Assembly: GCA_039096225.1 (NCBI GenBank)
Contig: JBBPEB010000015.1
Location: forward strand, 1,841,001 to 1,905,000
Origin: Blastocystis sp. Blastoise
Lineage: Eukaryota > Sar > Bigyra > Opalinata > Blastocystidae
Direction of reading: 5' to 3'
DNA: 64,000 nucleotides
The notes under the pieces were generated by a model that saw only the letters and a list, made by a program, of their open reading frames with translations, did not search any database and was not told the DNA's origin. The position numbers and the translations under genes were made by a program. Shown here in pieces: positions 1 through 64,000 of this stretch (the first letter of the stretch is position 1; each line of letters starts with the position of its first letter).

Positions 1-27
1 ATAATGGGTTTATTCATATAAGTCACG

Positions 28-1078
28 ATGAATACCGATATTTTTGTTCAGGAAGACGAAATTGTAGAGGACTTCTTGCTACCTGTAAAGTATAGAGATT
101 TATATATATATTAAATTGATTTATGTTATACTATTAATAAGTTTATCATGTTCATTTTTATTTGTATGTTCTTTTTTTCTACTTTTTTATATTGTTAAAT
201 GTTGTTATATATATAGACGAAGAAACGTCAGGATTTCTTTTCTTTTTTGATCGAACTCATCAAACCAGTTGAAGATTTACTTGTATATATATATATATAT
301 ATCTTTATAAGCTTCTATTTGGCATATAGACATAATAATGTTTTGTATCATATACTATTCTTTATTCATATAATTATAGATCAAGATATTATTATTATTA
401 TATATTATATATTCGTTGTTTTTCTCTGATTATTATACATAAAAAATGAGATGAACTACATATATATATATAATCTTCTTCCTTATCTATCTAGACTATT
501 GATATTCCTCTGGAACCAAAAGATCTGTCTCCCTATGTATTCGCTCTATGTAGAAAAACAGATGTGAAAAAAATACATACAACATTTAAAGATCTTGTAT
601 ATTTATATATTTATTATTATATTTATTATTATATTTATTTTATTTATTTTATTTATTAAATAAAATTAATATTTATAAAATAATATTATTATATTTATTA
701 CTACATTTATTATCACCTATTCTTGTTACACAAATCTGAATCAGTTTAAATATATATACCTATCATACATTTCTATACCTATACTCTATTTCCTTATATT
801 TCTAATCCATTTTCTCTATAAGGATTATGGAGAACAGATATCTTCTCAGTATATCCCTGATCTCTCTCGTTATTGCCCTCAATGGGCTGTTATTTCAGAC
901 ACAAATGAAATACCTACACAAATAGTTACACGTCAATTAGTCGATTTAATTAAAAATGATCATGATTGCTTACGATTAATTCATATCACAGATCAGAGAG
1001 CAGAAAATGTGGATGGATCCGTCAGATTATCGACGGCTACATTACGATTGCAATTCAAAATACCATCTCCTGGTATAT

Positions 1079-1126
<48 letters not shown>

Positions 1127-1381
1127 TTGAGTATTATTATTATACCTATATATATATCAATTATCAAAATATGAAAATACATTATTAATATATACAATTT
1201 TTAAAAATTATATATTTTTTTCCTTTTAGAGAATATTAGTGAGTTAAAATCATGGATGAATTATATATTTACTTTAATTGATCTTCTGCCTACACTTCAT
1301 CTTTCATCTCAAGTATATGCTATGAATAGAAGAGCTAGAGTTCAAAATGAACAACGAAACTTTGTTAAAGATCATCAGTAA
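28..1381 (+). CDS. CCDC47: CCDC47-like ER protein (DUF1682 family), 5' partial
   Basis: In animals CCDC47 is an ER membrane protein of the PAT complex, which helps insert and fold multipass membrane proteins next to Sec61. Five exons can be joined: 28-84, 217-282, 495-596, 823-1072 and 1230-1381, all GT-AG and in frame. The product carries KRQDFFSFL, PVEDLL, YVFALCRK, LIHITDQ, LQFKIPSP and NRRARVQNEQ, which match in order the KRQDLL, YVFAV, VHFSDQ, LLFTFNVP and NRARVEE blocks of human CCDC47. The lumenal N-terminus and membrane anchor are missing, so the gene probably begins before the window; a possible acceptor AG lies at 21-22. The stop at 1379-1381 comes right after the helical block, so the long Lys/Arg-rich tail of the animal protein is absent. 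Family assignment is firm; the first exon and the 3' end are less so. Confidence 0.8.
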
Positions 1382-1751
1382 GTCATATATATCCGACTTT
1401 ATTCGTGTTTTGTTTTACTTTTATTGATAATTCTTTTATTAACAGAATAATCATACAAAAACTCCTATTTCTTCGTATTTAAAACTAAAGCAACAATACC
1501 TTTTAATGAAATAAAAAAGAAATAATATATTGCTGATATTCATTTATAACATTATATAATGAATCATTATTTATTCATCATATTGAACTTATGATTCTTA
1601 TTCATTATAACAAAAACACTAAATTAATGAAAACAAATGAAAAATAATCTATCTAAAGAAATAACAAGAAAAAAACAACAAAAGATTCTAATTAAATGAA
1701 GACACTGATAAGCTAAATACATAAACTAAACATAAAGAATTTTATTATTAA
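1382..1751. other. Convergent intergenic spacer
   Basis: AT-rich spacer between two convergent genes. No reading frame or RNA gene is evident; it should hold both 3' UTRs. A GTAAGT at 1378-1383 and an AACAG near 1442 could form one more CCDC47 intron, which would add only a dozen residues. Confidence 0.5.
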
Positions 1752-3877
1752 TTAAAAATGATCATTTTTAAAGGATGTTGTTTCTATATCTATTTGATTT
1801 GTATCTATAATAACAACATCATTAAAATGACTACGGAAAAAAGAACAACAAAGAGTTCCCATAAAGAAACAACCTATATATATAAGTAGACGATATCCTT
1901 TCTTCCAACAGAATAAACTATGACGAACTTTCGAATAACGATCTTCTAGTGACTTTCTAGATAGAGAAATATATAAGATATCATAAGATATAAAAATTGT
2001 TCATTAGTTTAATTCAAATTTATAATATATATATATATATTTCTCTTTAATATTATAAAAATAAAAATAAAATACTGTTGTTTTTTATATTTTTTGAGAG
2101 CTACTTTTGCTTCTTTAATAATATTGTTAGACGTACTTATAAGAGCTTCTTTTCTATTTTGTCTTTCTTTTAAAACTGACTAGAAGAATTCATATATTAA
2201 TAATGATATAAATCAATAAGAAATATATATCATATATTATAAATATATTGAGCATATAAAACAATATATACTTCCATAATTTGATTCTTTTCAATTCCTG
2301 TTTGAATATTTGATTTTAGTAAATTAATTGAATGTTTTAATGAGGATATATTAATTTCTAATTCCTATATATATAAAGTTGGATTAAAAAAGTAAATAAT
2401 AATAAAGAGAAATAGATTATATATAAATATATAAATACTTGGTTTTGTGATTTCATAAGTTCAAGTTGAGATTGTGTTAAGTAAATTGATTTCAATATAC
2501 GTGGTTCAGGTATAGGGAAAGAAGAATGAATAGATAAAGAATCAGATGGTTCTGTAGATATAGGTAAGGTAGTAGTAGTATTATTATTATTAACATTATT
2601 AGTAATAGTATTATTATTATTATTGTTATTTGTATTATTATTAACATCATTAGTATTATTATTATTATTATCATCATTAGTATTATTATTAATATCATTA
2701 GTATTATTATTATTAATATCATTAGTATTATTATTATTAACATCATTAGTAATAATTTCATTACCAATAGCACTGTGATCATTAGTTACAGGAGTACGAC
2801 GAGAAGATGAAGAAGATGTGTTTATATTTTCACTAGTTTGAGTATCTATAATAGTAGATATATCCTTATTCTCATCATTGTCCTTATTATCTTGATTACT
2901 CTTATTTTCAGTTATAGTTTCACTATTATTTTCAATAGTCTTATTATTAATAATATCTGTATCATGTATATTTATTGTAGTTGATATAGAATCAGATATA
3001 TGTACTGTAGAAGAGAGAGAAGTATCCTTTGTTTGATTCTTCAATTGATTCTTATCTTTATCATAAATATCGTTCATAATCATCTCATTATTCATAGAAT
3101 GAACATCAATTGAAGACTTTAGAGGAGAAGATGTAGTGTCCAAGGAAGATAATTCTATAGGTACTGATTCGGAACCTGAATGATCTGAAGAATTGGGGAC
3201 TTCTTTAAAAACTGAAAGAGTCTTTGATATTGATTGATTCAGTATATGTTTATCATTTTCAAGTTCATTCAAATAGCTTTGATCTCGTTGATTCTCTTCT
3301 TTAATATTTTCTTTAATAGAATCGTTTTGTTTATTAGAAGACATTATATTATCTGAAGACTCAGAAATAGTTTTATCAATATCCAAAGAAGAGAGAGAAT
3401 TCTTTTCATCTAAAATAGATTCTGTATTTATATCTTCTTCATTTCCCTCCTCTTTTTCCATTTCTGCAGCTACTTGTTGAATTGTAATCATATATTGTTC
3501 TAACTCCTGATACTCAGACAATAATGTATTATATTCATCAATAAGTTTTGCCTTTTCTTCACGAAGAGACTTATTTTTCTCAACAACATTGTCCATCATT
3601 TCTTTATCAATTGTAATTGTTTCAAGATATTCTGAATACTGCTTTATTTGTGCTCTCAGCTGGGTCATAACTTCAAATGAGAAACTAGGGATGGCACTTG
3701 ATAATAAATCTATGACAATTAGATCTAAAGAATACTGAAATTGATATACTTTTTATATTTTCTGATTTCCCAGTTTCATTTTTCGCGCCTGTATATAGAT
3801 AGAACACAAAATTATGATACTATACCTTCAACTGTTTGTAAATTACTCGTATTATGTGGTTTTTTTATATCACTCAT
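1752..3877 (-). CDS. Coiled-coil, Asn/Ser-rich protein with a C-terminal membrane segment
   Basis: Not recognised. The start is MSDIKKPHN at 3877; the first intron ends at 3789 and a second short intron (about 25 nt) restores the frame into SSAIPSFSFEVMTQLRAQ. Residues about 50-130 form a predicted coiled coil (MTQLRAQIKQYSEYL, LREEKAKLIDEYNTLLSEYQELEQ). Then come about 250 low-complexity residues rich in Ser, Asp, Glu and Asn with repeated N/T/D runs, and a second heptad-like stretch (LELEINISSLKHSINLL). The last exon (1752-1956) carries LFCWKKGYR followed by a hydrophobic stretch (LLIYIGCFFMGTLCC) and about 30 polar residues. That layout suggests a cytoplasmic coiled-coil tether or tail-anchored protein of an endomembrane. 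The poly-Asn block lies on AAT repeats like those filling nearby introns. Gene reality is well supported by the long frame and clean introns; the function is unknown. Confidence 0.7.
2577..2760 (-). repeat. Coding AAT/ATT microsatellite (Asn/Thr/Asp runs)
   Basis: Imperfect trinucleotide repeat that encodes alternating NNNNTND blocks inside the coiled-coil gene. The interruptions (Thr, Asp, Ile) show it is not freshly expanded. Confidence 0.85.
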
Positions 3878-4348
3878 TTAGAAAGAAAGTAGGAGCGCAG
3901 AAATAATGTATAAAACTCTCGTTTCTTAATTAAGAAAAGAAATTAACAGAAAAGAGTATTCTCAAAAAAAAATTAAAAATAGTTATAAAAATTAGTTTTT
4001 ATATTTCTGTTCTATTCTGATAAACGTAGATTGTCTGATTATTTCAAATAAAATGATTGTTGTGGAAGATTCATAAATGTCTACCTTCTGAATATGTAAT
4101 TTTTAATATTCTTTTTCTCAATATTGCATTCACCAGAATAATGTGATTAAAAAATATATAGATGTACATTATTCTTTCTTTAGAGCATCATATAGATACA
4201 TTATTTACATGATGACCTTTAAATGAACAAAATGTGATGATTTGACAGAAACACAAGACAAACCAAGGACAATAAATGATCATAACAAAAACACGAGTGA
4301 CGAATACAATTAATATACAAATAAATAACGAAATAAGGAAGAACAAAA
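3878..4348. other. Intergenic spacer
   Basis: About 470 AT-rich bases between two genes on the minus strand. It should hold the 3' UTR of the RBM39-like gene and the promoter of the coiled-coil gene. No other feature is visible. Confidence 0.5.
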
Positions 4349-6853
4349 TTAAATTTGGTTAGCAATACGAGCAGCTACTTCAGAAGCAGCTTTTCTTGTT
4401 TCAGGGAATTTCGCGACATATTCACCAGAAGAGAGATATGAAACAATAAGTTGTCTTTTGGCGAACCATCTTCCATTAAGATCTTGAGCGGATTGTTTAG
4501 CTCCTTCAATAGAGTCAAACATGACATATACATGTCCCTGACTAGCTTTATCAACATAGATATGTAATACTTTTCCATATTTACTACATTCACCTAACAT
4601 ATCATCCTATATATATGTATTAAATTATATAATGAATAAAATAATAAAGTAGATATAAGTATAAAGTAATATAGTTAATTCTTAATAGAAAATATATATA
4701 GAGTATATACACGAATATCGATATCCCAATTCACTTCTCGTTCTTCCATGGGATTAAATGCATTCTTCAAAAGGAGACAGTTCGATACATTACCTTGAAT
4801 AATAGGCTTTCCATCGGGTCCCAAAGCGGCTTCCTATAGGAATATAAAGAGTATAAGATAAGGAAAAGAAGAATATATAGTTTTATATAATTATAAACTA
4901 GGAGAAAATATATATAATTATATATATTGATAAAATAAAAAATATAGAATAAAAATAAAAATAAAGAATAAAAATACAAAATAAAAATAAAAATAAAAAT
5001 AAAAATAAAAATAAAAATAAACATAAATAAATATACTTCTTGAGTAACTTGTCCAGGACAATTAACTTTTTGCATCTGTTCCATAAAGGATTGATCTTTG
5101 CTCTTTGCTAATTCAGCCATCAATTGTGCACGTGTTTGAGGGTTCATATTAACGCCACCCGCATCTTCAGTATCTTCAAGTCTCCATCCACTATTAACAG
5201 TATTACCTGACATCAAAGATACTTGTAAACGACAATTTAATATTTCGGTTCCATTTAATCCCTCTACAGCATGACGAGCAGCTTCTATATATATATATAT
5301 TAGTCAGTAAATATATATAAATATATATAAATATATTAAATATCATATATATATAAATAAATATACGATGATTTCTGAAAAGAATATATCCAGTTCCTTT
5401 TGATTTTCCGTTTTCATCAACAGATATAGTAACATTATCAATATCACCATAAGAACTGAAAACCTATAAATATATTAAATGAATTATTATAAACAGAATA
5501 AAAAAAAGTCAAAATATACATGAATAATAAAAAATAAACTAAAATAAAAATTTTAATAATTCATGACATAAAAATAATAAAAATCAATAATAATATTCAC
5601 ATACAGTTTGAAGTTCTCTTTCGTTAAATTGAATAGGGATATTTGAAACAGTAACACGTGTGGGTGGAGCACTAACGAGTGGTTTTGTAGTACTAACAGA
5701 CCAGTTCTTCTCTGCTTCACTACGTTTAACTTTAATTGGATATCCACTACAATTACAAGCATCGTGCTGAGTACAAATCTTTTGTCCATTAAGCATAAGT
5801 GCCTTCGCAACATCATCTGCATTAGCCATCTCTATATACCCCATACCCTTCGATCTATGACTATTACGATCACGAATTAAAGACACACTAGCTACCTATA
5901 GAGTATATAGTATAGGAATCATAATTGTATAGAATGATAAGTATAATAAACATAATGATAATATTAATTAGTATAACAAGTAGTATAATAAACATAATAA
6001 TAAATATAATAATATAGCACTATACTTTTCCTGCTAATTCGAAATATTTCTTTAAACGTTCTTCATCGACTTTCGATAACAAATCACTTACGAATAATGT
6101 ACGAATATCACGATCTCTAGAATTCTATAGAGTAATTATATATATATGAATATATATGAATATATATATTGATCAATAAAGGAAATAAAGATTAAAAAAA
6201 TAATAATAAATAATATATATATAGAATTACATCTTCAGTTGGAGCAGGACGAGCAGGAGAAGCCCTATAAAGAATAGTTATATGTAAAAAATAAACAACA
6301 TTTAGATTAATATATTGAAAACATTAAATATATATATATTTAAAAAAAACACAAATATCCATAAACAAGCGAATATACATATATATATTTAAAAAAAAGA
6401 ATTCATTTTATTCTTAATCTGATGTTGTTTTTACATATGTGGATACTATTGATTATTAAATATTTTTTAAAAAATGAATGAGAACAATATACTCATGAGA
6501 ACGTCTATAGCTTCTTCTTTCATCATCATACCCATAACGTCTTTCACTGGTAGAATAATCACTATATTCACGTCCATAAGGACGACGTCTTTCAGAACCA
6601 CTACGAGATCTATGTCTTCTTTCTCTTGAATCTCTTGATCTTCTTCTTTCTCTGCGTTCACGAGAATCATGTCTTCTTCTTGAATCATGAGATCGGCGTC
6701 TATCCCTAGATTCTCTTGAGTGATGTCTATGATGAGATACACTTCGTTCTTTTGAAATATCACTTTTAACTACCTAAATCATAAGCAATTACACATAATC
6801 AAAAAATAAAATCAATATACTTTCGTTTCTTCTTTAGAAATAGTAGAATCCAT
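4349..6853 (-). CDS. RBM39: RBM39/CAPER-like splicing factor (RS domain, RRMs, UHM)
   Basis: Nuclear SR-type RNA-binding protein that works in 3' splice-site recognition with U2AF and SF3b. The start MDSTISKEETK at 6853 is followed by an Arg/Ser/Glu domain (SRDRRRSHDS, RRERRRSRDS) and a short linker. RRM1 has RDIRTLFVSDL (RNP2) and SKGMGYIEM (RNP1); RRM2 has RVTVSNIPI and KGTGYILF. A helical linker follows (MNPQTRAQLMAELAK). The C-terminal U2AF-homology motif shows LLLKNAFNPMEEREVNWD, ECSKYGKVLHIYVDK and LNGRWFAKRQLIVSY; NGRWFA is the RWF hallmark of UHM domains that bind tryptophan-containing ligand motifs. Domain order equals human RBM39. At least eight introns, most bounded by GTATAT and TATAG; one holds an (AAAAAT)n tract at about 4950-5025. 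No missing domain seen. Confidence 0.9.
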
Positions 6854-7556
6854 TATTACTTTTCAGTTTAGAATATAATGTATATTACAAATGAATTAAG
6901 AATAAAAATCTGAAGTTTTCTTAAAATGAAATGTACAGTTATCAATCAAGAAAATTCTATTCATGAATATCAACAAATGTCTTCCCAAAATCGAAAAAAA
7001 AATAAATTAAAAAGGCTTTATTTATAAGATCATATTTTCACTCGTTATTAAGAGAATCATCAGGAAAACGTTATTGCTTAATTCATCTATGTTTTGAAGA
7101 TACATAGAAACTAGTTTAAAAAAATAATAAGAATTGAATTCAATGGCGAGACTTATTTATTGTATGATTGACGATAATTGTAAATAATCAAATAGTTTAA
7201 GATAAAATATGGTGATATTCAGAGAATATCATATATGTTAGGTGTCATGAAACACAAAATACTTTTAAACATGGGATCTTTATATGTATATATATTTTTT
7301 AAATAGACTACATTGTATTTCACTATCAAGCTAGTGATAACATTTTTTTGTATCCATAGTTGTTTAACTTAAGAATCAATTTATTCTTTGTTTAATACAA
7401 ATATTAATTTAAATTCAGTTATGATATAAATTGCTTTATTAGGGTAATAATGTTAAAAAAGAATTCATTAAAACAAAACAAAAAAATTATAGTATCAATA
7501 ATAATAATAATGTAAACTGCAAACACATAAATCATAAAAAAAAATGAAACAAATGC
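6854..7556. other. Intergenic spacer
   Basis: About 700 AT-rich bases holding the presumed promoter of the RBM39-like gene and the 3' flank of the first Gly/Pro/His-rich gene. No open frame or RNA gene is supported. Confidence 0.5.
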
Positions 7557-7925
7557 TTAGAAGATTGAACAGCAATCATCTTGATATGGAGGAGGGGGAC
7601 CATAGTGATCGTGATGATAAGGATCACCATATGGACCAGGAGGAGGAGGACCGAAATGATCATGATGATAAGGACCGCCAAAAGGACCAGGAGGAGGAGG
7701 AGGACCAAAATGATCAAAACCAGGACCGCCAAAAGGACCAGGAGGAGGAGGAGGACCGAAATGATCGTGATGATGAGGACCACCAAAACCAGGGCCTCCA
7801 AAACCAGGACCACCATGAGGACCACCAAAATCTGGGCCACCATGAGGACCACCAAAATCAGGGCCTCCAAAACCAGGACCACCATGAGGACCACCGAAAT
7901 CAGGACCACCAAAAGGAGGAGACAT
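7557..7925 (-). CDS. Gly/Pro/His-rich small protein with C-terminal CaaX-like tail (copy 1)
   Basis: Single-exon 122-residue protein. The N-terminal half is a degenerate tandem repeat of GGPDFGGPHGGPGF units. The second half repeats HHDHFGPPPPPGPFGGP units. The last residues are YQDDCCSIF: a Cys four positions from the end followed by Ser-Ile-Phe fits a CaaX prenylation box, and the Cys just before it could be palmitoylated. There is no signal peptide or hydrophobic segment, so membrane attachment, if any, would be through the lipidated tail. The gene is GC-rich against its surroundings because Gly, Pro and His codons dominate, which also opens long frames on the other strand. A related gene lies on the same strand at 8603-8782 and ends the same way. 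The function is unknown; the low-complexity body suggests a flexible, possibly metal-binding or phase-separating spacer. Confidence 0.75.
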   Translation of the reverse strand: MSPPFGGPDFGGPHGGPGFGGPDFGGPHGGPDFGGPHGGPGFGGPGFGGPHHHDHFGPPPPPGPFGGPGFDHFGPPPPPGPFGGPYHHDHFGPPPPGPYGDPYHHDHYGPPPPYQDDCCSIF

Positions 7926-8602
7926 TTAATGAATTATGCAAATAAAACAATGAAGAAATAAAATGAATATGAGAAATTATACAAAGATAAAAATCAAAAG
8001 AATACGTTCCAATAAAGCTGTATAGAAATAAAACGGAAAGTCTACCTGATATTACAACGATTTTGACTGGCTATTTCCATATTCCCATGTGTTTTATTAT
8101 TTTCTAGCATTATTAGAAGGTTATAATGCTTAGTGTCCATGATTAGTGGTTTATATTAAACTGAAACATGATTCTCAACTGTGTCTTGCGATAAGAATAA
8201 CTGAATAGTTGGATCATAACAATGCGTGGATTATAAATGATGAAAAAATCTATATGTAATGCATTCATTCTTCTGATAGTAATTCGATTAATTTTTAGAA
8301 AGTATTTCTAGAAATCATGCACAAGTATTTATCGTAATTAGTCAAAAGTATTCACAAAATAGTCAAAATGATTTTAAGAAAAACATTTATTGAATTATCC
8401 AATGCATCATTTGAGTTATTACCAATGTATTATTGTGTTAAATGAATAGTTACAGGTGAAATATCTGTCAATTTATAGTCTTAATAGTTGTATTAATATT
8501 AGCAAAGCATCCATATAAAAGAAAACAAGTGAAATACTTTAAGAGGAAGAAAGTATTGAAAATAATTCAAAAAGGGAAAAATACATTCAAGAAATTATGT
8601 GT
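7926..8602. other. Spacer between the paired Gly/Pro/His-rich genes
   Basis: About 680 bases, AT-rich and non-coding by eye. It should carry the promoter of copy 1 and the 3' flank of copy 2. No repeat units of the coding regions extend into it. Confidence 0.5.
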
Positions 8603-8782
8603 TTAAAAGATACAACAGCAATCATCATTATGAGGACCATGATGTGGAGGACCGTGTGGACCATGAGGACCATGATGAGGTCCACCAAATCCAGGACCAT
8701 GAGGACCATGATGTGGAGGACCATGAGGACCGTGATGAGGTCCACCGAAACCGGGACCATGAGGAGGACCGTGAGGAGGCAT
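8603..8782 (-). CDS. Gly/Pro/His-rich small protein with C-terminal CaaX-like tail (copy 2)
   Basis: Single-exon 59-residue protein, MPPHGPPHGPGFGG followed by two rounds of a GPHGPPHHGPHGPGFGGPHH-like repeat, ending HNDDCCCIF. The tail matches copy 1 (DDCCSIF) at Asp-Asp-Cys-Cys and at Ile-Phe, and the nucleotides of the last ten codons are nearly the same, so the two genes probably arose by tandem duplication while the repeat body drifted in length. The terminal Cys-Cys-Ile-Phe is a CaaX-like box with two more Cys before it. The frame choice rests on this conserved tail and on an ATG directly at the repeat start; frames on the opposite strand are shadows. No known family recognised. Confidence 0.7.
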   Translation of the reverse strand: MPPHGPPHGPGFGGPHHGPHGPPHHGPHGPGFGGPHHGPHGPHGPPHHGPHNDDCCCIF

Positions 8783-10531
8783 TAATTAAAATTAATAAAA
8801 AAGAAGAAAACTATTAAAAATATGAAAACTATATCCTTTAAAAATTGGAGAAACACACAGTTTACTCTTTATAAAACGTTCATGAAGTAATACATAACCG
8901 AATCTATGTGTTTTCTAATGTGTTTACGTTTTCCAGATTTGGCTCTGTTCGCTTTTTTGTGTTTTTAACATGATTATAAAAGATTCTATAGTATATAAAT
9001 GTAAATAACTATCACAATTATGAATTAATTAATCCAATAAAAGAAATACTCATGTGTCACATATCTTTTTTAATTATTTCTTATAAGAATCGGAATTCAT
9101 AAACTTGAGATGATATTATTAAATTACACATACTCTATAATCTTATCTTATTTCGTAGTATATATCTGTATTATTCATAACTTATAGACCTGATTTTCAC
9201 TTTTTTGTTTCATTCTAGGCTACAAATATTATGAATATCGTAAATGAAACATAGCAAATATAATCAAACAAATAATTCCAAATCAAATTAATATAAGAAT
9301 GAATTCATGAATTATTCTGTTTATCTACAAGATTTATATGATATTTACATTCTAAATTATTCTAAAAATATGAATTTATCATTTGAAGTAATTTTATTAA
9401 TTTAATATCTAATTGTTATAGAGTAATGAATTCATTACGAATTAAAAGTATGAAAGGCTGACATGACAATTCAAGTTGACATAATATCAAATGTTTTCAG
9501 AGAAATAAAACATTCTTATTTCATCAAAAACTTAGATAATCTGGCAATTCTCATTATTGTTCATTTATTTTTAATTCATATGTCTATTATAATGGTGTAT
9601 GTTTTGTATTCTATATCTATACCCATAAAAACTATATTTCTTTCAAAACATTGATTGTGAATGAGAATAATTGACAAGATCTACCCAATAAAAATGTTCA
9701 TCAATGTTGTTCCTCTATTAAATACCATATTAATACCCCCTTGCTGTTTTAGAATAAGCATATGAATGTTTAAACATTGTTTTTGTTGTCAACAAAATAA
9801 TATTTGTGATTATCATTTATTTTTGCCTTCATTTCCCATTTTAACCTAGAACGAACTCATTGAAAAACTGTCTTTATTGGATTCATAAAAAGGTTTTTTA
9901 CTTTTTTTATGTTTATCTTCACTTGAAGGATATAATTTATATATGATTGACTAATTCATGAATGAATCACTCTGGATGTCGTTATATTATTATTGGATGT
10001 GCTTAGAGTTGTTTGTTTGTTCAAATAAAACAGTTCATTAAGGCTCATTTCAAATTATTTTTCTGATTTCTTCTCTAATTCCTAGTCTTGGTTCATAATT
10101 TTCCCCCTGTACGTTCTTTGAATGATTCTATCTCTGTATAATTGAGAAAAGTCAACGTCTATGTTTTCCTCCTTTCAAATAATACTGTTTTTAATTATCA
10201 AGAATCTTATTTAGGCATTTAAAGACAAAATGATTTATGAAGATTCATTATAATCTAAGAGATGTATATAAATCGAGTAACTGGAGAAATTTGTAAGCAT
10301 TTGTAACCCAAAAAGTCAGTCAAAGGAATTTCCATAGGAATGATGGGTCAACGCATCTTATTTTGAATATCAACGGGGAATTCGGGAGTTTTGGACGATA
10401 TGTATGGATTTCCGTGAAAGTCGGTTGATGTGACAATTCAGAAGAAAAAGAATAATCTATTCTTTATATATTTCCTTTAATCGTGCTTAGTCAAATTAAT
10501 TTTCTATTACTTCGTTACTGATACCGAAGAA
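8783..10531. other. Long intergenic region upstream of PGM
   Basis: The largest gene-free stretch of the window. It lies between divergent genes and so may hold two promoters. A 63-codon frame at 9463-9654 has no domain and looks like chance. The part at about 10300-10440 is visibly less AT-rich than the rest (for example CAACGGGGAATTCGGGAG) and sits just upstream of the PGM start, so it may be regulatory. No tRNA-like A and B boxes were found by eye. Confidence 0.45.
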
Positions 10532-11954
10532 ATGAGTAAAGAACTAAACAAAGAATACTTGACAAGTCAAGCTAAAGAGTACATTTCTTGGGAGCCAGAT
10601 GAGGCTTGTAGAAATGAAATTTCACAAATAGTTGCTGCTGAGAACTGGGAGGAACTTGATAAAAGATTTGGAAAGAGAATTGCTTTTGGTACAGCTGGTC
10701 TTCGACAAGCTATGGAAGCTGGTTATTCTAGAATGAATCATCTTGTTGTACTTCAAACTGCTCAAGTAAGTCTTATTCATTCATTTTGCTCACAGATTTG
10801 AACGAATTTTTTCTTTTTATTTTACTATTTTTTATAAAATTCTATATTTTAAATTTCATATATATTATATAGGGCCTGTTACGTTATCTTGATGATACTT
10901 ATGGTGAAGAAGGTAAATCTAGAGGTGTAGTCATTGGGTATGTTCAATTATGTCTTTTTCTTTCATAATTATATTTCTCTGTAATTTAATTATATTATTA
11001 TATGTAAATAAATCTCTATATAGTATGTATCAATATTACTTTATCATATTATATTATCTTATTTCCCTCGTTTTATTAGATATGATCATCGTTGTAATGG
11101 AACCCTCAGTTCCCGCTCTTTTGCCTCTATTTCAGCCCTCGTTTTCATGTCTCAGGGATATAAAGTATTCCTTTCAAGAGAAGTCTGTGCTACACCTATG
11201 GTTGTATATATATATATAATTATATATATAATTATATAATTATTATTCTTTTATATATATTTTGTTCCTATTTATATATTTTATTATTTGTAAGCGATTT
11301 ATAAAAGTTTTTTATTTTATACATTTTTCATATATATTATTTTTAGTTATGGATGTTTTTACACTATTATATATATATATATCTTAAAATTCTCCTACTT
11401 ATTGTTATATATCTAGCCTTATATTGTAGATGAAGTAGAAGCTGTTCTCGGTATAATGGTTACTGCTTCTCATAATCCCAAGAAAGATGATGGTTATAAA
11501 GTTATATATTGTTATATTTATACTTTTATTATATATATAGTTATGTTTATACTTTTATTATATATTGTTATATATTGTTATGTTTATATTTTTATTATAT
11601 ATATAGTTATGTTTATACTTTTATTATATATAGTTATATATTGTTATATTTATACTTTTATTATATATATAGTTATGTTTATACTTTTATTATATATTGT
11701 TATATATTGTTATGTTTATATTTTTATTATATAGTTATAAAGTATATTGGGAAAATGGTGCTCAAGTATATATATATATATTGTTTGTTATAACCTATAT
11801 ATATATATAGATTATTCCTCCTCATGATCGTAATATAGCTAATTATATTATGCATAATTTAGAGCCTTGGGAAGAGTATCGATATTTAGATGTTGACCGT
11901 ATCTTTGATAGTCCCTTATGTATCGACAACTTTAGCTATGTATATATATAATAG

Positions 11955-12016
<62 letters not shown>

Positions 12017-13103
12017 AAGATGACAAATAGTTATTTTGAGACTCTTAAGAATGCCATCGATTTCAAAGTAGGCAATCAAGAAGTATATATATATATATAT
12101 TAATAATTATATATATTAATAATTATATATATTAATAATTATATATATTAATAATTATATATATAAAAGATTGTTCCTGTAGTATATACCGCTATGCACG
12201 GCGTTGGCGGTCTTTATGTTCATCGTTTAACTGATCTTTTCAACCTCCCTCCCTTCATCTATGTTCCCTCTCAATGTGACCCTGATCCTGAGTTCCCAAC
12301 GGTCTCTTTCCCTAATCCTGAAGAAAAAGGAGCTTTATCTGTTGCTGAAAATTATGCTGATAGTATTAATGTTGGCATTGTAATTGCTACTGATCCTGAT
12401 GCTGATCGATTCACTTGTGCTGAAAAGAGAGATGGAGCTTGGTATCAGTTTACTGGTGATCAAATAGGAGCTATGTTAGGCTATTTATTACTCTTAGATC
12501 TTAAGCAAAGTGGTTGTAATGATATGAGTAAATATTGTTACATCGCTTCTACTGTGTCCTCCAAATTATTAAAGAGAATCGCTGAAGTTGAAGGTCTTCA
12601 TTTTGAAGAATGTCTTACTGGATTCAAATGGATTGGAAATACAAATATCAAATGTCATCAAGAAGGATTTATTCAATTATTAGGATATGAAGAAGCTATT
12701 GGTTATGCTCTTGGTGAAAATAAGAAAGATAAAGATGGTATTTCTATATGTATATATTTATATCAAAAACTTATTCAATTATACTCTGATGGGCTTACTC
12801 TCTTTGATTTACTTCAAGAAATTTATACTAAGTATGGTTATTACTTAACTAATAACAGTTATGTCATTACTCCTTCTTCTGACTATACTGAAGCTGTCTT
12901 TAAAAGACTCCGAAATAACGGACAATACTGGTAGGGTTATATTATTATTTTTATTATGTTTATTATGTTCATTATTATTATTATTATTATTATTATGTTT
13001 ATTATTATTATGTTTATTATTATTATTATTATTATTATGTTTATGTTTATGTTTATGTTTATGTTTATGTTTATGTTTATTATGTTTATTATGTTTATTA
13101 TGT

Positions 13104-13135
<32 letters not shown>

Positions 13136-13566
13136 AATGTGGTCATTTTATTGTGAATTCTATTCGTGATCTTACTTTAGGATATGATAGCAATACTCAA
13201 GATGGAAAGCCCACTCTCTACGTGGATCCCAACGCACATATGATCACGTATATATAATAATTATAATCAAATAATAAACATATAATAATATATAAGTAAC
13301 TCTTAACAATTCTATTTCCCTGTTTATATAGATATACCTTTAAAGAAGGTCCAGTTGTTACTATTCGTACAAGTGGTACAGAACCTAAGATTAAGTATTA
13401 TATGGAGTGTCATGGTACTACTAAAGAAGAAGCTCAAAGTATATATATATCATTACTATTATTATTATTATATATTATCATTTCTCTTTATAATTACCTT
13501 ATGTTTCTCATAGATCTTTTGGATGACTTCTCTTCCGAATTCTTAAAGAACATGCTTACATTATAA
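10532..13566 (+). CDS. PGM2: Phosphoglucomutase, PGM2/phosphopentomutase type
   Basis: Alpha-D-phosphohexomutase superfamily enzyme that interconverts glucose-1-P and glucose-6-P and/or ribose-1-P and ribose-5-P in the cytosol. About ten exons can be joined from MSKELNKEYL to KNMLTL. Motifs in order: FGTAGLRQAMEAG near the N-terminus; VTASHNPKKDDGYK with the phosphoserine (Ser of SHN); ATDPDADRFT, the Mg2+ loop; ECLTGFKWIG, the sugar-specificity loop; GYEEAIGYALG, the sugar-binding loop; and RTSGTEPKIKYY, the phosphate-binding loop. The order and the NGYKVYWENGAQ-like segment match the PGM2 branch rather than PGM1. All key residues are present. The exon junction at DDGYK/VYWENGAQ is odd: a 10-bp direct repeat flanks an intron full of tandem repeats (see findings). 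The product supplies glucose-1-P for UDP-glucose, which UDP-glucose dehydrogenase and possibly the glucan synthase in this window would use. Confidence 0.92.
11501..11735. repeat. Tandem repeat filling a PGM intron
   Basis: About three rounds of a roughly 65-70-base unit built from GTTATATATTGTTAT, TTTATACTTTTATTA and ATATATAGTTATG segments. It keeps an open frame by chance of composition. It is flanked by the direct repeat GTTATAAAGT. Confidence 0.8.
12945..13130. repeat. (TTA)n and TTTATG repeats in a PGM intron
   Basis: Intron made almost wholly of ATT trinucleotides with blocks of TTTATG hexamers and TTTATTATG nonamers. The flanking exons join as QYC-FKCGHF with a phase-2 junction. Confidence 0.85.
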
Positions 13567-13935
13567 GACTAAAAAAAAACATTCTTTTTATCTTCTCATT
13601 TTGTTTTGTTTTATATATTTTCATGTCAATTTCTATCTTATTTGTGTTTGTTCTTCTTCTTTTATAATTCTATTCAATATTTTTAATTGTTCTATATCTA
13701 ATACTTTTTCTTATATAAAATGAATATATTTATATGTTAATAAACTATATTATCTGTTAACCATTTTTGATAACTTCTTTTCAATTCACGTGTATCTTTT
13801 TTGTAATAGATTCTGTACATATTCTTTTTTCTTATTTATCATTTTGTTTTTATTTTTTTTTATATCAATATTCATACATCTGTAACTGAAGGATATATAT
13901 ATATATATAAACAAAACAAAAAAAAAACATACACA
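13567..13935. other. Convergent intergenic spacer
   Basis: 3' flanks of PGM and the ZNHIT3-like gene. T-rich tracts only; no gene seen. Confidence 0.5.
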
Positions 13936-14514
13936 CTATAAACCTGTAAATTCAAAATCACCATTTTCATTTCTTATACCTGCACCAATTGTTATTAACA
14001 TTTCATCAATGATATCTGAGAATTCCATATTCTTTCGAAGTCGCTCCAAATCCTTCACACGATCTGGTGACTCATCTATCGATTTTAGTAATTTCATAAT
14101 ATACACAGAATCAATGTGTTTCCTAAACTCTATAATAAAATAAAACTTATATTATATAAATTCTATGAATTATTTTCATAAGTATATATATTAAATGTAA
14201 AAATAATTGACTATTGAATAAAATAACTAACAAAATACCAGGTGAATCAAGTCTTTTCAAATTCTCTTCAGGAATATACTCCATAATATCATCATCTTCA
14301 TCATCAACTTCTTCTTTATGATCAGACTCAACAATATCTGGTTTATTTTGTTCTTTATTGCATGTTTCTTTGTGTATTTTTGAACAATTCACAGAACAGA
14401 AAAATGATTTACAAATTGGACATTTGTAACTAGTTCAAATGAATGAAATACTGATGTACAACATGAATACTTTGAATTTTCCTTTTTACACACAACACAC
14501 ACCTTTTCTGACAT
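13936..14514 (-). CDS. ZNHIT3: ZNHIT3-like HIT zinc-finger protein
   Basis: Small nuclear HIT-finger protein. In yeast and animals Hit1/ZNHIT3 helps assemble box C/D snoRNPs with Rsa1/NUFIP1. The start MSEKVCVVCKKENS at 14514 is followed by a 43-nt intron that must be removed to give NYKCPICKSFFCSVNCSKIHKETC, completing the zf-HIT pattern (CxxC, CxxC, CxxxC, HxxxC). A Glu/Asp-rich linker follows (KEEVDDEDDDIMEY). The last exon encodes FRKHIDSVYIMKLLKSID and MEFSDIIDEML, resembling the C-terminal helical ZNHIT3 region that binds NUFIP1. The total of about 141 residues is close to the human protein (155). Assignment to ZNHIT3 rather than another ZNHIT rests on size and the C-terminal helices, so it is less certain than the zinc finger itself. 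Confidence 0.75.
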
Positions 14515-15281
14515 TTTTTCAAAAAACAAATAAAAAATTCAATGTTTTTATTCGATTGTTTGAGATAAATCCTATTTTATCTTTTTAAAATACGTAAAAA
14601 AATATTGAATAGGTCCGGTATGTGCAGTAATTTCTATAGATGTGATTACTCTTAAAAAATCTTCAATTATATTTTTGCCAAACAATAATGTATGTATGAA
14701 ACAAGTTTTTCTTTCATAAATCTATTTAATTATGACATAATATACTTACTTGTATACAACAAAATCACTATTATGCAATTGCTAACTATTTTAATAAAAC
14801 TTTAGTCTCTTTTTTGCAAATATTTCTCTCATATAGATTAAAAACATGTATTGATGATACAAACAATATTTTATTATTTTAATTTTAAAGAAAATGCAAC
14901 TTCATTTCTATATTGCTGAATGTATCTTTTTCTATGATTATATCACTCAAAATAATATGTTTTTATTTGTAACAATTGAAATATAAAACAACTTATGCCC
15001 ATAGGATGTCTTTTTAACTTATGGTTATAATCACCAGTGATAATTGAGAAGTTAACGCATATTCTTCTGGTTCCTCTTCTCCATAGATATGCCTTCCCCG
15101 ATAGAGACGGAAAATAGTGGAAAACAAAGATTATTGACGAGAAATGAAGAGTTTATTATGGGAATTTATCATGAAAATTCACTAACCTACACAATCCTTA
15201 GGTGTTGAGTTTCCTGAAGAGTATATTTATATTTTTTTTATCGATAATACTTTTTGTATTTTTATAAAGATTCAGGTTATA
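14515..15281. other. Divergent intergenic region (ZNHIT3-like / UGDH promoters)
   Basis: About 770 bases between two divergently transcribed genes, so probably both promoters. AT-rich with a less AT-rich patch at about 15040-15125. No distinct element recognised. Confidence 0.5.
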
Positions 15282-17102
15282 ATGGAAGCTACACAAGTTC
15301 AAAAGAAACAAATTAAAAATATTTGTTGTGTTGGTGCTGGTTATGTCGGTGGTCCTACTATGGCTGTCATTGCTAAGGAATGCCCTGAAATCCATGTTAC
15401 CGTTGTTGATGTTGATGCTAAGAGAATTGAAGCTTGGAATAGTGATTCTCTTCCTATTTTTGAACCTGGTCTTCATGAAATTGTTATGGAATGTAGAGGT
15501 AGAAATCTCTTCTTCAGTAACGATGTCGAAACTGAAATCGATAATGCTGATGTTATTTTCCTTGCTGTCAATGTATTTTATTTATATAGAATATACTTTA
15601 AAATATATACTAATATGATTATATCTATTTTATTTATATACTATAGTTTCTAATATATTATTTTTATTTATATACTATAGTTTCTAATATATTATTTTTA
15701 TTTGTATACTATAGTTTCTAATATACTATTTTTATAGACTCCTACTAAGACTTTTGGTATTGGTGCTGGTAGCGCTGCTAATCTCAAGTTCCTTGAATTA
15801 GCTACTAGAACTATTGCTCGTGTTGCTAAATCTGATAAGATTGTTGTATGCATTTTAATTAGTTTTTATTATATTTTAATTATTTTTTATTATATTTTAA
15901 TTAGTTTTTATTATATTTTAATTAACTTTTATTATATTTTAATTAACTTTTATTATATTTTAATTAACTTTTATTATATTTTAATTAGTTTTATTATATT
16001 TTAATTAGTTTTTATTATAAATAATATTAATAAATAAAAATATATATATAATAAAACTATGTGATACTATTATGTTTTTTTATAGGTTGAAAAATCTACA
16101 GTTCCTGTACGTACTGCTGCTACTCTTGAAAGAATTTTCAAGGAGAATAGCAAGGTTCATTTTGATGTTGTAAATAATCCTGAATTCTTAGCTGAAGGTA
16201 CTGCTATTAATGATTTATTACATCCTGCTCGTATTCTTCTTGGTTCTCAAAAGACTCCTTCTGGTCTTGCTGCTGTTGAAGCTTTAGTTGATTTATATGC
16301 TCGTTGGGTACCTCGTGAACGTATTATTACTACTAATGTTTGGTCTTCTGAATTAGCTAAGCTTACTGCTAATTCTTTCTTAGCTCAAAGAATTTCTTCT
16401 ATTAACTCTATTTCTGCTGTTTGTGAAGCTGTTGGTGCTGATGTTTGTGAAGTTTCTCGTGCTGTTGGTGCTGATCCTCGTTTAGGTAATAAATTCTTAA
16501 CTGCTTCTATTGGTTTTGGTGGTTCTTGCTTCCAAAAAGATGTTTTAGATTTAGTTTATTTAGCTCAACATTATGGTTTAGATGAAGTTGCTGATTATTG
16601 GAAACAAGTTATTAATATGAATGATTATCAAAAACGTAGATTTGCTCAACATATTATTCATGATATGTTTGATACTGTTAATGGAAAGAGAATCTGTATG
16701 TTTGGTTTTGCTTATAAGAAGAATACTGGTGATACTCGTGAAACACCTGCTGCTTATATTGCTAAGAACTTATTAGATGAACAAGCTAAAATCATGGTTT
16801 ATGATCCTAAAGTTACTGAAACTTCTATGTTTATGGAACTTGAATATACTTTAGGTGTCAATGAAGAAACTTGCCCTAAATTAAATGATTTAATTACTAT
16901 GGTTAAGGATCCTATTGCTGCCACTCAAGGTGCTCATGCTATTCTTATTATGACTGAATGGGATGAATTCAAGACTTTTGATTATAAGGCTATTTATGAT
17001 AATATGATGAAGCCTGCTTATATTTTCGATGGTCGTAATATTCTTGATCATAAGGCTCTTAGAGAAATTGGCTTTGAAGTTCATAATATTGGTAGAAACT
17101 AA
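15282..17102 (+). CDS. UGDH: UDP-glucose 6-dehydrogenase
   Basis: Cytosolic NAD+-dependent enzyme oxidising UDP-glucose to UDP-glucuronate, precursor of UDP-xylose and glucuronan polymers. Three exons, 15282-15572, 15738-15845 and 16086-17102, give 471 residues, the usual eukaryotic length. The N-terminal Rossmann site is [22 protein letters not shown] spans the first junction; [12 protein letters not shown] and [11 protein letters not shown] follow; [20 protein letters not shown] holds the conserved Lys and Asn; [10 protein letters not shown] has the catalytic Cys; [15 protein letters not shown] and MTEWDEF lie in the UDP-binding domain. All key residues are intact and the sequence is very close to animal and plant UGDH. 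Codons are strongly biased (GCT, GGT, ACT, CGT, TTA), as in the adenylosuccinate lyase and DUF2264 genes, suggesting high expression. Intron 2 is a tandem repeat. Confidence 0.96.
15847..16030. repeat. 22-bp tandem repeat in UGDH intron 2
   Basis: About eight copies of TTTTAATTAACTTTTATTATA-like units, with variation between AACT, AGTT and ATTT at one site. It fills most of the intron. Confidence 0.85.
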
Positions 17103-17392
17103 TGTTTTTAAATACAACAATTATTATTATTTATATTTTATAGGAAAATACGGAAAACATTTGGTATGAATATTTTTTTTCTTTTATTCATCCTTTTTTT
17201 TAAAGTTTCATTGTCAGTTCTATTTTTCTATAACATATTTTGGTTTTGTTTTTTATAAAAAAAATATTAATAACATTATAACTACTAATAAAAAAAGTGA
17301 AGAGTTAAAAGTCGCAAATTTTATTCTTGTATAATAATAATAAAAAATGAAAACACAACACACAAAATAACTTAGGGCTCATTGATAAACAT

Positions 17393-17992
17393 TTAAGCTT
17401 CTTGTTCCTTAGCACGTCGGAGACGTTGAATGGCAGAACGGACAGTTAAGGCAGAGGGAGTACTATAATTGATAAAAATAATTATGTGAATCATAAAGTA
17501 ATATAAATTATAATTCGAATAATGATTTAAATGGATATAATAGTAAAAAAAAAAATGTTTTTATAAAGAGGAGAAGATATAGATCACATAAAGTAATATA
17601 TATATAATAAACACATAAGCAACGCTCCAAGCACCACCAGCAACGGTCTTACCGCACTTAGTACAAGACCAAATACCAACACTGGTTCTCTTAACGGCAC
17701 ATTTACCGCAGAAAGCACAAGTGTAGTTAGAGTGTTGAGAGATTTCCATCTTCTTAACAATCTTACGAAGAGAGGAACCATAACGAGTTCCGTACTTACC
17801 ACAAATACCAACCTTCTTAGTACGCTTACCCTATATTTGAATGTATAATGAATGAACTTAATTTGAAATAATAAATTGTTGATAAAAGAAGAATTATAAA
17901 ATTAATTCTTTCAGACTCTTCATTTTTTAGCCCAAAAAGCATGAGTTAATAAAGATAAACTAATATAAAAGTAATAGAACAACATATACCAT
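17393..17992 (-). CDS. RPL37A: 60S ribosomal protein eL43 (L37a)
   Basis: Large-subunit ribosomal protein with a C4 zinc ribbon. Three exons: the first coding exon is only the ATG (17990-17992), followed by GTATATGTT; the second starts at 17830 with [23 protein letters not shown]; the third ends [20 protein letters not shown]. The zinc ribbon is [19 protein letters not shown] followed by TKC, matching the family CSFCGK...GIWHCGSC pattern. GGAW and TVRSAI are family hallmarks. The total is 96 residues against 92 in human; the two or so extra residues fall at the last junction (SVAYVTPSA), which is set by phase only. The single-codon first exon is inferred from the need for a Met before GKRTKK and the perfect donor after the ATG. 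Confidence 0.92.
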
Positions 17993-18282
17993 GTTTATTT
18001 AATGTATATCGATAATTAAATGCCCTAAATAATTAATACTGGCTTAGAAATATGTTGGGAGAAAAAAAATATTTGACCCTATTGTTTTTGTGGTAATTGA
18101 AGTAGCCTATAAAATATACTGATTTCTGGAAAAAGGGCATCCCTAATATTGGACATCCAGTGGGCCTTATTATCATTTCTGACCCTTTTAAAAAAACTAT
18201 GATTTATTCACGGTTATTATTTTTGTTCGTAAGGGCTTTTTTGTACTTTTTCAGTAGTTCTTTTCTTATAAAAATAACCTAA

Positions 18283-20648
18283 ATGAGTGAACCTATTGAA
18301 CAAACTGTTGAACAACCTACTGAACAAGCTTGTGAACAACCTGTTGAACAAGCTGAACTTCCTTTCGACGAAATGGAGATGCCTCGTAATAAATATGAGA
18401 ATCCTTTAGTCGATCGTTATGCTTCTAAGGAAATGTCTTATATTTGGTCTCCTGCTAAGAAATTCTCTACTTGGAGACAACTTTGGATTGCTTTAGCTAC
18501 AGCTGAAAAAGAATTAGGACTCGATATAACTGATGAACAAATTGAAGAAATGAAAGCTCATATTTATGATATAGATTATCAACTTGCTGCTGAAAAGGAA
18601 AAGCTTTTAAGACATGATGTTATGGCTCATATTCATGCTTGGGGAGAAACTTGTAAGAAAGCTATGCCTATTATTCATTTAGGTGCTACTTCTTGTTATG
18701 TTGGTGATAATACTGATTTAATTCAAATGAAAGAAGCTATGAATCTTATTCGTGGTAAACTTATGATTCTTATTGATACTTTAGCTAAGTTTGCTGATCA
18801 ATATAAGGACATGCCTACTCTTGGTTTTACTCATTATCAATGTGCTCAACTTGTTACATATCTTTTTTTTAAATATATATATATATTTTATTTATTTATT
18901 TATTTATTATTATTATTTATTTATTTATTTATATTATATATATTATTATTATTATTTATTTATTTATTATTATTTATGTAAATAATTAATATAAGTTATT
19001 GGATCATTCTTTATTTATATACAACAAAAAAAACTATATTTAAATATTATTATTATTTTTATATAAATAATGATGCTATTATTATATTAAAAGAGAGTAT
19101 ATTTCTTTAATTCTCTATACTGTTGGTAAACGTGCTACTTTATGGTGTCAAGATTTCCTTATTGATTTAGATAATGTAGAATATCAAATTGATCATTTAC
19201 CTTTCCGTGGAGTTAAAGGTACTACGGGTACTCAAGCTTCTTTCTTAGATTTATTTAATGGAGATCATGATAAAGTGAAAGCTTTAGGAAAGAGAGTATG
19301 TGAATTAATGGGATTTGAAAAGGATATTGCTGTTTCAGGTCAAACTTATACTCGAAAAGTTGATTATTATGTAATGAGTGTTTTAAGTGGTATTGCTGCT
19401 TCTTGTTATAAGATGGCAGGAGATATTCGTTTATTAGCTAATCTTAAAGAAATTGAAGAACCTTTTGAAAAGAATCAAGTATTTATAGAATTATTATGTA
19501 GTTTTAATATTATTATAATAATTTTTTTTTTTTGAATTTCTGTTCTTATTGTTCTTTAATAAATATAATAAATATAATAAATATAATAAATATAATAAAT
19601 ATAATAAATATAATAAATATAATAAATATAATAAATATAATAAATATAATAAATATAATAAATATAATAAATATAATAAATATAATAAATATAATAAGTA
19701 TAATAAATATAATAAATATAATAAATATAATAAATATAATAAATATAATAAATATAATAAATATAATAAATATAATAAATATAATAAATATAATAAATAT
19801 AATAAATATAATAAATATAATAAATATAATAAATATACTAACTATGCTAACTCTATAGATTGGTAGTTCTGCTATGGCTTATAAGCGTAATCCTATGAGA
19901 TGTGAACGTATTTGTTCTCTTTCTCGTTATATTATGAACCTTCCTGAAACATGTGCTAACACTCATTCCTGCCAATGGTTTGAACGTACTTTAGATGATA
20001 GTGCTATTCGTAGAATTGTATTACCTGAAGCTTTCTTAGCTACAGATGTCATCTTAACTATTGCTACTAATGTTACTAGTGGACTTGTTGTCTGGCCTAA
20101 GGTATGCATATATAAGATTTATTTCTCTATTCTTAATGATATCATTTAACCATTATTATTTTTTATGTGTAATTAAATCAATTTACCATTCTATTCTGTT
20201 AATCTCTATACTCTTATTAAAAAAATAAATATTAACATTTAATAATCATTTCTATATTTATTATATTTTATAAATAAAATAATCTTTAAAAATTATTATA
20301 AAATATATTTTATAATAAAATAATCTTTAAAATAATCTTTAAAATAATCTTTAAAATATATTATAAAATATATTTTATAATAATTTTTAAATTATTTCTG
20401 TCTTTAGGTTATTGAAACTCATGTTCGTGAACAACTTCCTTTTATGGCTACTGAGAATATATTAATGGAATGTGTAAAGGCTGGTGGTAATAGACAAGAT
20501 TTACATGAAGCTATTCGTGTTCATTCTATGGAAGCTGCTCGTGTTTTCAAAGAAGAAGGAAAACCATTCGATTTACTTGAAGTATATAACATTATATATT
20601 ATTATTTTCATTATTTTTTTATAATTAATTATTTTTTTAAATATTATT

Positions 20649-20711
<63 letters not shown>

Positions 20712-20898
20712 GCGTATTAAGGCTGATCCTTTATTTGCTCCTGTTCATGATAGATTAGACAGTATTGTCAATCCTCATGCTTTTATTGGTCGTGCTCCTG
20801 AACAAGTCACTGAATTTATTCAAGAATGTGTCGATCCTGCTCGTGAAAGAAATGCTACTTATCTTAAGAATACTCATTTAGATGCTGTTTCTGTCTAA
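18283..20898 (+). CDS. ADSL: Adenylosuccinate lyase
   Basis: Cytosolic purine enzyme that removes fumarate from SAICAR and adenylosuccinate. Exons 18283-18857, 19121-19478, 19859-20101, 20408-20581 and 20713-20898 total 1536 nt, exactly 512 codons (511 residues). A Glu/Gln/Pro repeat ([13 protein letters not shown]) precedes the enzyme body. Motifs: [110 protein letters not shown], the fumarate-lyase signature, with Ala where the family usually has Pro; [31 protein letters not shown]. The first intron joins QLV-T-VGKR only if it runs 18858-19120 with AT and AC ends, i.e. a U12-type intron. Intron 2 is a giant 9-bp repeat. Divergent from eL43 with a 290-bp shared upstream region. Confidence 0.96.
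18858..19120 (+). other. AT-AC (U12-type) intron in ADSL
   Basis: The intron starts ATATCTTTTT and ends CTCTATAC. The U12 AT-AC donor consensus is ATATCCTTT, one mismatch here. A branch-like TTCTTTAAT lies at 19103-19111, about ten bases before the end, where the U12 consensus is TTCCTTAAC. Joining at these points gives GTT-ACT-GTT-GGT, the conserved VTVGKR; the nearest AG acceptor (19096-19097) would insert about seven foreign residues. Confidence 0.8.
19558..19836. repeat. 9-bp tandem array (AATATAATA), about 31 copies, ADSL intron 2
   Basis: Almost perfect array of the 9-mer with one G variant near 19698. It stays open in two frames, as Asn-Lys-Tyr and Ile-Ile-Asn repeats, but lies between exons whose junction (KNQ-IGSSAM) is fixed by conservation, so it is intronic. 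Confidence 0.95.
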
Positions 20899-21286
20899 GT
20901 TAAAAACTCATCTTTTTTTCAATTTTTTATAACTTATTTCATTTATTTAATAGTCTTTACATGATATTCACAAAAGATCTATATTATGTATTCTTTATTT
21001 TTAAACCTATTGTTTTGTTTTTTTGTTTATTTTCAATTTCCATTTATATTTATTTTTTTCTATTTATTATAACTTGCAATTTAGAACACATGATATACAA
21101 TAATTTTAAACTTAGTACCTTGATTAGCACCTATAATACACCTTTTCATAAAAAAAAAATGATTCAAACATGATTACCAGTATTATTTGTATTTACTGAC
21201 TGAAATAATGAATTATAATCATTATTCTTTTCTTCTTTTTCGATTTTAAATTCTTCTTTTTTTTGTGTTTATTATTGAATACTAGT
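20899..21286. other. Intergenic spacer
   Basis: T-rich 3' flank of ADSL and presumed promoter of the next gene. A 70-codon frame at 20961-21173 is Phe/Ile/Tyr-rich and looks like chance. Confidence 0.5.
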
Positions 21287-22141
21287 ATGTCAGATTCTGA
21301 AAAATCAACAGAGTACTATTCTAACATCTATATATTTGATAAGAATTATTCTTTATAGAACTAAAAAGAGAATTTCTTACAATTTTGATCCTGATTCTCA
21401 TTCAAGCGATCCAAAAACATCACAAACAACTTCCAAACCTATCTTCGAGTATGCTCCAAAAAATTCTTCAAGAGAAAGAAGACATTCATTCGAAGTATAT
21501 TATCAAATCCAGAATAAATAAATATATATATTTATAAAGTAACTTTATGATTTTATGTAAATATTTAGGGAAGAAATCGACATTATGATGAAAAGAAAAG
21601 AGATTATGATTCAAAAATAGAGAAAAACTATACTCCACGTTATAGAGATACAAGAGAAAGATATAATTATTCATCAAAGACTTTTTCAAGGGAACAATCT
21701 CGTTCTGATGCCACAAAAACACCATCTACTCGACCCAATCGAGATATGAATAGACCTGCTTGGAAAGAAAGAAGACAACCAAGTTGGTCTCATGATCAAT
21801 TTGGTCAAAACGAAAGAAATGCTAAACGTGTAGAACTCATTGAGAAACGAAATCAACAGAATGAACAAATTAGACAAATTATCAAACAAAGAATGGCTGA
21901 GAGATTAAAGGAAAGACAAAATGAGAATCCTTCTACTCAAACTACAGAAGTAAAAGAAGTTTCAAATTCTCTTACTACTACAACTGATGAAAAGAAGGAA
22001 CAAACACAAATTACTGATATCTCTAATCAGAATAAGGAAATGATAAAAAATGATACTACAAATGGAAAAGACCTTGAAACAAGTGAACAAGAAACTATAA
22101 ACAAACAATCCGAAATAAGAACTGAAGATACTAAGAATTAA
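21287..22141 (+). CDS. Charged, Arg/Glu/Gln-rich protein, unrecognised
   Basis: Three exons. The start MSDSEKSTE is followed by a 46-nt intron (GTACTATTC to TTTATAG) and exon TKKRISYNFDPDSHSSDP; a second intron after RRHSFE leads to GRNRHYDEKKRDYDSK. The middle is Arg/Tyr/Ser-rich (RYRDTRERYNYSS) and contains MNRPAWKERRQPSWSHDQFG. A helical, charged stretch (NAKRVELIEKRNQQNEQIRQ, MAERLKERQNE) may form a coiled coil; the tail is Thr/Glu/Lys-rich. No domain, membrane segment or signal peptide. The composition resembles nuclear RNA-processing factors, but that is only an impression. Confidence 0.65.
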
Positions 22142-22496
22142 ATCCATTAAAAGAAAGAGTATATTATCTTATTATAACGTTTTCTTTACTATTTCTTAAA
22201 ATTTTATTTTTTTTTACTAATACAAAAAATCTATCTACTATAGGCAACTATATATAAAATAAATATATAATTGTTGTATATTAATTTATAACATTCTTTT
22301 AATTCTTGTTTGTTTTCTTTAAAAAACTCATTCTGTTGTCTCAAGGCAATGACCATAATAATGCAAAAGTTAAAATTATGATTTAAGTTAAGTTGTCTTT
22401 CATTTCAACTTTATTATTTTTGGAATTACCTTAATTTTATAATATTGACATTCAGTAATCAAAATAAATTCAAATACATATAAAATTATAAATAAA
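22142..22496. other. Intergenic spacer
   Basis: About 355 AT-rich bases between two genes on the plus strand. Nothing beyond T and A tracts is seen. Confidence 0.45.
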
Positions 22497-23901
22497 ATGT
22501 TCAACAACAAAAAAACGTATACAAAACAGATAAAAAAAGAAACAAAGTATCTTCTTTTCATTCTTTTTTTTTATATGATAGCAATAGATATGCAAGGAAG
22601 ACAGAGAAGAGTTGAAAAACCATCACCTATACATGAAAAGGTCATCAATAATAAACAAACAGATGAGAAATGTGATTCTTTATTCAAGAGAACTTTGAAA
22701 CTAGTATTTGGAATCTTATTCATTCCTATCATTTGCTATTTTGTTTTCTCAATGTCTTATGACTACTGGCTGAAGAGATATAGAGAAAATAAGTATCATG
22801 AAGTTAATGTTCCTATACAAAGTTACTCTTCTAACAACTATCCAACTGTTGGTAAATTTGAAATTCTTGATCCTGAAGTTGAGAAATTAATAAGTCCAAA
22901 CACTGAAGCTTTTGTTCTTGGAGAAGGATTTAAATTTGTTGAAGGTCCTGTATATATTTATATTATATTTTGTAACAGTCATAATAAACTTATCTGTTCT
23001 ATCTTAAAAATATTAATGTTTTATTTATAAGTTTGTTTTTAATGATCAACATTCATTTTTCTTTTTTTTTATATATATTTTTAATATTTTTTTTTAGGTT
23101 TGGAACAAATATGATTCTAAAGGATTTTTATTATTTTCTGATATTCCTAATAATTGTATATATCGTTGGTCTGAAGAAACTGGATTTGAAGTTTATAAAT
23201 ATGAATCAGGTACATCTAAATATAATGCATATACTAGACTAGAACCAGGTACCAATGGATTAGCTATTAATGTATATATTCATTATGTTGTTTATATATA
23301 TATTAATTATGTTGTTTATATATATTTATTATGTTATTTATATATATTTATTATGTTGTTTATATATATATTTATTATGTTGTTTATATATATATTTATT
23401 ATGTTGTTTATATATATATTTATTATGTTGTTTATATATATATTAGTTATGTTGTTTATATATATATTTATTATATTTTTTATATATATGTTAATTATGT
23501 TGCTTATTTTTTTTATTATTATATGATTATATATATATAATTATATGCCTATATATAGCCTATAACAAAAGAGTTATATATGTGTCAACATGGAAATCGA
23601 AGAATATTTAAAGAAACACTTAATTTTGATTCTTATGGTGATATATATAAGGAAGAAGTCGTAGTAGATAATTATGAGCAACAAGAATTAAATAGCCCAA
23701 ATGATTTAATCTTTAATAAATATGGAGATCTTTATTTTACAGGTATAATGGATTCTATATATATATTATATTTATTATTATATATTATATGTTCTATAAC
23801 ATTATTTTTTTAAAATTTTTATGTAGATATTATATATATAAAGTGTAGTTTATTCTTTATATTATATATATTATATATTATATAACATTAATTTTTTTAA
23901 T

Positions 23902-23938
<37 letters not shown>

Positions 23939-25083
23939 GACCCCCCTTATGGTCTTCCTACTCAAGGTGATGAGGATTCTCTGAAACAACTCCCTTTTAA
24001 TGGTGTTTATCGGATTAATAAAGAGAATAGTATCTTATGATATATATATATATATATATATATACATTTCTTATTATTTATATATACTTCTCAGAATTCT
24101 CTATATTTTAATTGTTTATAAAATATATATATTTTTGTAATAGTTAGTTTTATTATTATTACTCTTACATATATATACATATAGATACACTTTCCCTCCT
24201 TTATGATTCTCTTACCCGCCCAAATGGCATCGTCATCTCTCCTGATGGATTCACTCTCTATATATCTGTTTCTGACCCAAATAATAAAGTCTGGATGGTA
24301 TATATATATATATATATATATATATCATTATTTTCCTAATAATATTCTTATTTTAAAAATATAGTTTATTTTCTTGATATATATTATAATATATACTATA
24401 TTATTATCTACAGAAAGCCTCTCTTCCTGATGGACGAACCCCCGGATCCCTCACAACGTTTTATAACGGCAACGATTTAGAAGGCGAAGGTTTACCTGAT
24501 GGTATATATATTTAATTTTATTATGTGATATATATATATATATATATCACATAAACATATGATTTTATGTTATATATATATATATCTTTTAAAATGAAAT
24601 ATCGTTTATTATATATTACAATTTAGGCTTTTAATGATATATATATATATATATATATATTCTTCTATAGGTATGACAGTGGATATAAATGGAAATATAT
24701 ATGCCAGTGGACCTGGCGGTCTTCATATATTCAATCCTCAAGGAAAAAGAATATATATATATATATATATATTATTATTATTATTATTATTTCTTTTTAC
24801 AAAAAACAATATATATATATAAAATATATTATTATTTTATACTATTATTTTTTATATGACTATATATATATATATAGATTGGCTTTTTATCCCTTCCTAA
24901 TCCTCCTACAAATGCTGCCTTTGGAAGTATAGATGAAGAGGGACATGCCTATTTATATATATATATGTATTACTATTTTATATACTATAACTAGGATTGA
25001 TTTTAATCCATATATATATATATAGATATATAACAATGAAACATAAACTTCTTCGTATTCCAACATTAACACATGGAATATAA
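22497..25083 (+). CDS. SMP-30/gluconolactonase-like protein with N-terminal membrane anchor
   Basis: Six-bladed beta-propeller hydrolase of the SMP-30/gluconolactonase/LRE family, which opens sugar lactones using a divalent metal. About ten exons join. The N-terminus is basic, with a hydrophobic segment KLVFGILFIPIICYFVFSM near residue 80, so it is probably a type II membrane protein. Propeller motifs: GEGFKFVEGPVW with the metal-binding Glu; FSDIPNNCIYRW; NGLAIN; MCQHGNRRIF; NSPNDLIFNKYGDLYFTDPPYG with a metal-site Asn; RPNGIVISPDGFTLYIS; LPDGMTVDINGNIYASGPGG with the expected metal-binding Asp; PTNAAFG. These match family positions in order. Start uncertain: 22497 gives a longer lumenal or cytosolic tail than Met at 22590 (MQGRQRR). 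Introns are mostly (AT)n. The last junction (YLYIY-ITMKH) is set by phase alone. Confidence 0.82.
23273..23500. repeat. About 22-bp tandem repeat in the lactonase intron
   Basis: Eight or so copies of TTATGTTGTTTATATATATA-like units, with (TA) length changes between copies. Confidence 0.8.
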
Positions 25084-25757
25084 ATAATTATATGATTATT
25101 AATATTGTTTTGTTTATACATAGAGTAAATACCATTCTTTGTTATTCACAATTTAATCTTAAAAATCATATTTTAAATACTTTCCCTTGTTTATATTTAT
25201 TATTCATAATTAACTAGTTGTTTACTGATAAATTCAAATTTAAAACAAATGTAGCTATTTCTGTTAAAAAAAACGTATATTTCTATATATATATATATAC
25301 TGTTTCTCTATGATTAGATAAGATGCCAAACAAAAAAGAAAGAGAAGAATCGTCATATTAAACACTTATAAAACATATGAAATGATAATAGATAATATTG
25401 AATGATATATAAAATATATATAACAACAAAGCTCAGAAAAATGAAAAGAAAGAATACTAATGATTATAAATAAAACAATTAATTTAATTCGCGAAAAACC
25501 AATTAATAGTTTCTATTTAAACAAAGTGAAAAAAAAAGAAAAACTCTAAAATATATTGAAATATCAATTGAAGAAAGATACTGTCATAATAGTATTAAAT
25601 GAAAAGTGAAAAAGAAAATATAAATGTGAATATAGAAGAAGAAAAATAAGAAAAATAAATACTACAACTTGTATAATTGTAAAAAAAAAAAATAAAAGAG
25701 CATAAATAATAGTATGAGTAACGATAGTAACAACATATATATATATATTAAAATAAT
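25084..25757. other. Convergent intergenic spacer
   Basis: Holds the 3' flanks of two convergent genes. A-rich and T-rich tracts; no gene seen. Confidence 0.5.
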
Positions 25758-26004
25758 TTAATCGTGTTCTTGTTGAGAAATAGCTATAATTATATCTTCT
25801 AATATAGTTTCATAAATATGGGAATCATCACTATCAACGCTTTTATTGAAATCATCCTCTTGGGAATATTCTTGTATTCCTTCATCTATTTCTATTTCTG
25901 TTTCGTTTGGTATGTCTTCTATTTTATTGCTTATTGAAGAATTAAGATTATTCTGTGATGAAGAAATAGCACTTATTCCTTCGTTTTCTATTATTATTTC
26001 TGAG

Positions 26005-26045
<41 letters not shown>

Positions 26046-28793
26046 ATTAATATTATTAATATTATCATTATCGTTATTATTAGAGCTAGTAATATCAGTA
26101 CTATTAATAGCTTTATTATCTTCAACAATATTATTGTCTGCTATATTCTTATCTTTAACAATAGTCTCAAGAACATTATTATTTTCAGTTATAATTGTAG
26201 AATTATTGTCTTTATAATTATCATTAAGAATATCATATTTACTATCAGAATTGATAATAGTATTATTTTCATTATTAATAGTGTCTTTCAATTTAACTAT
26301 ATCTTCTAAGAATGTAGTTATTTTATCAACTTCTTCTCTTATAATCATCATCGATTCTTCTTCTTCTTCTTTATCTAGATTATCTTCTCTTTTTTCTTTT
26401 ATTTCCATTTCTTTTCCTTCTACTTTTTCTTCTATTTCCATTTCTTTTTCTTCTACTTTTTCTTCTATTTCCATTTCTTTTTCTTCTACTTTTTCTATTT
26501 CCATTTCTTTTTCTTCTACTTTTTCTTCTATTTCCATTTCTTTTTCTTCTACTTTTTCTATTTCCATTTCTTCTTCTATTTCCATTTCTACGTCTCTTTG
26601 TATCTCTTTTTCTTTCTCTTTACTATTATTACATTCTCTTTGAGCACATACATCTATTACATTTTCTATGATTTGATCTATAGTACATTTTACAATATGC
26701 ATCACTTCTTCTTCTTCTTTTTGTTTCAATATTAATTCTGTTTCTTTATTCACGTCATTCTCACTGTGTTGAATATTTTCTGCTAAATTTGTAGTATTTA
26801 TATTAATAGTCTCATCTTTATTCTCATCTTTATTTTCATAATTATTTTCATCTTTATTCTTAATTTCACTAACATTTTCACTAATATTTTCATCTAAATT
26901 TTCATTTATATTTTGATTATTATTATTATCCTTTACTTTCTCATTCTTAATTTCATTTATATTATTATCTGAAGATTTAATTAATTGTTTTGAATTATCA
27001 TGAATATCATCAGGAATAACCACGGGAGAAGCACCTTTTGATTTAGAAATATAATCTTTATCATTATATAATAAATAATGAGCTTGTGTAATAAAGAAAG
27101 GCAATCTCTTATATTGATTACTATAGAAATAATATATATAATTAAAAAAAAAAAAGAATGAATAAAATAATATCAATAATAATAAGATAAAACAATAAAC
27201 AAATAATAATAACATATATACATTTTCCCTATATATTTATATTGTGAATAAATATATTGTTTGAATCGTTTAATAATATTACTTCTATCTTCATCTGATG
27301 TTTTATCTTGGATAAACAGTCTTTGATGATATATACTATTTAATAATATACGATCTTTATTAGGTTCAAGTAACGTATCTTTCTCTTCATCTATCATTTG
27401 AATATCTTTATTTATATCTAATAATAATACGGAATGTAAAGGTAAATAAATAAATATAGTTATATATATATGATAAGATGGATTAGGTATAAAACAACTA
27501 GTAATTAATTCTTCTTCTTTATTATTCTTTGTAATATATTTAATATAATCAGTTGATGTATATGGAGTATCGATTTCTTTTGAAGCAATTGATTCTATTA
27601 ATGAAGTATTTTCAGACGTGCTTATTTGGGTTGAATCTTTGATTTGTGATTGATTACTATTATTATATGAGTCAGGAGTTATTGTATCATTAGATTTTTG
27701 TTTATTTGGTATATTTGATTTCTTAGGATCTACTTGTTTATGCTCTTTATGTGATTGATTATTTGAAGAATAGGTAAAAGGTTTTGATTCAGATACTGTT
27801 GATACTGAATTCGATGTATTATTACTATTTATAGATACAGAATCCGAACGTTCTAAAGAATGACGACTTATATAGGAATATGTACATGCTTCTATATATA
27901 TATTTATAAAGTGTATTCATTGATACATTATATAAATAAAAAAGAATTAAAAGAATAGAAAAGAAGAAAATTAAAAAGAAATAATAATAATAAAATTAAA
28001 AAGAAATAATAATAATAAAATTAAAAAGAAATAATAATAAAATTAAAAAGAAATAATACTAAAATTAAAAAGAAATAATAATAAAAATAAACAATAATAA
28101 AAATAATAAAAATATACGACTAATTTTTCTTCGTTTCACATCTGGTTCTGTGCCATTTTTAGATATTTTTTCTCTTTTCGTCGATGCAGGCCGTTTAACA
28201 GTTTTTTCTTGTGAATGCAAAAAATGTTGAATTCTCTTTTGGCTCTCCATCATTTGATGTGTTATATAATGCTTTGAAGACTTCTCTAAAGGATTGAAAG
28301 ACGAAGAATAAGGATACAAAGAATCAAAAGTTGTTCCTTTGACTTGATCACGATAACGACTTGTGGGAGTTGAATATATTTTTATTTCACTTTCATAGTT
28401 CAGTCGCCTTTGTTTTAAAGTTTCTAATGGAATACACGTTTCTGAATAATTATAGACCGATATATCATATATTGATGGTATTTTATCAGGATTTGAAAGT
28501 AGGAAATGAGGTGTTGCATTGTAGTAGAAGGGAGTCTTAATGGCTTTATCTAGAAATGAAAATTGAGGAGGTTTGTAGTACTGAGGTGGTGTGGATTGTT
28601 TTGTTCCAGTATTATTTTCATTTTTTGAGCTTACAGCGTATCTGGAAGTTGCTGTAGCAGCATATAAATCTGGAACTCTTGTATTAGTAGGAAAACAATA
28701 AATCGAACCAGGTTGTAATGACGTAGTAGAAGATGCAAATGATGAATTAGGAATTAAAGAGTAAAAACCCGTATTTCCTTGAGGGTAACTCAT
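25758..28793 (-). CDS. Large disordered, Glu/Asn-rich protein, unrecognised
   Basis: The start MSYPQGNTGFYSLIPNSS at 28793 is the first Met after an upstream T-rich stretch. Exon 1 (to about 28119) is Tyr/Pro/Ser-rich with a basic end, KRPASTKREKISKNG and DVKRRKIS, that looks like a nuclear localisation signal. The middle exons contain a folded-looking block: KEIDTPYTSTDYIKYIT, SYHIYITIFIYLPLHSVLLLD, NSIYHQRLFIQDKTSDEDRS, KRFKQYIYSQYKYIGK, YKRLPFFITQAHYLLYN. The last exon (25758-27122) is about 460 residues of low complexity: a charged repeat of VEEKEMEIEEK units (26390-26590), then Asn/Asp runs and an acidic end. Three to four introns. I do not recognise the family. Nuclear location is inferred from the basic stretch only. 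Confidence 0.65.
26390..26590 (-). repeat. Coding tandem repeat (VEEKEMEIEEK units)
   Basis: Six or so copies of 27-33-base units encoding Glu/Lys/Met/Ile blocks, highly alike at DNA level, so recently expanded or homogenised. Predicted to form a long charged helix. Confidence 0.85.
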
Positions 28794-29637
28794 CTCAATA
28801 ATTTGAGAATGATCTAATACAAAAGAAAAATGAGAAAAAATATATTTATGAAAAAAAAAATAAAAAAAGGGAGAGTTGCGTTGAATAACAAGAAAAAAAT
28901 GTTTTATCATTTAGCAAGTAGATCTTTCGCATTACTGACAATAATAGAGTTTAAATATGAAAATTGGTATGATATAAGATGATAAGTGATATAATCTATT
29001 TTATTTTAATATTCTGACTGGTTTATTTGTCAATTTAAAAGAATTATGTCTTCTTTGGAATTAATTCACAGCTAAAATACAAATTCTTATGATTGAGAAT
29101 AAATTTAAACATTAATTATGTCATAGAAAGTATAAAATTCGTAATGTAAATATATTATTGCTCTATTTTTGAATGATTAAACATTACAGCTTATTAAACT
29201 TATATATACAATAAATTACAAATATAATATATATGCTTTTCCATTGAAACATAATATATTTTTCAATGATTTCTTTCCTTTATAACTATTAAACTGTTCG
29301 TTAAAGTGGATTGAATGTATAAATTCATTTATGACTATATATGAATGATTTACGTTCACAAGAATGGCTCACATTCCTTCGTAACAATTATAATTGTATA
29401 AAATCTTATTCATTTTATGTAACCTTGATCCAAAAGACTCGCGATATATATTAAAAACAAAGTTATATGATTAGAAACAAATGAATGCAAAACAGAATTT
29501 TTGGCTGAAAGAGTCTTATTTTTGTGTGTAACTGAAATTGTGGGTCATAAGCGTCGCTTTAAAGTGGCTTAACTCATTTTTCTCGGGATTCAGTTTATTT
29601 TTTAATATATATATTTTTTCGTATATTGATTATATAA
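28794..29637. other. Divergent intergenic region
   Basis: About 840 bases between divergent genes, so likely two promoters. AT-rich, with a less AT-rich patch at about 29500-29580 next to the plus-strand gene. No gene recognised. Confidence 0.45.
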
Positions 29638-30310
29638 ATGAATAAAGAAATGCAAAAAGTGATGCCATCTCCATCCTCAGTGAATTCTATTAATTCTGAT
29701 GATTCTACTTCCGTTCAAGTAAAGAATGATTCTATGTATTTGACTGTAAGAGCTGTTAAAAAGCCATTATATGCTATTACATATGACGAATGGTATCGTG
29801 ATAAAACCAGAGATGGAAAAGAAGTGCTCCCACCCTATACACCAAATGGTGTTTTACATTTGTTTGTTTTTATTTTATTAAATTAATTTGTTAATGTTTT
29901 ATATTTTATTAAATTAATTTATTAATGTATTTTATTTTATTAAATTAATTTGTTAATGTATTTTATTAATAGATATGAATCATCAGATGCTCCAGAGGAT
30001 AGAAAAGGTGATCTATCTTTTGAAGACACTACTTACGTTTTTACTGATGACAATGATACACCTCTTATGAAAATCATACCTGAAGTTTCCGATTCCTCTT
30101 ATTGTATATGATTTTCTATATTCATTTTATTATTATTTTATTAGTTTTTTTTTTTTTTTTTGTGTTTTTAATTTTTTTCTTTATATGTATATATAATATA
30201 GATGCTATTATTCGTCAACCAACTATGAAGAACGGAGGTTTGGTTGAACAATGCGAAATTCATAAAATCAATCGTCTGTAAGTTTTATTTGTTTCTTTTT
30301 TTAATTTTAA

Positions 30311-30363
<53 letters not shown>

Positions 30364-31680
30364 TTTACTTCAAAGAAAATTGCTTTAGGATATCACCATG
30401 ATTCTGATAATATTAAAATCAATCCTGAAGAAGGATTTGAAGTATATTAATACATATATATATAATATTACATATAAACAACATTTATCTTCCTTATTAT
30501 GTTTTTTTAAATTGTATTAAGTAGTTTATATATTCATATAATTATTTATAAAAATTTGTAATAGTTCTATATATATTTATTTATGAGTATATATATATAG
30601 AAGAATATGATTCGAAATCTTCCCAGTTCATTTAAGAAAATGCTGACTCCAGTAGAACAAGTTCCTATTGCAGATAATGTATATATATATTAGATATTTA
30701 TATGTATATTTTATAATGAAATAAACATTAAAATAATTATATTTTATATGTATAAACATTTATTTTATATATATATATTTATATATAAAATTTTGTTTTT
30801 CTTTCATAATTTTTTTTATTGTTAAAAATACAAATATTATTTTATATATTAATATATATATATTAGTATATATATTCTATTCCGTTTTCTTTTGTCTAGG
30901 ATGATTTCTTCGATGAGCCCGCCATAACGCGAGGTCGTGGCGGGTCACGTCGTCGTGATGATGACAACGACGAGAAGAACGAGGACACTAATGATATTAT
31001 GGATGAAGGATTACATTATAATGAAGCTGGTACATATATATATATATATAGCATGGCTATTTTTATTTATCATTGATATATATATATATGTTGATCTGTA
31101 TAAATGATATTTATAATTATTTAATTCTCTTTATGTAGTAATGTTTTTAAATATTTATTATATGTTTATTATATATTTATTATATATTAATATATAGCGG
31201 ACCCTGTAGATATTGATAAAGTATATGAAGGAGGTGACGAAGACAACGTGGGTGATTATGTTCCAAGTTATAGTGATGACGATAGCGACGTCATGGCTGC
31301 GAAGGCTGCTAATTTAGATGGCGATGATGTCTTTTCGGATGTATATATATAAATAATTATAAATATTAGTATCTCATATATATAAATAATTATATATATT
31401 AATATCTCATATATATAAATAATTATATATATTAGTATCTCATATATATAAATAATTATACATATTAATATCTCATATATATAAATAATTATATATATTA
31501 ATATCTCATATATATATAGAATGATGACCTTGATGATGATGAAAAAACATCAAAAGATAAAGTGTCTGCTGAAAAAGTATATATATATATATATATATTA
31601 TTATTATTTGCTTTAGTAATTATGATTATAAATATATAGGATGATGATGATGATGATATTGATAGTGTCTCTTCTGCTGT

Positions 31681-31725
<45 letters not shown>

Positions 31726-32393
31726 TAAGACTAGTTCATTTTCTTCACATAAAAGACCTTATGAAGGAGATGATATACGTATATATAAATATATATATGT
31801 ATCATTATGTTGTTGTTATTATTATTAATTCCATATATATATATAGAATCCAAACGTACTGATAATGAGTAATATATATAAATCTATATATATATATAAA
31901 TATATATATATATAGTTTTATATTTACGAATCCTCTTGGAGAGAAATTTGATCTTCGTGTTATTGTATATAATACTATTAAATATATATATAATTATATA
32001 AATAATATAACATCATATAATTAGCCTATTTTTTTTATACTATACATATATATATATAGATAAAAGATATATTTAAAGTCCATCGTGGAGCTATTCCTTA
32101 CGAGGGTGTATTAACCGCGGTTATACAGACACTACAGAGAAAAGGAATAAAGAAATCCTGGGTAAATAGCCATCAGTTAGAAGTGAGTAAGGCAATTGCC
32201 CAAGTTGCTAGTGTTGATCATTATGATAATGGAATAGCACTCTATGTATATATATATATATATTATAATATCATTATTATTTATAATATAATTATTATTT
32301 AATATTATCTTACTTTAATCTTCTTAATTATATCTTCAATTCATGTTCTACTATTGATTTTCATAGCAAATACATTCCAAGACAACATTTTAA
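29638..32393 (+). CDS. Acidic nuclear-type protein with a C-terminal helical domain, unrecognised
   Basis: About a dozen small exons between (AT)n introns. N-terminal part: MYLTVRAVKKPLYAITYDEWYRDKT, YESSDAPEDRKGDLSFEDTTYVFTDD, AIIRQPTMKNGGLVEQCEIH, TSKKIALGYHHDSD and IRNLPSSFKKMLTPVEQ. The middle is Asp-rich with an RGRGGSRRR basic patch and runs such as DDLDDDEKTSKD and DDDDDDIDSVSS. The C-terminus, FIFTNPLGEKFDLRV then DIFKVHRGAIPYEGVLTAVIQTLQRK, looks like a small winged-helix or helical bundle. The general plan (N-terminal domain, acidic linker, C-terminal helical domain) recalls TFIIF-alpha-like transcription factors, but I see no decisive motif. The last exon (32367-32393) is chosen by phase; the true end may differ. 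Confidence 0.6.
31340..31520. repeat. About 34-bp tandem repeat in an intron of the acidic gene
   Basis: Five copies of ATATATAAATAATTATATAT followed by ATTAATATCTC, alternating ATTAGTATCTC. Confidence 0.85.
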
Positions 32394-32970
32394 AAAGTAT
32401 TTTTATTTGTATTTAAAAAGTATATTGTGTTTTTAAATAATACTGGATTTTGTTGTGAAATAGTATTAACAGTTTTTTTTAAAGGTATTCAAATAATTCT
32501 AAGTTTATTGACTAAATACTTTTTGTTATAAATTGTATTATAAAGGAAAAGCTACAGTTTTTATATATGAATATATTTTCGTAACTATATATATTTATTT
32601 TCTTGTTATATATACATAAATTGTCATCACTGAATATATTGATCAGTTAAGATCCTATTTAACACATTTATAATTGATAATAATAATTATTGAATAAATT
32701 CAAAGATAAGTTTCAATAAGTATTTATAACATATATAATCAAAATTGTAATATAATTCAAAAGAATACAGGTTCCCGTTAACAAAAGATTTATTAATAAT
32801 AATAATTGTAAAGATAGTACAAAAAAAGTAATCAAAAAATAAAATTATTATAAAAACAATAATATTACTGAATAACGTTTTCTTTCTTAAAAAAATGATC
32901 CACATTTTTGTTCATAATTATATACGATTTATAATAGTCATGAATATATATATAAAGGGTATAAATCTTA
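32394..32970. other. Convergent intergenic spacer
   Basis: AT-rich 3' flanks of two convergent genes. A minus-strand frame at 32687-32905 is Phe/Ile-rich and not supported. Confidence 0.5.
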
Positions 32971-34828
32971 TTACTTAAAAAGATTACGATATATAGTTGC
33001 TATAGTATTCCATTTTTCTTGAGATATTTTAAAAACTGCTGATTTTTGGAGAATTGTTTGCTCACTATAAATATATATAGTTATATAATAAACTATATAT
33101 ATATACTCTAATGTTTGAAATGCTTCTTCTTTTCGAACTATAATCATTCCAGATAATTCTGCAAATGCAGCCTATAGTAATAATAATAAATATTATATAT
33201 ATTATAAATATAATAATAAATATAATAATAAAAGATACAACATAATATTTTAACGTGATTCAGTATATATATATATATACTTTATATCCAATATCTTCTA
33301 CTGTTATTTGAGGAGTACGAAGGAATAAATATACTGAATTCCCGTGACTATTTATAGATATAGGGTAAAATATATTAGAGTAGAGTATAGATAAGAATAT
33401 ATGATTATTCTATATACTTATTTATCATAATATTAAATGGAATATTCTCTTTGTATAAAGGTTCAATAAACTGAATCAACAATTCTATATATATATATAT
33501 ATGTTTCTATTTTCATTAAGAATATATATATGGACTATTATATACGAGCAAAAGCATGTCTGTTTGGTTTTCCCAGAGTGTTTTCAAATACAATTGTATG
33601 ACATATCCAATCTTCAATTGTATATACATCTATCTTATTATTCTATATATATAATAATAATAATAATAATATATATATTGTTTATGTAATATATACTGAT
33701 AAAAATAATGATTTGGGTTGAAATTGAACTGGAAGTCTATGATCATACTGACTGAAAGCAGTCAAATTTAAACCATGCCACTATTTGATAATAATAATAA
33801 TAATAATAATAAACGTAATAATAATAAACATAATAAATATAATAAACATAATAAATATAATAATAAACATAATAAACATAATAAACATAATAAACATAAA
33901 TAATAAACATAATAAATATAATAAACATAATAAATATAATAATAAATAATATACATGTTGATGATTGACGGATGCCCAACCAGCCAAACTAGAATAGTTA
34001 TATGAATAATAAAATAATAATAATAATATATATATAGAACATTATACGAGTTAAAGAAGATAGCATAGTCATCAGCTTGAAATAAATCAAATATACATAA
34101 TATAGGCTCTTGGAAAGATGGAGTATATATCTATATATATATTAAAATATAAAATAAAATGAATAGAAAACATTTAGAATACTTGAGGATAGTGTTTTGA
34201 GGGATTAGGAACAAAAACATGTTGTCCTGCTGACACTGGTGATACTATATATAAACATAAATATATATTGAAAACATAAATTGATTATTTAGTATCAGAA
34301 TATATACCATTAATATATGTATAAAATACAAGATCACCCTCAACAGAATCATCCTATATATATATAAATGTAATCAAATCAATAATGATAGATAAAATAT
34401 TCTGTAAAAACACTACATACCTTTGAAAACGCAGTACACACGCCATCTTTGTATAATATCTTACATAAGATTTCATTGTGCTTAGCCTTATCAAACGAAA
34501 AGCAATTTGGATTGAAAGGATCTGTCATTGACGGAGACACATTAAAAACACTTCGCTTCTAAGTAGATATATATATAATTTAAGCAACAAGATAATTATT
34601 TTTGTATTGAAATACTGTAGACTCCCAGGATGCATGAAACTGAAGAATGAAATGATAGTGTCCATCGACTTTTCGTCTCTGAATGAGTTCTGGTAATGCT
34701 CTATATAATCCCTCATTCTTGCTAAACAGTAATTCATAATTAAAATGATCTTACAACACATACCATCGTTGCAATTCGTCTACTATGTATTTATCTAAAT
34801 ATCCAATAGGTTTATTGTCAGTACTCAT
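32971..34828 (-). CDS. GDPGP1: GDP-hexose phosphorylase (GDPGP1/VTC2 family)
   Basis: HIT-superfamily enzyme. VTC2 in plants phosphorolyses GDP-L-galactose in ascorbate synthesis; animal GDPGP1 acts on GDP-D-glucose. About eleven small exons join: MSTDNKPIGYLDKY; ALPELIQRRKVDGHYHFILQ; STKRSVFNVSPSMTDPFNPNCFSFDK, where the family has KKRPTEF...QPFD..KFNFTK; DDSVEGDLVFYTYIN; VSPVSAGQHVFVPN; QEPILCIFDLFQADDYAIFFNS; SLAGWASVNHQHWHGLNL with the His-x-His-x-His catalytic motif; PVQFQPKSLFLS; YTIEDWICHTIVFEN; ELLIQFIEPLYKENIPFNIMIN (family NNIPFNILI); HGNSVYLFLRTPQ; AAFAELSGMIIVRKEEAF (family ..ISGHMVLKRKEDY). The order is colinear with VTC2. The substrate cannot be told from sequence by eye. Some junctions are set by phase only. 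Confidence 0.82.
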
Positions 34829-35792
34829 TTGCGAAAGCCAAATAAATAATATAATATATAAATAATTGGACGAGAATTCAATAAAGTAATGAAGAATACT
34901 TCCGTTTTAAAGATTTTTAAAGATTCTTCTATGTGTTGTTTTTTTTTTGTTTATATTTAAGTAGTATTAATGGAATAATTTGAAAGCATTTGTATCCTAT
35001 GGCATCAGCTATTTCTGTAGCAACGAAAATGATGTGAACTATTTTGTGAATTAATACTTTTTTTTCTATTTAAAAGGCCAAACATATCACAAAAAAATAA
35101 AAACAAAAAGATGCCAACTATATGGTTATTAATAAAGCATGATTTCTATTTTTTGTTTCAACATCAGCGTTATACTTTATAGAAACGTATATTCATTTAT
35201 CGTTCAATAAAAACAAGAATATTACAAGTAATTCACATGTATATTGTGAACAAAAGAGAAATTTCCTAGATTTGATTTAGTTAACTTTAAATTTCTTCAT
35301 CAAGTTATGTTCATAGGAATGTCCTTTGCATTATATATATAATATATATATAAAATTAGCTTTCCAAAAATATGATGACGTAATCATGAAAACGGATAAG
35401 GTATAGAAGGGTCTTTGTATATCGTTAATCTTATTATAATCGATACTTCTTATGGACTCATGAAGATAAACTATTTATTTTCGGATAATATTTTTGAAAT
35501 TTTTCAAGAAATCACTTAAAATTGCTCGAAAATCGAATGTTAAAGTTCTATTTGAATAAATACGTTCTTCATAATAGATCTCGACCAAAACATACAGATA
35601 ATAATGAGGAATCAAGTTATTTTACATAAAAAAACAAAACCATGGCGTTCCCCTGTTTTTGGGAGAAAAGAAAAACATTCTGTGTTCATAAAAATCTCCA
35701 TGAATATTATGAAAAATGTCCGTTACTTTCCTGACGAGTAGTTCTTTTTAATCAATTCAATTTTATTTTTTCTTTTTATTTACTGAATAAAC
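34829..35792. other. Divergent intergenic region
   Basis: About 960 bases upstream of two divergent genes. Less AT-rich patches lie at about 35640-35740. No gene, repeat or known motif recognised. Confidence 0.45.
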
Positions 35793-36815
35793 ATGGCTAA
35801 GATTAATATGAAATATGTGAGTTTGTTCCTCTTAGTGTGCTTTACTAGTGGACAAACTCTTTGTATGAGATATGCTAGAACACAACCTGGTCCTCAATAT
35901 AATTCAGCGACTGCTGTCTTATTAGGAGAAGTAATGAAATTGGTTATGTCTTTCATGTTGATCTGTTTCGAGAAACATTCAATTAGTGGAGGATTTAGTA
36001 CTATTTCCAGAACATTACAAAGTAACCAAATTGATGTCCTTAAACAAGCAATTCCTGCTATTTTATATACTATTCAAAATAATTTCTTGTATGTTGCTAT
36101 TTCAAATCTTGAAGCTGCTGTCTATCAAGTAAGTTCTCAAGTTAAACTGTTAACTGCTGCTATTTTTTCTGTTACTATGCTTGGAAAGCATATTGCTTGT
36201 GCTCAATGGTTTAGTCTCTTTATTCTTGGTATTGGTGTAGCTCTTGTTCAATTAGATAATACTTCTTCTGAACCAAAAGAAAATACTAATCTTTTTATTG
36301 GTTTAGGTGCTATTCTTATTTCTTGTACTACTTCTGGTTTTGCTGGTGTATATATGGAAAGAATGTTTAAAGATGTTAAATTATCTATTTGGGTACGTAA
36401 TTTCTGGTTAGCTTTTTGGAGTTTAATTTCTGGTATACTTATGATTGCTTTTACTAGTCCTTCTACATTTAATCCTTCAAAATTCTTTGAAGGATATTCT
36501 ATTTGGGCGTGGATTGCTATTATTCTTTTAGCTATAGGTGGCTTAATTATTGCTCTTGTCTTAAAATATGCTGATAATATCTTAAAAGCTTTTGGTGGTT
36601 CTGCTTCTATTATTTTATCTAGTATTATTAGTATTTATTTATTTGATTTTAAAGTGAGTACTTTGTTTGCTATTGGATGTTTATTAGTATCTGTTGCTAC
36701 AGTTCTTTATAGTTGGGGTGCTCCTACAACTAAGAAATATCAATCTCTTGCTACTTCAGAGAGTCAACCTTTATTAAGTAAAAAACAAGAAACAAATAAT
36801 ACAACACCACTTTAA
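35793..36815 (+). CDS. Nucleotide-sugar transporter, SLC35A type
   Basis: Golgi multipass antiporter that imports a nucleotide sugar (UDP-galactose, UDP-GlcNAc or CMP-sialate class) in exchange for the nucleoside monophosphate. Single-exon gene of 340 residues, the usual family length, with about ten hydrophobic segments. Family hallmarks: SSQVKLLTAAIFSVTMLGK; TSGFAGVYMERMFKD; SIWVRNFWLAFWSLI; LKYADNILKAFGGSASIILSS. The C-terminus is short and polar. The start MAKINMKYVSLFLLV begins at once with TM1. The lack of introns contrasts with nearly all neighbours, though the codon bias is similar to UGDH. Substrate choice cannot be made by eye. It would work downstream of nucleotide-sugar synthesis such as PGM/UGDH. 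Confidence 0.92.
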   Translation: MAKINMKYVSLFLLVCFTSGQTLCMRYARTQPGPQYNSATAVLLGEVMKLVMSFMLICFEKHSISGGFSTISRTLQSNQIDVLKQAIPAILYTIQNNFLYVAISNLEAAVYQVSSQVKLLTAAIFSVTMLGKHIACAQWFSLFILGIGVALVQLDNTSSEPKENTNLFIGLGAILISCTTSGFAGVYMERMFKDVKLSIWVRNFWLAFWSLISGILMIAFTSPSTFNPSKFFEGYSIWAWIAIILLAIGGLIIALVLKYADNILKAFGGSASIILSSIISIYLFDFKVSTLFAIGCLLVSVATVLYSWGAPTTKKYQSLATSESQPLLSKKQETNNTTPL

Positions 36816-37803
36816 TTATTATATATTTATATATATATATTATTATTAAAAAAAAAAAATTGAAATTAAAATAAATATAAATGTATAGTTCTGTTTTATT
36901 TTTCATTACGATACTATTTGTTTTATTTTTGCTTATATTGTAAACTTTTATCTATTAATTAATGGACATGTAATGTATATATATATATATATATATATTG
37001 CGTAACTTTTTTTTTTTATAATATTTATTTTGAGTATTTTTGAAATTGAACTCTCTTTATTTGTTTTTCATTTCCTTACCTATTATATGTTTCTATTCAT
37101 TTATATTTTGATTATTTTTCGTATTATTTCGTCATGCCACGTAATTCATTATGTTTTTAATTCTTAATTATAGTATAGTTATTATCTGACTAGAATATAT
37201 ATATATATATTATGTTTAGTAAGTTAGGTTTTATGTACAATTATTATTTATTTAAAATTTAATCATTTTATTAATATTAAAAAAGATATAACAAAAAATA
37301 AAATAAACAAATATAATATTGTTTTGATTCACAACATATAAAAATCAGTATAATTATAGAAATGATTATACAAGAAAAGTATCCTAAAGATAATTGATAA
37401 AAGAAAAAAAGGAATATAAAGCTAAGAGATGACTGTCAATAAAGACAAATATACAAAAATTAAAAAAAATAAAAAATCTAAGTTTACAAATATATATATA
37501 TGTTAAATATAAATGACATCAAGCAATATATAAATATATATTATAAAGAATTAAAAGAATGTATACATTATTTTAAAACGACCAAATAGTAACGAAGGGT
37601 ATATGTGTTATATATATATTATAATTATAAAAGGAAACATAGTCAGAAGTATATATCAATTTGCTTGAAGTATAAAATATTAATTAAACTAAAAAAGATA
37701 TAGACATATAGATATCCATTAAGAATATAAAAAATAAATAAATAAATAAATATATATATATATATATATGATAGTTTTATTTATATAGAGTAGTACTTAT
37801 ATA
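36816..37803. other. Convergent intergenic spacer
   Basis: About 990 AT-rich bases with (AT)n runs near 36977 and 37195-37211. It holds the two 3' flanks; no gene seen. Confidence 0.5.
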
Positions 37804-46066
<8,263 letters not shown>

Positions 46067-47304
46067 CCTCTAAAGAAACAATTCAATAAGAAATGGAGAC
46101 GAACAACATACTTTATGTTTCTTCTATATGTATATAATAATAAGAAAAAATAAAAATTGAATCAAAATTTAAATTGTCTTGTTTAAAAAAGATTTATTCT
46201 TTTTTGTTTTTTCAAAACAAGAGATAAACAGAATAATCAATGCTTAGAGAAAAAAAAGCAAATTTCTATCTATGTGACGCATATATCGTATCATTGGTTG
46301 CATTGATTTCATCTGCTAAAATGATTGGTTTTTAGGAATTGAGTGTTTGATGCATCTTCGTTTGTCAAAAGAGCGGTTTTCGAGCAATAAAATGAAAGTT
46401 TTAATGGAAATACTAATTTTAGACTAATAATTTTGAGAATCTCCATGATTAATATTTAAACAGAAAAAAAGTGAAGACAACTTCGTCCTCCAATTTTTTT
46501 TTATATTTTTCAATGGTTGGAGATCTTTTATGAAGCACCATTTGAGTGATTACAGAGAGCAATTGTCAATAAAGATCCAAAAAACAAAAGTCGTTTCGTT
46601 TTCATTGTGATTCAACGACGTTGTGTTTTTCTTTGTAAACCATTAACTTCTTGCCATTGAGAATATTTATAAGAATACAAACAAGAACATATCCGTGAAT
46701 TAACAGAACGTAATATAAGAAATGTGTGAAGTATATATGGAATAACACTTTACTTTTCAATTTCCATAAATTTATTCTATGAGCCTGTCATGAGTTGACG
46801 ATATACGTATGCTTATTTTTATTATAATTAATCAGTTTTCAAATTGATGTGCTTAATTTTTTTCAATTGTATGAGATATACTTTTCTTTTGATCTATTGA
46901 ATAGTTCTTGATCTTTTGAGATTATATAGAAAAATAATTCTTACGATAAAATACACTAACAGAAAAAATGTCTTCATTGTCTGCGTAAAACATTGTTTAG
47001 TGAAGTATTTTATTTCTCAAGTAGGTCATTTACATAAATATGAAAATGATTGTTATTTGCATATTCTAAAATGATATTCTAAAACAGAATAGACAAGACT
47101 TAGAAGACAGTTTGTTACATAAGAAACGAATGGAAACTTGAAGTTTTAGACGTATTCAATCAAGATTAATTACGCTTGATTTTCTGGAAGACTAAGAATT
47201 CTCATCAGTTTTTTCTTGTTTTTTACATATATTTTAACTAATAAACACGAAAACAGCAATCAGGTATGATATTTATTAAGTATTATATTTGATAGGATGT
47301 ATAG
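46067..47304. other. Divergent intergenic region (glucan synthase / Rab)
   Basis: About 1.24 kb between divergent genes. Less AT-rich than spacers elsewhere (for example around 46540-46680), with no open frame of note. Probably the two promoters. Confidence 0.5.
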
Positions 47305-47900
47305 ATGAGTGATCAAGATAATATTGATTATAGTTTTAAGATTTTATTGATTGGTGATGCTGGAGTAGGGAAAAGCAGTATTCTTCTACGTTTTACAGAT
47401 AATACATTTAATCCAGATCAAACGGCTACAATTGGCGTTGATTTCAAGCCTAAGATCTTAAAGATCGATGGAAAGAATATCAGAATCACATTATGGGATA
47501 CAGCTGGCCAAGAGCGTTTCCGAACTTTGATTAACAGTTATTATAGAGGTGCTCAAGGAATTATTCTTGTTTATGATGTAACTCGACGTGATTCTTTTGA
47601 AAATTTGAATTATTGGTTAAATGAATGCGAAAATTATTGTACAAATTCAGGTAAAGATGCAGTCAAGTTAATTGTAGCGAATAAAATTGATCGAGTATTT
47701 TTTAAAATTTATATTTAATATAGTATTTTTTATAATTATATAAATATTTAATATATATTTTTTTATAATTATATAAATATATAATATAGTTTTATAAAAT
47801 TATAATATATAATATAATAGTTTTTTTTTATACATGCTATATATATAGAGTGATCGAGTTGTATCACAAGCAGAAGGAGAACAAATGGCTAAAGACCAAG

Positions 47901-47938
<38 letters not shown>

Positions 47939-48364
47939 TCTTTATTTTATAATGTATTCTATTTTATATATATATAGGGAACATTGTATATTGAAACAAG
48001 TGCAAAGACAAATATTGGAATTTCTTCTGTTTTTGATGAACTTATTCATAAAGTAAATAATTGATAATCTTTATAATCTACTAATTTATTTTTTCTTCAT
48101 ATTTTTTTCTTCATATTTATATATATCTTCTATCTTTTTTTCTTCGTTTATAAATTCTGAAATCAATCATTTGTCTGTTTTATTCTAGAATTATATTACA
48201 TTAAATATATATTATATATATATAATACAGCTTATATTGTATTGTTTCTATAGATATTAGAAAATCCATCTATATTATCAAAATCAATAAAACCTAAAAG
48301 AGTCATTAATCCTACTCCTCCTCCTTCCGCTTCTACTATTGATGATACTTCTTGCGGCTGTTAA
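47305..48364 (+). CDS. RAB18: Rab GTPase, Rab18-like
   Basis: Small membrane-traffic GTPase. Four exons. P-loop [14 protein letters not shown]; switch I with TATIGVDF; switch [18 protein letters not shown] for guanine; ETSAK (SAK loop). [21 protein letters not shown] is a Rab family block. [15 protein letters not shown] follows the NKIDRSD junction. The C-terminus [16 protein letters not shown] ends in a Cys-x-Cys geranylgeranylation signal. The sequences [24 protein letters not shown] and the NCW-like region (YWLNECENY) resemble Rab18, which works at ER and lipid droplets; the subfamily call is tentative. Total length is close to 200 residues, as usual. Confidence 0.9.
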
Positions 48365-48978
48365 ATATATATATACATAGTAAATTATATATTTTCTTAA
48401 ATATTGTTTTTTATACTCTATAATTTCATTCTTTTCTAGGGAACTTTTTTTTATTGTTTTAAAACATATATTTACAAATCTCTCTTATATATATATATAT
48501 TAAACTTGAATTTATTTAGTAAATCCTAAATTTTATAATAATTTATTTATTAAACTCTTTCAATATTTTTAATTCTTTTCCATTTATTTTTCTGTTTACT
48601 TTTTATTATTTATTCTTTTTTTCTTTGTTATCTTGTTTTGTTATTAAAATGTACGTATAGATTTATATATATATGTAAATCTACTCACTTCTAGGAAATA
48701 AAATCTTTTCTAGAACGACGGTTTCAGTATTCTTTTGCGTTAAGATCGCATTTTTTTTTATGTTTATTGTTAAAGATTTCTGATGAATCATTGGATTATT
48801 TAAATGAGCGTCATTTGTATTTGAATGGCTATAAAAAATAACTAAGAAATAATCATAATTATTCGTTGCAACAGTTGGGTTTTTGTATTTATTCACCTGA
48901 TTATCGCATAAACCGTTTTGTTGAAACGCTTCATTGTTTTTATTTAACATCAGTGTTTAATTGTTTTTTTATTTAACA
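48365..48978. other. Intergenic spacer
   Basis: 3' flank of the Rab gene and promoter of the DUF2264 gene. A minus-strand frame of 89 codons (48681-48950) ends 28 bases before the DUF2264 start; it has no domain and is not called. Confidence 0.45.
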
Positions 48979-50430
48979 ATGAAAGGTTTTTTCGTAATTT
49001 GTCTTTGTTTTGCTGTTGCTATCTCTGCATACACGTATATATGTTTGCTATATATTTTTAAATAATAATCATAGACCTGGTGATGGTGCTGTCGATAGAA
49101 AAATTAGTTTAGAAATGGTTGAGAAAGTATCCTATCCTGTCCTTGAAGCTCTTAGTCGTGACTCGTTCCGTAAGGAGTTTATTCAAGAGAAAACACCTCA
49201 TCGTCCTGATAATACTTCTACTAATGCTTATGCCGAAGGTTTTGCTCGTAGTCTTATGGGTATTGCTCCTTGGATTAATTTAGGACCTTCTGAAACAGAA
49301 GAAGGTAAGATGAGAGCTCAATATTTAAATCTTACTGTAAAAGCTTTTAAGAATTTTAATGATCCTAAAGCTAAAGATTATATTCTTTTGAATGGTGGTG
49401 GTCAGAAATTAGTTGAAGCTGCTTTCTTTGCTCTTTCTTTACTTCAAGCTCCTATTTTATGGGAGAATTTTGATAATGAGACTAGAGTAAATGTAGAAAG
49501 TAATCTTCGTCGTGCATTACATGATTCTGGTAAATATAAGAACAATTGGGTTCTTTTCCCTGCTTGTGTTGAAGCTGCATTATTAAAATATACTTCTTAT
49601 CAAGGTACTACTTGGATAGAAGAAGGTGTTAATTTAATAAATGGTTGGTATAAGGGTGATGGTATGTATGGTGATGGTTCTTCTTTCCATATGGATTATT
49701 ATAATTCTCTTGTTATGCATCCTTTATTAACTGCTTGTGTTGAATTATTAAAAGAAAAAGGACATAGCATGGGTAGTAAATATGATTGTTTTATGAAGAG
49801 ATCTGCTCGTTATGCTTATGTATGTTATTGTTTGTTTGTTTTTATTATTTTTATTTATTTATTTATTATATTTATTATATTTATTTATTATATTTATTAT
49901 TAATATTATATTTATTATTAATATTATATTTATTATTATTATTATTTTTATTATTAATATTATTTAATAATAATAATTCTTATTTTATATTTCCTTTCTT
50001 TATATAGATTTTAGAGAGATTTATTATGCCTGATGGTTCTTATCCTATAGTAGGTCGTTCTGAAGCTTATAGAATAGGTGTTTTCCATCATTTATCTGAT
50101 TCTGTTCTTCGTAATAATTTATTAAAACGTCAAAGTAAACCAGCTGTGCGTAGTGCTTTAACTGCTCTTATTTCAAAGTTTTTAGAAAATAAAGATAATT
50201 TTATTGATGATAAATGGTTAAGTGTTGGTGTTTATGGACATCAACCTCATCAAGGTGATGGATATATTAATACTGGTTCTACTTACTTTGTCACTAATGT
50301 ATTAAAACACTTAGGTTTACCTGAAAATGATACTTATTGGACTGAAAAAGGACAATATTGGGATCAAGCTCAATTATGGCAAGGAATTGATATTGAATTA
50401 GATGAAGCTTATGATGGAGGTAACTGTTAA
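48979..50430 (+). CDS. DUF2264 family secreted protein
   Basis: Exons 48979-49034, 49075-49819 and 50008-50430 total 1224 nt, 407 residues, a single-domain DUF2264 length. The N-terminus MKGFFVICLCFAVAISAYT is a clear signal peptide split from the mature part by a 40-nt intron. Family blocks: EGFARSLMGIAPWINLGP; NGGGQKLVEAAFFALSLL; NNWVLFPACVEAALLKY; GWYKGDGMYGDGSSFHMDYYNSLVMHPLL; MPDGSYPIVGRSEAYRIGVFHHLSD; VGVYGHQPHQGDGYINTGSTYF. DUF2264 proteins have an (alpha/alpha)6-like fold and occur mainly in bacteria and fungi; a role on carbohydrate chains is suspected but not known to me as proven. Codon bias is strong, suggesting high expression. Secretion is inferred from the signal peptide. Confidence 0.9.
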
Positions 50431-50609
50431 ATACTCTTAATGAGTCTATTTTATTATTCTATAGTTTTGTTATAAAAATATATATATTTATTTTTAAAAA
50501 TTATCATATATATTTCTATTGTTTTTGAATAAGTAAATGTAATAACAAAAAAATAATAGAATAACGTTATTAAGTCATACTAAATACATAATATAATATG
50601 TTTATAAAG

Positions 50610-51632
50610 TTAATGTTTGGAATTTGTATATTTTTCTACATCACGTTCGTATATTAAGGAATCAAAGAGATAAAACTATTTTTATAAATAAAATTAATAA
50701 AAAATAATAATAAAAGATAAAAAATATTTAAAAATAATAATAATAATATGATTATAATAATAAAAGGATATTTAGCATAGCATTTTCAACAATAGAATTG
50801 ATATGTTGTTGCATAGAAGGAATAAGCCAGCATGCATGAACTGCACCTTTAAATTCTTCAAAATGAACTTCTTTATTAAGTTTTAAGAGTTTCTCTTTAT
50901 ATTCAATACCACCATCTCTGCAAATATCATGTTCATCCACAAATATATATGTAGGAGGAACATACATTTCACAAGTTAACTCAGGATCATATATACCTAA
51001 AATAATAAGTATAAGTATACTATTAATATATACAGGGACTTCCTTCAGGACTACAAAATTCCTAAAAAATAAATAATAATATATATTTATCAATAACGAA
51101 TATATATATATACATCAATAGAATGATAAAAATAAGAGACAAAACATCCCATATGATAATTAGTTAAACCATAATATAATCCTAAATATATATATTTGAT
51201 TGCATTATATAATTTATTTTATATATCATATATTTTAGATATAATATATTTTAGACATAATATATTATATATATTATATATTATATATATTATATATATT
51301 ATATATTATATATATACCTTTAGTAGCATCTGATTTTGACATTTGACGAGTATCAGCAGCAGGATAAATAGCAAACTATACTTATATATAGAATAAATAA
51401 TAAATGAATTTTCACTATTAATATAAATTATAATACATTTTGTCTAATTTTATATTTATAATTTTCTTTAGCAAATCTGAACATCATATCAGCGCATATA
51501 TGACCACCAGCTGAGTCTCCTATTAAATAAGTTAATTCAGGATTAATTTTATATTCTTCAGCATGGTCTAATACATACTATAATATATAATATAATAGTA
51601 TATAAATATAATGTAAAAATATATATATATTA

Positions 51633-51670
<38 letters not shown>

Positions 51671-52320
51671 TATATAATATAAACATAAATATATATAAAC
51701 AAAAAATATATACACAAAAAAATATATATAATATAAAAAAATATACTCTGAGAACATCATCAGAATCATTAATAGGAACAGGGAACTTGACTTCAGGAGC
51801 TAAACGATAATGGACATAACAAACAGCACAATGAGTTCTTTCAATAATATCATGATAAGCAGGTACATAGAGTAATTCATAATCACTGACCCAACCACCA
51901 CCATGGACAAAATATAAAAGAGGAAGTGTCGCATCAACATCAGAAGCACTTCGAATCATTTCAAACTCGATAATACTACCATCTCTAGCTTTAGTCTGAT
52001 AAACTTTGCGAATAAATTTCTTATTCTTATGTAAAACTAGAAAAGAAAATAAATAATAATGTCTCATGTGCATAATAAAAGCAAGAGAAAAACAGAATCA
52101 TACAGCTTTCAAGGAATCTCATGACTTTTTGGGTAAGATTTCTTCTCCAAATAAATGTAGGAGCATCATATGCACTCTTTCCATAAAAAAGAGCATCATT
52201 GAGGATATTTAAGAGAAATGCTAAACACGCCATTGGGAATGAAAGTCTGAAGTTCCATAGTTGAACTATGGGTAACACAAAGAAACCAAATAAGGCACCA
52301 AAAATAAACGATTGAAACAT
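50610..52320 (-). CDS. HSL-type alpha/beta-hydrolase (esterase) with N-terminal anchor
   Basis: Serine esterase of the hormone-sensitive-lipase/AADAC branch. The N-terminus MFQSFIFGALFGFFVLPIVQLW is a signal anchor. Then LLYFVHGGGWVSD (oxyanion HGGG), CYVHYRLAPEVKFP, LIGDSAGGHICADM (nucleophile Ser), YIFVDEHDICRDGGIEY (Asp) and GAVHACW (His) complete the triad. At least six introns. The 3' end has two readings. Direct read-through stops at 50752 after NAMLNILLLL. If the AT-AC intron at 50645-50771 is removed, the frame goes on as NAML-SDVEKYTNSKH and stops at 50610, which gives a polar end to the last helix. I prefer the second because all U12 signals are present. AADAC-like enzymes are ER-anchored with lumenal domains; the same is likely here. 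Confidence 0.85.
50645..50771 (-). other. AT-AC (U12-type) intron candidate at the esterase 3' end
   Basis: Read on the minus strand the segment begins ATATCCTTTT, the exact AT-AC donor consensus, and ends TTCCTTAATATACGAAC. TTCCTTAAT is a full-strength U12 branch site with nine bases from the branch A to the final AC. Removal keeps the frame open for 11 more codons to a TAA. Confidence 0.65.
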
Positions 52321-52869
52321 TTGAGGAAAAGAAAAGAAAAATGGTTTTAAAAAAATGTCATAGAATCATCAGAATTCTGGAGAAGTACGAAACAGCCGTT
52401 TGAGAGATGGGTGTTTAGTAAAATAAAAAAACGATTGTTTATTCTAAAAATTGATTTATTTTAATATATATATATAATCTTGACATGCTGTATTGTTTAT
52501 AACATAGTTTTTTGAGATGAGTTTAATAGAAAATAAAGCAATTGTTCTAGTATATCATGAGCGTTGATCTGTTTAGAAAAGCTAAGGTAATGGTATAAAT
52601 ACGATAATAATGAGAAGAATATGTGAAAAAATGAAATAAAATATGAGTTGTGATGCTATTATCCATAGTTAAAACAAACCTTAATAAAAACGTATAAAGA
52701 ATCAAGAAATTCACTAATAAAAAAAAAGAGAAAAAGAAAGAATCATGAAGTATCATAGAGATGAATATATATATAATAATATATAAATCAATAATAGAAG
52801 TATTAAAAAAAAAATAAATTACCCACAATAAACTATTTATATTAATAGTAATAGTAAAAATGTGTTTGC
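52321..52869. other. Intergenic spacer
   Basis: Promoter side of the esterase gene and 3' flank of the YebC gene. A 93-codon minus-strand frame (52547-52828) is Phe/Ile-rich and not supported. Confidence 0.45.
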
Positions 52870-54292
52870 TTATTCTGCATTATGATATACTTCATCTACA
52901 TCTTCTAAGTCTTCAAGATTACTTAATAACTTTTCTAATTTAGCTTCTTGATCAGGAGTTAAACTTTGTGTATTCTATATATAAAAATAATGATTATTAT
53001 TATTATAGAGTAATAAATAAGTATATAAATAGATATATAAATAGAGAATATAATAATAATAATAGAATAATAAAAATTAGCCAATCCAATATATATATAT
53101 ATATACGACAGGAACTTCAGCGATTTCAATTTCTCCATCATATCCTTTTTCTTGAAGAAGAGAGGAGACTTCACGAAGATTTGTAGGTTCACAACTTATC
53201 TATATAGATTAATCATTCATAATATATATTTATTATATAATAATATAAAATTTAAAAATGATATATATAGGTGAGTTAAAAAGAAAATTGTTATATGTAT
53301 AATATATATTTAATAATAGGTTATTGATAATATACAGTAAAGCAATCGTCTAATTCTTCAACATCATCAGCACCTGAATCTAAAGCAGCTTCCATTAACT
53401 TCTCATCATCTATATCCTTTGTCTTTAATATCTATAGTATAGTATATAGAATTATAATATAATAATATAATAATATAATAATATAATATAATAATTATAA
53501 TATAATATAATATAATAATAATTAAGATATAATATAATAATATAATAATTATAATATAATACAATATAATAATATAATAATTAAGATATAATATAATAAT
53601 ATAATAATATAATATATACTTCCATTTGACCCATAGTTTTAAAACACCATTGAACACAACCATTATTTTCAAGAACACCTATTTAATAATAATAAAATAT
53701 AAGTATAATAATAATAAACATATATATATATATATATATATATGTACCGCCTCCTTCTTTAAGTACATGTCTTATTTGAGCAACTGTACGATTCTTATTA
53801 TCTGTTTTACATTCGATAATAAGAGCAACACCACCAGGACCATGAGCTTCATAAGTTAATTCATCTAAAGCAACAGCATCTTTACCTTGACTTCTCTTAA
53901 TTAATCTCTCTATGTTATCTTTAGGCATATTAATAGCTTTAGCCTTTGAAATAGCAGCTTTTAACTTTAAATTCTTTACTAAAGAATAGTACTCATATAG
54001 TAAAGGATATTCAGATATTATATTTGAAATAAAACAATGAAAATAATATAGATTTACCAGGATCTGTTCCATTTCTAGCAGCAGCCATAATAGATTTACC
54101 AATCTTAGCATAAGTCGCACTCTTCTTAATATCAGCTTTACCCTTATCATGCTTAATCTTAGCCCAATGAGAGTGACCAGAAAAACGAACAAATTGGAGA
54201 TAATTAAGAGTTGTTTCAGGTTTGAATGTGTTCATCGAAACATGTTGTATACAAGAACGTGATTTAAGGAGTGTCGACACTAATCTGTTCAT
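52870..54292 (-). CDS. TACO1: YebC/TACO1 family mitochondrial translation factor
   Basis: YebC-family protein; TACO1 in animals aids translation of mitochondrial COX1. The N-terminus MNRLVSTLLKSRSCIQHVSM is basic with Ser and Arg and no acids, as expected of a mitochondrial presequence. Then RFSGHSHWAKIKHDKGKADIKKSATYAKIGKSI, the family signature; KAAISKAKAINMPKDNIERLIKR; YEAHGPGGVALIIECKTDNKNRT; IRHVLKEGGG; NGCVQWCF; EAALDSGADDVEE; VSSLLQEKGYDGEIEIAEVP; and a C-terminal Leu/Asp/Glu helix NLEDLEDVDEVYHNAE. About six short introns, all GT-AG. This is evidence that the organism has a translating mitochondrion. No key block is missing. Confidence 0.93.
53440..53610. repeat. TATAATA-type intronic repeat
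   Basis: Irregular ATAATATAAT tract with two longer repeated blocks containing AATTAAGATATAATATAAT, in a YebC gene intron. Confidence 0.8.
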
Positions 54293-54534
54293 CTTTCTAA
54301 AATATAGAGCATAAAAAAATAATGAACAACTACATACCTGATGCAGAAATCAATATAAAATTATTTTAATTTTATTAGCAAAATGATTGGAATTCTTAAA
54401 AATGTAGGAGAAACGGTTCTATTTTCCATGTTTTTTATTTTTAAGGGGAAAACAATTCTATTCTGTAGGTTAGTAGGTTTTTATTAAATAGAATTTTAAA
54501 ATATCTTTTTCTTATTTTGAAGGCATTAATCACT

Positions 54535-54915
54535 ATGGAAAATAATGAAAAAACATTGAAAGTATACATTACTCGTGTATTATTATTTTAATAAAAACTT
54601 AGGATACATTACAGGTACTTGGGAATGATGTTAATTACCGTCGTCATAAAGAATTGATGGAAAGTTATATATATAATAAGGCAAAACAAAATGAAAGTCA
54701 AATGAGTAAGACTCGATCTGATTATGATGTTCTTGTTGACAATCATCAGTTTATTCGAGATGATTTGAAAGATAAAAAGAATCAATCAAAGTATATAGTC
54801 ATCTAGAAATTCATTTCATTCCATATTTCCATTTAGTTGGGAAGTAAAAATGGCAAGAGACTATTATGATCGTTTAAATAAAGAATATGCACTTGCAAAT
54901 ATGAAGAAGTATACT

Positions 54916-54983
<68 letters not shown>

Positions 54984-56515
54984 AGATATGAAGAAAATAA
55001 GATTGGATTACGATGGAGACTTGAGAAAGAAGTTATTGATGGAAAAGGTCAATTTATTTGTGGCAATATCGATTGTAATCAAATTGATGGTATTTATAGT
55101 TTTTTTAAATATTTATTATATGCTTATTATATATTTATTATATATATTATTATGTTTATTATGTTTATTTATATTTTATTATATTGTATATAAGAGTCAT
55201 ATGATACTATTTTTCTAAATAGACTTGCATAGTTATGAAGTATTATTTACTTATGTTGAGAATAAAGAAGTCAAACATACATTAATTAAATTGAGATTAT
55301 GTCCTTATTGTGCGTTAAAATTATATTATAAAAAGATTACAGAATATGAAAAAACTCATGGAAAAGTATTGAATAGTAAATTAACAGCAAGTATATCAAA
55401 TTTATTATTAATGATTTATTATTTTTAATTATTTTTTTCAATAGAGGATATCTTTTCATATATTCTAACGGTATTGAATCCTCCATCTCAGAATTCTATT
55501 TCTATACAATCAAATACTCAAACAATTTCAAAAGAAAATAATTCTAATACTCCTTATTCTCATTCTTTAGGATCTAATTCAAAGTCCATAACAGATCATC
55601 ATCATTCTCCTTCTCCTTCTCCTTCTGTCTCATCATCTTTAAAATCACAACATTCTTCTCATAATCATTCTAATCATTCTAAATCGAAGTCTGAATCTAT
55701 AAATAATGATAGAAATCATAATAATAAACATAATCATCATCATCATCATAGTTGTCATCATCATCATCATAATTCTAAAGATATAATAAATCAAGACATA
55801 AATAAAGATATACAGTCTAAACTTAATAAAACTCAGACATCAGAACATCCAAAAATTGATTCTTTATCAAAAGATAATAATAATAATAGTATTATTATTA
55901 AAGATAAACTATCTTCTAAGAATGAAGACAATAAAGAAATGATTTCAAAGAAACGTATTCATATTCTATTCTATTATTTAATAATATTATTCTATATATA
56001 TTATTTATATTATGTTGTTTATATGCTATTATTTATATACTATTATTTATATACTATTATTCTATAGAATATTATTTATATACTATTATTCTATATAGGA
56101 CTTCTTCCAGTTGAAAATCCTATATCTCAAGTAATAGAAAAACCAAAAAGAATTAAAAAATCTCGTTATGAATCAGATAGGTATATATATATATTAATTC
56201 TATATTCAATTTAAATTCAAATATATATACATCAAGATTTCTTTTATTTCACTTTCTTTTTTTTATTACTATTTTACTAGTTCTTCTTCTGAAGATGAAA
56301 TACATGATTCTATAAAAGATGATAATACTCAAACAATCAACAAATCTACTGTGAAACCTAAATCTAATGAAAACAATACAAAACAAATATCCAGTAAACA
56401 ACAAAACAACAAATCTATTCCTCATGAAACAAAAGATATATGGAAGGCCGAAAGAGTTGTAGAAGCAACAGAACAAGACACTGTCGATCAATATCTTTCA
56501 TCTCTTTTTTTCTAG
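54535..56515 (+). CDS. FRA10AC1: FRA10AC1 family protein
   Basis: Nuclear protein of the Fra10Ac1 family, found with spliceosomes in animals. Exons join as VLGNDVNYRRHKELMESY; TRSDYDVLVDNHQFIRDD; WEVKMARDYYDRLNKEYALANMKK; YEENKIGLRWRLEKEVIDGKGQFICGN; CNQID; LHSYEVLFTYVENKEVKHTLIKLRLCPYCALKLYYKK. These match the human blocks LAKKYYDKLFKEYCIADLSRYKENKFGFRWRVEKEV, GKGQFFCGN, SWEVNF and KLRLCQECSIKL in order; two Cys pairs (CGN-x-DC and CPYC) may bind zinc. A Ser/His/Asn-rich insert (about 55474-55960) precedes the tail ETKDIWKAERVVEATEQDTVDQYLSSLFF, which matches the end of human FRA10AC1. One intron holds (AT)n. The start MENNEKTLK is the likely but not certain first exon. Confidence 0.85.
54917..54980. 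repeat. (AT)n intronic dinucleotide repeat
   Basis: About 31 AT units fill an intron of the FRA10AC1 gene almost entirely; one of the purest (AT)n introns in the window. Confidence 0.95.
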
Positions 56516-57142
56516 TAACATTATCATGTTTACCGTCAATTGACTCTTTATAGACTCATTTACTTCTTTCTCCTATTTTTAATCACTCGGATTTATCTTA
56601 ATATTGATAGTTTATCAATATACGTATAATTAATTCTAAAAAAAATAGTTGATTGTCAATTGTTCTCATTCTCATTCCTTATTTCAATTAATTTATTCCG
56701 GGTATATTTACCACAACATTTTTCAACATCGTTTATTTGTTATTTCTGAAATATAAACACATTTTTATTAAGCAATTAACAAGTTTTCATTAGTTTTAAT
56801 ACATAACACTCTCCTTATATCTTTCTGCACATTCAGATTATAAATATTCTATAAGATGACATAACCAAGTTATATTCCCTATGAATCAATTAAAAAAATA
56901 AAAAAAAATTATTGATAAATTATCATGGGGAATAAATTTATATGAGTCATTTTATACATATTCACATAAGAGAGAAAAAAACACAATGATAAACTCAATT
57001 GTTGAAAAAGTCATTTTCTATGGGCAAAATACCTTTCTTCCCGCGGAACTAAGAAAAACACAGGGAATATCTAGATTCTTTTCTTTTTATAAAAAAATTT
57101 AATTTTGCTCTTTATATAGTCAATTGAATATATATATACGAC
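56516..57142. other. Intergenic spacer
   Basis: 3' flank of FRA10AC1 and promoter of the SM-protein gene. A less AT-rich patch lies at about 57020-57060, near the start of the latter. No gene seen. Confidence 0.45.
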
Positions 57143-60070
57143 ATGGCAGCAGTTCCAGAATTGAAGAATTCAGTTATTGATCTTAATATACTACGAGAGA
57201 ATGAAAAAACTGATTTTGAACACATCTTTTCTACTGTATCTTCCTATATTTCATTGATTTTCCTATCTACTGATATAGATTGGAGGTTCGAAGTGCTGCA
57301 TATTTGAATTCAATGTGTATCAATTTTTTAATAGAATTGTCGACCCCAAAAAGTTTTACCCTGTATTCTCGTGCTATCTTAGTATTTGATATATATACAC
57401 AAATTATAGGAAAATGGTTGTGGCGAAATTATGACGATTAATATGGCTGATATTGATACAACTGCAGAAAATGTATTGTTCTTCATACGTCCTGTGATCA
57501 AAAACACAAAACTTGTGTGCAACATTATTAAAAAACTGAATGAATCCAATAAAAATCAAAAATTTTTCCTATATTTCCTTCCTCAAAAAACATATGTTTG
57601 CAACCAAGTATATGATTTATAAATTATTTATGTAGATAATTATATATAATTAGATATTTAAAATTATTATTTAATGTAACTCTATATATTTAAATAATTA
57701 TATATAATTAAATATTTAAAATTATTATTTAATTTAACTCTATATATTTAAATAATTATATATAATTAGATATTTAAATAATGATTTAACTTAACTCTAT
57801 ATATTTAAATAAATAATTATATATAATTGGATATTTAAATAATTATTTAACTTAACTCTATATATTTAAATAAATAATTATATATATAACTCTCTAGATA
57901 TTAAAAAGTGAGAATGTGTATCAGTTATTAACTGTAGATGAATTAAAAATCGATTTATTACCGTTGGATGATGATATTGTTTCGATGGAATTTAATGACG
58001 CATTTAAAAATATTTATTATTATTTAAATATATATATATATATTGTTATTAATTAAATTATACTGTCAATTCTCATGAATATAATAAATATATATTCTTT
58101 TTATAGAAATATTTATTTGGATAATAATCCATTAGAATTAGAGCACATAGCACGTGCCTTATTGAAAATCCAATCATTATATGGAGTCATTCCTACTATT
58201 TCTAGTTTTGGCGGTAAATGTTCAACAATTACCAACATTATGCAACGTCTTAGAAACACAATTGTTGATGTATTTATATATTGTTTTGCTTTTTTTTTAA
58301 ATATTTTTGTCTAAATATTTTATTAATATATATTATATTATTCTATGTTATTCTATATTATTCTTTATTACTCTATATTATCTTTATTATACTATATTAT
58401 TCTTTATTATATAATATTTAGAGTGATCTTCCAGGTGAGATTGACCAATGTATACTTATCGATAGATCCATTGATTTCCCTTCTTCTCTTATTACTCCTC
58501 TTACTTATGAAGGACTTATTGATGATGTATATATATGACTATTTATATTATAATTATTATACTTATAATTATATTTATTATAATTATTAAATATATTATA
58601 TATATGTTTTTATATTCATCAATATTATTATCTTTAAATTAATAGACATTTGAAATTAAATCTTCACAAGTAACAGTTAAAAATAGTATTATTGGAAAGG
58701 TATATTATATGTATATTATTTAATAGTAATAATAATACTATATAGCCTGAAACTGCTGAGAATGATAGTACTACAATGATTTTAAATAATAATGATAATT
58801 TATTCGTAGATCTTCGAGATAATAATATTATTGTACTTCCTAAAGTATTAAAACAATTAACCATGGAAATTCAAGCTAAGATTAATAATAAACCTACAAA
58901 TACTGCTGATATTTCTGCTATTCAAGATTTTATTAAACAGTTACCTAAATATATACAATCTCAAGATAAATTACCCGTTTATTATGCTGTATATATGCTT
59001 TATTATTATTTTTATTATTCTAATTTTATATAATTATTTTTTTTCTTCTATAAATTAATATAATATATAATATATAAATTAATATAATATATAATATATA
59101 AATTAATATAATATATAATATATAAATTAATATAATATAAATAGATAATGGAGAATCTTCTTACTCTTATTAATAGCTATTCATTTAAACAAAATTGGCA
59201 AATGGAACGATCATGTTTAGAACAAGAAAATATATATGATTATATTATGGATAGAATAGCTTTACAAGTATAGATTTCTATTATTATTATTATTATATAT
59301 ATATTATTATTATATGTATATTATTTTCAATGAATTTATAATTTTATTATTATTGATTTATTTATAATTATTCATATAATAATATGAATTATATTTTTAT
59401 TTCTTTTTAGGATCCTCTAACTACAGTACTTCGTCTTTTATGTTTATATTCTCTTGTAAATGATGGTATTAAACAAAAATTATATGAACCTATTAAGAGA
59501 GAAATTATACAAACTTATGGATTTGAACAAATGTGTACTTTATATACGTTAGAAAATATGGGGTTCCTTAAAGTTAAAGAGGGTTCTTCTACGTGGGCAA
59601 CTTTAGCAGGAAAACTGAAATGTATACGAAATGATATTGATGGAAGTACTATGACCGATATGAATTATGTTACTTCTGGTTATGCTCCTCTCTCTTGCCG
59701 CCTTATTTCTGCAGCTATTTTTAATCCTAATATGATTAAACAAGATCTTCAAAAATATTTAACAAATCCATATATTGAAATTAAACAAGAAATAAAATCT
59801 AAGAAAAATGCTGAACGAAAGGTAGTATTATTAGTATTTGTTGGAGGTATCACGTATACAGAAATAGCTGCTCTTCGACAAATTAAAAAGATTGTATATA
59901 TATACTAATTTTATTATCTGTAATCATTATATAATATAAAAATAATATAATCAATAAATATTTATAAATACATGTATATATAGCCTAATAATAAAGTTGA
60001 TTTACTTATAATGACAACCAATATATTAAATGGAAAACGTGTTATTCAAAGTTGTCTTGAAAAAATATAA
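57143..60070 (+). CDS. VPS33: VPS33-like Sec1/Munc18 protein
   Basis: SM protein that templates SNARE assembly within HOPS/CORVET tethers at endosomes and vacuoles. About eleven exons join from MAAVPELKNSVIDLN. Blocks: IGGSKCCIFEF; FFIRPVIKNTKLVCNIIKKL; KFFLYFLPQKTYVCNQ; DLLPLDDDIVSMEF; LEHIARALLKIQSLYGVIPTI; GEIDQCILIDRSIDFPSSLITPLTYEGLIDD, the family VFLIDRDVD..TPL..Q.TYEGLID; TTVLRLLCLYSLVNDGIK; SGYAPLSCRLI; VLLVFVGGITYTEIAALRQI. SGYAPLS and FxGGxTxxEIxALR set it in the VPS33 branch rather than SEC1, SLY1 or VPS45. A vs B subfamily not decided. Introns include two tandem-repeat arrays. The length of about 600 residues is normal. Confidence 0.88.
57615..57890. repeat. About 62-bp tandem repeat in a VPS33 intron
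   Basis: Four to five copies of a unit containing AATTATATATAATTAGATATTT and TTAACTCTATATATTTAAAT, with small length changes. Confidence 0.85.
59050..59143. repeat. 24-bp tandem repeat in a VPS33 intron
   Basis: Four nearly perfect copies of ATAAATTAATATAATATATA-like units. Confidence 0.85.
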
Positions 60071-60716
60071 TTCTTATATTAATAATATTTTCATATTTCT
60101 ATATATATATATATTTGTTTTTCTTTACAACATTCCATTTAATCAATATTTATATTTTATACTATTTCTTTTATTTCTTTTTTCATTTTTTTCATTTTGA
60201 TTGTATACATTTAACCCAAATATTTATTTTGTTGATAACACTTAAATATTTACCAAAATATTATTATATCACCTCCTTCCCCCGCCTCAAAGAAAAAGAC
60301 TCAATGATTAAAACTCTAAAGAAAAATAACATAAAAATTAACAATACATATACAAAACAATACTTAACACAAAAGAAAATAATTATATAAGAATCAAAAG
60401 GATGGTGCAGATAATTCTAGGATAAAAATAATAAATAAATAACTGTTTAAATTGTGCACACAAAAGTAAATAATTCAAAAATAAAAAAAAAAACTAATAA
60501 GAATATTATGTTAATATTTTTAGATATATAAAACAAAATAAATGCAATATTAAAAAAAATAAATAAAATGAATAATGCAAAATAAGTACATACATATATA
60601 ATAAAAAAAATACTATTTATAAAACTATTAATAACAAAAAAAAAACAAATAGAATATATTAGAAAACAAAAATGAGAAAATAGTATAGTTATGTAATAAA
60701 CAAAGAAAACAAATAA
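60071..60716. other. Convergent intergenic spacer
   Basis: Holds the 3' flanks of the VPS33-like and flippase genes. T-rich then A-rich; a 91-codon plus-strand frame (60115-60390) is low-complexity and not supported. Confidence 0.5.
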
Positions 60717-63888
<3,172 letters not shown>

Positions 63889-64000
63889 CTAGAAGATAGA
63901 GAATATATATTTAGTATATAGTAGATAGATAAGATTAGTAGATATATTGTGTTTATTAGATACAGTATATATGAAAAATGAAATATATATATATATATAA

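What the first reader, a model, noticed from the sequence alone, without database searches (positions are those of the whole stretch)
18858..19120. AT-AC U12-type intron in adenylosuccinate lyase
Conservation demands QLV-T-VGKR across this intron. No GT-AG pair gives it; the best GT-AG choice adds about seven residues (YISLILY). Ends AT and AC give it exactly, the donor reads ATATCTTTTT and a TTCTTTAAT branch-like site sits about ten bases before the AC. With these ends the five exons sum to exactly 512 codons. This implies a working minor spliceosome in this AT-rich genome.
Basis: partly seen in the sequence, partly recalled or inferred. Interest (0 to 1): 0.8.

Follow-up and report, generated by a model that had tools for sequence, protein, structure and literature searches.

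The report
Minor-class AT-AC intron in Blastocystis
A gene of the gut protist Blastocystis appears to carry a rare kind of intron that needs a second, 'minor' splicing machine, and parts of that machine are in the same genome; such introns were already known in other Blastocystis, so it is a well-supported new example rather than a surprise.

Summary
Confirmed at sequence level. Window 18858-19120 is best read as a U12-type AT-AC intron in adenylosuccinate lyase (ADSL). Of 70 open GT-AG, GC-AG or AT-AC choices it best fits relatives; it gives 511 residues plus stop and a gap-free match to a solved ADSL. Donor ATATCTTTTT, branch TTCTTTAAT and AC 10 nt after the branch A have joint chance about 2e-8 at these boundaries. 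The genome holds U11 and U6atac over Rfam cut-off, U12 and U4atac under it, all sharing one upstream word with U6, plus SNRNP25-, CENATAC- and DIM2-like genes and further AT-AC introns. The organism is Blastocystis sp. Blastoise. Blastocystis minor introns, mostly AT-AC, are published (PMC5608401, PMC10639083): a new member of a known kind. Possibly new: no excess of GTATCCTT-type introns; U6atac reads GCCG for the conserved AAGG; a multicopy gene family with five AT-AC introns per copy. No RNA evidence was available.

The parts
18283..18857 (+). ADSL exon 1 (from ATG)
18858..19120 (+). U12-type AT-AC intron, 263 nt, phase 2
18858..18867 (+). 5' splice site ATATCTTTTT (consensus ATATCCTT; T at +6)
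19103..19111 (+). branch site TTCTTTAAT, branch A taken as 19110, 10 nt before the intron end
19119..19120 (+). 3' splice site AC
19121..19478 (+). ADSL exon 2 (T|VGKR...EKNQ)
19479..19858 (+). ordinary GT-AG intron with TACTAAC-like branch; holds a 9-base tandem repeat
19859..20101 (+). ADSL exon 3
20102..20407 (+). ordinary GT-AG intron
20408..20581 (+). ADSL exon 4
20582..20712 (+). ordinary GT-AG intron; 7 of 10 close unnamed relatives also stop matching at this site (LLE|)
20713..20898 (+). ADSL exon 5 with stop

Best explanation
Window 18858-19120 is a U12-dependent (minor-class) AT-AC intron in the adenylosuccinate lyase gene of Blastocystis sp. Blastoise. [quoted passage not shown] The U4atac/U6atac.U5 particle with DIM2 and CENATAC then joins, and the exons meet at 18857/19121 to restore QLV-T-VGKR. 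Shown here: the motifs, the best fit to the protein family, candidate snRNA and protein genes, and many like introns. Inferred: that splicing happens in the cell, and by which machine.
For: Exact motifs and frame; best of 70 open choices; gap-free alignment to a solved ADSL over 459 residues; joint chance about 2e-8. U11 62.9 and U6atac 63.8 bits, above cut-off; U12 46.8 and U4atac 29.7, below it. CTTCTAATCA begins 57-64 nt upstream of all five snRNA genes examined (four minor ones and U6) and nowhere else in 592,874 strand-bases held. U4atac:U6atac duplex -31.5 kcal/mol, reached by 9 of 1000 shuffles. SNRNP25, CENATAC and DIM2 matches. Genome-wide ATATCCTT..TTCCTTRAY 30 vs 6 control; 25 of these 30 have AC in place against a rate of 0.227 (P about 3e-12). 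ATATCCTT..TTCTTTAAY, the ADSL branch form, 106 vs 15 control, repeats included. A Pfam domain runs across the AT-AC joint in 7 of the 20 (of 25) candidates sent, one of them weak. In three copies of a gene family five AT-AC introns vary in length while 1200 flanking exon columns hold no gap.
Against: No transcript was examined. The ADSL donor has T at +6, a form not enriched genome-wide (22 hits, 10 of them one repeat, vs 23 control), although one intron of the L070 family uses it. U12 and U4atac score below Rfam's cut-offs, U4atac with E 0.045 only. U6atac lacks the conserved AAGG at nt 12-15. U4atac also pairs with the major U6 in the computation (-26.6 kcal/mol). Branch-like motifs without a donor had AC in place in 4 of 9 cases, above the 0.227 rate. 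The reversed-pattern controls are small and the 106 hits include repeats.
Confidence: 0.95

Rival explanations
1. An ordinary U2-type GT-AG intron (18853-19097) with a six-residue insertion in the protein.
For: It is an open choice with legal ends.
Against: It replaces QLVT by [10 protein letters not shown] at a site where 143 of 145 listed homologues read Q.xTVGKR and scores 20 points lower. It leaves the U12-type branch and AC unexplained.
Confidence: 0.02
2. A U2-type AT-AC intron, spliced by the major spliceosome despite its ends.
For: Major-class AT-AC introns exist (PMC8280824, passages).
Against: Donor ATATC and branch TTCTTTAAT at 10 nt are U12 forms and match other AT-AC introns of this genome. 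The U2-type AT-AC donor is ATAAG (recalled), which is not seen here.
Confidence: 0.02
3. The gene is a decayed copy and the segment is not spliced at all.
For: No ADSL protein of this organism is among the 120 listed public hits of either search, although UGDH from the same contig is listed at 100%.
Against: All five exons are open and close to relatives (87% identity over 320 residues to P0001); the other three introns are regular. A missed or wrong gene model explains the absence better.
Confidence: 0.01

Closest known systems
U12-type introns of Blastocystis sp. subtype 1 (Gentekaki et al. 2017, PMC5608401, intron section read in full; Larue and Roy 2023, PMC10639083, passages read)
   Same: Same genus; U12-type introns with typically AT-AC ends; all four minor snRNAs and, in subtype 1, all seven U11/U12 proteins (346 introns in 319 genes; 253, 77% of them AT-AC, in the later survey).
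   Different: There median length 39 bp and 23% not AT-AC; here 59-113 nt in the better supported cases and 263 nt in ADSL, in an AT-rich genome, with no excess of GTATCCTT donors. One gene family here carries five AT-AC introns per copy.
U12-type introns of Phytophthora (Bartschat and Samuelsson 2010, PMC2846911, passages read) and Saprolegnia (PMC10639083, passages)
   Same: Stramenopiles with a few (Phytophthora) to dozens (Saprolegnia) of minor introns.
   Different: Different lineage; this ADSL intron was not compared with theirs.
A-type (AT-AN) minor introns of human that depend on CENATAC, whose strongest interactor is TXNL4B (PMC8280824, passages read)
   Same: AT-AC ends; CENATAC-like and DIM2/TXNL4B-like genes occur in this genome.
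   Different: In human most minor introns are GT-AG (69%) and only 24% AT-AC.

Membership tests
U12-type AT-AC intron | 5' splice site RTATCCTT, one of the Cs at +5/+6 may be T (rule quoted in PMC2846911) | tested here: met
   ATATCTTT at 18858, T at +6; the T form is not enriched genome-wide
U12-type AT-AC intron | branch site TTCCTTAAC-like (recalled consensus) close to the 3' end | tested here: met
   TTCTTTAAT at 19103-19111, branch A 10 nt from the end; this form is enriched genome-wide behind ATATCCTT, 106 vs 15 control, repeats included
U12-type AT-AC intron | AT and AC ends that fit the protein | tested here: met
   best of 70 open choices
U12-type AT-AC intron | excision shown in RNA | not testable with these tools
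   no RNA reads held
Minor spliceosome | U11, U12, U4atac and U6atac RNAs | tested here: met
   one candidate each; U12 and U4atac under Rfam cut-off, backed by the shared upstream word and, for U4atac, by pairing with U6atac
Minor spliceosome | U6atac carries the AAGG that pairs with the 5' splice site | tested here: not met
   reads GCCG at nt 12-15 where the Rfam consensus has AAGG; a second AAGG at nt 20-23 is kept and pairs with donors in the computation
Minor spliceosome | specific proteins: SNRNP25, CENATAC, DIM2/TXNL4B | tested here: met
   PF18036 45.9 bits over two pieces; PF14968 41.2 and 30.7 bits; DIM2 207.9 bits to TXNL4B vs 105.9 to DIM1
Minor spliceosome | U11-48K | tested here: inconclusive
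   CHHC fingers at L007 and L008; in the PDB both match gametocyte-specific factor 1 better than 48K
Minor spliceosome | 65K, 35K, 59K, 31K and 20K proteins | not tested
   the 12 whole-genome searches went to other queries

The most novel reading that the evidence does not exclude
In this Blastocystis, minor splicing has become a nearly pure AT-AC system. U6atac has lost the AAGG that elsewhere pairs with the 5' splice site, so the site would be chosen by U11 together with CENATAC and DIM2, with U6atac adding only the pairs at +4 and +5. Minor introns have been multiplied, five per gene, in a multicopy gene family.
Probability: 0.3. Interest if true: 0.65.

Novelty: new member of a known kind. 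Interest (0 to 1): 0.36.

Why it matters
Larue and Roy (PMC10639083, passages) weighed whether Blastocystis minor introns could be false positives or recent gains and asked for more species. A second, AT-rich Blastocystis with candidate machinery and many AT-AC introns speaks against the first and makes the second testable. The altered U6atac and the lack of an excess of GTATCCTT-type introns give a natural case for asking what reads the first bases of a minor intron. In practice, gene models that allow only GT-AG may miss such genes: no ADSL protein of this organism is among the listed public hits.

Tried and rejected
Anaerobic fungi were my first guess for the organism; a paper search on that guess found nothing and the best named ADSL hits were stramenopiles. 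An ADSL tree of 57 rows (the query and 56 of the 120 hits) only showed an unnamed clade; UGDH named the organism.

The T(+6) donor was tested genome-wide and is not enriched. The repeat at C6:75225, one of 11 copies that I count in the listing, has no AC within 20 nt of the branch word and no open frame, and was set aside as chance (one copy looked at). Window candidates at 1893 and 3022 do not join long open frames. A control, branch-like motifs without a donor, was small and came out at 4 of 9 with AC in place; I used the rate at 20,710 positions instead (0.227). In one search the frame picked by ORF length was wrong for L014; one search lists the frames, and I chose one by eye for each piece sent to Pfam. 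Five of the 25 candidates (L019, L029, L034, L035, L043) were not sent.

That relatives lack the ADSL intron rests on 10 unnamed proteins, 7 of which end like ORFs called on DNA; I did not see their DNA.

Full report
The gene. ADSL lies at window 18283-20898 (+). With AT-AC ends at 18858-19120 and three GT-AG introns (19479-19858, 20102-20407, 20582-20712) the CDS is 1536 nt, 511 residues plus stop. It aligns without a gap, query 36-494, to the best PDB chain, 5nx8, named adenylosuccinate lyase in the call (human, recalled). Its best named hits are stramenopiles.

The intron. I listed 70 splice choices with GT-AG, GC-AG or AT-AC ends that keep the frame open (donors 18760-18999, acceptors 18940-19199). 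The choice 18858-19120 scores best against four homologues (mean 1874.0); the best GT-AG choice scores 1853.75. Four boundary shifts give the same CDS and only AT-AC has ends of a known class (classes recalled). The donor is ATATCTTTTT, the branch TTCTTTAAT, and the branch A lies 10 nt from the end. Given the boundary, the chance of such a set is about 2e-8 from base composition, with the motif form fixed after seeing it. At the joint, 143 of 145 listed homologues read Q.xTVGKR.

The machinery. Searches of the whole genome (33.3 Mb, 34 contigs; window at C4:1841001-1905000) gave: U12, 46.8 bits, cut-off 53; U11, 62.9 bits, cut-off 39; U4atac, 29.7 bits, cut-off 53, E 0.045; U6atac, 63.8 bits, cut-off 33, plus a weak match that is the major U6. 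Of the 14 control genomes 0, 1, 1 and 8 gave some match to U12, U11, U4atac and U6atac, and none passed a cut-off; all those named are prokaryotes. The word CTTCTAATCA begins 57-64 nt upstream of U11, U12, U4atac, U6atac and U6; these five are its only occurrences in 592,874 strand-bases held. I read it as a shared snRNA promoter element. U4atac and U6atac pair over a 13-bp stem; duplex energy -31.5 kcal/mol, reached by 9 of 1000 shuffles (mean -19.3); with the major U6 the value is -26.6. Proteins: SNRNP25 (PF18036, 45.9 bits over two pieces, 0 of 14 controls); CENATAC (PF14968, 41.2 and 30.7 bits, 0 of 14 controls); and two DIM genes, one of which, spliced by hand, matches TXNL4B at 207.9 bits and DIM1 at 105.9. 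U11-48K is uncertain: two CHHC fingers (L007, L008) match gametocyte-specific factor 1 better than 48K in the PDB, and the best CHHC hit, L006, looks like TRM13 (recalled). 65K, 35K, 59K, 31K and 20K were not searched.

Other AT-AC introns. ATATCCTT with TTCCTTRAY 31-91 nt behind it: 30 places, reversed-pattern control 6. In 25 of the 30 an AC ends 6-12 nt after the branch motif; the rate at 20,710 positions is 0.227, P about 3e-12. I sent 20 of the 25, spliced, to Pfam. In 7 a domain crosses the joint: MFS_1, Vps35, DNA_pol_A, HECT, SNF2 and Aa_trans, and weakly ERAP1_C; MFS_1 and ERAP1_C are under their Pfam cut-offs. In 12 no family was found; in one, a mitochondrial L15-like protein (name by eye), the matched domain lies after the joint. 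With the ADSL-type branch TTCTTTAAY there are 106 places against 15 in the control. By my count of the listing, which shows only the first places, 21 look like one gene family and 11 are copies of a repeat of which the copy examined is non-coding; a few further pairs look alike too. Three copies of the family (L070, L072, L073) share five AT-AC introns that I picked by eye in L070: against L070 the introns hold 31 and 33 gap columns, while the 1200 flanking exon columns compared hold none, and donor, branch and AC are kept.

The organism. UGDH at 16086-17099 is 100% identical to WA158_001376 of Blastocystis sp. Blastoise, on a contig of 2,510,786 bases, the length of contig C4 that holds the window. 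Its lineage is Stramenopiles, Opalozoa, Opalinata, Blastocystis.

What is known. Gentekaki et al. 2017 (PMC5608401, section read in full) report 346 U12-type introns in Blastocystis subtype 1, typically AT-AC, with four snRNAs and seven proteins. Larue and Roy 2023 (PMC10639083, passages) find 253, 77% AT-AC, rapid turnover in the genus, and ask for more species. No held paper names Blastoise with Blastocystis, and only PMC10639083 holds 'Blastocystis' with 'minor introns'. The ADSL intron is thus a new member of a known kind.

What may be new. GTATCCTT with the same branch gives 2 places, which look like copies of one repeat, against 5 in the control, while ATATCCTT gives 30 against 6: the minor introns look almost purely AT-AC. 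This was tested for one length class and one branch form only. U6atac reads GAGCCGAGAGAAGG where the Rfam consensus is GAAAGGAGAGAAGG. In a human reporter, U6atac GG14/15CC together with a U11 suppressor rescues a CC5/6GG 5' splice site, so these bases pair (PMC4980772, passages). Here nt 13-14 are CC and nt 15 is still G, so by my reading only +4 and +5, and perhaps +8 and +9, can pair in that register. A second AAGG at nt 20-23 is kept and pairs with donors in the computation; in human it serves the U12/U6atac helix (recalled). The shared upstream word and the U4atac pairing argue that this is the working gene; an unseen second copy is not excluded.

Limits. There is no RNA evidence. Splicing, its dependence on U12 and the role of CENATAC/DIM2 are inferred from known families. 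Ten close unnamed relatives read through the sites of introns 1-3 without insert, so the intron may be lineage-specific; gain and loss cannot be told apart here.

Noticed in passing
L004 1501-1617 (-), genome C21:544821-544937: The only U6atac candidate over cut-off reads GCCG at nt 12-15 instead of the conserved AAGG that pairs with the 5' splice site.
   Followed up: partly
L070 (C13:1255000-1261000), L072 (C30), L073 (C14): A multicopy cysteine-rich gene family carries five AT-AC introns per copy in the three copies compared; indels between copies stay inside the introns.
   Followed up: partly
L001, L002, L003, L004, L005, 57-64 nt upstream of the snRNA genes: CTTCTAATCA is shared by U11, U12, U4atac, U6atac and U6 and found nowhere else in the sequence held: a likely snRNA promoter element.
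   Followed up: partly
whole genome (pattern counts): GTATCCTT-type minor introns show no excess (2 vs 5 control) while ATATCCTT-type do (30 vs 6).
   Followed up: partly
window 50645-50771 (-): A second AT-AC candidate in the window: ATATCCTTTT, TTCCTTAAT and AC near the end of an esterase-like frame (family by eye).
   Followed up: partly
window 18283-20898: No ADSL protein of this organism is among the 120 best public hits of two searches although UGDH from the same contig is listed at 100%; the public gene model is probably absent or wrong.
   Followed up: partly
window 19558-19836: ADSL intron 2 is mostly an array of a 9-base AT-rich unit, AATAAATAT, 30 exact copies.
   Followed up: no
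L006, C31:103943-104017 (-): The best CHHC zinc-finger hit of the U11-48K search looks like TRM13 (name recalled), not U11-48K.
   Followed up: no
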